Assembly: GCA_905160935.1 (NCBI GenBank)
Contig: CAJHZI010000200.1
Location: forward strand, 391,001-455,000
Length of the DNA stretch: 64,000 bases
Direction of reading: 5' to 3'
Origin: Enchytraeus crypticus
Lineage: Eukaryota > Annelida > Clitellata > Enchytraeida > Enchytraeidae
Below, one piece after another: positions 1 to 64,000 of the stretch. Numbering within the stretch: position 1 is the stretch's first letter; every line of letters begins with the position of its first letter. The notes beneath the pieces are model-generated. The model did not search any database, was not told where the DNA came from, and saw only the letters and a program-made list of their open reading frames with translations. The position numbers and the translations under genes were made by a program.

Positions 1-845
1 TTTTCGTAATATTAATTTCAAGTCTAAATTCTTTCGATCTGGGTCTAGATCTCTTACAAGTTTTGAAATAAATTGTCTAATTTTCAATAAAGGTGTACCC
101 TCTTCAGGTGTTGCTATTAATTTAGCACGAACTAGATGTATTTCCAATCAGCAAACATATTTCTCCGTAGTTCTTCAATTATTGATATAAGTAAACATTT
201 CAAATCAGTCGTTAAAACTGAAAGAATTCCTTCGACGTCAGAATACATTTCTTCACTGTCATATAATTTACTATATTTTAATGCAATATTTTGCAAATGA
301 TTATATTTCCTAAGAAATATTTCGCTGTATTTAATTCGTAGGCCTTGTTCTCTGAAATATTTTGATATAATGGTCAATACATGAGAACAAATAGCCTTTA
401 ATTTCTTCAAATCAACATTATCTTTCATGCCAGCAATCTGTAAATATTTTTTGTTTAGCGTATCAAATCTCCGTGCATTGAACCACCATTCACATTGAGT
501 TTCGCATCAATATTGTTTTGTAGAGCAAAGTCATCAGCAACTACGTTTTGTTCTACTTCTTTTAAGATGTCTACTCTCAAATTTTCACCAAATTTGTTAA
601 CAAAACCTTCGCAGTACCCCTTTGTGATGACCTCCGCATCGGTTTCTGGAGGATGTTTAACATTTAAAATTCTATTGTTGCTCATATTAATGTCTCCAGT
701 GATTTCTCCTCCAGTTTTATCAACTTTTATACTGTCAAGCTTATCAACAAGATTGACAATAGGCCTGAAAACTGAGTCTACATGCTTCATCAAATCACCA
801 GTACTTGAATGTGATTTACTTACCTGTTTTCGATATAGTACTCAT
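1..845 (-). pseudogene. Fibre-like protein pseudogene (copy A), 3' part outside window
   Basis: Homologous to the intact 331-residue protein at 39328-40323. The start codon (843-845) is followed within about nine codons by a stop, and the surviving reading frame appears in pieces at 455-793 and 132-428. The shaft-like motif with MNNNRI and NVKHPPE, followed by a TKGY-type segment, is still readable in the 455-793 piece. The C-terminal third runs off the window edge. It is non-functional; the parent may be a virion fibre or spike. Confidence 0.85.
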
Positions 846-879
846 TTTATATAATAAAAATTAAAATGTTCTATAAAAA

Positions 880-1362
880 ATGTCAAAGTATACAAACTAT
901 GGTGTAACGTTAACTAAAGTTTAGCGCAAAAAATTAGAGAGCGTATGCGATCATGATAGAGGGGTTAAAATACGAATATCAGAAAAGAATTTGTCGGGTA
1001 ATACGAATCTTCCTCTAACCCAAAGTCAAATTAATAAAATAAAAAAGGCTACGTCTGGAATAGAATTATGTCTTAGCAAAGCACAATTAAAGTACATGAA
1101 AAAGAATGTAGGATTCCTGCCGTTGTTGGCAGCAGCCATTCCTGTCGTCTTGGGAGCAATAGATGGATTACCAGGTGGAATTAGCTTGGCAGTAAACTCG
1201 ACTAGACAGACAAAAATGAATTGAAGAGACATAATCAAGAATTGGTAAACATAACGAAACAACAACTTGGCGCAGGCTTACTCAGCGACACATTAGCTCC
1301 AATTCCGGTGGCAGGCAAAATGCTATCTAATGCATTGAAGAAATATGGACTCGGGGGGGGGG
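880..1362 (+). pseudogene. PX-like virion protein pseudogene (copy A), truncated
   Basis: Matches the N-terminal three quarters of the intact protein at 38701-39273: the conserved NLPLTQSQINKIKKATSG stretch and the hydrophobic FLPLLAAAIP segment are readable. Internal stops occur, and a 2-nt insertion near 1213 shifts the frame. The C-terminus, including the glycine-rich tail and the frameshift site, is lost at a poly-G junction that joins directly to the small basic protein gene at 1371. Confidence 0.85.
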
Positions 1363-1370
1363 GGTAGTCA

Positions 1371-1683
1371 ATGATAGTCAAAGAGAAATGCAAAGCATAC
1401 AGATCAAAGCAAACTCTAATACAAGGACGTGGATTTGTCGATACACTGAAAGGCATCGGTTCGTATCTGTCTCAAAATATTTAAATATTTAAAGATTTAA
1501 TTGCAAAATCAATGTTGGGAGCAGTGGGAGATGTTGCTGCATTCGGATTGACAGAGTAAAGCACTCATTAGAAAGATAGCAAATGAAAAAAGCAAAAATG
1601 AATACAATAGTCTGCTAACTCCAGTATCGCTTGAGAAATTAGAACGACTACAAGAATCGGGTAGTGGAATGAACAAATTTTAG
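1371..1683 (+). pseudogene. Small basic virion-associated protein pseudogene (copy A)
   Basis: Starts at an ATG corresponding to the one used by the copy B gene at 35409-35777 and keeps the basic N-terminus with the GRGFVDTLKGIGSY motif. In-frame stops break it (around 1480 and 1557). It ends in a TAG at 1681-1683 that probably marks the ancestral C-terminus; copy B has lost one nucleotide just before this point and reads on into the capsid gene. Confidence 0.75.
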
Positions 1684-1711
1684 TTTAAAATGATTATTGC
1701 ATATATATAAA

Positions 1712-3086
1712 ATGGAAACTGAAGTGCCAAACGAAATTTTTACACATCAATCGTCAATTATTGTTGACAACAGTATAAAAAGGATACAATACTTGTCCTT
1801 TATTCCTCAGACTAAAGCTGGGTTTAATACCAGTAGCGAAGTAACAGAAATTGATATACCTACTAGCGATTATCACCCATCTAAAAGTTTTCTTAAAATA
1901 AAGGGAAGATTAGTTCGAGATGACAATTGCAATGCTTATGATGTAACGGCTCAAATTGCTTTGATTAATAATGCTATTCCATACCTTTTTTCTGATATTG
2001 AGTATATTCTAGGAGGTAAATCAATTGAAATATTACGTTTTCCAGGACAGACTACGTCAATGTTGGGTTATCTGTCTTATCCAGACGATTTCAATAGCAG
2101 CGCGGGATTAAATCAATGTTGGAGAAAAGATACAATTGTCGGCGCAGTATCTTCTAAATATAGACAATCTCCAGCAGTTGCAGCAGGCGCAGCCATTGTT
2201 GCCAATCATTTTACATCGCAAGAAAATCCTGATTACAATGAAGGATTTGCGATTCGTCGACAACTTCTAATGAGCAACGATACACCAGGTCAATTTTCAT
2301 TCAACATTTCATTTTTACATTTACTTTGATTTTCCGAATATAACAAAGTACTTTACAATTTGCGATATACGTTACAACTCCCCAGAGCGAATACCCCATT
2401 GGTAATTCATAGATCGAACAATGTCTTTGATAGTAAAGTTTCACTAACGGATATTAGGTGGGTTGTACCAAGAATAAAACCACCAGTTGAAATGGTAACT
2501 TCACTGCGAGAGTCTGTTGTAAGTAAAAAGAATATTCCAATAAGTTTTAGCAGAAGAAACGAGCAGCATACTACAGTTACACGAGATGTACAGGAATATG
2601 AATGGATGATCAATAGAGACCCTGGAAGTAAAAGACCTAGATGGATAATTGTTGGATTTCAAACTGACAAATCACGAACACAGGAACAAAATCCAGCCGT
2701 GTTTGATCACCTTAACTTGACGAGTGCTTTTGTTGAATTGAATGATCAGAGATATCCTGCTGATGAATCAAGAATAAACTTTACTACAAATGACTAAGTA
2801 GATTTCTGCGCTATGACAGATGAATTTAAGAAAGAACACTATGGTTTTAATCATTTAATTGGAGGAACACAGATCGATATGATGAATTACAAAAGGCAAT
2901 TTCCACTTGTAGTCTTTAATGTAAAGCATCAGAGTGCAAAACGTCAAATCTGATGTTATGACTATGAAGCTTAATTTTAAATTTAGCGAAAATGTTCCAG
3001 AACATACTCATATGTATGTTACAATACTTTCCGATAGAGTGATGCATCTAACATCCGATGGTCAGACTCCAATTATTATAGATTAA
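1712..3086 (+). pseudogene. Double-jelly-roll-like major capsid protein pseudogene (copy A)
   Basis: Colinear with the capsid gene at 34060-35457. The ATG at 1712 directly follows TATATATAAA. A TGA at 2327-2329 and a TAA at 2795-2797 interrupt one continuous frame, and a further shift follows near 2940. The segment broken by a palindrome in copy B is undamaged here, so the two copies carry different lesions. Recognisable stretches include MLGYLSYPDDFNS and the TQEQNPAVFDHLNLTSAFV region shared by this capsid family. Confidence 0.85.
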
Positions 3087-3139
3087 TAAGTTTTCTAAAA
3101 TGAAAATTACGCTATAAAATTTTATAATGTAATTTAAAA

Positions 3140-3678
3140 ATGTACTGATTGAAATGTAAAAGAAAACTGATTCTACACAAATACAGGTGAGGTTGACTGA
3201 TAATAATAGAAAACAGCAATTTTCTATTTGTGGTGTGTGTGGAAGAAAAAAGTCGAGATTCATCTCGACGTTTAATAAGATGTTATCGGTCGTTGGAAAC
3301 ACAGTTGGAGAATTACATTTACCTGCCGGACGTGGAGAGTTTATACCCAACGGATCATTTAGTAATCTCAACAATTATTCATGTTGCGGTCCAGGCACAA
3401 ACTATGAACAGAGAAATCGCGAAGGCTATCTGGGTATAAATGAGTTGGATGGAATATGTAATTTGCACGATCAGTTTTATACTGGAAATCCTGATACTGC
3501 CAGCAGAAATATAAGCGACGAAGCTTTGGCCCATCGAGCATACGAAATTGCGAATGATTCAAGTTTAGATAGTCCGCAAAGAGATATGGCTCAATTTGTT
3601 TGCCACATCATGGAAAGTAAAGTTTGGTCTTGGCGAGTCAAAAAACGTATAGAGTGGTCCAGCGAAGAAAAGGCTTGA
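3140..3678 (+). pseudogene. Zinc ribbon + phospholipase A2 protein pseudogene (copy A)
   Basis: Homologue of the gene at 33476-34006. The third codon after the ATG at 3140 is TGA, where copy B has the first cysteine of the zinc ribbon, so the N-terminus is broken. The PLA2 core remains readable: the CGPGT calcium-loop-like motif and the LHDQFY catalytic His-Asp motif. An indel near the 3' end moves the reading into the -1 frame just before the slippery heptamer at 3640-3646. Confidence 0.85.
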
Positions 3679-3698
3679 GGCAAAACTTTGGACCCTTT
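3640..3698 (+). promoter_or_regulatory. Relic of a -1 ribosomal frameshift cassette between PLA2 and integrase
   Basis: The heptamer AAAAAAC (3640-3646), the stop TAG two codons later in the PLA2 frame (3650-3652), and a stem pairing GGTCCA (3656-3661) with TGGACC (3689-3694) all match the cassette at 33429-33488. One base pair in the middle of the longer stem is lost. Its persistence in a decayed copy suggests that the arrangement was present in the family ancestor. Confidence 0.55.
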
Positions 3699-4684
3699 GA
3701 AGATTTAGCAAAGGAATTACACAAACCGATTCGTAGAAAATTTACAAGACGCCAAGTTCATGTGTTTGAAGTTGATGAGATATAGGGAGCAGATTTAATA
3801 GAAATGCAGGAATGGAGTAGAGTTAATAGGGGCTACAGATACATGCTAAACGTAATCGATGTGTTTTCCAAGTAGGCGTGGAGCGTTCCGTTGAAAGACA
3901 AGAGAGGTGAAACGGTAACTGAAGCTTTCAAATTAATTGTAAAAAGTTCAGATAGACTACCAAAATTCTTGTGGGTTGATCAGGGTAAAGAATTTTACAA
4001 CAAGAACATGGATGATTGGTAAAAAGCTGGTAAAGCTAAGGTTAACGTCAGTTTCCTCACTCGAAAGCGATGTCAGTCACGGGCGAGCCCGAATCAACTG
4101 ATCCGCGGTCGAGTATCTTACCGACTTCGCCACTGGCTCTAGCCACTTCGCCACTGGCTCCAGCCATAAATAAAAATAGTATTAATAGATACTCCATATT
4201 TGGAGAACATAAGTCAGCAGTTGTTGAAAGGTTTAATAGAACCGTTAAACAAAACATGTGAAAAAGATTTACGGCTGAAAATACGAGAAATTGGATTGAT
4301 ATGATTGAAGATTTAATTAGAGAGTTTAACAACACGAAGCATTCGACTATAAAAATGACTCTAGATGAGGCGAGTAAAGTGGAAAATGAAGCATTTATAA
4401 TTAATAGTAGAAAATACAGAAATATAGAAATTAACACGAGTCGGAAATTCGAGATTGGCGACGGAGTTCCAATTAGCCGGATTAAAGGTGTGTTTGAAAA
4501 GGGTTTCCTACCTAATTGGTCTGAAGAAGTGTATAAGATAGCCAAAGTGCAATACACATCCCTGATCACTTATAAATTGACAGATTTGCTAGGTGAAGAG
4601 ATAGAAGGAGGTTTTTACGCAGAAGAATTCAGAAAACTAATCAAGAAATATATAGAATTGAAAAGGTTTTACAACGGAAAATGA
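3650..4684 (+). pseudogene. Polinton integrase pseudogene (copy A) split by a SINE
   Basis: Homologue of the integrase at 32592-33482. In-frame TAG codons replace conserved positions (near 3783 and 3873). A tRNA-derived SINE (4027-4166) sits after the second catalytic Asp segment (WVDQGKEF). The third acidic motif (SAVVERFNR) and the C-terminal region survive at 4200-4684. Clearly non-functional. Confidence 0.9.
4027..4166 (-). mobile_element. tRNA-derived SINE, family A, inserted in the integrase pseudogene
   Basis: Read on the minus strand, the tRNA-like head has an A-box-like TGGCGAAGTCGG. The usual B-box region is degraded in this copy. A conserved tail follows (CACTGAC..., CGAGTGAGGAAACTGACGTTAAC). 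The 5' part contains a short duplication of the first about 20 bases. The family recurs at 10083, 12414, 43943, 44248, 49367, 53875 and 60897. Confidence 0.8.
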
Positions 4685-4743
4685 TAAAAGGCACAATGAA
4701 TGGATTCCGGTATCAAATTTACAAATTTTGGTTGAATGATTTC

Positions 4744-4776
4744 TATTTAAATAAATTTTCCTGTATATATAAAATG
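4744..4776 (+). promoter_or_regulatory. Conserved bipartite promoter-like motif upstream of the small beta-rich gene (copy A)
   Basis: The palindromic box TATTTAAATA (4744-4753) lies 30 bp before the ATG at 4774, which is itself preceded by TATATATAAA. The same layout occurs before PolB, both copy B duplicates of this gene and the terminal AT-hook gene. Confidence 0.6.
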
Positions 4777-5114
4777 ACAACTACAAACTCTAAGGCAAAA
4801 ACATATTCCGTCGTACTCAAGTTTCAAGATCTTAACGCTGGAGATAGATATATTGTAAAAGGATTTAAGGAAGTAAATGGAATATATGGAAATCGTATAT
4901 TTTATACCCTATACAAAATGAGGATGATACCCCTGTACAGGTATGGTGTACAACAACTATTAAAGTTTATACAGAGAAACAGTTGGAAGCGAACCCTAAA
5001 AGATTTGAATTTACAGTAAGAAAATACACTGAAGGACAATATGAAAGAAAGTTGTGGGCGGATATTGATGGTTTCAATCCATACAATGATGATACTGAGA
5101 TTGTCTGGCTATAA
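4774..5114 (+). pseudogene. Small beta-rich protein pseudogene (copy A)
   Basis: Single-copy homologue of the tandem genes at 31668-32005 and 32132-32461. The N-terminus with the LKFQDLNAGDRYIVKGFKEV motif is intact; a frameshift around 4880-4910 throws the rest out of frame, although the C-terminal part remains recognisable in another frame up to about 5112. An imperfect stem-loop follows (5121-5155), as after the copy B genes. Confidence 0.8.
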
Positions 5115-5120
5115 AGGGTA

Positions 5121-5155
5121 ATTATTTTCAAACCAAATGTGATTTGGAAATATTA
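5121..5155 (+). terminator. Imperfect stem-loop after the small beta-rich pseudogene
   Basis: TTTCAAACCAAATGTGATTTGGAAA is a decayed version of the near-perfect hairpins at 31633-31662 and 32094-32123, in the same place relative to the stop codon. A possible RNA 3'-end signal. Confidence 0.4.
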
Positions 5156-5169
5156 GTAAAAATACAATA

Positions 5170-8100
5170 TCAGTACTCTCCGTTCTTTAGTCTGTAATTG
5201 CCATATGCAAACGTATGAATTCCATCATTTGAAATTACTCGCTTGTCACCATCAGCGCTCAGAGCAACTTTATTTACTTGTTCGCTGTAGACATCATGCA
5301 AATGAGATTTGATGTCGTTCATGCTTCTAATATAATCTCCTTTCTCAAACAGACAATTTCTATAATCCTCATGTGTTATTGTTCTTTCAACAAGATTCTT
5401 TTTAACTCCTATGCATTTTTTGTGTTCCTCGTCTGCTAATTTATAAGAGTACAGATTTGCTCTCAAACCAACAAATTCTTCAATTTCCTTTCCACAAGCT
5501 TCATCTTTAAACATTCCAATGACTTTCTATTAATTCCAGTCTTAATGCCTGATGGATGAACTCTGGGAAAATAGCTAGTGTCAAATCTGAGTTCGACGTC
5601 ACTAGAAATGTCTGCATAAAAATCATCCGTCTGTATTTCGTACATCAACGAATCCGTGTCTGTAATTAACAGCTTGGCTTTCTCGCCATACATTTTCTTT
5701 ATGTAATTATAGTGAAAGTCGTACAATAAAGTTTTACTTAAATCTAATATTGGCATACATGGATAGATTGGCTTATTATAGCACAATTTAGTTTTTCTCA
5801 TGTGGACGCCGATGAGATTTTCGCAAAATGCTGTGGTGCGGTCATAATACGGTTTTGCGGCTAGTTTAACAGCTTTCTTTCTATCGCACACCAATCTGAA
5901 ATCTATTCTATTTTCAATATTTTCCATCGTCTTTCGAAAAACGCTATTGTTCATTAGTTTGAATAAATCTTTTTCAAAATCGTTAGCAGCCTTGGTCCTT
6001 ACCTGTGTATTTAAATCGCTGTATGTCTTAAGCCATGGACTTTCTTCAAATTTTATGCCTCTGTGTATTTTAGTAATTTTCAGTCCTAAGCTTTCATTCA
6101 GTATCAAATTCTCATAATGCAATATGTACTTTGTATTATCATTCTAATTCGCTATCAATTTCCTTACTTTAGTCACTTTCACAATTTCGGGTGCTAGAGG
6201 ATAGTCATTAAGGAGGTTGTGAAATGAAGCGGGATATTCCAAGTCAACTTCAAGGATACATCTAATTTCTTTCTAATTGTCCAGCTCTTCTTCATCCATC
6301 CATTGGAATCCGTTGGTAGGCAGAGGCTTACTCATCGCGAATTCATATAAATTATTACTGTCCAAGTATTTGATAAAGTTGGAAGGTTCATTAACGTTAA
6401 AATTCCCATCCATGCATTTATTATTAGCTTTTACGTATCTGCTTGATATAGTACTTATCCCACCTCTAATACCATGTTTTATCATCAGCAGCATGTCGTA
6501 GTCACTTAACAATTCAAGCTCAACCTTGGCATATTTTAAAGCAGCATCCCAGGCCAGTCCTAGCGATGTGTAATACCACGCAGGGTCTAATTTATAGTTG
6601 GCCATACAAACATCTCTAAAATTTTCAAAGACATCTGCTAGTAAAAGCACATCAGATATATTGTACAAGTCGTGATAGTCTGGAAATGTTTTATAACGAA
6701 GCTCTCTCCTAACAGTTTGTGCATGTTTATAGTCTTCATCACTGATATTGGTATCAAGTAGAAAGCCTCCTTTGGCGGTAGTTTAGTTTCATTAAGTCTT
6801 TCTAACGAACTTACATTATCGTATGGGTCAACTCCTTTTCTCAAAAGCAAACCCAATTGCTTTCCAGAGTACTTAGTTGCAATCTTTTTACACTGATCCT
6901 TACTTGGGCTCTTTGAAAGTGTATCAAAACTCGAAGCCATAAACCTAAAGCTGTCGATAATCCGCAATTCTCATTTCACTTGGGTTTTCTTACCTTCTTT
7001 ATTTAAAAACTCGTTAAACAGCACTTGCCTAGAGAAACTGATACACTTTTCTACATTACACGGAATGCAATTAATGTTTCCACCTGCCCGCTTCTTTATA
7101 AAAATAAATGACTGTCGTATCTTGATAAATGGTGAAAAACTACTGGAAAGAATTTTGGAATTTTGTAATGTAAATTACAATTATCGTGTGCTGCACCTCG
7201 GAATTTGCCGGAGAGATGACAGTGATCTCTAACACGATCGCTGCCCAACTCTTTTTCGCATATATGACACAGTCTTGCTTCATTGAATTTCTTCGCGGCA
7301 GATTCATCGAATATCATTTGTTTAGGAAACATGAACTGATTGTATATTTCTTTAATATTTTTCTCCAACTCGTCAAAAAATATTTGTGCAACATCATCAT
7401 CCTCATTCTTTGCAGTAAACGTGATCGGAGCTTGTGAGTAAATGCTGTCATCAAAACACTTGATGCAATAACAGAATGAACTAGGCGTATGCTTCTGGTA
7501 TCGGCTAGTGTATAGCACTTTTGGATTTGGTTGACGTATATCAATAGGTTTTGTGAATGACTCAAAATCTGCATACACGATAAATGGCACTCTCATAGAT
7601 TTTTGATGGTGCCCAAATTTCAAAAACGTTCCAGGCTTAGGTAACACTATTTTTTGAGCGTCATGCTGTGAGCAGTATTCAATGTGATTATTAAGAGCTT
7701 CTTCACGAGTGAATCCACTTAAGCATCTCCGACAGTAATGCAATGTTGCCATTTCCTGTTTCCATCAATCTATTAAAGTTCTTAATCCAACAGTAATGAT
7801 TAATGTCACCTTCTGAAATTAGTAACAAATCTACTTTTGACTATTAAATATTGAAATCCTTAATAGTATTATTTCTTCTTCTTTGGCCCACGCCTCTAGC
7901 TTTTCATATCCAAACACATGAATTGATACATTGTTATTCTTTTCAAATTTATGAATATTTTTCAAGTTAACCGGAAACTCAATACCATTCCAGTTAAATT
8001 CTTCAGCCTGCTTCTTTAATTGTTTATCAATGCGCTCAGAATTCTTTTTCACTTGATTGAAGGCTCTAGCACCACTTGAAACATTGTTCGTCTTCATTCT

Positions 8101-8897
8101 TCATATTTATAATAGCCTCCTTTTTAGCTAATTTTTCAGGAAGTTTAATATAAGAACTACCTCCGAGGGGTTTGTATTCAACAGTATTGATTTCTAATTT
8201 CATCACTCAGCGAAATCTCCAATTACTACTCCACATCTGATATGATGCCATTGACTCTAGCATTTTGCCTTTAGTCTTTTCATACACCTCTGCGGTATCT
8301 GTCGATGGCAGAATTATTTCAGTTTTAGAAAGAAAAGGGGCGTCAGATGATGTAATTTCCCCAGTCTTCAAATCTACCCTCTCCATTGTACATGTGAGTA
8401 TTAGACTAAGGATTGTTGTTCAATAAATTTACCACATTTGGCTTAACATAATTAAGAAATGACACCGCATCGACCCCTCTCTACCATTTATGGTATATTG
8501 CGTTGTAAATCCCTTTAGTGCTGTTTTAGTTTCCTGAATTTCGTATTTTTTCTTAAAAATACTATTAACGGCTGATTTAAGTGCATCCTCTTTTTCATTA
8601 ATTTTCCTTCTAGCAGGTTCAGGCATTAAATTTTATCCAAAAATCGGAAAATTCACGTAATTTAGATCTGGCTTCCCCCTCGATAAAATTTACGTTAACA
8701 GCTGACTGATTCGCTATCTTCACCCACAATAAATGTTCACTGGGCTGAAGAAGTGGAGTTGTGATATTTGGAACGCAAGTATCTAGAACTGGTGGATTTA
8801 ATAGAGCTAACAATTCAGCCTTGCGCATTCTTGAATATCCGCAGAACCCTCTTTCTCTCGAAATAGTCTTCAGTTGAACAACGGTTTTAGTTTCCAT
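5170..8897 (-). pseudogene. Protein-primed type-B DNA polymerase pseudogene (copy A)
   Basis: Copy of the PolB at 27714-31548, starting at 8897 with the same N-terminal SAP-like sequence (VVQLKTISRERGF). It is broken into at least eight frames. Family signatures remain: exonuclease I FIVYADFES, exonuclease II degraded to HHLSRYDSH, motif A DSNNLYE with the usual Gly changed, motif B NNSVFRK with Gly changed to Arg, and motif C TDTDS. A zinc-finger insert with CHICEKEL is present near 7250. It keeps an undamaged stretch around 7990 where copy B is frameshifted. Non-functional. Confidence 0.9.
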
Positions 8898-8927
8898 TTT
8901 ATATAGCCCAGAATATATATTTAAATA
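8895..8927 (-). promoter_or_regulatory. Conserved bipartite promoter-like motif upstream of PolB (copy A)
   Basis: TATTTAAATA (8918-8927) lies 30 bp from the start codon at 8895-8897, with TATATAAA touching the ATG. Same geometry as the PolB promoter of copy B. Confidence 0.6.
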
Positions 8928-8929
8928 GA

Positions 8930-9120
8930 AATAAACTTTTTCTCAAATCGAATAATGACTAACAGCTCACTCGTATTTATACTGTAGGGTCAACGCGGCG
9001 CGCGAGTCATACACATATGAGAAGCTATTTATAGCTGAATAGAAACTGGGTTTTTCCATTAGTTTCTATTCTCGGTCAAATGATTATGAGTCATGGGAAT
9101 TTTTCAAGGTCGCGAGCTCG
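8930..9120. other. Leader region between PolB start and terminal repeat (copy A)
   Basis: No reading frame is supported. It contains the imperfect inverted repeat TAGAAACTGGG.../...TAGTTTCTA around 9047-9074 and a 12-bp palindrome CGCGAGCTCGCG near 9112. It corresponds in position to 26934-27713 of copy B but is not obviously similar. Confidence 0.4.
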
Positions 9121-9461
9121 CGCGACGGTGTGTGTGGGCGTGCTTGATTTTATGCTTGTGTGTTAAATTATTGATAGGTTACACTATGATTCAATAGTAA
9201 TGGCGTAAATTTTACGGCTAATAATAGAATTGAGCAAGACTCAAGGCTGTGCTGTGCTTAATATTCATGTGACATTTAAGCATCAAGGCTAAATATTGAA
9301 TTTAGCTACGTTTTAAGGCTAGACTGTGCTTCAAATGATTAACGTTCATCTGAGTATGCTTAATCAAGGCAGAAAAAGGCTAAAAATAGAATTGAGCTAT
9401 GTTTTAAGGCTAGGTTGTGCTTCAAATCAAACTGAGCTCGGAGAGTACAAATACTACTACT
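9121..9461. repeat. Terminal inverted repeat remnant of copy A
   Basis: Shares ordered blocks with the right TIR of copy B: CGTGCTTGATTTTA, GCTTGTGTGTTAAAT, TGACATTTAAGCATCAAGG and repeated AAGGCTA units. It ends at CTACTACT. The divergence fits an old insertion. Confidence 0.75.
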
Positions 9462-11516
9462 GTGGAATGAGGAGGTAGAGGCGGTATTGCAGGAGAAGAA
9501 AAAAGCATTTAAGGAGTGGAGGGACGATAAGACAGAAGAATTGAGGGAGAACTATGAGGAGTTGAAGAAGAAGGCAAAGAGAGTGGTGGCAGTGGCAAGG
9601 GCCACAAAAGATGATGACTTTTATTAGAGATTAGATAGCAAAGATGGCGAAAAGGAGATTTATCAAGTAGTTAGGCAAAGGGAGAAGCAAAGACGGGATG
9701 TGGGCAGTGTGAAATGTCTAAAAGGGAAATAATGGGAAAGTATTAACAGAAGATGGAGAGATTGTTGAACGTTGGGGAGAGTATTTTTGTAATTTGTTAA
9801 ATGAGGGGGTTATTGAAGGCCTTGAAGATGATGTAGGTAGCGAAGGATTTGAGGATTTGGAAATACAAAATGTTACAGTTGAAGAGGTTGAAAGGCCATT
9901 AAAGAAAATGCATAAGGATAAAGCAGTGGGGTTGGATGGAATTCCGGTGAAAGTGTGGAAGATGGGTATAGATAAGATAGGTATAAGATAGGTTTGGGAG
10001 AGGTGGAGTGGTTGAAGTGCTTATTTGAGAAGATGTTATGGGTGGACAGGATGCCAGAAGAATGGAGGTTGAGTTGTTTAAGAGCTGGTAAAGCTAAGGT
10101 TAACGTCAGTTTCCTCACTCGAAAGCGATGTCATATTGTCATGTTTTGTGCCGGTATTTAAGGAAAACCTGTACATCCAAGACTGTAAGAATTATAGAGG
10201 TATTAAGCTGTTGAGACATACAATGAAGGTATTGGAGAGAGAAGTGGAGAGTAGGTTGAGAGGCTCAACAAACGTTTAGGGCAATCAGTTTGGGCTTATG
10301 CCTGGAAGGTCGACAACAGAGCTGATCTTTATGTTGAGGCAATTGGTGAAGGAGAAAAGGAGAGAGAGAGGAAGAAGATACAGATGGTACTTGTGGATCT
10401 AGAAAAGGCCTATGATAGGGTTCCGAGAGAACTGGTGTGGGAAGTTCTGACGAAGAGAAAAGTGAACAGAAAGTATGTTGAGTTAATCAAAGATATGTAC
10501 AGCAGGGTGAAGACTAGTGTGAGAGTGGAGAGTGGACAATCTGAGAGTTTTAATGTGAAGATCAGGGTACATCAAGGATAAGCCCTAAGTACATATTTGT
10601 TTATATTGATTATGGATGTTTATTTTGATATGGATGAGTTGATTAAGGGAGTTATTAAGGAGGCCCATGGTGCATGCTATTTGCACATGATCTGGTGAGA
10701 GTAGGAGACACTGTGGAGAAAGTAAGCGAGATGTTGGAAAACGCGAGAGAGGCACTGGAAAGTAAAGGATTGAGGGTGAATAAGGAAAAAAATGGAGCAT
10801 ATAGAGAGTAGATGGAAGGATGAGATGATAAACTGAGATAGAGCAATAAGTCAGGGTGTGGAGCTAAAGAAGGTAACAGATTTTAAGTATTTGGGATCTG
10901 TAATAGTATATGGATCTGTAATAGAGGATAATAGGGGTTGGAAAAGGAGGTTACTAGTAGGATTCAGGCTGGATGGGCAAAGTGGAGGGCAGCTAGTGGA
11001 GTGTTGTGTGATTGGAGAATCCCACTAAGAGTGAAAGGCATATTTTATAGTTCTGTGGTAATGCCAGTAACGATGTATGGTTCGGAATGTTGGGCACTAA
11101 AAATGGGAACACTTACAGAGTTTGCATGTAACAAAAATGAGAATGTTACGCCTAATGTGTGGAAAACTAGGAAGGACAGAATGAAAAATAAATATGTGAG
11201 GATGAATTTGAATGTTGAGGGGATCGGAGATCGGTTGGCTCGGTCGAGATTGATTGATGTGGTATGGGCATATTTTGAGAAAGGCAGATGAGGATGTAGT
11301 AAAGAGAGTTTGAAGGGAAGAACTGGATGTTAAGCTAGAGAGAGGTAGACCACAATTGACTTGGGATGTGGTAAATAAGAAGGACATGAAAAATAGGGGA
11401 TTGATAAGGTGTGGGACAGGGAGGACTGGAGAAAGTCTATTCGTATCCCGACCCTGGTTACTGCGATAAGGGAAGATCCCGACTGGGATTTAAGGGAAGA
11501 TGATGATGATTAATTT
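9462..11516 (+). mobile_element. LINE fragment (RTE-like, tentative), reverse transcriptase and C-terminus
   Basis: The order along the strand is a linker with WNEEVEAVLQEKKKAFKEW, then the RT fingers, then the palm motif LVDLEKAYDRVPRELVWEVL near 10384. A C-terminal block with GWAKWRAASGVLCDWRIPL follows near 10960, and the 3' end is GGGATTTAAGGGAAGATGATGATGAT. Stops and frameshifts occur throughout, and a short SINE sits at 10083-10133. The (GAT)n 3' tail and RT wording resemble RTE-type elements; the clade is not proven. Related fragments lie at 14881, 20142, 22130, 23080 and 24245. Confidence 0.85.
10083..10133 (-). mobile_element. SINE family A, tail fragment
   Basis: About 50 bp of the SINE A tail (GCTGGTAAAGCTAAGGTTAAC...CACTCGAAAGCGATGTCA on the plus strand), interrupting the LINE. 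The head is missing. Confidence 0.7.
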
Positions 11517-11519
11517 ATT

Positions 11520-12010
11520 TTTTAATCTCAACTTAAAGTTATACCCCTGCCTGTTTTGTATGAATTAGTTCACCTATTATCATTATTTTATTTTTTTAAA
11601 TTATTTTATTCTACCATAGCTCACATTTAGTCTGTGCTTTTTCCAGTGGATTCTGCGTTTGAATCCAGGCCACTTGCATCCGAGGCGAACACTCTAACCG
11701 TTACGCCATATCCACCCAATACTTCACTATCAATATAGCAGCATAATATAATACTAGTTATAGTCTATACTCCCACATAGTAACTATTTTGCATGATTAA
11801 GTATTCTGAATCATCGTCACCATTTAGTTCTATATTATCTGTATATAAGGGGCCTGTATATGATGTGTTCATTATTGAAGGAGTTTTTAGAATACTGTAT
11901 AAAATTGGGCATGCCATTTTTATTGTTAAGAAATATCGTAGAGATTGACTTTAAATAACATTAGTATTCTTTGTTTATAAAATTGTAATTAGTTTGGCGA
12001 AGGTGTTAAT
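11520..12010 (-). mobile_element. tRNA-derived SINE-like repeat, family C, copy 1
   Basis: On the minus strand a tRNA-like head is visible: A-box-like TGGCGTAACGGTTAGAG, then a short anticodon-like region and the B-box-like GGATTCAAACGC (11650-11715). A roughly 300-bp AT-rich body follows on the other side. Copy 2 begins immediately at 12011, so the pair is a tandem arrangement. A third copy is at 61690-62578. Confidence 0.65.
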
Positions 12011-12690
12011 ATTTTATTTTTTAATCTCAACTTAAAATTAGACTTCTGCCTATTTTGTATGCATAAGTTCACCTATTATCGTTATTTTTATTTAATTCCA
12101 CCATAGTTCACATTTAGTCGGTGTTTTTTCAGTGGATTCCGCGTTTGAATCCAGGCCACTTGCATCCGAGGAGTACAGTCTAACCGTTACGCCATATCTA
12201 TCCAATACTTCACTATCAATATAGCAGTATAATATAATACCAGTTATAGTCTATACTCCCACATAGTAATTATTTTGCATCGTTAAGTATTCAGCATCAT
12301 CGTCACCATTTAGTTTATATTTCTGCATACTCGTATGGGAAAAGTCTATATGACATGCATATAAGTGGCCTGTTTATGAAGTGTTCATTATTGAAGGAGT
12401 TTTTAGAACACTATCCTGGGCTCGCCCGTCACTGACATCGCTTTCGAGTGTGGAAACTGACGTTAACATTAGCTTTACCAGCTTTGCTTTACTATATAAA
12501 TTGGGCATGCCATTTTTATTGTTCAGAAATATCATAGAGATGGACATTTTAAATAACATTAGTATTTTTTGTTTATAAAATTGTAATTAGTTTCGCGAAG
12601 GTGTTTAATATTGAAATTTAAGAAAAATTCGTTTAGCGTTTCGTATATCCCTGTTAGGGTTCGACACGAAAGGGTCTAGATAGGAAATGG
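12011..12690 (-). mobile_element. SINE-like repeat family C, copy 2
   Basis: Repeats copy 1 with the tRNA-like head at 12130-12195 and continues further, to ...GACACGAAAGGGTCTAGA. It contains a short family A SINE (12414-12488). Copy 1 lacks the last about 170 bp, so the tandem pair probably arose by insertion or unequal exchange. Confidence 0.65.
12414..12488 (+). mobile_element. SINE family A, 5'-truncated, with short target duplication
   Basis: CCTGGGCTCGCCCGTCACTGACATCGC through TTAGCTTTACCAGCTTTGC. Flanked by ACTAT on both sides, and the sequence across the joint matches the uninterrupted copy 1. A clean example of 5'-truncated insertion. Confidence 0.75.
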
Positions 12691-13550
12691 AACATTAATG
12701 TCGCGATAAATCGATTTGATACCACCACGTCTGCACGACTATGTTTTATTATTGCACGTCGCAAAGAAGTCCCGAATTCGGGACCTCTCGCTCTAGAGGC
12801 AAGCTCTCTATCACTGCGTTACGATAGAGTCATTCAATTAAATTAAAATCAATATTGAAATTTAATAATGATATTTAATTCGGTAACGCTTATCTCTGTA
12901 TGTCAAAAGCATCTTTTTGATAATAATTTTATTTTAATTACTCATTTAAAGAATTAATTTCCATTTAAAATGGTCAAATTGAAATAAGGTTAGGTCGACA
13001 AGTGCACCAAAAATCTTCGTCGGCGGGACAAGTCGTCAGATTTGAAAACTGACGAGCTCACACACGATCAAATTTATCTGTTATATTCAGATATCTAACA
13101 GATAAGTTTGATGGCAAAACTGATGGTGTATGGCCACTGTAACAGAAAGTTTGAAAAAAATGTGGCAAATAAATTTAAAATTCCAGTAATACATAAAAAG
13201 AACTTCAAGGATATTAATATAAACCCTGTAAGTCCTTATTATGGATTACAGGAATATTTTGCACTTTATTCTTAAATGCTTTAAGTTGTACAGCTTAATA
13301 TAAAGAAAAAAATTAGAACCTTGCTGAGTTTAGCAAGACGCCCATGTCTTACACCAGAGAGATCATAGAGACGTACATGCCTGTTGTCCTGCGGTACGGC
13401 TATCAAGCCCTGCGACACTGATACAGATAGCCTAAACATACACATTACAAATATAGATACATACTACAAATATACACAATACTAAAATCCTACAACAAAT
13501 ATATATAGTATTATTTGTATATACATACATACATACATACATATAGAATG
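12690..13550. other. Non-coding stretch with SINE-like and MITE-like pieces
   Basis: 12750-12830, read in reverse, has another tRNA-like arrangement (AACGCAGTGATAGAG, then GGTCCCGAATTC). 13040-13110 carries the TCAAATTTATCTG / CAGATATCT inverted motifs that are abundant at 61255-61545. A CATA microsatellite lies at 13522-13541. No gene seen. Confidence 0.45.
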
Positions 13551-13760
13551 TCTCAATAGCGCAATGGTTGGAGGTGTAGATAACGTTATGAAGTTTTAAA
13601 TGACAGATCCTGAGGTGAATTGAACCCTCGTGGGTTCGAATCCCAGCCGCGCTGATCTGAGAGTAAAATCTCGGGCATTCACTGGACTGGATACACGGAA
13701 AATGGACAAAATTGCCTAACGGATTTAACATGTAGTATTAAAAGTGATAGATATCAACGT
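13551..13760 (+). mobile_element. tRNA-derived SINE, family B
   Basis: A tRNA-like head with A-box-like ATAGCGCAATGGTTGG and a perfect B-box GGGTTCGAATCCC at about 13631, then a non-tRNA body (CACTGGACTGGATACACGG... to TAGTTGATCA). A second copy in reverse lies at 48336-48535. The wide spacing between boxes (insert TAACGTTATGAAGTTTT) argues against a functional tRNA gene. Confidence 0.7.
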
Positions 13761-13802
13761 AGTTGATCATTTCACTATAATGTGGGTTATTATTATTATT
13801 AT

Positions 13803-13846
<44 letters not shown>

Positions 13847-13850
13847 TATA

Positions 13851-14818
13851 CTGGCTGCGCATTAAAAATATCCCTCTAGCACAATTACGATAGCTTAGCC
13901 AATTATTGATATTTCGCCTTGAAATTTTAGGGTTCTCTTGTGGAGGAATTTTGCCACAAGCTGACCAAATTTCATATAAATAATTTTAAAGGAACCGGAG
14001 TTTTCCAAGTTTTGCGAAGAAATTGTTTCTTTTTCATTTAACACTCAACGTAAAACGTCACTTAGAATCAATTCCTTTTTGAAAATGTGCTGGCTCTGGA
14101 AAAGGCCGTTAGATGCTGACACCTCTGATATGGTGCTGCAATGTGTGCTCGAAATGAACGCACTGGGCTTTGATGCCGGCCAGAAGTCTTTTCTTACAGA
14201 TAAAATTGCGCTGTCAATGGACTGTTGTGTTAGGTCTTTCCAGATCTCTTGAAGAACAGACTTTAATTCCATTGTGTTTCTGGGTTTGGGCTTGAAAGCA
14301 CGATACTTTTCTAACATGGTTCCCAAGACAAAAAAATAAAGTGGATTAAAATGTGGAGAATTAGGAGGCCAATCGTCCATTTTTATGAAATCTGGGCCAT
14401 ATTGTACAAGAACGCATTGCGCAAGACGTGAAGTGCGAGCCGGCGCGCCGTCCTGTTGAAAAATGAAATTATTTGGCTTTAACTTGTTGCAGTCTTCAAT
14501 CAGTTTCGTCAGAATATTGTTAGTCTAATGCATTGTAGCACAATATCAGAGGCGTCATCATCCAAGCCCTTTTCAGGGTCAGCACAATTTCAAAAAGGAA
14601 TTGATTCTAACTGACGTTTTACGTTGCGTGTTAAATGAAAAAATCAGTTTTTTCGCAAAACATGGATAACTCCGGTTCTTTTACAAATATTTTTACAAAA
14701 TTTGGTCAGCTCGTGGAAAAATTCCTCCACAAGATAACCTTGAAATTTCAAGGCGAAATATCAATAATTGGCTTAGTTATCGCAATTGTGCTAGGGGGAT
14801 AATTTTTTAATGCGCAGC

Positions 14819-14821
<3 letters not shown>
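13851..14821 (-). mobile_element. Mariner-like DNA transposon (DD37D type) with long inverted repeats
   Basis: Terminal inverted repeats of about 243 bp (13851-14093 and 14579-14821) begin CTGGCTGCGC / CAGGCTGCGC. The element sits in a TA microsatellite, so its TA target duplication is hidden in the repeat. It contains only the C-terminal half of a transposase, with large internal loss. Confidence 0.9.
14045..14530 (-). pseudogene. Mariner-family transposase remnant with a lost third catalytic Asp
   Basis: The minus-strand translation shows FQQDGAPARTS (second catalytic Asp) and, 37 residues further, NPLYFFVLG, where the family has Asp in place of Tyr. This spacing fits the DD37D (maT-like) group. 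The N-terminal DNA-binding half and the first Asp are absent. Catalytically dead; at best it could be mobilised in trans through its inverted repeats. Confidence 0.85.
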
Positions 14822-14888
<67 letters not shown>

Positions 14889-15009
14889 CATCATCATCAT
14901 CATCATCATCTTACCTTAAATCTCAGTTTAACCATGGTCGGGATACGAATAGTCTGTCTCAAATCCTCTCTGTCCTACATCATATCCTATCATATCTTTA
15001 TATATATAA

Positions 15010-15070
<61 letters not shown>

Positions 15071-15119
15071 TATGTATATATATATATATTTATATATATA
15101 AATACAAATATATATAAAC
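14822..15119. repeat. TA microsatellites around a LINE 3'-end fragment
   Basis: (TA)n at 14822-14885 and 15000-15110 flank an approximately 110-bp minus-strand fragment (14881-14990) of the (GAT)n-tailed LINE family (CATCATCATCTTACCTTAAAT). Apparent reading frames here are repeat translations only. Confidence 0.8.
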
Positions 15120-15710
15120 CTCGCTTACCCCTCTAATTCATCGTCGATCATGCTATAGCACAATCACAGACAAAAAGTATTGAGACTTGAGAAAGTTAGC
15201 GTTTAGTTACATCACTTGTATTGCCGTCAGTGCTGAGAAGTTTAAAGTAAATGTATGAAGTATGAAGTACAATTATCTAGATATATTTTGAGATGGGTAT
15301 CTAGACACAAAATGAAAGTAATTGTATCTTTTTGTTGATTACATCATTACATAGTTCCTTTCATATATTTAGTTTCTTTCAAAACGAAATCCAGACAAAA
15401 CCTCTAAAGAAGATTATTACTGCCGAGGTTATCCTTTCAAGTTGCGCTGGTTGCCTGAAGAGAAGAAAATAGAAAAACAGGTTATTGAGTCAAAGTGTTT
15501 AACGCCTTCCACCTCTCAAGTTGTGGCATATGATGATTTCTTCAAATTTGGAAACACCTGCGTCTAATGTTGCTATCAGTGAGGTCGAATAAGAACGTGT
15601 GATTTTTTCAGGATACAGGTTTTAACATGATGGAAAAGTATCCAAAGATGGTCTCTTCGAAAAAGACAGCGCAAAATTACCATCATTCGCCTCTGCTGAA
15701 AATCTGTGTA
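15120..15710. other. Non-coding stretch, no gene seen
   Basis: A Tc1-terminus-like phrase ACAAAAAGTATTGAGACTTGAG occurs at 15171, but no matching inverted partner or transposase was found. Nothing else recognised. Confidence 0.35.
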
Positions 15711-15815
15711 GGTCAAATTGAAGTTCAGATCAAATTGAAGTGCAGAACAAATTGATGTGCATGTCATATTGAAGTGCAGGTCATATTGAAGTGCAGGTCA
15801 TATTGAAGTGCCCCG
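15711..15815. repeat. Minisatellite, 17-bp unit
   Basis: Tandem units of CATATTGAAGTGCAGGT, exact in the last three copies and drifting to TCAAATTGAAGTTCAGA towards the left. About six units. Confidence 0.75.
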
Positions 15816-15839
15816 TCCAGATTGCCTCAGTGACAGCAC

Positions 15840-17120
15840 CTTCGAGCAGCTACAGTGACTATTTATATCTTCGTTTATTTCAAAGCAATCTGACAACCGC
15901 AGATAGATAACATACGAACATACGATATGGAACATACAAACATAGTTACACTACATACGTGAAAATAATAGCAGAGTAATACAAATTATATAGAATAAAC
16001 ATAGTTAAATAGTATCTGCGAGTTATACAGTTTTATCACTCAAGGAGAAACGCATAATCGGTAGCGCATAGCTTCCTTTGGTAAAGGTTCTTCGGGATTG
16101 ATATGAATGTTGGTTTATTTGGGGCAAAGCGGAGCCAGCTCAGGATGACAACATACTGCCCTGAATAGCTTGCTGTCAGTTGACTAGAAAAGATCCTCAA
16201 AAGTTAACTCGTTGCTATAGAAACCAGCTTTTTAGCACGTCTTAAAATTGCTTCTAGACGGTTCCTATAATTCAGCAATGCTAATCAAATTCGTCAGGCG
16301 AACGGAACAGTGAGAGCCTGGAATATTATCTGAAGAAATTCTTTAGAGAGACCTTTTTGCACAAAGAGTATAACGTCAAAATATGTTGGAGCATGAGTAT
16401 ATAAGATTTGATACGAGAAGAAAAGGAAAAATTAAACGAAATACCCAAACATTGAGTATGAGACTCGTTCTATTGCATCTAAGTACGGCAATTCATTTGT
16501 CTGACATTCCAAGCTAACTGACTTAAAGAGAATATCCTTAGATTTACCTCAATTAACTGCAGATTATTTACTGCAGCCCAGCTTTCAATGTTCATTTAAT
16601 TCTTTTCCTGTTAGATGAAGACGAGATGAAGGTACTACAAGATATGTATCTTCAGCAAATTTTAGTAAGGAATTGCTGAATGTAATGTTCTAAGATCAGA
16701 GGAAATAACAATAAATGCAGGAGAAACAATGGCAGAGCATTGGAAAACACTTGCATTACTTGTTTTAGGAGATTACATTTGACCTTCGAAAAAGGTCGTA
16801 CGAGAACGATGAGACAGAAAGCTAGCGATCCATCGGCTCTGATAATGATCAGAGTGTGGGAATTCAGTTTGCAAAGCTTTAAAATCATCTGTGAATGTTT
16901 GACGGTATCAAATGCCTTACTAAAATCGAGAGCTAGCACTTTGATTTTCAAGCATAGAAGAACCCTCTTTCACATATGTTGTGAAAGAGAACGATAAGGG
17001 TAGAAGCTGCAAGTCGAATAGCAAATGGGTTAGCAAAGTCTAGGTCAGGAGGCGGAGACAAAAGTGCTGGGTAATGGAGTATTAGGATAAGAAATTTTAT
17101 GTATAGGTAATACATGTTTT
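15840..17120 (-). mobile_element. LINE remnant with a Jockey/CR1-like reverse transcriptase fragment
   Basis: The minus strand at 16650-16960 reads KVLALDFSKAFDTVKHSQ, the RT motif A region, followed in another frame by SFLSHRSRTTFF. Flanks on both sides show broken ORF2-like sequence. Multiple stops. Different from the (GAT)n-tailed family. Confidence 0.75.
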
Positions 17121-17263
17121 AATGACCGAATTCTCAACTATGTGGGAACACAAGAGTGGGAAGATTAAATAAATCTGGTAAGCTGTGCGCTAAGGCCTGA
17201 AGGCTAGCAGTGTCTTGATTCCTGAATGAATTTCTGCGGAATTTCTAATTTCTATATGTAGAC

Positions 17264-17710
17264 TATCTCCCTCTTTTCCTCAGTGCACTGCTTACTGGCA
17301 GGTCCATGGTATGCAACGCCTCCACTCTTCTCTATCTTAAGTTTTCTTCTTCACGTCCACATAAGAGTGGATCTTTAAATCACTGCTTCTGCTACTCTTT
17401 TCTTCCCTTCTATCTTGTATGATCTCTTTTAGTAAACGTTCCCCCTTTAGATTATGTCCTATCCAGCTCATCTTCCTAATTCTTAATGCGATATCAACTA
17501 TCTATCTGTACCAACTCTCTCCAGAACATCTACATTCGTAACTTTTAGGGTCCAGCTAATCTTTCCACTATTCTCCATGTTCACATATCCAACGTTTCTC
17601 GTTCGTAATATCTTCCTTCCTTAAGGTCCATATTTCACATTCATATATAGCGTGGTCCATACCAAGATTTTCACTAACTTCATCTTTGTGGCTTTCTTAA
17701 GACTTTTTGT
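17264..17710 (-). mobile_element. LINE 3'-end fragment (family with TGCCAGTAAGCAGTGCACTGA end)
   Basis: Shares its sequence with 55015-55210, 59475-60030 and, in the opposite orientation, 53400-53545. The shared phrases are GTGCACTGCTTACTGGCAGG, CCATGGTATGCAACGCC and CCACATAAGAGTGGAT. A degenerate ORF2 C-terminus on the minus strand is likely; stops are frequent. Confidence 0.65.
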
Positions 17711-17827
17711 ATTTTATTATATTTATTTATTTATTTATAATTAGAAATCAGGCAGCAATGCCCACACAATGCACACAAGACACACAGCACACCCATAAAA
17801 TCAGGTAAACACTCGTAAAATCAGATA

Positions 17828-19915
17828 TTATAGTTCTAAAATTGAACAATCACAACCTAAAACAATTAAATAGTGCACTTCCACACTTAACAACACACTG
17901 ATTATACACAGATTTAGAGTTATATATGACATAATCGTATCAAAACTAGAAATGTCACATAACCGCAACGTGATGGATAAACTATCCTGCCTTTTGAAAC
18001 CAAAGAGCCGTTTGGCACATCTGTTACATGAACGAAATTTAATTAAAGAAGACACTTTAAACTTGGACCAGAGTGCAATATCGTAAAAACATAAACAGTA
18101 CGATTTAAACAGAATAATTTTAACTGTACGGGAGCAATTAAAAAATCGTCTTAAAAGTGTGTTAGTGCGGACAACGGTATTACTTATTTCACCATTAATG
18201 TCATTATTATCACATAAACGATTATCAATCAAATGACCCAAATAATTAAATATTGAGAGACAAAATTAATGTCATCGTTACCAAGTTTAAAATTAGGGCA
18301 AATATAGTCTAAGGCCCATCTTCTCTCGCTAGGTTCAAAAATCGTAGCAACAGTTTTAGAAATTATGCAAGACATACTATCCAAAGCTCTACAGCACAGA
18401 GTGCTAATTAAAAGTTGCATAGCTCTCCATGAAGGTGTAATAAGGACAATATCATCGGCATATGCAAGAATATTGATAATCTGACTGCTAATTCTACAAC
18501 CAATACCAGATTCAACAACTGAACCTAACAGATCTCTAATGTATCTAGAAAATAAATATGGAGAAAATACTTCCCTGCCGTGTGCCATTACCAATACTAA
18601 AAGATGACGACACTGAATTACGCCACCTTATATGACAATTTTGATGACTATACCAATATGCCAAAATGCTAATTACCTTGAAGTTTACATTGTCATCCAG
18701 TAGTTTTATAAACAATTTCCAATAATTAACACTGTCAAATGCCACTTTAAAATCTATAAAACAATTGAACACGTGACTACCCTTATTTCTATAATAGTCC
18801 ACCGTTTGTTTCAGTACATTGGTACAAAGGTTTGTAGAATGTCCTAGTTTAAAACCAAACTGATAATTATCATATATTGAATTAGTATGCAAAGATTCAG
18901 CCAAAAGGAATTCGAATATCTTAGAAAGCACATTAGAGATTGCAATAGCCCTATAATTATTAAGATCTCATAAGTAGAAAACAATTGATGATGCTAGAAA
19001 TTATTAACTTTTAACTTACAATGCCTACCTGTTTATTTTTAAACTGCTGAAATTGTTTTCTACTACTGTTTAATAATGCTGATATAGCTATATGTGACCA
19101 GCACTCCTACTTTTTTTCAAACCATAGCATATGTCCTGAATACATTGAACAGATATACTAAACTCAACAGCTTTAGCCTTAGTTATCTCAACATCATTTA
19201 AATGCTCAATAAAAGATTGCTTATCAGCACTGTAATCACAGCAATTATATAAATCATTATAAATCATTATAAATCATTATAAATCCTCCAACGATCAACT
19301 ATTTCTTTGTTACCTATACAACCATCAATAACATTTGCATATTTACTTGCCTTAGTATTGTTAGATTTAGATATCTCCTTCCAAAAAGTAGAATAATTAT
19401 TATTTGATATAGCCTTAGCATACGCATCAGCTCTAAGAGATGATTCATGCTGTTTACAAAAACGTAAAGCCATTTTAAACTGAGCTCTAGTAGACTTCAT
19501 TTCATTAAAAAATTGGACCATGTCTAGGCTTACCATGATAAAACCATTCCAGAAAGGCTTGCCTAGCTACTGAGTGTTTATCTTTCACATAATCATTCCA
19601 TCCTGGAACTGAAGATTCCTTAGTAGAAATAGACTTATGAGGAATACACATGTTACAAGAATTACAAATACTAGAGATTATGCTATGATAGTAATCATCA
19701 AACTACAAAAACAGAAACCAAGAAAGGAAACCATGTAGCACATGCGGTATGTCATGTGTGTAACTAAAGGAACAAAAAAAAATTAAAAATCGTCTTCATA
19801 ACCTCTAGTTTATTAGTACTTTTATCATTGAAACACCATATAGGAATGTCCATACTGTTGAGAGCACTATTTAGTTCATATTGGTATTTAACAATATCTA
19901 AACCAGCTGCTCTAG
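17828..19915 (-). mobile_element. LINE ORF2 remnant (CR1/Daphne-like reverse transcriptase)
   Basis: Minus-strand pieces in order: a linker with FKMALRFCKQHESSLRADA (19267-19536), RT fingers and palm with LSKIFEFLLAESL, DNYQFGFKLGHST and CFIDFKVAFDSVNYWKLF (18545-18931), the catalytic NILAYADDIVLITPSW (18229-18594), and the thumb with LFKSYCLCFYDIALWS (17828-18241). Frameshifts separate the pieces, so the element is dead. Confidence 0.9.
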
Positions 19916-19929
19916 ATCAGTCAAGAGTG

Positions 19930-20135
19930 AACGGAGTATCTAATGGTTGTGAATAGATACGATCAATACTGCTTGACAACAGACCATTAAATTTAACAGC
20001 AAGAGGTTTATGATTATGAATATTTCAGTCTCACATTTCCCATCATCTGTTAGAGTATGAACTAAATATTTGAAACTCCTTACCTGTTCCAATCTCGCAC
20101 CATTTATTGTAATATTAAGTTTACCTCTTTCCACA
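19930..20135 (-). mobile_element. Short LINE RT fragment
   Basis: Minus strand reads KLNITINGARLEQVRSFKYL, the post-YADD segment of a LINE reverse transcriptase, followed by LTDDGKCETEI. Truncated after about 40 residues. Confidence 0.7.
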
Positions 20136-20141
20136 CTATCA

Positions 20142-20760
20142 TCATCATAATCATCATCATCATCTTCCCTTAAATCCCAGTTTAACCAGGGTCAAGATAC
20201 GAATAGACTTTCTCCAGTCCTCCCTGTCCCGCACCATATCATCAGTAAATCCCCTATTTTTCATGTTCTTCTTAATTACCGCATCCCAAGTCAATTGGGC
20301 TACCTCTCTCTAGCTTAACATCCAGTTCTTCCCTTTAAACTCTCTTTACTACATCCTCAACTGCCTTTCTCACAATATGCTCATACCATCTCAATCTCGA
20401 CTGAGTCAACCTATCCCCGATCCCCTCAACATTCAAATTCGTCCTCACATATTCATTTTTCATTCTGTCCTTCCTAGTTCTTTCACACTTTAGATGCAAC
20501 ATTCTCATTTCTGCCACATGCAAACTCTGCAAATGTTCCCTTTTTAGTGCCCAACATTCCGAACCATTCATCGTTACTGGCCTTACCACAGAACTATAAA
20601 ATTTGCCTTTGAGTCTTAGTGGGATTCTCCTACAACACAACACTCCACTAGCAGCCCTCCACTTTGCCCATCCAGCCTGAATCCTACTAGTAGCCTCGTT
20701 TTCCAACTCCCCAACCTCTTTCCGCACTGTTATCCCTTTTGTATTTTTTATTTTAACAAC
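20142..20760 (-). mobile_element. 3' end of the (GAT)n-tailed LINE family
   Basis: C-terminal block on the minus strand (ATSRIQAGWAKWRAASGVLC, then NEYVRTNLNVEGIGDRL) ending in (ATC)n on the plus strand at 20142. The 130-residue open piece at 20335-20727 is the best preserved of this family here. Confidence 0.85.
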
Positions 20761-20859
20761 AACACTCGCTAGACTTGTGGCTCTGTGTTAATTTTCCATG
20801 TAGGTTAAAATTATCTAGAAGTTAAGATAATAATCTAATTCCGTATGTTTATTTATTTA

Positions 20860-21400
20860 TTTAGTTAGATCACCAAAAAGGGTCATTCAACCCTGTACAG
20901 TTCACAAGCAATGCAAACAATCAAGTAAATGCAATATGTGAACACAATTTAAATATGAACCATGGTGAACTTAATACGAAAAATTAAAAGTAGAAATTAA
21001 AGAATTGAAATAAAGAAATTCAAAATAAAGAAAATTAATGATATTAGGTATGCATAATTATACATTTAAGTTCATTATCATTAATAATTATTTAATAAGT
21101 ACTGACGAAGATTAATAGTGCAACAGTTAACGGAGCGAGATGATCGTAAATTAGATGGAAGGGATAGCCAGTATCTAGGGCCTTGTACAGCGATATTGTT
21201 TTCGCGACAGAAAGTTCTGAACGATGGTATATTAAATTCCCAAACTTATCGAAATTTATAAACAGAATTTACAACATTATTTAATAGCAACGAATAGTTG
21301 TAACATAAAGGCATATCCTTATGAATAAATTTATACAGAAATACGCAACAGCAATGTTTTTGAATATCACTTAAATTTATAATTTTATGTTCAATGCCAT
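20860..21400 (-). mobile_element. LINE ORF2 C-terminal fragment and 3' UTR
   Basis: The minus strand at 21080-21390 reads KFIHKDMPLCYNYSLLL and later NIPSFRTFCRENNIAVQGPR, the typical C-terminal tail after RT in CR1/L2-like LINEs. The 3' part (GATCACCAAAAAGGGTCATTC near 20870) is repeated in reverse at about 25240. Confidence 0.7.
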
Positions 21401-22129
21401 TTCAATCAGACTATTCATTCTCTTCTTCAGCCCATTGTCGTTTCCATTCTGTGATCATCTGCAAATCTTACATTTACGTTTAAACTACCTGCATCGCTGC
21501 GAAATGAACTCGGAACATCTTCGTTTAAATTCAAGCTTAAAACATTTTTATTTGATGGAGCGGATTGGGACTAATGTGCTGCCTTCTTTTCCCGTACCTA
21601 CGAATGCAAGTGTTGCTTGCATACATCGGTGCCCAGAAGTGCATACTACTACTACATCTTGCTACAATTTACCTTCATCTTTTATCCCTTCTTCAACGTC
21701 TTCCATGGCTCCCTCCATCCTCTTCAGCACAAATGTTAATCAACATAGACGAAATTATACAACTAAAAATGCTAAATATAGGCGACTAAATATTCGTCGT
21801 GTTCATCAAAAATTTATGAAGTGAAAGCATATTATGAATACATGCAGTTGGCCTGAGCTAAGATTTTAAACCTGCACTACACTTGCGCTGGAAACCATAA
21901 ATAGATACCTACTGAGCCAGTAGCAAATAGAACTAACTCACGCAGATCAATACGTAGATGCACAATTTAAAAGCAAAGCTATCACAAATCAAAGCGTCAT
22001 TGGTATCATTAAGTGAGAAGAAACTGATATAAAATATAAACAAAATGTATACACATTAAAAATTGTATAATTTATACGATATAGACAAAATTACATCCGC
22101 GGGATTGCGATCCGATTTTTATGTCGAGA
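21401..22129. other. Non-coding stretch, no gene supported
   Basis: An open frame at 21387-21824(+) has no recognisable domain and a biased, low-complexity composition (Ser/Thr/His-rich). No repeat was identified. Confidence 0.35.
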
Positions 22130-22960
22130 CAAATTATGGAGAAGAGAAGAAAAGGAGAAGGAAGATGCAGGTGGTATTTGGTGACCTAGAGAAGGCCTAA
22201 TATTGGGTGCGGAGAGATTTGATGTTCTGAGGAACAGGGAGTATGTTGAGGTAATCAAGAATAAGTACAGGATGAGAACTGGTATAACGATTAGAGATTG
22301 GACATTCGGAGAGTTTTGAGATGAAGACTAAGATACCTCAAGGATCCGCTCTAAGTTCATATTTGTATATATTGATTATGGATTATTTGCTTAAGAGAGT
22401 TATTGAGAGGCCCCGTGGTGCTTGCTATTTGCATATGATATGGTGATCTATATTAGATCAGTAGGAGATACTGTGGAGAAATAAAGCGAGATGTTGGAAA
22501 ACGTGAGAGAGGAATTGGAAAGTAAACGGCTGTGGGTGAATAAGGAAAAATCGGAGCATTTGGAGAGTAGATGGAAGGGTGAGGGGATAACGACGATAGA
22601 GTTATAAGTTGGAGCTAAGGAAGGCATCAAATTTTAAGTATGTAACATCCTAATCCTCTTCTTTTAGAAGAGGATTAGGATGTTGAATGAGGTTACGAGT
22701 AGGATATAGGCTGTGTGAATACTAAGTAAAGTGGAGGGCAGCTAGTAGAGTGCTGTGCGATAGGAGAATACCACTAAGACTGAAAGGCATATTCTATAAT
22801 TCGGTAGTTAGGCCAGGAATAATTTAGGGTGCTGGGTTTTGGCCACAAAAAAGAGAACAGAAGCAGAGATTGCATGTGACAGAGATGAAAATATTGTGTT
22901 TTAATGTGTGGTAAAACCAAAGATCTTTAAAATAAGTAGACATGGCATGACTGTTCTTTC
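22130..22960 (+). mobile_element. (GAT)n-family LINE fragment, heavily mutated
   Basis: Follows the RT region of the copy at 10330-11130 (VVFGDLEKA, then the GGCAGCTAGTAGAGTGCTGTG block) with many indels. A perfect palindrome sits at 22644-22684. Confidence 0.75.
22644..22684. repeat. Perfect 19-bp palindrome inside a LINE fragment
   Basis: AACATCCTAATCCTCTTCT, loop TTT, then its exact reverse complement. Absent from the sister LINE copy around 10900, so it is a private rearrangement, probably a template-switch product. Confidence 0.85.
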
Positions 22961-23079
22961 AGCGATACAAGTTTTGTAACAAGAGCGACTTAATTTCTAG
23001 CTTGCTCCAATTAATCGTTAGGGTAAACAAAGCCCCTTTGTCATATGTGTATTTAATAGTGATTTGAGTAATTTCAGAT

Positions 23080-23745
23080 ATAGTAGAAGGAAGGGTGAGA
23101 TGATAAAAGGATATAGAGTAGGGGGTAGAGCTAAAGAAGGCAACAGATTTTAAGTATATGGGATCTGTAATAGAGGATAATGGGGGTTGGAAAAGGAGGG
23201 TACTAGTAGGATTCAGGCTGGGTGGGCAAAGTGGAGGGCAGCTAGCGGAGTGCTGTGTGATAGGAAAATACCACTAAGAGTGAAAGGCAAATTTTATAGT
23301 TCTGTGGTAAGGCCAGTAATGATGAATGGTTTGGAATCTTGGGCACTAAAAAAGGGAACATTTACAGAGTTTTCAAGTGGCAGAAATGAGAATGTTACGC
23401 CTAATGTGTGGAAAACTAGGAAGGACAGAATGAAAAATAAATATGTGAGGATAAATTTGAATGTTGAGGGGATCGGAGATAAGTTGGCTCGGTCGAGATT
23501 GATTGATGTGGTATGGGCATATTTTGAGAAGGGCAGATGAGGATGTAGTAAAGAGAGTTTGGAGGGAGGAGCTGGATGCTAAGCTACAGAGAGGTAGACA
23601 ACAATTGACTTGGGATGCAGTAATTAAGAAGGACATGAAAAATAGGGGAGTGACTGATGATACGGTGTCCGAGAGGACTGGAGAAAGTCTATTCGTATCC
23701 GGACTCTGGTTAAACTGGGATTTAAGGGAAGATGCTGATGAAGAT
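23080..23745 (+). mobile_element. (GAT)n-family LINE 3' fragment
   Basis: Nearly parallel to 10800-11516: GWAKWRAASGVLCDRKIPL, then RKDRMKNKYVRINLNVEGIGD and WREELDAKLQRGRQQLTWDAV, ending at GGGATTTAAGGGAAGATGCTG. Two frames are needed. Confidence 0.85.
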
Positions 23746-24244
23746 GTGTAATTTCAGATATATTTCATGATATTCGGCCTCTTCGGTTTTATGATCATGT
23801 ATTGTTGCGCATTTGGGTATACAAATTCCAGAAATCCTGAAACTAAAGAAAGGGGAATATCCTTTAAGAGATTTGCAATAAAATTTGAATGCACTTTGTA
23901 TTTTAAATTTATACATCCAATTAATACGAATTCGTTTCAAATAATTTTTTGTAATGGCTATATATGTGATAGATGTGACGATAGATGTGCTCCTAAAGTA
24001 TTTCATTATCGTTCAAAAGCATTAAAAATGTTCAAAAACTTCATTATTTGATGCCTTTAAATAATGATCAGCTGATATTGTTTACCCCCCATTCTTTACC
24101 AAGGCGAATGAAAAAGTAAAATTAGTTGTTGGCATCTCTGCAATTCTTGAACTCAATGTTTACAATGGATTGCCTTTGACACTTCTACGGATTTTCTTTA
24201 TTCTATGGGTAAAACAAGGAAGGTTAACAATGGAAAATGAACTT
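23746..24244. other. Non-coding stretch, no gene supported
   Basis: A 94-codon open frame at 23767-24051(+) has no recognisable domain. No repeat structure was noticed. Confidence 0.35.
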
Positions 24245-24530
24245 GAAATGAACTTGAGTGTTGAAGGGATTTAGGATAGATTAGCTCAGTGTAGATTAAG
24301 ATGATATGATGCTAAAATGAGAAAGGCAGAGGGGGATGCAGTGAAGAGAGTAGGAGGGATGATATGGAGGTCTAGTTAGAGAGAGGTAGACCACAACATG
24401 CGTCTGATGAGAGAGAGAGAGATGAAACATTGGGGATTTATATGGTATAGGAGAGAGGAATGGAGAAGATCTATTCGTATCCTGACCCTAGTTAAACTGG
24501 GATTCAAGGGAAGATGATGATGATGAAGAT
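24245..24530 (+). mobile_element. (GAT)n-family LINE 3' end
   Basis: Shortened C-terminus (LNVEG.. then GAGAGAGGTAGACCACAAC) ending in GGGAAGATGATGATGATGAAG. Strongly mutated. Confidence 0.75.
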
Positions 24531-24954
24531 AACAGATTGTGAGTCCAATCTCTATCTTTCAGTCTAAACTCTCTGTGTTTTGTATGGGACACTGAAGAAT
24601 AAAAACAACCGCAAACTGCACTTGTCGTAAGAGGCTACTGAGCAACAGTTGAATAAGGCAAAATAAAACTATGTCAAATGTCATAATTCCAAAGTTAGAG
24701 GCTACAATAAGGTGTGAATAACGTATACTCTTTGGTAAATGGATCAATTCGTTAATCGATAGCGCCCGCTTTAAGGAGCATGAAAGTAGCATGTTGTTGG
24801 AGTTGGAATATATACCTTTGGCTTGCCACTGGGCAGAACATTAGAGAGAGAGACAGAGAGAAAGAGTTAAAGAGAGATACTGAAAATATTGGTGAGGACG
24901 ACACCAATGCATCAACAAAAATGTACGTATGCAAATGATACGTACGTATCATCT
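24531..24954. other. Non-coding stretch
   Basis: A GA-rich run lies at 24842-24870. Nothing else recognised. Confidence 0.35.
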
Positions 24955-25430
24955 CCAATTTGTACCGATGTAAAGCGTGGACGTTAAGGAAAGAGAATAT
25001 CAGAAAACAAGCAGCATTGGAAATGTGGTTACGGAGAAAGACGTAAAAGTTTAGATGGACTCACAAAATTATGTGTACACGTACAAATGAAAAAGGTCTT
25101 GAGCGAAGCGGTACAGATAGACAATTAATATATCACAAATATGATAAGATATAGAAGTTGAATAGGACATGTTATAAGGGGAGGGGAGGTTGCTGAAGGA
25201 TCTAATTGAAAGAAGCGTTTGTTTGCCTTGCTTATGAACTGTACAGGGTTGGATGACCCTTTTTGGTGATCTAGAAAAAAAAAGAATGAAAAGGAAATGT
25301 GTTAAAATTAAATTAAAGAGGAAGACCGAGACATAGGATGATAACAAGTACGCAGGATAATTGGAGGATAGAATTGGTTGGAAAAGAAGCCATGGACCTG
25401 TCTTGGAGCAATGCACTGCAAGAGAGAGAT
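24955..25430 (+). mobile_element. LINE ORF2 C-terminal fragment (another family)
   Basis: The plus strand reads CKAWTLRKENIRKQAALEMW, then a TCYKGRGG segment and [17 protein letters not shown], the post-RT region of a non-LTR element, broken by stops. A GA microsatellite (25416-25470) follows and runs up to the WDR37 exon. Confidence 0.6.
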
Positions 25431-25470
25431 AGAGAGAGAGAGAGATAGAAAGAGAGAGAGAGCGAAAAAG
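25416..25470. repeat. GA microsatellite just downstream of a WDR37 exon
   Basis: (GAGA)n with small interruptions, 6 bp from the exon's 3' splice boundary on the coding strand. A second GA-rich run is at 25798-25838. Confidence 0.8.
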
Positions 25471-25475
25471 AGAAC

Positions 25476-25610
25476 CTATTAATAGCCGAGTCAGTTCTGA
25501 TGGTAGTGATGGGAGATCTCATGTTCTTCAGGTCCCACACCTTCACCGTTCTGTCGTCACTGCCCGACACGAGACTGTCGCCTCCAGCGAACACAGCCGT
25601 TGTCACCTGT
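25476..25610 (-). CDS. WDR37: WDR37 internal exon (WD40 repeat segment)
   Basis: Read on the minus strand, the exon begins after an acceptor TGTGCAG at 25611 and ends before a donor GTTCTC at 25475; its length is 135 bp. It encodes [20 protein letters not shown] then [18 protein letters not shown] and TDSAINR, matching the WD40 segment of WDR37. Entry phase 2 and exit phase 2 fit the upstream exon at 60321-60459 exactly, giving GHT-QQ-VTTAVF across the junction. WDR37 is a conserved WD40-repeat scaffold protein, partner of PACS proteins in vertebrates. No other WDR37 exon was found in the window. The donor is weak apart from GT. Confidence 0.92.
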
Positions 25611-25619
25611 CTGCACAGA

Positions 25620-26040
25620 CACATGATAAAGATGTCCATCTAACAAATCCAAAACATTGCAACTGCTGTGGAGAAAAGCTTCTATAACTCCAAATTATAA
25701 TGTTATACGGTAATATTGTTATTTTCTCTCACTATAAGCGCACAATGTCAGTGGCACTGTATTTCTAAGGATCTAAATGCGTTAGAAATACAAGAATAGC
25801 AGAGAGAGAAGAGAGAGAGATAGTAAGAGAGAAAGAGGCACAAAAACCACCTCACTTCATTAGAATTAGAACATTAATTTACAACTCTAGAATGAAAGCT
25901 GAGGAAGGCATAGGGGGCTCATTAGTTACGAGCAAGATAAATAGTTTCTGCGGAATGATATATAAATGCCGAGATTATATTCCGACAAACTGCCGTAAAA
26001 CTTGTTTTTCTCACTTGTTTACAGTAGAATATTGTAGGTA
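25620..26040. other. Intron sequence without recognised elements
   Basis: Contains GA-rich microsatellite 25798-25838. No gene or repeat family recognised. Confidence 0.35.
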
Positions 26041-26371
26041 TCGTATGGTTTAATAGTGTGAGGAAAAACTCTAAGAAAGCCTTACATCCTCTACACATAG
26101 CGAACAACAGAGCACTGAGAATTCTACAATTTAAAGATAGACTGTGCAAGACTACACTACTTTATGCTAATAAACTACCGATATATCAATTATATCAGTT
26201 TATCTCTGCCAACTCTATGTATGAGTGTAGTATATTCTTTGAAGCTCGACGTGTAAGAATATCAGAGATATGATCAGATCAAACCTAATGGTGGGTAAAA
26301 TGCCAGGCTTTCATTAACTTATTATCTTTCATCTCTTACGAATCATGCAAGCTATTTGACAAATGTCTTTG
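26041..26371 (+). mobile_element. LINE ORF2 C-terminal fragment, the Polinton target
   Basis: The plus strand reads LHPLHIANNRALRILQFKDR followed by LPIYQLYQFISANSMYECS, a typical LINE ORF2 tail. The sequence probably resumes after the Polinton at 41911, so copy B inserted into this old LINE piece. Confidence 0.65.
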
Positions 26372-26377
26372 AATGTA
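26372..26377. repeat. Target-site duplication AATGTA, left
   Basis: AATGTA directly precedes the first base of the TIR and is repeated at 41905-41910. Six bp is the usual Polinton duplication. Confidence 0.95.
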
Positions 26378-26933
26378 AGTAGTGTAAATATTGGGGGGCT
26401 GGGAAAAAATGAGATTCCAAGGCAATGTTACGCATAAAACCTAGCTAAATTTCCTTTTTAGCCTTGCCCTGCCTTAATTCATCATGTTCACTCAATTAGA
26501 TAAACAATTAAGCATTGTTCAGCCATAAAACCTAGCTAAATTTCCTTTTTAGCCTTGCCCTGCCTTAATTCATCATGTTCACTCAATTAGATAAACAATT
26601 AAGCATTGTTCAGCCTCGAAAATAGCTTATTTATAATTTAGCCTTGATGCTTAAATGTCACAATAAATATTAGGCACAGTCTAGCCTTCATCATAGCTCA
26701 TTTCTATTTTCTGCCTTGAAATCAGTACAATTACTATTGAAGCATAGTTTTGCATATCAATGATTTAACACACAAGCGTAAAAATCAAGCACGTCCACAG
26801 CTCACGAGGACAAAAACGATTTCAATTCACATCATTTCATCCACAAGGCAGAGACAAAATGATTTCAACAGGCATCTTTAGCCTTGATACCTAAGCTTAT
26901 ATCTATATTAGCCTTGTCATCAACGTATGTACT
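26378..26933. repeat. Left terminal inverted repeat, with a private 91-bp tandem duplication
   Basis: Reverse complement of 41440-41904 apart from a tandem repeat of a 91-bp unit (26433-26523, again from 26524) that makes this side 556 bp against 465 bp. Both arms carry repeated AAGGCTA / TAGCCTT motifs. Confidence 0.95.
26433..26614. repeat. 91-bp tandem duplication inside the left TIR
   Basis: Two adjacent copies of the unit that begins CATAAAACCTAGCTAAATTT. The right TIR has one copy. The length difference between TIRs (556 minus 465) equals exactly one unit. Confidence 0.95.
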
Positions 26934-27685
26934 GAAAGTATGATAACCACTCTCCTAGCCTAGCTGTAAACGGTCGGGTAAAAATAACGCAGCTGTTCAG
27001 CTACCTTAAAGTAACTATACATGTATGTAAAAGCCTATACCCGAGGCAGCAGAGTCTACTCTCAGATACTTAGCTTAAATTAACAGCTGAATGTTTATAT
27101 ACTGAGCGCTGTAAAAGCTCTAGTAAAAAAACACAGCTACTCGCTACACAGCTGAGTCTACTCTCAGATTATAGCTTAATTTTTAACAGCTGGATGTTTA
27201 TATACTGAGCGCTGTAAAAAGCTCTAATAAAAAGACACAGCTACTCGATGCCGATGCTCAGATGTTGTAACTCTGTGGAAAGCGAAAGTGAAAAGTCTAT
27301 ACGTGTATATTTCTACAGTATACTTTCCAAAATTCATAAATGTAGTTACTTTATGAAGCAATCAATATATTTACTGTTACCCAAATATCAAATTCATAGG
27401 CAACAAGAAAATAGATCAACTGCCTCCATATGTGGAGGACTTTTAAATCTAGCCATCTTCGCTGTGTCTTACGCTAATGTACGTGGTACACTGAGTTACA
27501 CATCAGCAGCTATAATCTTTTTATTAGACAGCAGAGTATACTCGTGTAGACTCTGCTGCAGCCTACACGTTAAACAGCTGGAAAGTTGAGCTTCAGTAGT
27601 GGAGTGGTACTCATTCCGTGAATAGCAAAAACATAAATATAGAAAAGAAAATGAAAATATAATAAAATTAAAAATATATGAATTT
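26934..27685. other. PolB leader region with a 102-bp tandem repeat
   Basis: Between the left TIR and PolB. Two copies of a 102-bp unit start at 27052 and 27154 (GAGTCTACTCTCAGAT, later TTTATATACTGAGCGCTGTA). AGCTG motifs are frequent. A 113-codon open frame at 27248-27589 has no recognisable domain and is probably chance. The position suits a long leader or a replication/promoter region. Confidence 0.5.
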
Positions 27686-27716
27686 TATTTAAATATTTTT
27701 TCTTATATATAAAATG
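27686..27716 (+). promoter_or_regulatory. Bipartite promoter-like motif of PolB
   Basis: TATTTAAATA (27686-27695) starts 28 bp before the ATG at 27714; TATATATAAA touches the ATG. If the palindromic box is the TATA element, transcription would begin at or just before the start codon. Confidence 0.65.
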
Positions 27717-30700
27717 GAAACTCAAACGGTGAAACAATTGCGACTTGTCGCGAAGCAACGAGGTATTAAAAGATACTATTCTCTTCGCAAGGCAGAGCTT
27801 ACTGATGCGTTGTCATCGACATCACAAACAGGTGGAGTTGTTGATTTGATTAATTCTCCTGTACCAGATATTCAACAACCGATTTTAGTTCCAACTAAAT
27901 ATAAACCATCACCCAAGAGACATTATGACAATTTGCTCGACACACCGGTGCCTGATATAAAAACTGAGATTCTTGCACCAATTAAGACTGGAGTAATGGC
28001 AACTATCAAATCATATTGGGATTGGCTGGTAAGCGATGTACCAAGCAACATTAAAAGCAAAGTAAGAGAATCGTATAAGACACTGAAGTCTAAAGTTGAG
28101 AACATATTCAACAAGTCTAAGGCGGATACGTATGAAATCAAAGAAACAAAATCAGCATTAAAGGGATTCACTAAGCAATATACCATTGATGGTCGAAATG
28201 GAGTGGATGCAGTGTTATTTCTCAATAGCGTTCAGACAAAAGTGTTAAATGTATTAAACAACAACCCTCAGTCAAAAGTTAATCTAATACTCACATGTAC
28301 AATGGAAAGGGTGGATTTAAAGACTGGGGAAATTACATCGTCTGACGCCCCTTTTCTTTCAAAAACTGAAATAATTTTACCATCCACAGATACCGCAGAG
28401 GTGTATGAAAAGACTAAACGTAAAATGCTAGAGTCAATGGCTAATTTTCAGATGCGGGGTAGTAATTGGATATTTCGTAGGGTGATGAAATTAGAAATAA
28501 ATACCGTAGAATACAAGCCACTCCGAGGTAGCTCCTACATTCCACTTCCCGATGATCTAGCTGCTAAAAAGGCTATTATAAATATGAAGAATAAAGACAA
28601 TCAGTGTTTCAAGTGGTGTATAGCTAGAGCCTTCAATCCTGTGGATGAACATCCAGAGAATATAACTAAACTATTAAAAGTACAGGCTGAAAAATTTAAC
28701 TGGAATGGTATTGAGTTTCCGGTTAACTGAAAAATATTGATAGATTTGAAAAGAATAACAATGTATCAATTCATTCTTTTCTTGAAATCCTTAATTCTTT
28801 GGATATGAAAAGCTATGGGTGTGGGGCGAAAAAGAAATAATACCATTAAGGATTTCAACGTTAAGTAGTCAAAACGTAGTAGATTTGTTACTCATATCAG
28901 AAGGTGATAATAATCATTGCTGCTGGATTAAGAACTTCAATAGATTGATGTCAATAGAAGTAAATCACCATGCAATGCATTACTGCAGACAATGCTTAAA
29001 CGGTTTCACAAGTGAAAATGCTCTTAATAATCACACTGAATATTGTTCACAACACGACGCTCAAAAAACTGTGTTACCTGACTCTGGAACGTTTATGAAA
29101 TTCAATCACTACAAAAAATCGATGCGAGTACCATTCATAGTTTACGCAGATTTTGAGTCATTTATTAAACCGATTGATACACGTCAGCCGGATCCAAGCA
29201 GGTCAACCACTATCCGATACCAGAAACATACACCTAGTTCATTCTGTTATTACATCAAGTGTTTTGATGATAGCATTTACTCGCAAGCTCCAGTCACTTT
29301 TACTGCAAAGAATGAGAATGATGATGTTGATCAAATATTCTTTGATACTCTAGAGAAAAATATAAAAGAAATATACAATCAGTTCAAGTTTTCTAAACCA
29401 ATGATATTCGATGAATCTGCAGCGAAGAAATTCAAGGCCGCAAAATCATGTCATATCTGTGAAAAAGAGTTGGGTAACGATCGTGTCAGAGACCACTGTC
29501 ATCTATCTGGCAAATTCCGAGGAGCAGCACACGATAAATGTAATTTACAATACAAAATTCCAAAATTCTTTCCAGTAGTTTTTCACAATTTATCAGGATA
29601 CGACAGTCACTTATTTATAAAGAAGTTGGCAGGTTGACAAATTAATTGTATTCCGTGTAACGAAGAAAAGTACATCAGTTTCTCTAGGGAATTGCTGGTT
29701 GACAAGTTTATAAATAAAACAGGTAAAGAAGTACTAGTGAAACGAGAATTGCGGTTTATCGATAGCTTTAGATTTATGGCTTCGAGTCTTAACAAACTTT
29801 CAAAGAATCTAAGTAAAGATCAGTATAAGAATGTTGCAAGTAAGTATTCTGGAAAGCAATTGGATTTGCTGTTGAGAAAAGGAGTTTACCCGTACGATTA
29901 TGTTAGTTCGTCAGAAAGACTTGATGAAACTAAACTACCGCCAAAGGATGCTTTCTACTCAAAACTTAACGATACCAATATGAGTGATGAAGACTATAAA
30001 CACGCAGAGACTGTTTGGAAAGAGTTTGGTTGTAAAACATTTCGAGACTATCACGACTTGTACAATATATCTGCTGTGCTTTTACTAGCAGATGTCTTTG
30101 AAAATTTTAGAGATGTATGTATGACCCACTATAAATTGGATCCTGCGTGGTACTACACTTCGCCAAGACTAGCTTGGGATGCTGCGTTAAGATTAACTAA
30201 AGTTGAACTCCAATTGTTGAGCGATTCCGATATGCTGCTGATGATTAAGCACGGAATAACAGGTGGTGTAAGCACTATTTCAAACCGATATTCAAAAGCT
30301 AATAATAAATACATGGATGGGAATTTTAACGTTAATGATCCTTCCAAATTTATCAAATACCCTGGATTCGAATAACCTTTATGGCTACTCGATGAGTAAG
30401 CCCCTACCCACACACGGGTTCGAATGGATGACAGAAAAAGAACTGGAGAACTGGAAAGAAATGAAGTGTATCCTCGAAGTTGACTTGGAGTATCCTGCAG
30501 CGCTGCACGATCTCCATAACGACTACCCTTTAGCCCCAGAAATTGTGAAAGTGAATAAAGTAGAGAAATTGATACCGAATTTGAATGATAAAACAAAGTA
30601 CACATTACATTAGAAGAATTTGAAACTGTACGAAAGTATGGGACTGAAAATTACCAAAATACACAGAGGCATAAATTTGAAGAAAGTCCATGGCTTAAAA

Positions 30701-31548
30701 CTTACATCGATTTAAATACACAGCTACGCACTAAGGCTGCCAACGACTTTGAGAAAGATTTCTTTAAACTAATGAACAATAGCGTTTTTGGAAAAATTAT
30801 GGAGAATATTGAAAATAGGATAGATTTCAGATTGGTTGATAATAGAGAAAAGGCTGTTAAATTGGCTGCAAAGCCTTACTATGACCGAACAGTGATATTT
30901 GACGAAAATCTTGTCGGCGTCCACATGAGAAAAACTAAATTGCTGTATAATAAGCCAATCTACCTAGGTATGGCAATATTAGATTTAAGTAAAACTTTAA
31001 TGTACGAATTTCACTATAATTACCTAAAGGAAAAATACAATGATAAAGCCAAGCTGTTGTTTACAGACACGGATTCGTTGATGTACGAAATACAGACGGA
31101 AGATTTTTACGCAGACATATCTAATGACGTCGAACGCAGATTTGACACTAGCGATTATCCGAGAGTTCATCCATCAGGCATTAAGACTGGAGTTAACAAG
31201 AAAGTCATTGGAATGTTTAAAGACGAAGCTTGTGGAAAGGAAATTGAAGAATTTGTTGGATTGAGAGCAAAGTTGTACTCTTACAAATTAGCAGATGAGG
31301 AGCACAAAAAATGTAAAGGTGTCAAGAAGAATGTTGTTGAGAGGACAATAACACATGATGATTACAGAGATTGTCTGTTTGAGAAAAATTACCATTCTAG
31401 AAGCATGAACGTTTCTAGATCACGCTTGCACGATGTCTATACTGAGGAAGTCAATAAAGTTGCTCTCAGCGCAGATGACGATAAGCGAGTAATCATGGAC
31501 GATGGCGTGCACACTCTAGCTTACGGACATTATAGCTTAAATATATAA
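27714..31548 (+). pseudogene. polB: Protein-primed family B DNA polymerase (PolB), broken
   Basis: Would replicate the element from its terminal repeats by protein priming. Order: SAP/Rho-N-like N-terminus (VKQLRLVAKQRGI), a long N-terminal region, a C2HC finger near 28980, exonuclease I FIVYADFES (about 29135), an endonuclease VII-like Cys/His finger (CHICEKEL, about 29450), and exonuclease II NLSGYDSHLF (about 29590). Then come exonuclease III (DLYNISAVLLLADVF), motif A DSNNLYG (30363), motif B NNSVFGK (30775) and motif C TDTDS (31073). Lesions: a frameshifted, duplicated stretch after the TGA at 28728-28730, an in-frame TGA at 29635-29637, a frameshift before motif A (about 30357), and a TAG with further shifts at 30611-30700. 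All catalytic motifs survive, so decay is recent. Confidence 0.93.
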
Positions 31549-31629
31549 AACATATTTTTATGGATAAAGTTTGCCCCCCTCGTGAGGGGGGCGGACATTA
31601 TAGCTTAAATATATAAAACATATTTTTAT
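31524..31629. repeat. 38-bp direct repeats around a GC-rich hairpin at the PolB 3' end
   Basis: 31524-31561 is repeated at 31592-31629 and separated by 30 bp. Across the joint is a perfect hairpin GCCCCCCT-CGTG-AGGGGGGC (31573-31592), strikingly GC-rich for this locus. The PolB stop lies in the first repeat. It looks like a small tandem duplication plus a hairpin insertion, or a transcription end signal. Confidence 0.8.
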
Positions 31630-31632
31630 TAA

Positions 31633-31662
31633 TATTTTCAAACCACATTTGGTTTGAAAATA
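31633..31662 (-). terminator. Perfect stem-loop after the stop of small gene copy 1
   Basis: A 13-bp stem TATTTTCAAACCA / TGGTTTGAAAATA with loop CATT, beginning 6 bp past the stop codon of the gene at 31668-32005. It sits between two convergent genes, where a shared 3'-end signal would be useful. Confidence 0.6.
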
Positions 31663-31667
31663 ATTCA

Positions 31668-32005
31668 TTAAAACCAAGCAACTTTAGGATCATCTTTGTC
31701 TGTATTAAACCCATCAATCTCTGCATATAGATTTCCTGTGAATTTTCCGGAATTGATTTTTCTTACTGTAAACTCAAATCTTTTAGGCTTCTTGTCCAAA
31801 TTCTCCTCTTTAATGTATTCATTAATCTTATTTGTAGACCAAACTTTTATATGATCGTCATCCTCGTTTTGCACAACATACAGAATATATGATTTATCTT
31901 TACCGAATTTTGTGTCTATAGATTTCAGTCCTTTGACAATATATCTTTCTCCAGCATGAAGATTTTGAAACTTGAGTACTTCCGAGTTGCGTTTTTAGTT
32001 GCCAT
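31668..32005 (-). pseudogene. Small beta-rich protein, duplicate 1, frameshifted
   Basis: The upstream duplicate's sister. The ATG at 32003-32005 is followed by MATKNAT, then a 1-nt loss relative to duplicate 2 shifts the frame. The correct frame resumes, open from 31874, as VWSTNKINEYIKEE and KRFEFTVRKINSGKFTGNLY. The coding halves have diverged more than the identical upstream regions, so gene conversion or differing selection is possible. Function unknown; the alternating beta pattern could be an OB-fold, which would suit a single-strand DNA-binding role, but this is a guess. Confidence 0.75.
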
Positions 32006-32034
32006 TTTATATAGTCTAAGAAAATATTTAAATA
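32003..32034 (-). promoter_or_regulatory. Bipartite promoter-like motif, small gene duplicate 1
   Basis: TATTTAAATA at 32025-32034, 29 bp from the ATG, plus TATATAAA touching the ATG. Upstream sequence is almost identical to that of duplicate 2. Confidence 0.6.
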
Positions 32035-32093
32035 GAAATTTTTATGAATCTAAATTTTCTAAATTAGATACTGGAATCCATATTTTTTATTAA

Positions 32094-32123
32094 TATTTTC
32101 AAACCAAATGTGGTTTGGAAATA
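32094..32123 (-). terminator. Stem-loop after the stop of small gene copy 2
   Basis: A 13-bp stem with one G-U pair, arms TATTTTCAAACCA and TGGTTTGGAAATA, loop AATG, beginning 8 bp past the stop codon. Same sequence logic as 31633-31662 with a different loop. Confidence 0.6.
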
Positions 32124-32131
32124 ATTAACCT

Positions 32132-32461
32132 TTATAGCCAGACACACCCAATATCCAGACTGTATGTATTGAAACCATAAATATCTGCCCACAACTTTCC
32201 TTCATATTTTCCTTCAGTGATTTTTCTTACTGTAAATTCAAATCTTTTAGGGTTTGCTCCCACCTCTCTCTCTATATATTCATTTATAGTTTTTGTAGAC
32301 CATACCTTTACAGGGGTAGCATCCTCATTTTGTATAACGTGTAAAATAAACGATGGTTCTAATTTTTCATTTACTTCCTTAAATCCTTTTACAATATATC
32401 TATCTCCAGCGTTAAGGTCTTGAAACTTGAGTATTTCCGAGTTTGCGTTTTTAGTTGCCAT
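32132..32461 (-). CDS. Small beta-rich protein, duplicate 2 (109 residues)
   Basis: Intact copy of a Polinton-borne family whose function I do not recognise. Residues 10-26 read LKFQDLNAGDRYIVKGF, followed by FILHVIQNEDATPVKVWST, INEYIEREVGANPKRFEFTV and KYEGKLWADIYGF. The pattern of short alternating hydrophobic strands, acidic turns and no cysteine pairs resembles an OB-fold. As the genes have the same promoter-like box as PolB, a replication role such as single-strand DNA binding is an inference worth testing. The start codon is fixed by the conserved TATATAAAATG context. It lies between duplicate 1 and the integrase, all on the minus strand. Confidence 0.8.
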   Translation of the reverse strand: MATKNANSEILKFQDLNAGDRYIVKGFKEVNEKLEPSFILHVIQNEDATPVKVWSTKTINEYIEREVGANPKRFEFTVRKITEGKYEGKLWADIYGFNTYSLDIGCVWL

Positions 32462-32490
32462 TTTATATAGTCCAAGAAAATATTTAAATA
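32459..32490 (-). promoter_or_regulatory. Bipartite promoter-like motif, small gene duplicate 2
   Basis: TATTTAAATA at 32481-32490, 29 bp from the ATG (32459-32461), with TATATAAA touching the ATG. Confidence 0.65.
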
Positions 32491-32591
32491 GAAATTTTTA
32501 TGAATCTAAATTTTCTAAATTAGATACAGGAATCCATTCATTAAATTTCTTGTTGTAACCCACCCATTTAACCAAGGCATGTTCCACACCT

Positions 32592-33482
32592 TTAATCTTT
32601 TTCCCATAAAACCTTCTCAATTCTATAATTTTCTTGATTTGTTTTCTGCAATTCTTCAGCATAGAAACCTCCTTCTATCTCTTCGCCTAACGAATCTGTC
32701 AATTTATAAGTGATCGGGAATGTGTATTGCACTTTGGATATCTTGTACACCGCTTCAGACCAATTGGGTAGGAATCCCTTTTCAAATACACCCTTAATCC
32801 GACTAATTCTAACTCTATCGCCAACCTCAAATTTTCGATTCGTTTCCAAATTTCTATACTTCCTACTGTTAATTATAAATGCTTCGTTTTCCTTTTTACT
32901 CGCCTCAATTGGAGTCATTTTTACAGTCGAATGTTTCGTGTTGTTATACTCTGCAATTAAATCGTCAATCATATCAATCCAATTTCTCGTATTTTCCGCA
33001 GTAAATCTTTTCCACATCTTTTCCTTGATACTTCTATTGAATCGTTCGACGACTGCTGATTTATGTTCACCAAATGTAGAGTATCTATTGATATCAAGTT
33101 TCTTTAACCAATCATCCAAGTTTTTGTTGTAAAATTCCTTACCCTGATCAACCCATAAATGTTTAGGCTGTCTTCCCGACGATGACACTATTTGTTTAAA
33201 TGCCTCTGCAGTTGTTTCACCTCTCTTGTCTTTCAACGGAATGCTCCACGCATACTTGGAAAACACATCAATGACGTTAAGCATGTATCTGTAGCCCTTA
33301 TTTACTCTACTCCACTCCTGCATTTCGATTAAATCTGCTCCCCATATCTCATCAACTTCAAACACGTGAACTTGTCGTCTTGTAAATTTTCTGCGAATCG
33401 GTTTGTGTAATTCTCTAGCCAATTCTTCAAAGGGTCCAATGTTTCGCTTCAAACCTCTTTCTTCGCTGGACCCCTCTATTCG
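32592..33482 (-). CDS. int: Polinton integrase, reached by -1 frameshift from the PLA2 gene
   Basis: Retroviral-type DDE integrase that would insert the element and make the 6-bp duplication. From the residue after the slip it is about 296 codons long and ends at 32592. Counting from the TTG at 33452, the triad is Asp40 (WGADLIEM), Asp102 (WVDQGKEF) and Glu136 (SAVVERFNR), a D-x33-E spacing. The C-terminal part with VGDRVRISRIKGVFEKGF and a chromo/SH3-like beta region is complete. No ATG precedes the first catalytic Asp: the frame opens at the TGA at about 33500 and the first Met is residue 44. The only obvious route of expression is a -1 shift at 33482-33488 from the PLA2 gene, giving a fusion of about 471 residues. 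All catalytic residues are intact. A non-AUG start is the alternative. Confidence 0.9.
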   Translation of the reverse strand, partial: RIEGSSEERGLKRNIGPFEELARELHKPIRRKFTRRQVHVFEVDEIWGADLIEMQEWSRVNKGYRYMLNVIDVFSKYAWSIPLKDKRGETTAEAFKQIVSSSGRQPKHLWVDQGKEFYNKNLDDWLKKLDINRYSTFGEHKSAVVERFNRSIKEKMWKRFTAENTRNWIDMIDDLIAEYNNTKHSTVKMTPIEASKKENEAFIINSRKYRNLETNRKFEVGDRVRISRIKGVFEKGFLPNWSEAVYKISKVQYTFPITYKLTDSLGEEIEGGFYAEELQKTNQENYRIEKVLWEKD

Positions 33483-33488
33483 TTTTTT
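33429..33488 (-). promoter_or_regulatory. -1 ribosomal frameshift cassette, PLA2 to integrase
   Basis: The slippery heptamer A AAA AAC (33488 down to 33482) is in register with the PLA2 frame (TCA AAA AAC). A 5-nt spacer is followed by a stem-loop: GAGGGGTCCA (33476-33467) pairs with TGGACCCTTT (33438-33429), 10 bp including two G-U pairs, with a 28-nt loop. The PLA2 stop TAG (33478-33476) abuts the stem. The -1 frame is the integrase frame. Heptamer, stop and six pairs of the stem are conserved in copy A at 3640-3698. Confidence 0.7.
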
Positions 33489-34006
33489 GACTCAACATCA
33501 AGACCAAACTTTGCCTTATTTTTCATGATGTGGTATACAAATCGAGCCATATTTCTTTGTGCACTATCAAATCTTGAATCATTAGCAATTTCGTATGCTC
33601 GATGAGCCAAAGCTTCGTCGCTTATATTTCTGCTCGCTGTATCGGTATTTGCAGTATAAAACTGGTCGTGCAATTTACACATTCCATCCAACTCATTTAT
33701 ACCCTGATAACCTTCGCGATTTCTCAGTTCGTACTTTGTGCCTGGACCGCAGTACGAATACTTGTTGAGATTATTAAATGAACCGTTAGGTACGTACTCT
33801 CCACGTCTGGCAGGTAAATGTAGTTCTCCAACTGTATTTCCAACTGCCGATAACACATTATTAAACACACCCTGACCCGAGACAAATTTTGACTTTTTAC
33901 TTCCACACACTCCACAAATAGCAAATTGCTGTTTTCTATTATTAGCAGTTAACCTTTCCTGCGTCTGTGTAGAATCAGTTTTCCTTTTACATTTCAAGCA
34001 GTACAT
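33476..34006 (-). CDS. Zinc ribbon + phospholipase A2-like virion protein
   Basis: 176 residues. N-terminal zinc ribbon with Cys3, Cys6, Cys31 and Cys34 (YCLKCKRKT ... CGVCGSKK), similar to small viral zinc-ribbon domains. The second domain is phospholipase A2-like: YCGPGT at 85-90 resembles the calcium loop and KLHDQFY places the His113-Asp114 catalytic pair; Asp130 may complete it. Parvovirus-type capsid PLA2 domains act in escape from the endosome, so a role in membrane crossing by a virus-like particle is a reasonable inference. Adjacent to the capsid gene and upstream of the integrase in the -1 frame. Intact here, broken in copy A. Confidence 0.88.
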   Translation of the reverse strand: MYCLKCKRKTDSTQTQERLTANNRKQQFAICGVCGSKKSKFVSGQGVFNNVLSAVGNTVGELHLPARRGEYVPNGSFNNLNKYSYCGPGTKYELRNREGYQGINELDGMCKLHDQFYTANTDTASRNISDEALAHRAYEIANDSRFDSAQRNMARFVYHIMKNKAKFGLDVESKNE

Positions 34007-34059
34007 TTTTAAATTACATTATAAAATTTTATAACATAATTTTCATATTAGAAAACTTA

Positions 34060-35457
34060 TTAATCTATAATAATCGGAGTCTGACCATCGGATGTTAGGT
34101 ACATCACTCTATCGGAAAGTATCGTAACATACATATGAGTATGTTCTGGAACATTTTGACTAAATTTAAAATTAAGTTTCATATTCATAACATCAGTTTT
34201 GATTCTTTCACTCTGATGTCTTACATCAAAGACTACAAGTGGAAATAGCTTTTTGTAATTCATCATATCGATCTGTGTACCTCCAATTAAATGATTAAAA
34301 CCAAAGTGTTCCTTCTTAAATTCATCTGCCATAGCGCAGAAATCTACATAGTCATTTGTAGCAAAGTTTATTCTCGGTTCATCTGCAGGATATCTCTGAT
34401 CATTCAATTCAACAAAAGCACTAGTCAAGTTAAGGTGATCAAACACAGCTGGATTTTGTTCCTGTGTTCTTGATTTGTCAGTTTGAAATCCAACAATTAT
34501 CCATCTAGGCTTTTTACTTCCAGCGTCTCTATTGATCATCCATTCAAATTCCTGCACGTTGTGCGTAACTGTAGTATGTTGGTCAGTTCTTCTGCTAAAA
34601 CTTATTGGAATTTTCCTTTTACTTACAACAGACTCTCGCAGTGAAGTTATCATTTCAACTGACGGTTTTATTCTTGGTACCATCCACCTAATATCCGTTA
34701 GTGAAACTTTACCTTCAAAAACGTTATTCGCTTTATGAATAGCCGAATTATTAATCACTCTAGTGAGTCGCAACGTATGACGCAAATTGTAAAGTACTTT
34801 GTTATAATCGGAAAATCCAAATAGATGCGAAAATGGAATGTTGAATGAAAATTGACCTGGCGCATCGTTGTTCATTAGAAGTTGTCGGCGAATCGCAAAT
34901 CCTTCATTGTAATCTGGATTTTCTTGCGGTGTAAAATGATTGGCAACAATGGCTGCGCCTCCTGCAACTGCTGGAGATTGTCTATATTTAGAGGACACTG
35001 CACCGACATTTGTGTCCTTTCTCCAACATTGATTCAATCCCGCGCTGCTATTGAAATCGTCAGGATAAGACAAATAACCCAACATTGACGTAGTCTGTCC
35101 TGGAATGTGTAATTATTCAATTAATTTACCTCCTAGATCGATACCTCTTTTCTAGTATTGACTAGAAAAGAGGTATGGAATAGCATTATTAATCAAAGCT
35201 ATTTGAGCTGTTGCATCAAAGGCGGCGGCATCGTTATTATCAATTCTTAGGATTCTTCCCTTAATTTTAAGAAAGCTCTTAGATATGTTGTAATACGAAT
35301 CACTTGCAGGTATATCAATTTCAATAACACTAGGGCTATCATTAAAACCAGCTTTAGTCTGTGGAATAAAAGACGAGTATTGACAACTTTCTACACTATT
35401 GTCAACAATTATTGACGATGGTTGTGTGAAAATTTCGTTTGGCACTTCAGTTTCCAT
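34060..35457 (-). pseudogene. Double-jelly-roll-like major capsid protein, broken by a palindrome
   Basis: About 440 codons with the start at 35457 in the TATATATAAAATGGAAACTG context. N-terminal 100 residues (35152-35457) include AGFNDSPSVIEIDIPASDSY; the rest (34060-35085) includes LGYLSYPDDFNSSAGL, FNIPFSHLFGFSDYNKVLY and RTQEQNPAVFDHLNLTSAFV, a family annotated in many invertebrate genomes and assigned to the double-jelly-roll capsid fold. Between 35085 and 35176 a perfect palindrome (35141-35176) plus nearby changes create stops and shift the frame. Everything on both sides is open, so this is the only lesion seen. It belongs to the structural block with the penton-like protein. Confidence 0.85.
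35141..35176. repeat. Perfect 16-bp palindrome inside the capsid gene
   Basis: ATACCTCTTTTCTAGT, loop ATTG, then the exact reverse complement. Copy A has ordinary coding sequence at this point, so the palindrome is a private mutation, consistent with replication template switching. Confidence 0.9.
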
Positions 35458-35777
35458 TTTATATATATTATAATAATTTTTAAACTAAAATCTTTTAATC
35501 CGCTGCCCTTTTTCAATTGTTCTAGTATCTGTTCCGATTCTGGAGTTAGACGACTATTTTTGTTTTTTTCGTTTGCTATCTTTCTAATGAGTGCTTTACT
35601 AGCCTCTGTCATTCCGAATGCAGCGATATCACCTACTGCTCCTAGCATTGGTTTTGCAATTAAATCTTTATTCTGATAGACGTACGAACCGATACCTTTC
35701 AGTGTATCGACAAATCCCCGTCCATGTACCAGAGTTCGTTTTGAACGGTATGCTTTGCATTTCTCTTTGACAATCAT
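35409..35777 (-). CDS. Small basic virion-associated protein
   Basis: Begins at the ATG at 35775-35777 (MIVKEKCKAYRSKRTL), preferred over an ATG five codons upstream because copy A conserves this one. Basic N-terminus, GRGFVDTLKGIGSYV, then a weakly hydrophobic stretch (AKPMLGAVGDIAAFG) and a charged C-terminus. The frame runs 48 nt past the capsid start codon; copy A instead stops just before it, so the present tail after KDFS is probably a recent 1-nt frameshift. Function unrecognised; size and composition recall small adenovirus-like core or cement proteins, without sequence proof. Confidence 0.7.
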   Translation of the reverse strand: MIVKEKCKAYRSKRTLVHGRGFVDTLKGIGSYVYQNKDLIAKPMLGAVGDIAAFGMTEASKALIRKIANEKNKNSRLTPESEQILEQLKKGSGLKDFSLKIIIIYIKWKLKCQTKFSHNHRQ

Positions 35778-35804
35778 TTTTACTAAATACAATATATTTT
35801 TTAA

Positions 35805-36539
35805 TTAGATTTTTTCCCTAATTAGTAATACTACAGTAAGTCTTTCACCCATCAGATCGATAAGTTTGTTGTCTTGATCGGTCAGCCGCAGTTTTATACT
35901 ATCAATTTCATCTCTGTGAACTATTGGTAAAAATATCAATTCAGGAGTAGGATTCTCTATGATTTTATAGCCTGGATTTACTCTCTGTGTGAATGTATGT
36001 ATCACATTAGATTTATTGCTATTAAGATAGTTCCCAGTAGCAATATTGCAATGGACTTGTATCGAATTGACTTTTTCTATATCTATTATATTTGGAGATT
36101 GATGAATTCCTTGTGATAAGCAGGCGTTTTCATTGGTGAAGCCAAGAGTAGGCCCTATTGAATTTTCCAGTCCGAAATCAACCATGTACTTTTCATCTGA
36201 TATAGTCAAAATTGTCTTGAAAATTAAATGACTTATGTTTATATAATATTTTTCATTAATTGCATCGTAGTCGCCGTTTTCTCGCATTTCTCTTTGAATC
36301 GTAGCGTTAATATCTTTTAATTCGTAAGCACCTTTTGAAAGCGTGATTATTTTCCAAGTACTTCCACCGTCGGTGGAATATTTAAATTTATTGTTTGCTT
36401 CCGTGATGTTAGGAATTGAATTGTACGTCATCAGAGATATAAATGCTACTTCGTACTTTCTTTCGCGCTCCAATCTTATTGGAGGATGCAGATATGTAGT
36501 AAAATCTGTTGTATTGCTCGATAGAGTTAATTTCGCCAT
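35805..36539 (-). CDS. Penton-like minor capsid protein
   Basis: 244 residues, intact. The sequence RKYEVAFISLMTYNSIPNI near residue 28, then GAYELKDINATIQREM, VNSIQVHCNIATGNYLN and NPGYKIIENPTPELIFLPI follow the pattern of the Polinton minor capsid protein, predicted to form a single jelly roll occupying the vertices. The neighbours are the AT-hook coiled-coil gene upstream and the small basic protein and capsid downstream. Preceded by a TTTAAAAATTTAAT box and TATAAAAAATG rather than the exact replication-class box. No homologue remains in copy A because of the internal deletion. Confidence 0.8.
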   Translation of the reverse strand: MAKLTLSSNTTDFTTYLHPPIRLERERKYEVAFISLMTYNSIPNITEANNKFKYSTDGGSTWKIITLSKGAYELKDINATIQREMRENGDYDAINEKYYINISHLIFKTILTISDEKYMVDFGLENSIGPTLGFTNENACLSQGIHQSPNIIDIEKVNSIQVHCNIATGNYLNSNKSNVIHTFTQRVNPGYKIIENPTPELIFLPIVHRDEIDSIKLRLTDQDNKLIDLMGERLTVVLLIREKI

Positions 36540-36575
36540 TTTTTATAGCAGGATTAAATTTTTAAATTGGATATT

Positions 36576-37433
36576 TTAGAGAACTTCGAAATGGTTTTTA
36601 TATATATCATCGTATAACCCTTTGGTGATTACTCTAATTTTTAATAACTCATCCAAAATGCTAACTGCGGTATTATACACTCCATTATTTCCAGCATCTA
36701 GAACCGCAATATTTTCATTCAATAGACGAACCAATTGATCTGGGCTTTCATAAACTATAACCTGGTCTGTTTTAGGCCTGCCTCTACCACGCTTTTGTTT
36801 TCTGACAGGCATTACAAGTTTTCTCTTCTTCTTCTTAAGTCCTTCTCCGACGAGTTCACTCCCTGCTTTTACCCTAGTTAATATATTCTTGTAGTTTTCC
36901 AGTGTTTTCTGTTGAGACTCGCATATCGTTTTCTCAGCTGGAGTCTTTTTACTGTTGTTTCCTAAAAACTGCCCTATTCGTCTATTATGCGTTTGAATCT
37001 CCTTTAATGTTGCTTCAATTTCATTATTTTCATAGACTTCACTTGGAAGTTTCAGGTTGAGCAGATCTAGATTCTCTCGATCGCTTTCATTGAGATTCTT
37101 GTCTAAATTAATAATTACAGGATCCCTCCTTGGTGTGGATTCTCGTTCAGGAATTGGGGAATCATAAAATGGCATTGCCTGTATAGCCTCTCTTTGATCA
37201 TTTGAACGCATCAATTGATTAGTAAAGGGAACTAAAATATCACTCAAGTTTTGCTTGTTGTCGACAATCTTTTGTTCTAGAATTTGAGCCGTTTCCCTCG
37301 TAGTATCAATTAACGGTTTGAATAATTTTGCTTGGCTCTCATATGACTGTTGATTGTCAAGCATGTCATTCCGGAACATGTGTTTGATTTCATTCTTGGC
37401 TTTTATAAACCGGTTAATGTCAAACTCCTTCAT
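36576..37433 (-). CDS. AT-hook coiled-coil structural-block protein (285 residues)
   Basis: A family repeatedly found in Polintons, of unknown function. Residues 1-150 are helix- and charge-rich with likely coiled coil (NNEIEATLKEIQTHNRRIGQF). A basic patch KKKKRKLVMPVRKQKRGRGRPK near 200-222 contains an AT-hook core RGRGRPK and may also serve as a nuclear localisation signal. The C-terminus VYESPDQLVRLLNENIAVLD followed by NNGVYNTAVSILDELL is the most conserved part. Located between ATPase and penton, so a role in DNA condensation or packaging inside the particle is possible. Confidence 0.8.
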   Translation of the reverse strand: MKEFDINRFIKAKNEIKHMFRNDMLDNQQSYESQAKLFKPLIDTTRETAQILEQKIVDNKQNLSDILVPFTNQLMRSNDQREAIQAMPFYDSPIPERESTPRRDPVIINLDKNLNESDRENLDLLNLKLPSEVYENNEIEATLKEIQTHNRRIGQFLGNNSKKTPAEKTICESQQKTLENYKNILTRVKAGSELVGEGLKKKKRKLVMPVRKQKRGRGRPKTDQVIVYESPDQLVRLLNENIAVLDAGNNGVYNTAVSILDELLKIRVITKGLYDDIYKNHFEVL

Positions 37434-37440
37434 CTTTTAT

Positions 37441-37550
37441 TAGACACATAAAATTGTTTATTATGTATTTTTATGTATTTTTAGGTATTATTACGTATTT
37501 TTATGTATTTTTAGGTATTATTATGTATTATTATGTATTTTTTAGGTACT
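37441..37550. repeat. Tandem repeat between ATPase and AT-hook gene
   Basis: Three drifting units of about 28 bp built from TATGTATTTTTAGGTATTAT. It overlaps the last codons of the ATPase gene. Confidence 0.75.
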
Positions 37551-38250
37551 GTTCAGGTATGTAAATTACATTATAATTTAAAATATAGCGACCACATTCA
37601 GGTTCTAACCAAAGATTTATAACAACGAAACCATGCTTTCTTGTCCACGCTTCCTTACATTTTCTTTTAAACTCTTGAAACGTCATATCACCGCTTACGT
37701 GTGTATCATAGAAATATTTCAACGTCTTCTCATCTTGATGAAACAATATAAAAATATTTGCATTTTGACGTATGCCGTGCTTCTTCAATTGATGTACGCT
37801 CTGACATAGGTAGAATACATTTTCATTATTGTGTCTACCTTGACAAAAATAATCAGTCATGACTTTCTGATCTTCATTCATAACGTCATCAAAAATTACA
37901 ACGTGAGTCTTATTTCTATCGAGTTGAGATGGGTGAACAATTTCCTCGTCAGGATTGTGAAAAGTAACAATATCATTATTTGTTTTAAATTTCTTTTTTG
38001 ATTCATCATTGCAAAGTCTAAGATATTCGTATGCGTCTTGATATGACGTCGTTGTGTATACCATTATATTATTGTAATACACGAATTTGCCCATTATAAA
38101 ATCCATCATTAACTTAGTTTTACCACATCCACTACTACCTGCTATTATCATTCTTATATGTGTAGGAAATATGTCGTGATGTTTCTTTTCGTAGCTTGTG
38201 CCAATAATTTCCTGATACTTTTTTGAATAATCAATACCCGAGTCTACCAT
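37531..38250 (-). CDS. A32-like genome-packaging ATPase
   Basis: 239 residues, intact. Walker A is GSSGCGKT at residues 38-45 and Walker B is VVIFDD at 117-122, with a following sensor-like region (FYLCQSVHQLKKHGIRQNAN). This is the FtsK/HerA-type ATPase shared by Polintons and related DNA viruses, expected to pump the element's DNA into the capsid. The start ATG follows TAATACATAAAA and lies 17 bp from the protease stop. Its presence with capsid genes is strong evidence for a particle-forming ancestor. Confidence 0.93.
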   Translation of the reverse strand: MVDSGIDYSKKYQEIIGTSYEKKHHDIFPTHIRMIIAGSSGCGKTKLMMDFIMGKFVYYNNIMVYTTTSYQDAYEYLRLCNDESKKKFKTNNDIVTFHNPDEEIVHPSQLDRNKTHVVIFDDVMNEDQKVMTDYFCQGRHNNENVFYLCQSVHQLKKHGIRQNANIFILFHQDEKTLKYFYDTHVSGDMTFQEFKRKCKEAWTRKHGFVVINLWLEPECGRYILNYNVIYIPEQYLKNT

Positions 38251-38266
38251 TTTTATGTATTAGTTA

Positions 38267-38722
38267 TTATTTTAAATTGTTTCTCTCGTATAATTCATTT
38301 AATATATCGGTAAATTTAGATCCATTATTTAGTTTATAAAACACGTAAATGCAGTAATGACCGCAGATGACTTCGTTCGGAGCTTGAATTTTGAATGTGT
38401 TGTAATAATTTTCTTTTCCTTTACAATAATTCTGAACTTCCAAAGGAGGCACAAAACCGTAGCTGTCAAAATATAAACATTTACCATCATTACTACACAA
38501 AGATGTCCAATGTGTTCCGTCTCCGAAGCTGTCGTCAATATTAAGAATTAGACATTCGTTATTATTTATTGATCGTTTCAATTCATCACGCATGCATACA
38601 CCTTTGAAATTTGGAATTTTTAGCTGTTTGCATTTTTCTATAATATCAAAGTTACTTAGCGGTTTGATGGTTTTGAATGATTTTAGAAATTGGGGGAAGT
38701 TTATGCCTCCCCCTGTCTTTCT
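38267..38722 (-). CDS. Adenain-like cysteine protease, reached by -1 frameshift from the PX gene
   Basis: Ulp1/adenovirus-type maturation protease. Counting from the only ATG (38591-38593), the triad is His28 (GDGTHW), Asp43 (YFDSYG) and Cys77 (CGHYC), with Gln70 as the likely oxyanion residue. Conserved-looking sequence (IKPLSNFDIIEKC and IPNFKGV) lies upstream of that ATG in the same frame, which stays open back through the PX slippery site without another ATG. Expression as a -1 frameshift fusion to PX (about 184 + 151 residues) is the simplest reading; internal initiation would give a shortened enzyme. Expected role: cleavage of virion precursor proteins. Confidence 0.88.
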   Translation of the reverse strand, partial: RKTGGGINFPQFLKSFKTIKPLSNFDIIEKCKQLKIPNFKGVCMRDELKRSINNNECLILNIDDSFGDGTHWTSLCSNDGKCLYFDSYGFVPPLEVQNYCKGKENYYNTFKIQAPNEVICGHYCIYVFYKLNNGSKFTDILNELYERNNLK

Positions 38723-38728
38723 AAAAAA
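38692..38728 (-). promoter_or_regulatory. -1 ribosomal frameshift cassette, PX to protease
   Basis: The slippery heptamer T TTT TTA (38728 down to 38722) is in register with the PX frame (GTT TTT TTA). An 8-nt spacer GAAAGACA is followed by an 8-bp stem GGGGGAGG / CTTCCCCC (one G-U) with loop CATAAA (38705-38700). The PX stop TAA lies across the loop. The -1 frame is open from here through the protease. Matches the classic retroviral gag-pro layout. Confidence 0.7.
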
Positions 38729-39273
38729 ACTCCTGATCCGCCTCTTTCCAAATACAATCCATTACCCCACTGAGCTCCTTTCAAATTCTTGACGCATCCA
38801 CCGAGTCCAAATTTCTTCAACGCATTTGATAGCGTTTTACCTATAACGGGGATTGGAGCTATTGCGTCGCTGATTAAGCCTGCGCCGAGTTGTTGCTTGG
38901 TTATGTTTTCCAATTCTTGATTATGTCTCTTCAATTCATTTGTCTGTCTAGTCGAATTCACTGCCGAGCTAATTCCACCTGCCAATCCACCTATAGCTCC
39001 CACGATGGCGGGAATGGCTGCTGCCAACAACGGCAAAAATCCTCCATTCTTTTTCATGTACTTTAATTGTGCTATGCTCAGACACAATTCTATTCCTGAC
39101 GTAGCTTTTTTTATTTTGTTAATTTGAGTTTGGGTTAGAGGAAGATTCGTATTACCCGATAAATTCCTTTTTGATATTCGTATTGTAACCTCTCCATCAA
39201 GATCGCACGCTCTCTTTAGTTTTTGGACCTGACCTTTAGTCAACGTTACACCATAGCTTGTATACTTTGACAT
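38701..39273 (-). CDS. PX-like virion protein (190 residues)
   Basis: Family found in most animal Polintons. N-terminus SKYTSYGVTLTKGQVQKL, then NLPLTQTQINKIKKATSG, a hydrophobic, Ala/Gly-rich membrane-active-looking segment (FLPLLAAAIPAIVGAIGGL) near residues 80-105, and a glycine-rich C-terminal tail with GLYLERGGSGVFLERQG. Often compared with adenovirus minor proteins; the exact function is unknown. The Gly-containing tail sites would suit cleavage by the adjacent protease, but that is inference. The start follows TTATATAAAAATG. Divergent from the fibre-like gene across 54 bp. Confidence 0.82.
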   Translation of the reverse strand: MSKYTSYGVTLTKGQVQKLKRACDLDGEVTIRISKRNLSGNTNLPLTQTQINKIKKATSGIELCLSIAQLKYMKKNGGFLPLLAAAIPAIVGAIGGLAGGISSAVNSTRQTNELKRHNQELENITKQQLGAGLISDAIAPIPVIGKTLSNALKKFGLGGCVKNLKGAQWGNGLYLERGGSGVFLERQGEA

Positions 39274-39327
39274 TTTTATATAACATTTAAATTTTTATTA
39301 TAAACTTTTATCTTATGTATTTAAAAT
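39274..39327. promoter_or_regulatory. Divergent promoter region between PX and fibre-like genes
   Basis: Only 54 bp separate two start codons. It contains ATTTAAAT and, on each side, TATATAAAA before the PX ATG and TATTTAAAATATG at the fibre-like start. No exact TATTTAAATA box. Confidence 0.5.
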
Positions 39328-40323
39328 ATGAGTGCTATATCGAAAACTGGTGGCAAATCGCATGCAACTGAAGATGATAATAGGGCAGTTGATGCTAAAA
39401 TGTTTGTGATGAATAAACTTGTTGAAGGTAAAATATCTGAGATGAATAAGCTTATTGAAACTAAAGTTAACAAAGCAGGTGCTGACATGCTAGGAAGTCT
39501 AAATATGAATAACAATCGTATAACTAATGTTAAACACCCTCCTGAAAATGATGTGGATGTTGTCACAAAGGTGTACTGCGACCGCTATGTTAACGAATTT
39601 GGTGATAATTTGAAAGTAGACATCCTAAAAGAAGTAGAACAAAACGTAGTTGCTAATGACATTGCTTTACAAAAAAATATTGATACGAAACTCAGTGTGA
39701 ATGGTGGTTCAATGAACGGAGATTTAGATATGAAGCATAATTTAATTTTTAATGTCGGTTTCCCTAGTGAACCATATGACGTGGTAAACAAAAAGTATCT
39801 ACAGATTGCTCGCATGAAAGATAATGTTGATTTGAAGAAATTAATGGCTATTTGTTCTCATGTATTGACCATTATATCAAAATATTCCAGAGAACAAGGC
39901 CTACGAATTAATTACAGTGAAATATTTCTTAGGAGATATAATCATTTGGAAAATCTTACCTTAGAATATAGTAAATTATATGATAGTGAAGAAATATATT
40001 CTGACGTTCTTTCAATTTATATGACTAATTTGAAATATTTACTTATTTCAGTAATTGAAGAATTACCGAGAAATATTTTTATGGATTTGAATATGTATCT
40101 AGCTCGTGCTAAATTAATAGCAATACCTGAAGACGGTACACCCTTATTGAAAATGAGGAAATTTATTACAAGACTTGTAAGAGATCGAAACCCAGATCGA
40201 AAGAATTTAAACTTGGAATTAATATTACGAAAAAATTTAATGTTTGTTGATTTAGGATTTCTTTACGTTTCTGATTCTCTGTTAAAGCAGTTTGTGATGA
40301 CACCCGCATTGGTTTCTGGATGA
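39328..40323 (+). CDS. Fibre- or spike-like protein with phage-tail-fibre-type repeats (331 residues)
   Basis: Two shaft-type repeats are visible: LGSLNMNNNRITNVKHPPEN, then VDVVTKVYCDRYV at residues 54-87, and MNGDLDMKHNLIFNV, then PSEPYDVVNKKYL near 129-157. The pattern Gly-x-hydrophobic-Asp/Asn-Met-x2-Asn-x-Ile-x-Asn-Val, then x5-Asp-hydrophobic2-x-Lys-x-Tyr is well known from trimeric beta fibres of phage tails. Before them is a short helical N-terminus; after them a 165-residue helical C-terminus with no similarity I recognise. A particle attachment fibre is the inferred role. Encoded opposite to the structural block. Confidence 0.7.
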   Translation: MSAISKTGGKSHATEDDNRAVDAKMFVMNKLVEGKISEMNKLIETKVNKAGADMLGSLNMNNNRITNVKHPPENDVDVVTKVYCDRYVNEFGDNLKVDILKEVEQNVVANDIALQKNIDTKLSVNGGSMNGDLDMKHNLIFNVGFPSEPYDVVNKKYLQIARMKDNVDLKKLMAICSHVLTIISKYSREQGLRINYSEIFLRRYNHLENLTLEYSKLYDSEEIYSDVLSIYMTNLKYLLISVIEELPRNIFMDLNMYLARAKLIAIPEDGTPLLKMRKFITRLVRDRNPDRKNLNLELILRKNLMFVDLGFLYVSDSLLKQFVMTPALVSG

Positions 40324-40359
40324 GATATTTAAATTCGTTAATAAATGTATTAACAAATT

Positions 40360-40800
40360 TTATGTGAATTCAGAAATAATCTGATTATAGGCTGCCTCGG
40401 TAAGATTTCCGTTGCAACTGACAACAAAATCAAATCTTTCGTTAAGTTTATTTAGTTTTTCAATTTCTGCATTTAGTTTATTACTTTTAGCTTGAAAATT
40501 AAATTTATTGGCAAAGGCTGTCAATATACCGCTTGAAGTGGATAACACTATTATAGCAACGGGTGGAATTACAACAGCTGTAGCAGTTGCAGCTAGCACT
40601 GCGGAAATTACGATCGAAGCTACCGCGGTAGTGTAGGAAAGTGTTTTTACAATCTTTCGCTTTTTCTTTAGTTTTTTAACAACTGTTTGCCTTTCTTCAA
40701 GCTTTCTAATTAAAAATGCTTTCAGTTTACTTGAAAGCGTAGTACCATCAACGGTGTCTAACATTTTATTATTTGCAATTATTATTTTAACATCAAACAT
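40360..40800 (-). CDS. Small membrane protein with two hydrophobic helices
   Basis: 146 residues, or 134 from Met13, where family members usually start (MLDTVDGTTLSSKLKAFLIR). A basic coiled segment KKLKKKRKIVK precedes two hydrophobic stretches (SIVISAVLAATATAVV and IPPVAIIVLSTSSGIL, about residues 58-95). A second coiled coil NKLNAEIEKLNKLNERF and a conserved end VVSCNGNLTEAAYNQIISEF follow. I know this family only as a Polinton-linked protein without known function. It could sit in a membrane or form a helical hairpin in the particle. Confidence 0.72.
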   Translation of the reverse strand: MFDVKIIIANNKMLDTVDGTTLSSKLKAFLIRKLEERQTVVKKLKKKRKIVKTLSYTTAVASIVISAVLAATATAVVIPPVAIIVLSTSSGILTAFANKFNFQAKSNKLNAEIEKLNKLNERFDFVVSCNGNLTEAAYNQIISEFT

Positions 40801-40847
40801 TTACAAACGAGAAAATTATTTGTTTATTGTTTGTAAATTTTGAATTT

Positions 40848-40879
40848 TATTTAAATATTTTTCCTATATATATAAAATG
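40848..40879 (+). promoter_or_regulatory. Bipartite promoter-like motif of the terminal AT-hook gene
   Basis: TATTTAAATA at 40848-40857 starts 29 bp before the ATG at 40877; TATATATATAAA touches the ATG. Confidence 0.65.
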
Positions 40880-41470
40880 AAATACTCAGCCGCCGAATTG
40901 AGACAAATGTTGATCGATGCTGAAATCACACCAGCTCTACGTGCTGGAAAAACAGAGTTGTTGTTTATGACTTTTGAAAATGGACTTCTGAAGAGAGAAG
41001 TGTTTCCTCCAAAGGATGAAGATACGACAACAAGAAAGAGAGGAAGACCTAGAAAATATTCACTAAAAGAGGTTGATCCACAAAATGCAGAAGACAAACA
41101 TAGAAGAGAAAGAGGAAGACCAAGAAAATATCCACTAAAAGAGGTTCAACCAAAAAAGATTATAGACCCGAGGCATGAGTACTTGAGAGGTATAAGAAAT
41201 AACCCTAGACCTGTCAGATATGAAAATAATGATACTGGAGAAGTTAAAGAATTTAAGTCTTTATATGAAGCTGTTAAAAAACTAAGCGCAGTATATTATT
41301 CTTTACAAGAAACAATGGAAAGATTGTTAATGGATGTCATAAATTTACAATCATTAAATGAATGTTTCAATAGTATATTTACTATTAAGACAGGCTGTGA
41401 CCATAATTGTGCTGATGAAACAATGGTTATTATACTTTTAGTACATACGTTGATGACAAGGCTAATATAG
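40877..41470 (+). CDS. SAP-like, double AT-hook protein at the right end
   Basis: The N-terminus YSAAELRQMLIDAEITPALR followed by AGKTELL resembles a SAP-type DNA-binding helix pair, and two AT-hooks follow (RKRGRPRKY near 55, RERGRPRKY near 77). A domain with RNNPRPVRYENNDTGEVKEF and FKSLYEAVKKL, similar to short motifs seen in several Polinton proteins, comes next. After about residue 135 the sequence looks unrelated to that domain and the last ten codons lie in the TIR, so the C-terminus is probably frameshifted or eroded. Possible chromatin-tethering or terminal-repeat-binding function; shares the PolB-type promoter box. Confidence 0.65.
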   Translation: MKYSAAELRQMLIDAEITPALRAGKTELLFMTFENGLLKREVFPPKDEDTTTRKRGRPRKYSLKEVDPQNAEDKHRRERGRPRKYPLKEVQPKKIIDPRHEYLRGIRNNPRPVRYENNDTGEVKEFKSLYEAVKKLSAVYYSLQETMERLLMDVINLQSLNECFNSIFTIKTGCDHNCADETMVIILLVHTLMTRLI

Positions 41471-41904
41471 ATATAAGCTTAGGTATCAAGGCTAAAGATG
41501 CCTGTTGAAATCATTTTGTCTCTGCCTTGTGGATGAAATGATGTGAATTGAAATCGTTTTTGTCCTCGTGAGCTGTGGACGTGCTTGATTTTTACGCTTG
41601 TGTGTTAAATCATTGATATGCAAAACTATGCTTCAATAGTAATTGTACTGATTTCAAGGCAGAAAATAGAAATGAGCTATGATGAAGGCTAGACTGTGCC
41701 TAATATTTATTGTGACATTTAAGCATCAAGGCTAAATTATAAATAAGCTATTTTCGAGGCTGAACAATGCTTAATTGTTTATCTAATTGAGTGAACATGA
41801 TGAATTAAGGCAGGGCAAGGCTAAAAAGGAAATTTAGCTAGGTTTTATGCGTAACATTGCCTTGGAATCTCATTTTTTCCCAGCCCCCCAATATTTACAC
41901 TACT
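41440..41904. repeat. Right terminal inverted repeat of the complete Polinton
   Basis: 465 bp, the reverse complement of the left TIR except for the 91-bp duplication. Contains about seven AAGGCTA/AAGGCA-type words at irregular spacing. Ends CAATATTTACACTACT at 41904. Confidence 0.96.
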
Positions 41905-41910
41905 AATGTA
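41905..41910. repeat. Target-site duplication AATGTA, right
   Basis: Exact match to 26372-26377. Confidence 0.95.
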
Positions 41911-42129
41911 GCTTCATATGGAACTGTATTCCTGTTGAAACTCGTAATTTAAAGTCTTATGCTTCATTAAAACGATCACAGAAACTTTTTCTCTAGGAAT
42001 CGTAACAGTTTCACCTGTCCGTTTTTGGAGTAATAATTTGCCATTTAGCTACGGTTGCTAAATTAATTTTTGATTTCTTCATGTTTGCTAACTTTACTAA
42101 TTTTGCTAGTTGGTTATTTTTGACGTTTG

Positions 42130-43480
42130 CTATTTTTACTATTCATCATCATCAGTTCCTTGCGTTCTGAAGAGAATATAGGGCGGCAACATTCCTCCAT
42201 TCATTTCTGTCTTTAGCAACCCTCATAGCATCTTTCCCACGAAATGTTAAAAGTTTTCGAATCCTTGTTGATCGTGTTGAACCAAGTACTTCTAGGACTT
42301 CCTCTTTTCATTTTTCCCTAACTTTGCTTCAAAATTCATTGCAGTCTTTGCATATCTATCATCACGCATTCTTAATACGTGACCCAAGAACCTTACTCTT
42401 CTTTTCGCAACTTTCGCTCTTCTTTCTTTCAGATCCGTCAGAGTAGGCAAATACGTCCATCCCTTACTAGAAACTCAGCCACTATCCTTGCTAATTCCAT
42501 AGTTCATTCGAGGTCATCAATCGGCTTAAAAGAATTGTTGAAGCAGACTCCATTAAATCTTTGCAAAGTCATGGAAAGCCTTTGCCAAAGAAAAGATGTC
42601 TCTCGCTTATCGCCGGTTTGCTCTGCAAAATATTATTATTATTATTATTATTATTTTTTTTTTTTTTTACCCCGGTGTAAAGAACCTGGGGTTTGATAAA
42701 AACGATTCGAGCAATACGTGCTTTATTATTATTATTATTATTATTAACTATTTCATCTAATTTTCTTTCTCCAATCCTTCAAGTACTGTTTCATTTTTGA
42801 TGTGTTCCCAATAATGAATTTTTGGGATTCGTCTGAGACGTCTTTGTTGAAAACAGTTAATTTTGTGTTTTATTTTATTAGTACTTTCCCAGGTTTCACA
42901 AGCATACATCAAGACGGGCTGAACAATGGTTGAATAACTTTTTTTCTTTAGTTCCACATCAATTCCATCAATTTTCTAAATATGTTGTAGTCTTAGAAAG
43001 ACGTCATACGCCTTACCGATTCAACATTCCACATCTTTTTCACCTGATCCGTTTTGCGATATTGTACTGCCTAAATAGGTGAACTTTTTCTCTTTCAACC
43101 TCCCTCTGATTAACTGTTATGATAAATATGTCTGGAACTACAGTTGTGATTATTTTTGCTAATTCTTAATCAAACTTTTTCAGCATTTTCTTCTAAAGCC
43201 GTTGTCATTTCTTGAAGTTGACGCATATTGTTTGTTAGTAAGGCTATTATCGTCCGCAAAATCCAGGTCAGCTAATTTCCTACGACTCAAATTTATTCCA
43301 CATTCTCTTTCATCGAAAGCTTTTCTCAATAGAAAATTAATCACTAGTAGTAGAAGGAAGGGCGACAAGATACATCCTTGTCTGACTCCCGTTACAATAC
43401 TGAAAGAGTCAGTGGCTCCTGTTAGTGTTTTTATATTGCATGACGAATTCTCGTATAACAGTTTAAACAACTCAGTGAAT
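42130..43480 (-). mobile_element. LINE ORF2 remnant
   Basis: Minus strand: FSIVTGVRQGCILSPFLLLL and KLADLDFADD around 43200-43470 (RT motifs, with the YADD equivalent as FADD), then YSTIVQPVLMYACETWESTN at 42757-42957, and a 3' part to 42140 beginning with ATCATCATCA. Stops and shifts; TAT microsatellites (42629, 42726) lie inside. Confidence 0.82.
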
Positions 43481-43564
43481 TTTTACTATTACAATTGATA
43501 TTTTTACTAGTCTGTACACTTGTAATATTTTAACTACTAATATCAACACCCGTATTATTTTCTG

Positions 43565-43640
43565 TGGTGGTCAGTTGGATAGAGCACCTTGAGCCCTCTC
43601 TCATGGCCACAGGATTCAATGAATAAGATGCTCAGTGTTT
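43565..43640 (+). repeat. tRNA-like fragment, probably a SINE head
   Basis: TGGTCAGTTGGATAGAGCACC resembles a tRNA A-box and D arm, and CAGGATTCAAT a decayed B-box. No acceptor stem pairing is seen, so a functional tRNA is unlikely. Confidence 0.4.
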
Positions 43641-43653
43641 ATTTGAATTATCG

Positions 43654-43840
43654 TAGTATCCTAATGAGGGTTTAATATACTAATACGACACTTTTCCTCA
43701 AAATTAAAGTTTTTTAAGCTCTAATTAGAAGCAATTTTTCCTCGCTTCCTCGACAAAATGTATACTATTTCGAGCTTAACAAACTTTTATTTTGAATAAA
43801 AAATGTCGCACTAGTATCCTAATCCCTCATTAGGATGCTA
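43654..43840. mobile_element. MITE with about 40-bp inverted repeats
   Basis: Left GTATCCTAATGAGGGTTTAA and right GCATCCTAATGAGGGATTAG (reverse complement) continue in parallel for about 40 bp, including ACGACACTTTT. No coding capacity. Confidence 0.7.
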
Positions 43841-43942
43841 TTGGTATCTAAACTTAAAGTTTCGTATATTTTGAATCTAAAATAAGTGTGGAAAAGACAA
43901 GAATTTAAGTATCCTAATCCCTGATTAGTATATTATAGGAGC

Positions 43943-44125
43943 ATGCACTGGCTGGAGCCAGTGGCGATGTCGGTAAGATACTCGACCGCGGATCAATCAA
44001 TCAATAAATCAATGAATCAATAAGAATTTAACGTCCGAATCAGTATGTGCGGGATTCAAATCCTGGGCTCGCCGTCACTGACATGGCTTTCGAGTGAGGA
44101 AACTGACGTTAACATTAGATTTATC
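43943..44125 (+). mobile_element. SINE family A, complete head with a 40-bp internal insertion
   Basis: GGCTGGAGCCAGTGGCGATG head, GGGATTCAAATCC B-box, tail to AACGTTAACATTAG. ATCAATCAATCAATAAATC repeats are inserted in the head near 43992. Confidence 0.8.
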
Positions 44126-44247
44126 AGCTTTCGCAGATTTGATACATTTTGGTATCGTTTTAAAGCATCATGACATTATACTATCGTTTAAAGCGACATG
44201 ACATAATACCACCGTTTAAAGCGACACGACATTATACTACCACTTGG

Positions 44248-44400
44248 AAAAGGCTAAAGATAAAGCTAAGGTTAACGTCAGTTTCCTCACCCGAAAGCGA
44301 TACAGTGACGGGCGAGCCCAGGATTTGAACCCCGCACATACTGATCCGCGGTCGAGTATCTTACCGACTTCGCCACTGGCTCCAGCCAGTGGCGAAGTCG
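44248..44400 (-). mobile_element. SINE family A, best-preserved copy
   Basis: Minus strand: GGCTGGAGCCAGTGGCGAAG with A-box, B-box GGGTTCAAATCCTGGGCTCG near 44325, tail to GTTAACCTTAGCTTTATC. It faces the copy at 43943-44125, forming a loose inverted pair. Confidence 0.85.
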
Positions 44401-45079
44401 GTTGGCGAAGTTGGAGCACCATGACATTATACTATCACTTGGAGCGACATTTATTTATTAGCATTCCTCCACAATATAATTCTGTATAATTAAAATATAG
44501 CCTAATATGGGTTATGTGTATATAACCCCTCCATTACAATATTAATCCATTACAACCCGTTTTGTATATAAAGGAGATAATCTTATTTTATTTTGTTCAT
44601 ACGTTTACATTTCTTGTTATCATATAACTCCTTATTAATACCATCAATAATTTCACTATTAAACAAACATTCTAAATATTTCTCTTTATTTATAATACTA
44701 TTATACGATACCAAACTGCTCAAAATTCCTAATATTCTCACTTCGTTAGGTAGACGATCATTTTCTTTCTCCGCTCCTACTGTTAGGAACTCTCTGCCTG
44801 CACATGCTCATGTTCTACTACTTCCACTTTCCGTTGTAAGTTGAAAACTCATCTCTTCCCACCATAGATTTATTTAATCTTGCCTGACTGTTTTTTTATC
44901 ACTGGACCGGCACTGTTTAGGATCTTTTATTTCTCTTCAGCACGTGTTTTTTCAGATTGTTTGGGGTGAATCGATTTGTAGTGACATGTGATGGGGGACG
45001 TCCCTGACATCATCATTGTATGAGGAAACGGACGTTAAACCTTTATTATTTTTATTTTTTAACCTTTTGATGAAAGCCT
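44401..45079. other. Non-coding stretch
   Basis: A 44593-44844 open frame resembles the tail of a LINE ORF2 (GRRSFSFSAPTVRNSLP, plus strand), so a short LINE end is likely at 44600-45060. Nothing else recognised. Confidence 0.45.
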
Positions 45080-46170
45080 TATTTTCCCCCCCTCCCCCAT
45101 AATATGTTTTACTACACAATGCTACCATACCTTTAATCCAGGTGTCCTATTACTATATTTATCTGTTGCAAACCATTTATGATTATTCTTTTCAAACTCA
45201 TCCTTTAAACCAAGTTCTATTAGATTTTCAAATTTTTTTCAAAATTATCTGTCATAGCCATATATGCAGGATCCGTATCCATTTCTATACACTGAAAATC
45301 CGGTCTATCTATATATTTATCTACACAATCATTATAAAATCGTAACATCCTTAATTTTGAATCATCGTATATAGTACATGCGATTTGTATAGGTATAGTT
45401 TGATTAACCTTTTTAGATATTTTAGTTACTTCATGCACCCCATTACATTCTTTTGCTCCATAATAAAAGTAATTATTTTTAGCTCTACTAAATTGTACTT
45501 CAGTGCGATATTTAACCTTTCGGAATTTATTCTTATTCATACCCGTTCTTCCAAATACTGCACTATCTACTAATTTTGCACCTTCAGCAATTATCGCATA
45601 CTTTGCGTCTTTATTAACTTTTCTTCTTTCATCAGACACCCAATCCCTTAAACGGTCTCTGCCATGTAATATAGTAACAACATACCCATGTTCTATTACC
45701 AATTTCAGTCTTGTAGATTTAATTAATATTTCTTCCGCTTTTAATGTAGCAAGAAGTTTTCTACTTTTGTAGATTTTCTATCCACCTTCTATATTAATTC
45801 GTCTGTATAATCTTCGCATAAACTTTCATCATACTCTTTATTTAGAAGTATTGGACACATTTCTCCAAAGTAATTCCATTTATCTTTAAGTACTTCTATA
45901 TCAGATTCTAAATATTCAAAGAATGCATCTACATCCCAATCGCTAGTTTCTTTACAATATAATTTACCACAAGGCACGTATACAATATACGTGTAAATAT
46001 AATGCATTAGCATCACATCCTACTATTTTCTTCACTAATTTCCCTTCTTCAGTATTAATTTCTCTTTCCTTGTTACTGTCATAATTTACTCTACTAAATT
46101 TTGGCAAAGTAAAGTTAAAAGCTAAAAGTAAAACTTTGTTTTAATAATTCTGATTTATCCTTTTCGTGAT
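45080..46170 (-). pseudogene. Remnant of a second, unrelated viral-type family B DNA polymerase
   Basis: Read in reverse: motif A GCDANALYL near 46020, then KETSDWDVDAFFEYLESDIE and NYFGEMCPILLN (45789-46016), then RLRDWVSDERRKVN, motif B region VFGRTGMNKNKF, and the motif C region CIEMDTDPAYMAM (45220-45702) with Ser changed to Pro. The order ends with DEFEKNNHKWFATDKYSNRT near 45150. The motif wording (DANALYL, not DSNNLYG) differs from the Polinton PolB of copies A and B. It matches another group of polymerases seen in invertebrate genomes. No TIR, capsid or integrase was recognised around it. Frameshifts split the palm. Confidence 0.82.
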
Positions 46171-46190
46171 ATCTACGTAACACTATAGTT

Positions 46191-46390
46191 TAGAGATGGG
46201 AATCGAACCGAACTCGAACCGAAACCAAAAATCTGGAATATTGGCCGAACCGAACCGAACTCGAACCTAGACTCTAGCCGAACCCGAACCGAACTCGAAC
46301 CCAGACTCTGGCAGAACCCGAACCGAACTCGAACCCAGACTCTGGCCGAACTCGAACCCTGATTTGGTCCACACTGAACCGAAGATCCTC
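46191..46390. repeat. CCGAACCGAA-type tandem array starting TAGAGATGGGAATCG
   Basis: Units of about 34 bp with GAACCCAGACTCTGGCCGAA. The end TAGAGATGGGAAT resembles a hAT terminus. A similar array in opposite orientation ends CCCATCTCTA at 58905, and a third lies at 50022-50187. The 8 bp next to the two outer ends do not match, so they are not shown to belong to one element. Confidence 0.7.
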
Positions 46391-46934
46391 TCTCAGTCGC
46401 CAGCTTCAAGAGAAAGGAACACTTTTCTTTTACGCTATCTTTCAAAGGCTGCATTAAAATATTATGGAGAATGTTTGACATTATGTAAAGATAGTAAGAA
46501 CAATACAGATACATATAATAGTTTTGCGTTTACAAGTCTTACAGTATCTAGCAGCATATATTCAGGTAAGGCTGGTTCCAATACAACTTTAAAATTAACA
46601 ACAGATAGCGTTACAAAAATCACAGGTATTTCCGATACTTATCCGGTACGACTAAATTTCAGATTATAAAAGATGACATAAAAAGCAATGTTAGATTTTT
46701 TCTTAGCGTAATTAGAGCATAATGGCTCATACATCTTATACATAGCAATATTATACACACAAATAAATAAATCTAATGCTTTAAGTCAATTGTAGGGAGT
46801 GGCGCGGAGGAAAATATTTTCTCCGACTCCATACCGATCCTAAAAAGGCATCCGTTACCACTTTCACAGCAGTAAAAGTTAAATTTTGAAGCCGTTTCTT
46901 GCGGAGTCCCATAAATATGTTTCCCGTATGTATC
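46391..46934 (+). other. Unrecognised open frame next to the foreign PolB remnant
   Basis: The 46364-46669 frame encodes RYLSKAALKYYGECLTLC, then NSFAFTSLTVSSSIYSG, AGSNTTLKLTTDSVTKITG and the end PVRLNFRL. It looks like genuine beta-rich protein sequence rather than random translation, but I recognise no family. It could be the 3' end of a structural gene of the element that supplied the PolB remnant. Confidence 0.35.
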
Positions 46935-46936
46935 TA

Positions 46937-46996
<60 letters not shown>
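46935..46996. repeat. TA microsatellite
   Basis: About 30 uninterrupted TA units. Confidence 0.9.
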
Positions 46997-46999
<3 letters not shown>

Positions 47000-47535
47000 A
47001 CGTCAAGAGTAAATAATATTGAAATCTTAAAGAATATATGCTCCAGCACGAAGTTAATATTGTAGCTATTTCAAATATTTTGTTACATATGTGAGAATCA
47101 TGCAATATGTAATTTATTAACCATATTAAAATGCTTCTAAATTAAAACAGTACAAACCTTTCTTATATTAGTAGCACCAGTTGTAGATATGCTTTGAAAT
47201 TTCCTAGCCTGTAGGCGGTATATAGACTACTATGTACGTTGTTGTTAAAACTTTCTGGTCATTTGTGCGAAAAGAGATACAATATTCACACTCAAATCAC
47301 ACAAATGATTAGACATAAGCCGTGCTTAAATCGTTCACATTATTACCTAATATAAAGTACTATTAGTAAAATTTTTAAACAGTCATATAACTATTTTTAA
47401 TTTTTTTCTAACCACTCGAACTTGTAAACAAAACAAATCAATCTGGGCTTTATATTAGCATTGGCAGGGTAGACATTAGATCCATGACAAAAGTTAAATG
47501 GTTTCTTTTCTAAATGTCATGTAATCTAACCATTA
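46997..47535. other. Non-coding stretch, nothing recognised
   Basis: AT-rich intron sequence without reading frames or repeats I could identify. Confidence 0.35.
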
Positions 47536-47980
47536 TTAATAACAACAATTAGAGTGCTACAGTCATCAATGATAACATCGAGCACTATAGAGACAAAACG
47601 AAGCCAGCGAGTAAAAAGAAGGTCCAAAAATGGTGCAAATTCCAAAATCCAGAAAATCAGTCGAAAAAGGTGGTTTAGGCGCAGGTCGCTGCTCATGGAC
47701 ACTGAATGGAAAAGAGAGATGGAAAAGATAAGTCTTCAACCGACTATGGAACTGCTCATAGGAAAGCAAAGGCCGATGTGATTCAAATGGAGATTTTGCG
47801 AAGATTGGATGGAAGAGAATTCCAGATCCGCATTTATTACTTAGGATTTATTAATAACAACAATTAGAGTGCTACAGTCATCAATGACAACATCGAGCAC
47901 TATTGAGACAAAATCAAGCCGGCGAGCAAAAAGAAGGTCCAAAAACGGTGCAAATTCCAAAATCCAGATAATCAGTCCAA
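47536..47980 (+). repeat. Two direct copies of a MITE-terminus sequence
   Basis: About 125 bp starting AACAACAATTAGAGTGCTAC occurs at 47536-47672 and again at 47849-47975. The same sequence forms the inverted termini of the MITE at 50188-50993. The 75-codon open frame across the first copy (47554-47781) is Arg/Lys-rich and unrecognised. Confidence 0.7.
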
Positions 47981-48335
47981 AGTAAATACAAATCAGTATA
48001 AAATTAATTTTATTTAATTTATTAAATTAAGATTATATTAATTTCATTTCAAATTAAACCCTATCCACAACCCTAAACATAAATCTAATCATTAAGTAAA
48101 TTTCATTTAATAACTTCATCCACCAAATTAAATAAATAATACGATTTACGTCATTGATCTAATGTCGATTTATCTATCTATGGTCTGATTTTCTTCATTG
48201 ATCTAATGGTGACCGGAGGTTGCAAAGAATATATTAATAACTTAACTTACATAAATAAATAACTTTACTTAATAAATTATATTAAGAAATGATAAAAAAA
48301 CACGCATTATCGTGAAATGATCAATTACATGTGTT
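47981..48335. other. Non-coding stretch, AT-rich
   Basis: Short TTTAATTTATTAAAT-type repeats; nothing recognised. Confidence 0.35.
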
Positions 48336-48535
48336 GATATCTATCACTTTTTATACCACATGTTTAAACCGTTAGGCAATTTTGACCATTGTCCGTTTAA
48401 TCAGTCCAGTGAATATCCGAGATTTTACTCTCAGATCAGCGCGGCTGGGATTTGAACCCACGAGGGTTCAATTCACCTCAGATCTGTCAATTAAAACTCT
48501 ATGACGTTACCCCTACCCTATTAAGACATTCTAAA
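48336..48535 (-). mobile_element. SINE family B, second copy
   Basis: Reverse complement of 13551-13760 with few changes; B-box GGGTTCAAATCCC at about 48448. Confidence 0.75.
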
Positions 48536-48790
48536 TAAATGTTAATCAGAATTCTCTGATTGCAACCTACAGACATTGCAATTATAATAACACTACAATT
48601 ATAATTGCAATTATAATAATACTACAATTAGAATTAATATAATTTCAATAATATTGCAATTATAATAATTATATATAATTTACAATAGTAATAACAATAA
48701 TAACCTCAAACATTTATAATAGGAATAATTATTATTATAAAACCTCGGGTTCTTTACACCGGGGGGGGGGGGGTAAAAATATAGAAAATA

Positions 48791-48834
<44 letters not shown>

Positions 48835-49366
48835 TAGTTAATTAATAGTTATAATATAATAATTAGTATTATAATAATTAAATCCTAACCCTACGTAAAT
48901 CCTAACCTTACGAAACATTTTTCCGAGTTTATGCAAGGATTTCTGGTTTAGTCATCAGACTAGATAGTAAGCGTCCATTTATGCAATTTTGATATCTTTT
49001 TACTATCAATTTGGTGCAAATGTTTGCTTATTGAACAAATCAATTCACAATTTAATATGGAATATTAGTTTGATAAATACCAGTATGGAAATAACCAGTG
49101 CAGTTACAAGATTAAGAGCAGAGCTACAGGTTAGTTGATGTTTCATTATCTTATATTTGTAAATTTCATGTATAAATTCGAAACCAAGACTTTTGAGTCG
49201 AGGTCTTGGTCTCGACTCTATAAACTCTATGTATGCCATGGTTGCATTCAATTTTTAATTAAGCTTATAAAAAGACTATTTCGGTGAATTGGCAGGATAT
49301 GATAAGTGGACTCGACATAGACACATGGACTCAAATTCTAAGTACTTGACCTCAATTTTAAAATTA
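48536..49366. other. AT-rich low-complexity stretch
   Basis: ATTATAATTGCAATTATAAT-type inverted words, a G-run at 48762-48774, and a TAA microsatellite at 48791-48832. No gene seen. Confidence 0.5.
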
Positions 49367-49495
49367 AAAAAGTTAAGCTACTATTGACGTCAGTTTCCTC
49401 ACTCGAAAGTGATGTCAGTGACGGGCGAGCCCAGGATTTGAACCACTCACATACAGATCCGGGGTCGAATATCTTATCGACATAGTTTCAACTTT
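49367..49495 (-). mobile_element. SINE family A
   Basis: Tail GACGTCAGTTTCCTCACTCG (plus strand), B-box GGATTTGAACC, head decayed (GGGGTCGAATATCTTATCG). Confidence 0.75.
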
Positions 49496-50021
49496 TAAAT
49501 CCTATGGTAATTATGAATTTTATTACTGATTCAATCGATAGAAAAGGTATATATTTTGACCACATTTCAGTGGAAGTCCACAGGTGTTTATCAAATCGTT
49601 CTTATTTGAAATTTTTGTGTTGATAAATTGCATTTTGTCTTTGAAAGATTGGATCAAATTTTAGTCAAGACTATTACGCTTGAATCTAAACGTTTAGGCA
49701 TACTGACAAAATGTATTTTCAATTGATGAGGTATTCTATTTGCTTGTTAAAATCAAAGAGAATATTTCAGATACAATTAGAAAGTTAAATATCTATTTTA
49801 AGAACCTTTGTCGATCAACTTGGAATAGTTTAAGAAATGCAAAAGAACAAAGGCTACCTTTCTTCTTTTTTCATTGTCATGTTTTTACTGAGGTTTAACA
49901 TGACTTCATGTATTTTTAAAGTACATTTACCATAATCCATTTTAAACATGTTTATCATTACCATGATTTTACAACTTTCTAGGTACTGTTAAACAATTGC
50001 TGCATTATCTAAATCATATCA
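49496..50021. other. Non-coding stretch, nothing recognised
   Basis: No reading frames or repeats recognised. Confidence 0.35.
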
Positions 50022-50187
50022 TGCCGAACTCGAATCGAACTTTTGCGAGATGGAAAGCAAACCGAACCCGAACTGAACCTGAACCCTTGTTAGAAGGAAA
50101 CCGAACCGAACCGAACTCTCAAATTGCCAACTGCTAACCGAACCCGAACCGAACTTTCATTTTAAAAAAACCGAACCGAACCGAACT
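50022..50187. repeat. CCGAACCGAA array, second location
   Basis: Four irregular runs of CCGAACC/CGAACTC separated by 20-35 bp spacers. It ends directly against the MITE at 50188. Confidence 0.65.
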
Positions 50188-50993
50188 CTCATGAACATAT
50201 CATAACAACAATTAGAGTGCTATTGTCGCCAACGACAACATCGAGCACTATTGAGGCAAATCCAATTGCCTCGCAAAGCGAGGCAATTTTAGGCCCTAAA
50301 TATCATACATATGTAATATCTTATAATACAATGTATAATTAAGTAATAATTACATAGTAGAATGATGGTAGAACAATATTTATTAATTTTCAAGCATTTT
50401 GATTTTATTAGAAGTAAACGCTCTACTTTACACAACCAAGCTAAGACGTTTGCATAATTCGACCAGTTATATTACATCTGTTTCTTTACATTACAATTAT
50501 CTATGAATGGTTCATTAATCAAAAATTTGATTTAATAAAGTCTTTATATTTGTGGCTCTACTAGCTCACTACAGGGGTAAAACTTTATAAAAATATCTAG
50601 CGACTCTGGTGCATTCAAATAAAGTCCAAAACTGAATGAAAGTAGAATGAACAATCTACCGACCCAACGACTCTCAGCTAGATAGCGAGAGCCCTTAATT
50701 ACGTATTAGCAGACCTTGCTTTCCAATGAGCAGTTCCTATTTCCTATGAAGCAGTTGAAGACCTATGTTTCCAGTCTCACTTTTCCTTGCAGTAACCATG
50801 AGTTGCGACCAGAACGTAGGCCTAAGCCTCCTTTGCTTTAATTTCCATTATCTTTGGACTGATTTTTTGGATTTTGTAATTTGCACAGTTTTGGACCTTC
50901 TTTTTGCACACCGGCTTGGATTTGCCTCAATAGTGCTCGATGTTGTCGTTGGCGACAATAGCACTCTAATTGTTGTTATGTTATGTTCATGAG
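50188..50993. mobile_element. Non-autonomous DNA transposon with 78-bp inverted repeats
   Basis: Left 50188-50265 and right 50917-50993 are near-exact inverted copies (CTCATGAACATA, ACAACAATTAGAGTGCTATT, GCCAACGACAACATCGAGC). Interior about 650 bp without coding capacity. Same termini as the repeats at 47536-47980. Confidence 0.8.
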
Positions 50994-51970
50994 CTCCGTT
51001 GCAGAAAATGAAGGCCTTCCCCCCTTCATCATTGCTCATGGTGAAGGTCTACCACGTTAAGTTCTTATTCAGCAGTCCTTCTATTTTAAACAGTGAGTGG
51101 ACTCGGGCAGAGTGCGAGTCTGCGCGTAGTAATATGATATCATATCACTGATGTCGGGTTCTGACGGTGTGGCTTAAATTCACTGTTCGATTGTCGTTAT
51201 TAAAGTGCATTACACTTTAATCAAATATCTTAAACAAGGTTCGTCCAAATGAGCATCTGATGCTCCTGATCCAGCACTGCTGTGCTATGATAGTCAGCAA
51301 TAAAAATCAATATTTTTGTTAAACATTTTTGGGGGCAGAACCGCCACCCGCTCACTACCATATAATGGGGGGGGGGCGAACTTTACAAAATGAATAATTA
51401 TTGGAGGGGCGAAACTATAAGTTCTTTCCCCGCAGAAATTATTGGGGGGCGATCGCCCTCTCTGCCCCCCCAGGATCGCGGCCACTGTTAATAAGTCGTA
51501 AAAAAAGTACAAGAAAAGCCGTACCTTGAATGCATTTTTTAAAGTCTTCTGAATTAAAAATATAAAATATAAATTTTACAAGAGTTTTACAAGCTCAACG
51601 GGATATCTCAAAATATTTACATAGAATGCAGAGCTGTCAATACACTATCGTTCTATTGGTTTTGTACGAACGATCATAGACTTCCAGGGTTATTCTCAAG
51701 TACATGTCCGACTGTCATATGCGATTTGTAGCCGATTACTATCAGGTTTACTGTCCACGAACATGATTGGTCAATCATGATTGAGTGTCTAGAATTCATT
51801 GATTGACGAGTAAAATCTTTACAATAATGTTCGCTATATTAGACACATTAGACGACAGCTTATAGAAAGACTTTTTATTTAGTGCATTTATATCAAATTT
51901 ATTCATTTTTACACTGAAGTTAACACTATAGGCCTACTTATTTTTCAATAGGTATTAAATTTCTTATTTT
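50994..51970. other. Non-coding stretch before the Tc1-like element
   Basis: A G-rich segment at 51340-51480 with repeated GGGGCGAACTTT / GGGGCGAAAC words looks like another SINE-like or MITE-like repeat. The 5' flank of the transposase (51580-51970) shows no clear inverted repeat partner. Confidence 0.4.
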
Positions 51971-51976
51971 TACTAC

Positions 51977-52996
51977 ATGATGCCAGGATTAAGACACTTT
52001 TCAGTTGATGAGAAGAAGCGTATTGCTCGTCTGAAAGAAGAGGTAATGAGTTGTAGCGAAATAGCACAAATGATAAATAATGAGAGACATACCGGCACAT
52101 TTTGCTTTTTAAGTGGTATCCGCAAACTGTTGAAACGTGTTACGATTGACAATGTTGACAAACGCAGATATAATCGAAAGCTGGGTCAGGAAGAAAGAAC
52201 TTTTATTGATAAGGCCGTTGCAGAGGATCGTGAAATTAGTGAACCTGAGCTTCCGAGAGCCTTATTCAAAAGATTTAAGCTGCAAGTGCCTGTTAGCGTC
52301 ATAAATAGAACTCGCCAGGATCTTGGTTGGGTACATACTGCCACTAGGTATTGCCAGATGATTCGCAACGATAATAAGGAGAAACGTTTATTATTTTGTT
52401 TTGAAGCATTGTCAGTAAAAGAAGATTATAACGACGTGATCTTCACCGATGAATGCACTGTTCGCTGTGAAAGATTTTTGTCAACGCAATATAGACGAAA
52501 ATCTGAACCTCCAATTCTTAGGCCCAAGCCAAAGCACCCAGTTTCTGTGCATTTGTAGGCAGGAATTTTAAGAAGAGGCGCCACTGATATAGCAATATTT
52601 ACTGGACTAATGGACAGCGTCAGTTATCAGGGAATTTTAAACGAATATCTGAAACCGTTTTTGGTTGCTCGTTATCCTGATGGCCATCGCTTGTGGCAGG
52701 ACAATGATCCAAAACATGTGAGTAGATCTACTCAAGATTGGATGACCGAAAACAACACAAATCACCCGCCAACACCTCCTGAGTCTCCCGAATTGAATCC
52801 AATCGAAAGGATATGGGCTGCTTTAAAATATTTCATCAGACGCAGTGTTAAGCCGTCGAAGAAAGATGAATTAGTTCAGGGTATTAGAAACTTTTGGTCA
52901 AGAGTAGACATTGAAATGTGCAATCGGTATATCAATCGCATTTCAAAAGATATGGAGTTAATAGTTGCTCGTTATGGTGGACCAGCTGGTCACTAA
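51977..52996 (+). pseudogene. Tc1-like transposase (DD34E) with one in-frame stop
   Basis: About 339 codons in one continuous frame. Helix-turn-helix N-terminus (FSVDEKKRIARLKEE, CSEIAQMI), first Asp in VIFTDEC, second in QDNDPKH, Glu in PELNPIERIW with exactly 34 residues between. A TAG at 52556-52558, just after KHPVSVHL, is the only lesion. No indels, so it died recently or the TAG is polymorphic. Inverted repeats were not identified. Confidence 0.9.
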
Positions 52997-53625
52997 ATGG
53001 AACTGATACTTATCATTATAAGTCATATCGTTAGGGCTATGCACTGAAACAAACTGCCTTTTTAAAGGCAAACCCTGATGGAACATTTCGACTTAGCGTG
53101 CATTTATATGTTGATATGTTTTGTCTGGGATTAAAAGCATAGCACTCAATTTAATATTTCTCGTCAAAAAACAGCCATACGGATGATTTCTCCAGTCTCA
53201 AACAAGAAACAAGAAGGCAGCGTTTTACTATTATTAATTATATTGTTAATTAGCTTATAGTTGGGTAAACAGGATAGTTTTCTCAGGGAATGATGCCCCT
53301 GACCAGTAAATGTTAGTCAATGCTTAGAAAGGCATAGGGGGCCCACATCGTCATAAGCAGAATCCCTCAAGAAAATAGTAGAACAACAATTATTAGTATT
53401 GCTAGATGATTTAAAGTTCTACTCATATGTAGACGTGAGGGGGAAAGCGGAAGACAGAGAAGAATGGAAGCGCATATCGCGGACCTGCCAGTAGGGAGTG
53501 CACAGAGACAGAGAGAGGGGGGGAGAGACAGAGAGAGATAACTAATTGTCTATAACCTACTGGAAACTTTTCGCTAAGAATCTAATTGCTTATCTGAATA
53601 CAGCGATGTAGCCGGCCGTTTTCTC
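52997..53625. other. Non-coding stretch with a LINE 3' fragment
   Basis: 53400-53545(+) matches the LINE family of 17264 (GACCTGCCAGTAGGGAGTGC), followed by a GA-rich run. Otherwise nothing recognised. Confidence 0.5.
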
Positions 53626-53870
53626 TGGAAGGCCCAAGCACACGCAAACACATATACACGCGCGCGCACACACACACATACACGCACACATGCAGAGACC
53701 TAGATCATACATAAGTAAATATATACTTAGCCTACACATTCGTACATGCATGGGTGCATATACATAATTACATACATACATACATACATACATACTTACT
53801 TACACGTATGCATGCATGCATGCATACATACATACATACATACATACATACATACATACATACATACATA
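53626..53870. repeat. CA/CG and CATA microsatellites
   Basis: (CA)n with CGCG at 53650-53690 and (CATA)n at 53765-53870, the latter with a GCATGCAT core. Open frames here are repeat translations. Confidence 0.9.
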
Positions 53871-53874
53871 ATAC

Positions 53875-54005
53875 TATCTGAATCCAGTGGTCATGTCAGT
53901 AAGATATTCTACCGCGGTCAAATATGTGAGTGCTCTAATCCTGGTCTCACCCGTCACTGATGTTGCCTTCGAGATATGAAACTGAAGCTAACAGTGGGTT
54001 TACAT
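53875..54005 (+). mobile_element. SINE family A, decayed
   Basis: CCAGTGGTCATGTCAGTAAG head, CTCTAATCCTGGTCTCACCC around the B-box, tail GAAACTGAAGCTAACAG. About 20% diverged from the 44248 copy by eye. Confidence 0.65.
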
Positions 54006-54683
54006 ATTTTCTTACTTTCATACATTACATACATACAATTGAAATACAGTTGATAAATCAATTACACTGATGCAAAGTTTCAAACATACTTTACATACAT
54101 TGTATTTTAGTTTCTGCTAAATTAAGAGCCGTACATGTTTTGCCAACAGTAGGCTTCCATGTCATTTAGTTTTCAAGAAAAACACACTAATCAATACTTT
54201 GGAGGCATACATGAATAATTTAATGTACATAAGCTTCAAGTATCATGTCATTTACTGCATATTCTCCACCTGTGAAGTGATTTTTAACACTTGCTGGATA
54301 TATTTTAGACTCCGTATTTAATGACCAGTAAAACCATGGGGAAGAAAATTTGAGATTTAAATGTTTATTAAGTGCATCATTCAACACATTCTCGTAAATT
54401 AGGTCTCAGTCACTAAGATTATCAGTGTTTGACTGTTAGAGTTAAACTGGTCTTAATACGGCCAAGTGTCAATAGTGCTAGCTATTTGAAAGTTATACTG
54501 TCAACTTGTCAAGTGCCGATTATAAGTCAATAAGTATTTAATTATTAGTATTTAATTATAATTATAAGTCAATAATTTTTTATCACCATCATCATCTTCG
54601 ATTGAATCCCAATTTAGCTAGTGTAGGTTTTTTATAGAATTTAGTTGCAATTTCTCGAGCCTATGCGCTCACCAACCGAATGC
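54006..54683. other. Non-coding stretch, nothing recognised
   Basis: AT-rich, with a short LINE-like end near 54585-54640 (ATCATCATCTTCGATTGAATCCC). Confidence 0.35.
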
Positions 54684-55010
54684 CCTTCTGATGTTGGATA
54701 ACTATTTTTAGTTAACTATAGTTAATAACATCAGTTATTAACTATAGTTAACTAAAAATATTAATAGTTAATAACGTCAGTTATTAACTACGATAACTAT
54801 TTTTAGTTAACTATAGTTAATAACTAATGTTATTAACTATAGTTAACTAAAAATAGTTATCGTAGTTAATAACTGACGTTATTAATAACGTAGTTAATAA
54901 CTTACGTTATTAATAACGTAGTTAATGACGTAGTTAATAACTGACGTTATAAAGTATATTGTAGTTAATAACTGACGTTATTAACTACAATATACTTTAA
55001 TATAACTGTT
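54684..55010. repeat. Cluster of nested palindromes of GTTAATAAC / GTTAACTATAG units
   Basis: About 320 bp made of the words AGTTAACTATAGTTAATAAC, CGTCAGTTATTAAC and AAAAATAGTTA in alternating orientation, giving several overlapping perfect hairpins (for example around 54850, and 54948-55002 with TATATTGTAGTTAATAACTG). Confidence 0.85.
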
Positions 55011-55210
55011 TTTAGTAGGAATATTCTCTCTCTCTATTAGTGCACTGTCTACTGGCAGGTCCATGGTATATAATGTGTCTATTCATCTCTATCTTCCATT
55101 TTGCTCTTCGTGTCTCATACGAGTGGATATTAAACTATCTATAACGTTCCTTTCGATATAACATTATTTTTGGGAGATTCTTCTTATGACGAGGTGAACC
55201 TCCTATGCCT
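55011..55210 (-). mobile_element. LINE 3'-end fragment
   Basis: GTGCACTGTCTACTGGCAGG and TACGAGTGGATATTAAACTA, as at 17264 and 59475. Confidence 0.65.
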
Positions 55211-55539
55211 TACTCAGCTTCGACTAACATTTAATGGGAAGTGCAATTCCCTGAGAAAACAATCCTGTTTAACCAACCCTGTATACATAATCCTAATTTT
55301 CAGTTTCCTGTATATGAGTATTAGTAAACATTATGTTTAAAATTAGCAATAATTTTTAAGGGATTTATAAAGCGCGAATTTCAACAATAATAATTAACCG
55401 TCAAATAAGTAAATGTAAATACCATTTGCAGTTGAGGAAAAGGTAATTGTTGTTGAGTTTATATTACAGGGTATCAAAATAATTGAATACCATTGAATAC
55501 AATTAATTACTTTTAAAATGTAAATGCCCCATGCTTAAT
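55211..55539. other. Non-coding stretch, nothing recognised
   Basis: No reading frames or repeats recognised. Confidence 0.35.
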
Positions 55540-55760
55540 GTACGTTACATACATACATACATGCATGCATGCATGCATACATACAGACATACATACATAC
55601 CTACATACATACATACATACATAAATACATAAATACATACATACATACATACATACATACATACATACATACATGCATGCATGCATACATACGTTTTTAC
55701 ATACATTTTTACATAAATACACACATACATGCATACATATATACATGCATACATACAATT
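55540..55760. repeat. CATA/GCAT microsatellite
   Basis: (TACA)n interrupted by GCATGCATGCAT at 55560 and 55675. Long open frames on both strands (Met-Tyr-Val-Cys or His-Thr-Tyr-Ile repeats) are artefacts. Confidence 0.95.
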
Positions 55761-55859
55761 GCAATTGGTTTATATTCCTTGTTATATCTATCAATTGTCT
55801 ATTTACGCCAACTCTATTTAGCACCACTTTATTTTTAATTGTGTCAGTCCATTTGATTT

Positions 55860-55965
55860 TCACCATTTTTCTCCACAGTCACATTTCGAATGCTTCTATT
55901 TTCCTAATAACTTCTTTTCTTACCGTCCATGTTTCACAACTGTACAGTTGGTTGGCCCACACCAT
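55860..55965 (-). mobile_element. LINE fragment adjoining the BEN-domain sequence
   Basis: CCACAGTCACATTTCGAATGC and ACCGTCCATGTTTCACAACTG match the reverse-strand C-terminus common to LINEs. The frame switches to BEN-type protein sequence at about 55966. Confidence 0.55.
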
Positions 55966-57118
55966 CTCAACCATCGACGACGACAGAGAACAATTATACC
56001 GATCAGCACAATATAGTCACGCAGCAAGTTGTCATATCATCAGAAAACTCTCTATACAGTGAGCCACAATTGACGTCAGTGGCATCTCAATCATTGGTTT
56101 TTCCAGCATCTTCCTTTAGAAATGTAATTCAATCAACTTCAAACTCTGAGTCTTTTTTTATAACACCTGATGTGGATGCTACATCAGCAACAATAGCAAC
56201 TAATTTACCAACCGTGTCGCCTCAAGTGTCTCGCAACTTATCGGAATCATATATCAGATCAGTGCAGCACATAGTTGACGATAATGAAAGTGAAATAGAA
56301 GAGGTATCTACATGTATGCCAAATATTATTACATCAACCCCATCGAGCAGGACGAGAATAACGAAAAATGATCTTGAAGAGTCAACATTTGGTATATCTG
56401 CCATTTCTGTGTCACCAATTAAATGCAATGCGGATGTAAATAGATCAATCAGTAATAGATCTGCTAGAGATCTTCAGGCGTGTGCGGGAGTTCAAATCAG
56501 TCAGTGTGCAATGTGTCAAACTCTGATGACCATGTTCGAGTCCATTAGTAAGCAGATGAGCGAGCAAAAAGTACTAATAGCAGATTTACGTCAACGCGTT
56601 GAATCTTTAGAAGGCGGGTCAATCGGTAAAATTCATCGTAACCAGGAAGTATAGATGACGTAAGACTACTTCGTATTAAGGCCGCGGCTTTTGTTACTGG
56701 ACGCCCGATCACTGTGGACTTAAGTAAAAGTTTAGTTTTAGATCTTTACGAAAACGAGCCGGCTGTATCTCCAGATACTGGCTATATAAAAACTTTAAAC
56801 GAGAGACGTCAGTGTACTGATGCCCCTTCTCTCGCAAAGTGGGCGGTCTTTGAACTATTCAGTTTGGAAGAAATTAATGGAAGAAACTGCCTAGGAGGTG
56901 GTAATTCGAATGCGACATCTGATAGTGAAATTAAGAAACCACTTGACAAAAATAAAATGAAATTAATGAAATCAGCGGTACTCGGCATTTATCCTAGTAA
57001 AAATGAAATTGCTGACCAAGCTGCTTGGATGAAGTGTGTAGAAAAAGTGAACTCTGATCTAACGTATCTTTTGAAAGTTAGCCTTAAAAAATATGCTTGG
57101 TTGCAAATCGGATTGTAG
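55966..57118 (+). pseudogene. BEN-domain protein, intronless and frameshifted
   Basis: First frame (to the TAG at 56654): a Ser/Thr-rich region, then a cysteine-containing coiled-coil segment CAMCQTLMTMFESISKQMSE and VLIADLRQRVESLEGG. A frame change near 56640-56660 leads to IKAAAFVTGRPITVDLSKSL and a BEN domain: KWAVFELFSLEEINGRNCLG, KKPLDKNKMKLMKSAVLGIY, WMKCVEKVNSDLTYLLK, ending at 57118. BEN domains bind DNA or mediate protein contacts in chromatin factors. Lack of introns and the frame break suggest a retrocopy or a gene carried by a mobile element; a split by a tiny intron is less likely. Confidence 0.7.
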
Positions 57119-58745
57119 TTGATAACTACTGATATAGAGTTTATTAATTTGATGTATAAATGTAGATACTGACAGTTTAATGCACTGCATTATTATTTAT
57201 TGAAATATTATTCAAATTAATAAACATGAAGATATTTATGGGATGCGCGTTATAGATACTTATGATTTATTGTGAACATTATTTCGGACTTTATGGTACT
57301 GCATTTCGGATATTTTAAAGTACATTAGCAACTACATGCTGACTTAACTTTAATTACATAATCTATTACATAAGGACTTATATGTAGACTACTCGCAAAT
57401 AAGAAATTAAGTAATATATAAAGTAGTATATAAATAATAAGTAGTATATAAATAATATATTTATATACTACTATAATAATATATTTTATATACTACTTTA
57501 TATACTACAATATACTACTATACTTTACATACTTTATATACTTTACTTTACTTTATACTTTACTTTTTATTATTTTTCTTTATTTTTTATACTTTACTTT
57601 ATATACTTTATATACTACTATAATAATATATTTAGTAGTATATAAATAATAATTAATTGTCAATTCGACCTATTACTTAACATTTTATGCTGAATATATT
57701 TAAACTTGCTTCGTTCTATTTATTCGCTTCTTAACGATACATGCAGTTAATGGTTGGTCTATTTTTCAGTGTCCCGTATACAACAAGGGACAACATGATG
57801 TATACATGAGTATTCGAATTGCCTGAAATTGTTAGTGAATTTTGAATTCTATTTCGAATTGATGTTTCAATTTGGAGCAGCCAGATAGCCACGCAGGCAA
57901 CTTTGGTAGAAACAATCTCTTAAATTTGTGACTATTAACTATAACCACATTCCCAAAACATATCAATAGCTGTTTTATTAAGAGTAGTATACTGATATTA
58001 ACTCTTGAAAGCGATATAGTATAGCGATTTTGTGACATGGAGCATTTTTGGCCTGAATAGGTTAAACTGTACAGTGCACACTCAGTATATTGTGTACATT
58101 GTACAACATCGAACTCTACAGTGTAGGCCTACAAGTATATTCATAATTGATAACCTCTTATAATTTGGCTAGTCTATTACTTCATTTAAACGGACTCTGT
58201 GAAGTTGGTTCTAAGTAAACCCCAGCTGCATATTGTGTATGGCATAAGTGACATAAATTATAAAAATTTTATTTAATTTTCAGATGTATTACGCTTAATA
58301 TTGTAAAGCTATGCACATACACTTATTATAAGAATTCTTTAATGTCAACCCCCTGATACCCCATTTCATTTCCAACTACCCTACTTCACCTTTCGGTATC
58401 CTTTTCACCTTAGTTTTCCGACCCACGCCTTTCAGCTAAAGTGCCTCTATCTGACCCCTCACTGGGCCCTCAGGATCTCTAACGGTCTACTTCTAATTTT
58501 ACAAATTGAAACTGTAAAACACGCATTATACAATGCCGTATCATTCAGACTATCCATTTTCTTCTGTAGGCCCGTCTCGCTTCCCGCTACCATGCATTCC
58601 TTTGTACCGCTACCATTTTAAAATTTGGTCGGAATCAGCCTTACCAGAATATATGCTGTTAGATACTGTGAGGCATCTAAATGAAAAACTAATATGTCAG
58701 GCTGGTGAAGAAGAAAGGAACTACAAGAGTTTGGTTAAGTTCGAT
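57119..58745. other. Non-coding stretch, partly low-complexity
   Basis: 57415-57650 is TATATACTACT-type sequence with many short inverted copies. The rest has no recognisable content. Confidence 0.5.
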
Positions 58746-58905
58746 TTGGATGAAGTCTGGGTTCGGGTTCGGCCAGAGTCTGGGTTCGGGTTCGGTTCGG
58801 CTAGAGTCAGGGTTCGGGTTCGGTCAGAGTCTGAGTTCGAGTTCGGTTCGGTCAAAATTCTAGATTTTAGGATTCGGTTCGGGTTCAGTTCGATTCCCAT
58901 CTCTA
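58746..58905. repeat. GGTTCGGGTTCGG array ending CCCATCTCTA
   Basis: Reverse-orientation version of the 46191 array, units of about 34 bp with CAGAGTCTGGGTTCGGGTTC. The open frame through it (58533-58979) is not a gene. Confidence 0.75.
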
Positions 58906-59474
58906 AATATAATAGTGTTTTCCTGGGCATCACTTTCGGACATAGGTCAATATTCAGCCCCTCTTGCCTTGAATTGTGAACTTGTACTGTCTTGATGTCG
59001 GTTTTCCTCAAGTTTTTGCATACTCAGTCATCATAGTGTAATGCTTTTGCATCTGTCAGCATAGAGTTCACTTGAGACGACCCTGATTTACCATTTGGCA
59101 AGAAACCGAAAGATAAATCTATATTGATTGTTGTTGTTATTACATTATAAGCAAATTAATCAGACTAAAAACTTCACTTGAAATTTATCTATTTATTTAA
59201 TATCTCTGCTGTTAGATTAATTTCTACTTTTGAACTTAATTTCTGTGATCAACAACGGTACTTTTAAAACGTATCTGTTTATAAACATCTGTTGTTACGC
59301 TCCATTCGTATTTGCTGTCAGTTATAAAACATTTAGGATCTTGCTTAAGGAATTATCGTCCATTAACACAACCACCAATGGTGTTCGCATATTGGGAAAA
59401 ATGGGCAACACTACGAATCTGACAAAAATAAATAAAATAGCATTGTTATTCAACAACATAAGACATAATTTTAT
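58906..59474. other. Non-coding stretch, nothing recognised
   Basis: An open frame at 59230-59565 has no recognisable domain. Confidence 0.35.
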
Positions 59475-60030
59475 GTATATGTTATTATCTTCTTCTTCAG
59501 TGCACTGCCAAATAGCAGATTCAAGGTACGTATTCATACTCAAAGTCAGCTATCTCGCTCCATAAGAGCACTCCGTAGATCAACAAGTTAACCCTTCCAC
59601 AAAGTCTATGCCTTATCCATACCTTACGTAGCCTCACTCTCTCTCCCTTAGTGCACTGCCTATTAGCAGGCCCATGGTGTATAACGCCCCCACTCTTCTC
59701 TGTCTTCCGCCTTACTCTTCATTTCCACATATGAGTGGGTCTTTAAATCATCTAACATACCTAATCTCGGCCTACCCCTGCCTCGTTTTCCTTCCATTCT
59801 ACCTTCTATGACCTCTTTTAATAGACCTTTCCCCCCTTAGAATGTGTCCTATCCAACTCTTCTTCCTATTTCTTAATACACTTATCAACTATCAACTTAT
59901 CAACTTATAACACTTATCAACTTCCTCATTTGTAACGTTTGAGTCCAGCTAATCCTCTCCATTCTTCTCCAAATCCACATTTCCAACGCTTCCAGTTTCC
60001 TAATATCTTCCTATATCCTCATGTAGCCTA
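59475..60030 (-). mobile_element. LINE 3' fragment, family of 17264
   Basis: GTGCACTGCCTATTAGCAGG, CACATATGAGTGGGTCTTTA and ATGTGTCCTATCCAACTCTT run parallel to 17264-17600. Confidence 0.7.
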
Positions 60031-60249
60031 TAGCTTTGGAAAAGTATGGCTTCTGAGGTGATTTCCCGTTGCCTTCCTCAGTGAGATGGATTAATTACCA
60101 TTTAATCCTGGGGAAAATATTTCTTGGTGAGGTGGGTTTCTCTAGCCATCCTCAGCTCCTGCCTTAGTCGCCTCTTACGTACACGCAGCAGATTGTTTGC
60201 GGTTGCCCTATTCTGCAGTGATCCAACCACACCCGAGCACAACACGGGG

Positions 60250-60291
<42 letters not shown>

Positions 60292-60320
60292 CCATAAAGT
60301 ATTAAAACATTGATACATAC
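60031..60320. other. Intron end next to the WDR37 exon
   Basis: A reverse LINE-like stretch (GAAAAGTATGGCTTCTGAGG, CACCCGAGCACAACACGGG) and a TA microsatellite at 60252-60289. Donor GTATGT at 60320-60315 (minus strand). Confidence 0.5.
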
Positions 60321-60459
60321 TGTGTGTGACCTTGAAACACGTTGACCTTCATAGATGGATCACGGAAATCCCAGAGACGGAAAGTCGTGTCTTTAGATGA
60401 AGTCATAACAAGCTTTTGTGTAACGTGACAGCAAACGTTTGTTAATTCTTGATCGTGCC
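60321..60459 (-). CDS. WDR37: WDR37 internal exon (WD40 repeat segment)
   Basis: Minus strand, 139 bp. Acceptor CCCTGCAG ends at 60460; donor GTATGTAT begins at 60320. The exon encodes (G)[17 protein letters not shown], then [20 protein letters not shown] and VNVFQGHT, one WD40 blade and the start of the next, matching WDR37. Entry phase 1 (codon split G|GG) and exit phase 2 fit the exon at 25476-25610. No signature change seen. The upstream exons lie beyond the right edge or are too diverged to recognise. Confidence 0.93.
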
Positions 60460-60896
60460 CTGCAGGGAAAAGCAGAAGCTGACAAGTGTCAATTTATATT
60501 AACACTTGTTTAATTACTGGTTATTAATATAGTAACATAAATGAAGTGTCTTTCGTTCGATCCATTTCAATGAGGTTACCCCAATTGTGATGTTTTCAAT
60601 ATAAAACTGATCAGCTAAATAAGGCACTATTCTTCAGCGCAAGAAATGAGAGGATATTTATTTAAAGTGGTTTCTATATTTTCCGCACTGTGTCCGGGTC
60701 ACCCGTTAACTGCATGAGTATATTAGTCGATAAAGAAAAAACTGAAGTTTAACTCCAAACATTTAGTTAAAAAGGCATCTTAACTATAACATTTACTTTA
60801 ATTACAACAACACTAAAACTCATAAATATAAGTTTAACTACAAGTTAACAACTACCTTTTCTAGATTCACATAGAGCATTATCGTTCACAACAGAA
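60460..60896. other. WDR37: Intron sequence, nothing recognised
   Basis: No repeats or reading frames recognised. Confidence 0.35.
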
Positions 60897-61033
60897 AGCT
60901 GGTAAAGCTAATGTTAACGTCAGTTTCTTCACTCGAAAGCGATGTCAATGACGGCCGAGCCCAGGATTTGAACCCTGCACATGCTTATCCGCGGTCGAAC
61001 TACTTACTGATATCGACACTAGCTCCAGCTATG
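60897..61033 (-). mobile_element. SINE family A
   Basis: Minus strand: AGCTGGAGCTAGTGTCGATA head, GGGTTCAAATCCTGGGCTCG B-box, full tail to TTAGCTTTACCAGCTTTC. Confidence 0.82.
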
Positions 61034-61254
61034 TCTCCCTAGGTAGACATAGTTGCGTTGGGTCCAGTCGCTTAATAATTAAATATAAAAAGAAATTCAA
61101 TGACGAAAGAATGATGAATGATATTGAAATCTGTGTCGCGAGCCTTGGAGATTCACAATACAGTTTGTGAAAGAAAATGGAAACACAGATTAACTTTAGG
61201 CAACAACATAACATATACTTATCCAACTTACTGTTAAAGTGGCCACATATGAAC
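61034..61254. other. Non-coding spacer
   Basis: Nothing recognised. Confidence 0.35.
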
Positions 61255-61545
61255 AAACTAATCTGAACAGATATCTGTTCAGATAAATTTGACGGCGCCC
61301 ACACACGGTCAAATTTAACCGACAGATATCTAAACAGATATCTGATCAGATATCTATTCACATAAATTTGAATCGTCCACACAACGTCAAATTTATCTGT
61401 TCAGATCTGAAATCTGAATAGATCGATATCTTGGCCACACACGGTCAAATTTATCTGCCAATAAAACTGACGATCGCCAATACACGGTCAAATTTAACTG
61501 TTCAGATATCTGATCAGTTATGATAATTAGTTATCAATCATTTCC
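61255..61545. repeat. Inverted-repeat cluster of CACACGGTCAAATTTATCTG and CAGATATCTG words
   Basis: Five copies of ACACGGTCAAATTTA-type words and at least six CAGATATCTG-type palindromes, spaced 40-60 bp. A single weaker copy lies at 13040-13110. Probably the terminus of a DNA transposon or a MITE pile-up. Confidence 0.7.
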
Positions 61546-61689
61546 AGACTGCAGCGCGCGTGATTGGCGTTGTTATTACTACAATCAATCAATATCTTTT
61601 TGAGCAATGCAAACTACTAATTTGATAGCTACCTATCTGCTGATAGGTGGTGGCTGTCCAAATGATGGAAGTATCATTTAATGATTTCA
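61546..61689. other. Non-coding spacer
   Basis: Nothing recognised. Confidence 0.3.
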
Positions 61690-62578
61690 TAGGTTTATTT
61701 TTATTATTTTATATTTTAATCTCAATTTAAAATTACACCCCTGCCTATTTTGATTTCAAAAATTCACCTATTATCATTATTTTTATTTTAGTTCACCATA
61801 GTTCACAGTTAGTCTGTGTTTTTTCAGTGGATTGCGCCTCTGAATCCAGACCAATTGCATCCGAGAGGAACACTCTAACCGTTATGCCATATCCACCCAA
61901 TAATTCACTATCAATACAAGAGTATAATATTTACTTGTTATAGTCTATACTCCCACATGGTAAGTATTCTGCATCATTAAGTATTCTGCATCATCGTCTC
62001 TAATTAGTTTATATTTCTGCATACTCGTATAGGTAAATTCTATTACATGTTGGCCTATATATAACACAACATAGCATAGAGCACACTGAGTCAGAAAGCA
62101 CAGATGCTTGTTTAATGCCCATTTCCTCCTTCTTCTTCATGGCTATTGGTAATCGATTCCTTTTGTTGGCGTATCAATTGCAGCCGGCGCGGATTTAAGA
62201 ATAACCTTCCATCACCCTGGGATTCTTTCCTTCCTAAGCTGTCAACACTAGGTCTTCCAAGGTGGTCACACACAAAGCACTAACCGAGGTCGGTGTAGCT
62301 TAACTTCGATAGTTATACGCGCAACTAAACTAAGTTCGCTAAATCCGGCCAAACGGCCTATTTATGAAGTGTTCATATTGAGGGAGATTGTAAAACACTA
62401 TATAAACTACGCATAGCATTTTTATTGTAGAGAAATATAATAGAGATAGACTTTAAATAAAATTAATGTTCTTTGTTTATAAAATTTTTATATGTTTAGT
62501 GAAGGTGTTTCTAATTGAAATTTTAAAAAATCCGTTTAGCGTCCCGTATATCCCTATTAAGGGTCAACAAGAAAGGGT
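61690..62578 (-). mobile_element. SINE-like repeat family C, copy 3, interrupted
   Basis: Parallel to 12011-12680, with the tRNA-like head at about 61815-61890. About 250 bp of unrelated sequence is inserted (62085-62345). The homology ends abruptly at AAGAAAGGG (62577), where an LTR begins. Confidence 0.65.
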
Positions 62579-63412
62579 TGTTATGCTGTTGGTATTGTAT
62601 TTATAGTATGCTAGCGTAACTTTAAATACGAAAATTGGTGGGATTATGTTATACTGCAATATTAGTACTATGTTGTTGTTGTTCTATGTTTAAGGTATTG
62701 ACAAATAGTCTTGTTTACGTCATTTTCTTCAGTGACGTGTTAACGTGACTTCCGGTAGATGATTTTTGTTGATGACGTGGTGACGTGTTGTGTGCAGGAG
62801 AAGCACGTATTTTTAAGGAATAGAAATAGTTTTATATGTCGCCTAGAGGATGATGAAGCGTCGGAGCCTCCTGTGATCTCTGAGATATCCAATGTGGAAC
62901 TAGAAGATAAGTTGAACACTTTTGATCGTGGTTTAGTAAAGGTTTTAGAGTGCTTGAATGTTGAAATATTAATATTTTTGCGAACAGTGGTTTATAATGT
63001 GCAAGTGCGGGTTATATAGTAATATGTAATAAACTGTAGAGGACAGCGTAGTTCCTTATTAAGGTCTACTTGAAAGCTTTACCTTTTTATTTCCTTAATT
63101 CTTAAATTAATGTTGATTTACTTTAGTCTCTAAATATAGTTTTCAGCGGCCTAAACTTGTTAAATGTAGAGTACTTGGTAGGTTGGCTGAATAGAGACCA
63201 GAGCAACTTAATATTGTTTTTGGACCTTGTATTATTATCGTATTGTTGTATGTGTCATTTCTGTGTTCGATATATATTATTAAATTAATTAGAAAATATG
63301 AATTAAAGAATTCAGTGTGTGTATTTTATTAATAGTTAAATTAAATACAGAGTCACATTAAGAACAAAGTACAAGTATTATAATAATTAATAAAATCATT
63401 AGGTTATTATAA
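62579..63412 (+). repeat. 5' LTR of an LTR retrotransposon (inferred)
   Basis: Begins TGTTATGCTG at the exact point where family C homology stops and ends just before a primer-binding-like GGGGGCTC. Contains AATAAA near 63027. The second LTR would lie right of the window. An 86-codon frame at 62759-63019 is probably chance. Confidence 0.55.
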
Positions 63413-63431
63413 TTGGGGGCTCAGAGCCGGT
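63413..63431 (+). promoter_or_regulatory. Candidate tRNA primer-binding site
   Basis: TTGGGGGCTCAGAGCCGG; the first nine bases TGGGGGCTC match the common retroviral proline-type site, then diverge. Directly follows the LTR. Confidence 0.45.
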
Positions 63432-63780
63432 CGTTTGAAAGTAACAGGCCCTTAATTTCATTGAGGACCTGCCTTTAAAACGTCTATTCGGGAACCATTA
63501 GACTGTTATATGCTATTTATTTATTGTACATATGTAAATGTGAAAAGGACGATCAATAATAAAAGTGTAGTTACAGTTTAATCATTACACTGAACAGTAA
63601 CAAGATATCAATTATGTTGATATCTTATATACTTATATCAAATATCTTGATATCTTATATATAGCTATATATACTGTATACTGATACTGAATAAAATCTG
63701 GTAAGCTTTATTTAACATATACAACTTGAAATTGTAAAGAGGGCATATAAAACACATACAGTAGAGAAGTGTGATTAGAG
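63432..63780. other. Retrotransposon leader
   Basis: Between the candidate primer-binding site and the gag start. Contains short GATATCTTATATA repeats; nothing else recognised. Confidence 0.4.
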
Positions 63781-64000
63781 ATGGCGTCAAAGATTCCTAA
63801 TAGAGAGGAACTACTGTAATTAAAAGTAGAAGAACTGCATAAAACTGCAAGCGATCACGGTATAGATACAAAGCAAAGAAATAAGGCAGAGTTGCAACAG
63901 TTAATATTAGAGAAACTGTATGACGAGGCTAAAACAATGCCATCCAAAGAGGAGACTAAACTTCTAACTACAGGTGCTTTAACAGAGAGAGAAAATATGA
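63781..64000 (+). pseudogene. gag: gag start of the LTR retrotransposon, SAP-like N-terminus, early stop
   Basis: The ATG at 63781 opens MASKIPNREELL, then TAA at 63817-63819, and the frame continues LKVEELHKTASDHGIDTKQR, a SAP-type helix pair with KAELQQLI. Runs off the window. The stop may be a lesion or a sequence difference. Confidence 0.5.

Follow-up and report, generated by a model that had tools for sequence, protein, structure and literature searches.

Element B and its PLA2–integrase junction

The window analysed here, a stretch of 64,000 nucleotides from the annelid Enchytraeus crypticus (contig CAJHZI010000200.1, positions 391,001 to 455,000), contains a Polinton-like element, denoted element B, whose approximate bounds (26378..41904) are set by inverted repeats (26378-26949 and 41424-41904) of nearly identical sequence (99.5% identity over 426 bp and 100% over 147 bp). 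Family searches identify on the minus strand of element B a DUF5679 and PLA2-like protein, an rve integrase, a double-jelly-roll (DJR) capsid protein and an A32-like ATPase. The integrase, the capsid protein, the ATPase and the terminal inverted repeats are all features by which Polinton/Maverick elements are recognized. The PolB region (27693-31548) consists of interrupted ORFs; two of its four pieces were scanned, with matches to Rho_N and Endonuclease_7 that are both under the cut-off, and a DTDS motif was found by eye in the fourth piece.

The DUF5679 zinc-ribbon and PLA2-like ORF extends on the minus strand over 33476..34006, from the first Met to a TAG, and matches the DUF5679 (E=2.2e-9) and Phospholip_A2_4 (E=5.4e-7) profiles. 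Its 3' end reads GAG TCA AAA AAC GAA TAG, and thus contains, in the PLA2 frame as TCA AAA AAC, the slippery heptamer A AAA AAC (33482..33488, minus strand). The heptamer is followed, on the same strand, by the 5-nt spacer GAATA (33477..33481), which is of the same length in the second family described below, and by a stem with the 5' arm GAGGGGTCCA (33467..33476) and the 3' arm TGGACCCTTT (33429..33438), both of which are apparent from direct reading and alignment and form 10 pairs, G-U included. The TAG (33476..33478, minus strand), which ends PLA2 absent a shift, abuts the stem such that its G is base 1 of the stem.

The rve integrase ORF (32592..33491, minus strand; rve E=4.4e-13) is in the -1 frame relative to PLA2 and, on direct reading, includes no AUG ahead of the first catalytic Asp. 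A chromodomain, which many relatives possess, was not called in this ORF. A TGA that closes the -1 frame lies 3 nt upstream of the heptamer (33492..33494, minus strand), and because the integrase ORF opens directly after it, the overlap between the zero and -1 frames is merely 16 nt long and encompasses A AAA AAC. Direct reading thus bore out the initial description of the junction, derived from the letters of the window alone (hereafter, the sequence-only reading), namely, the in-frame TCA AAA AAC, the 5-nt spacer, the 10-bp stem, the abutting TAG and an integrase in the -1 frame devoid of an early Met. The junction displays the traits of programmed -1 ribosomal frameshifting (PRF): a zero-frame X XXY YYZ heptamer within the two-frame overlap, a structure at 5 nt, within the range of about 5-9 nt downstream of the heptamer, and a conserved -1 ORF that evolves under purifying selection and lacks a start of its own. 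Heptamers of this form occur in frame 19 times among the 3586 codon positions of the element ORFs, and A AAA AAC twice; the arrangement at the junction is more than chance, as it recurs in many copies and in two old families. A further in-frame A AAA AAC is found in a small ORF of element B (35409-35804, minus strand).

The window also contains copy A, a decayed relative with 83-88% identity to element B in the main blocks, in which the sequence-only reading had the heptamer, the stop and the stem all preserved. At the nucleotide level, this is the case: on the plus strand, direct reading, and alignment for the heptamer, locate the heptamer at 3640..3646, the TAG at 3650..3652, and the stem arms at 3652..3661 (5' arm, one mismatch) and 3689..3698 (3' arm). 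The PLA2 frame of copy A (ORF 3160-3678) was displaced by upstream deletions, so that the TAG survives as nucleotides outside the PLA2 frame.

A second -1 overlap (38680-38761, minus strand), with T TTT TTA and a hairpin, joins a minor-capsid-like ORF (39294-38701, minus strand) to an ORF that reads as protease-like (38761-38267, minus strand). T TTT TTA followed by the hairpin GGGGGAG/CTTCCCCC is present in the window and in L074, and T TTT TTA also in L069 and L071; there is no canonical in-frame heptamer at this overlap in L070, L073 and L076, and in L075 the stop comes earlier. Hence, the earlier claim of two cassettes in one element is supported for the family of the window, with the second being less uniform than the first.

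The junction across the Enchytraeus genome

We surveyed the junction in the genome to which the window belongs (524 Mb, 802 contigs). The first 60 loci came from 150 listed rve matches, mostly by a profile range resembling that of the window, and this choice among the best matches biases the set to intact copies. AAAAAAC is present at the junction in 53 of the 60 loci, including L011, which belongs to a distant family and has it in another context, and L059, a natural in-frame fusion. In 41 of these 53 loci, both ORFs are long (at least 165 codons from Met for PLA2 and at least 310 codons past the heptamer for the integrase), so the heptamer is conserved in intact copies, as the sequence-only reading implied. 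The seven loci without the heptamer are L009, L022, L027, L041, L043, L053 and L060; L035 and L067 merely fall outside the position range of the heptamer scan and are not among the seven.

A search with the PLA2 protein yielded at least 150 matches in the same genome, with 77-100% identity, and from those listed a second set of 60 junctions was drawn, mostly with identity of 95% or less. The heptamer is found in 51 of them, preceded by TCA in 50 and by GCA in one, and in all 51 a zero-frame stop follows within 0-10 codons (one codon in 40). The -1 frame is free of stops over the approximately 90 codons read in 32 of the 51. The remaining nine junctions (L084, L087, L096, L102, L103, L109, L116, L122 and L124) lack the heptamer.

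Two old families are distinguished among the loci. Within family I, 15 loci share an identical 80-base junction, and so do 19 loci of family II; the arrangement therefore belonged to elements that multiplied recently. In most family II loci, PLA2 is 67-75% identical to that of the window, and synonymous divergence between the two families has reached saturation: three pairs have pS 0.78-0.86 and pN 0.09-0.20 (over 67 codons in the PLA2 comparison of family I, because PLA2 of L028 is damaged). Despite this saturation, the heptamer, the frame relation, the 5-nt spacer and the stem are common to both families. The codon before AAA AAC varies in single family II loci (ACA in L037, GAA in L040, GCA in L013), always with the A kept. 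Wherever both genes can be read at a family I or II locus, the integrase occupies the -1 frame relative to PLA2, with the exceptions of L043 and L059, in which later changes happen to bring the two genes into one frame. The integrases compared, in pairs from families I and II, all lack a Met before the catalytic Asp. A distant family (L009, L011 and L022; about 48-49% identity in the integrase and 30-35% in PLA2) has junctions with A runs of varying length, no GPFE and no stem.

The arms of the stem persist across loops of different lengths: the loop comprises 6 nt in family II and 16, 28 and up to 37 nt elsewhere. The family II stems read GGGGUC/GACCCC, GGGGUC/GGCCCC and GGGGCC/GGCCCC, and that of L010 reads GGGUCC/GGACCC. 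We examined pairing within each family and in two further alignments. A6 (59 rows, of which 52 are distinct) combines all 51 heptamer junctions of the second set, six additional rows from family II and the two copies in the window, and A5 has 25 rows, with junctions that have a damaged 3' arm and near-duplicates left out; the nine second-set junctions without the heptamer are in neither. In A6, 97.1% of the cells are paired versus 94.9% after shuffling (reached in 0/500 shuffles) and at most 74.9% after sliding, and seven cells are doubly changed (0/500 shuffles), although, because rows from one genome are related, these cells are not independent events. The doubly changed pairs number two, a count matched by 81/500 shuffles in A6 and 181/500 in A5; family II alone has two such pairs, reached by 14/500 shuffles and by no slid alignment, and in family I by itself (10 rows) double changes are absent. 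The covariation that the sequence-only reading proposed to test is thus apparent as compensatory changes across lineages of this genome and absent within family I. The arms encode protein in both frames, and coding may partly account for their conservation.

Folding of eight chosen hairpin stretches gives z scores from -6.0 to -2.4. The window stem, at z -1.3 with wider flanks and -2.4 without them, is not extreme by itself, and the stem of copy A reaches z -0.6 with wider flanks. The junction has no Rfam match at gathering scores. By eye, no H-type pseudoknot was recognized beyond a single candidate in the window (GGUUUG/CAAACC); the GGUUUG loop becomes GGCUUG in L081, L121 and others with CAAACC unchanged. 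Pairing of the family I loop with the HKP codons was considered as a pseudoknot and rejected because the loop letters vary without compensation.

Split and fused genes among public proteins

Beyond this genome, the evidence is at the level of proteins, among them 120 PLA2 homologues listed of 541. In 106 of these 120, the motif xKN, readable as NNA AAA AAC, follows FGLG near the C-terminal end; counting the first xKN past FGLG, x is S in 93 proteins, T in four, P in three, L in two, and A, K, I and Q in one each, and each of these residues has an NNA codon. In P0130, P0132 and P0180, a second xKN (SKN, SKN and PKN, respectively) comes after the first and is the likelier site. The 14 proteins that do not match the pattern include three with SKQ, two that end before the site, and P0234, which has PKN. 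The three with SKQ in place of SKN are P0148, P0163 and P0195, in which a shift signal, if any, would differ. With P0234 included (107 rows), the stop comes 0-16 codons after xKN, most commonly 9 (45 rows), 0 (20) or 5 (19).

The tail past xKN is mostly L/V/S-K-K/R-G-P-M-K-K-K, and the nucleotides of such a tail would read in the -1 frame as LKEGSNEER of P0009. We accordingly do not count P0009 as an in-frame relative with SKN retained: its LKEGSNEER would be the -1 reading of the common tail LKKGPMKK, and the protein is probably a frameshift-tolerant gene call. In P0152, the zero frame runs to LDPLKN, presumably the zero-frame reading of the integrase GPFEE. In P0134 and P0179, the zero frame continues to LGPLKN and LDPSKN, respectively, the spacer being short and the 5' stem arm absent (in P0134, as read from the protein, KN is kept and the arm is missing); the stem is therefore perhaps not universal.

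Fusions of the zinc ribbon, PLA2 and integrase, for which the sequence-only reading proposed to search, do exist and take the form of single in-frame ORFs. Such DUF5679-PLA2-integrase proteins are common, with integrase identity of 59-68% for most, and 37 of 38 lack KN at the junction, the exception being P0064 with QKN; P0009, P0052, P0066 and P0100, long proteins that depart from the junction pattern, are outside the 38. Taken with the 106 of 120 PLA2 proteins that have xKN, this indicates that the genes are split with the motif and fused without it, with few exceptions. The fused PLA2 parts (37 rows) map to one change on the PLA2 tree, on a branch with 0% support, so that a single origin of the fusion is not established. 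Five PLA2/integrase protein pairs, matched by eye on the equal length of their longest contigs, among them P0163, which lacks KN, are suggestive only. Searches of viral contigs, genome contigs and phages confirmed no relatives.

Explanations of the junction and comparison with known systems

By far the likeliest explanation is -1 programmed ribosomal frameshifting: very probably, the junction is a cassette that makes a zinc-ribbon-PLA2-integrase protein. The sequence of the site, the frame relation, conservation, double changes in the stem, the long ORFs, purifying selection and the fusions in kin are all consistent with this explanation, and from them we infer shifting in translation, its efficiency and a PLA2-integrase fusion that acts as the integrase. 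Most ribosomes would translate the zinc-ribbon/PLA2 protein and terminate a few codons past A AAA AAC. The hairpin, 5 nt further on, would make a minority of ribosomes pause, slip back by one base and read on into the integrase, yielding the zinc-ribbon-PLA2-integrase protein; the shift would be the sole route to an integrase with the full catalytic core.

The A run at heptamer-bearing junctions of families I and II (six A, and seven in L040) brings to mind transcriptional slippage, whereby RNA polymerase would add an A within the run and the altered mRNA would encode the fusion. Six A are few for a cellular polymerase to slip on, and slippage requires neither the C after the run, nor the 5-nt spacer, nor the hairpin, all of which are conserved as well; we therefore consider this mechanism improbable.

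Even less probable, in our estimation, is that one base was lost from the A run of a source element, splitting a PLA2-integrase gene that was ancestrally in frame, with the dead junction then inherited by copies that obtained their enzymes from elsewhere. The in-frame fusions in kin fit such a history, a single lesion could be common to copies A and B, and in the window PolB is interrupted and the integrase ORF is without a chromodomain. Against this, both ORFs are long in 41 of 53 loci (although the selection of loci favours intact copies), and in one family II pair (L014 and L015) PLA2 has a dN/dS of 0.065 and the integrase one of 0.106, with purifying selection on both ORFs seen across old lineages. 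Moreover, a dead junction would hardly be the same in two families whose synonymous sites are saturated, accumulate double changes in its stem, and leave the same motif in 106 of the 120 listed public PLA2 proteins (of 541). The contention of the sequence-only reading that the integrase is preceded by a -1 frameshift cassette rather than by random lesions is well supported.

Two further scenarios are barely tenable. Splicing could join PLA2 and the integrase, but nothing that favours it was found, and in family II only 35 nt separate the conserved FGLG of PLA2 from DPFEQL of the integrase, which is too short for a usual intron and leaves little room for one. The integrase could have its own start, at a non-AUG codon or via reinitiation, as might be surmised from P0001, a 99%-identical protein that the gene caller starts at the residue encoded by TTG in the window (the codon in P0001 presumably being the same), and from P0101, which has an early Met; but there is no AUG near the PLA2 stop, the called starts vary among proteins (V, L, late M) with no common near-cognate codon, and the heptamer and stem would be left unexplained. 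Among 37 stand-alone integrases, from a source that apparently prints first codons literally, the first residue is V or L in 24, a Met no earlier than the catalytic Asp in 12, and an earlier Met in one (P0101). Among these 37, an early integrase Met, which would have spoken against the sequence-only reading, is limited to P0101, and a spliced junction, which would have done so as well, is unlikely in family II.

If ribosomal frameshifting indeed operates here, it would account for annotated starts at non-AUG codons or past the first catalytic Asp in many integrases of this lineage (36 of 37), and predicts that these annotations are truncated. To judge by the in-frame fusions, PLA2-integrase may be a working form of the enzyme. 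By analogy with Gag-Pol, our guess is that the fusion is packaged with the capsid proteins, which would offer a possible route of the Polinton integrase into the virion, joined to the PLA2-like protein. Somewhat more speculatively, and with rather less than even confidence, we propose that Polintons of this lineage follow a retrovirus-like plan, in which two -1 shifts, from PLA2 to the integrase and from the minor capsid protein to the protease, would produce fusion enzymes in low abundance, carried into the capsid by structural or entry proteins, with the first shift hard-wired as an in-frame fusion in some kin.

The gene set of rve integrase, PLA2 and DJR capsid protein is that of Polinton/Maverick elements and adintoviruses (PMC5803895, PMC3671162, PMC11071296, in the parts consulted). 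The Maverick PLA2 ORF, named CAP, adjoins other Maverick ORFs, and PLA2 and INT are given as ORFs, with no frameshift link between the two mentioned in the consulted parts of that paper (PMC5803895). For adintoviruses, -1 sites are suggested, in the consulted parts of the respective paper, for the penton and hexon-protease ORFs only (PMC11071296), and the parts of PMC3671162 and PMC12567637 consulted contain nothing on a PLA2-integrase frameshift. Among the open papers listed in our searches, none reports such a frameshift in Polintons in its title or abstract; frameshifting is well known, and, as far as our searches reach, its proposed use between PLA2 and the integrase in Polintons is new.

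The in-frame DUF5679-PLA2-integrase proteins have the same domain order as the predicted product of the junction and differ in being encoded by one continuous ORF, with KN absent in 37 of 38. Retroviruses produce their enzymes through gag-pro and gag-pol -1 frameshifting, and A AAA AAC is the gag-pro heptamer of MMTV and HTLV. Like the retroviral sites, the junction of element B combines this heptamer with a short spacer, a downstream stem and a stop past the site, and an rve-type integrase would be reached via the shift. Unlike in retroviruses, the downstream structure is a hairpin, with no conserved pseudoknot found, the upstream protein is a zinc-ribbon PLA2 instead of Gag, and the bearer is a DNA transposon or dsDNA virus-like element. 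If the proposed frameshifting is real, a eukaryotic integrating dsDNA element sets the dose of its integrase by means of the retroviral Gag-Pol heptamer and logic.
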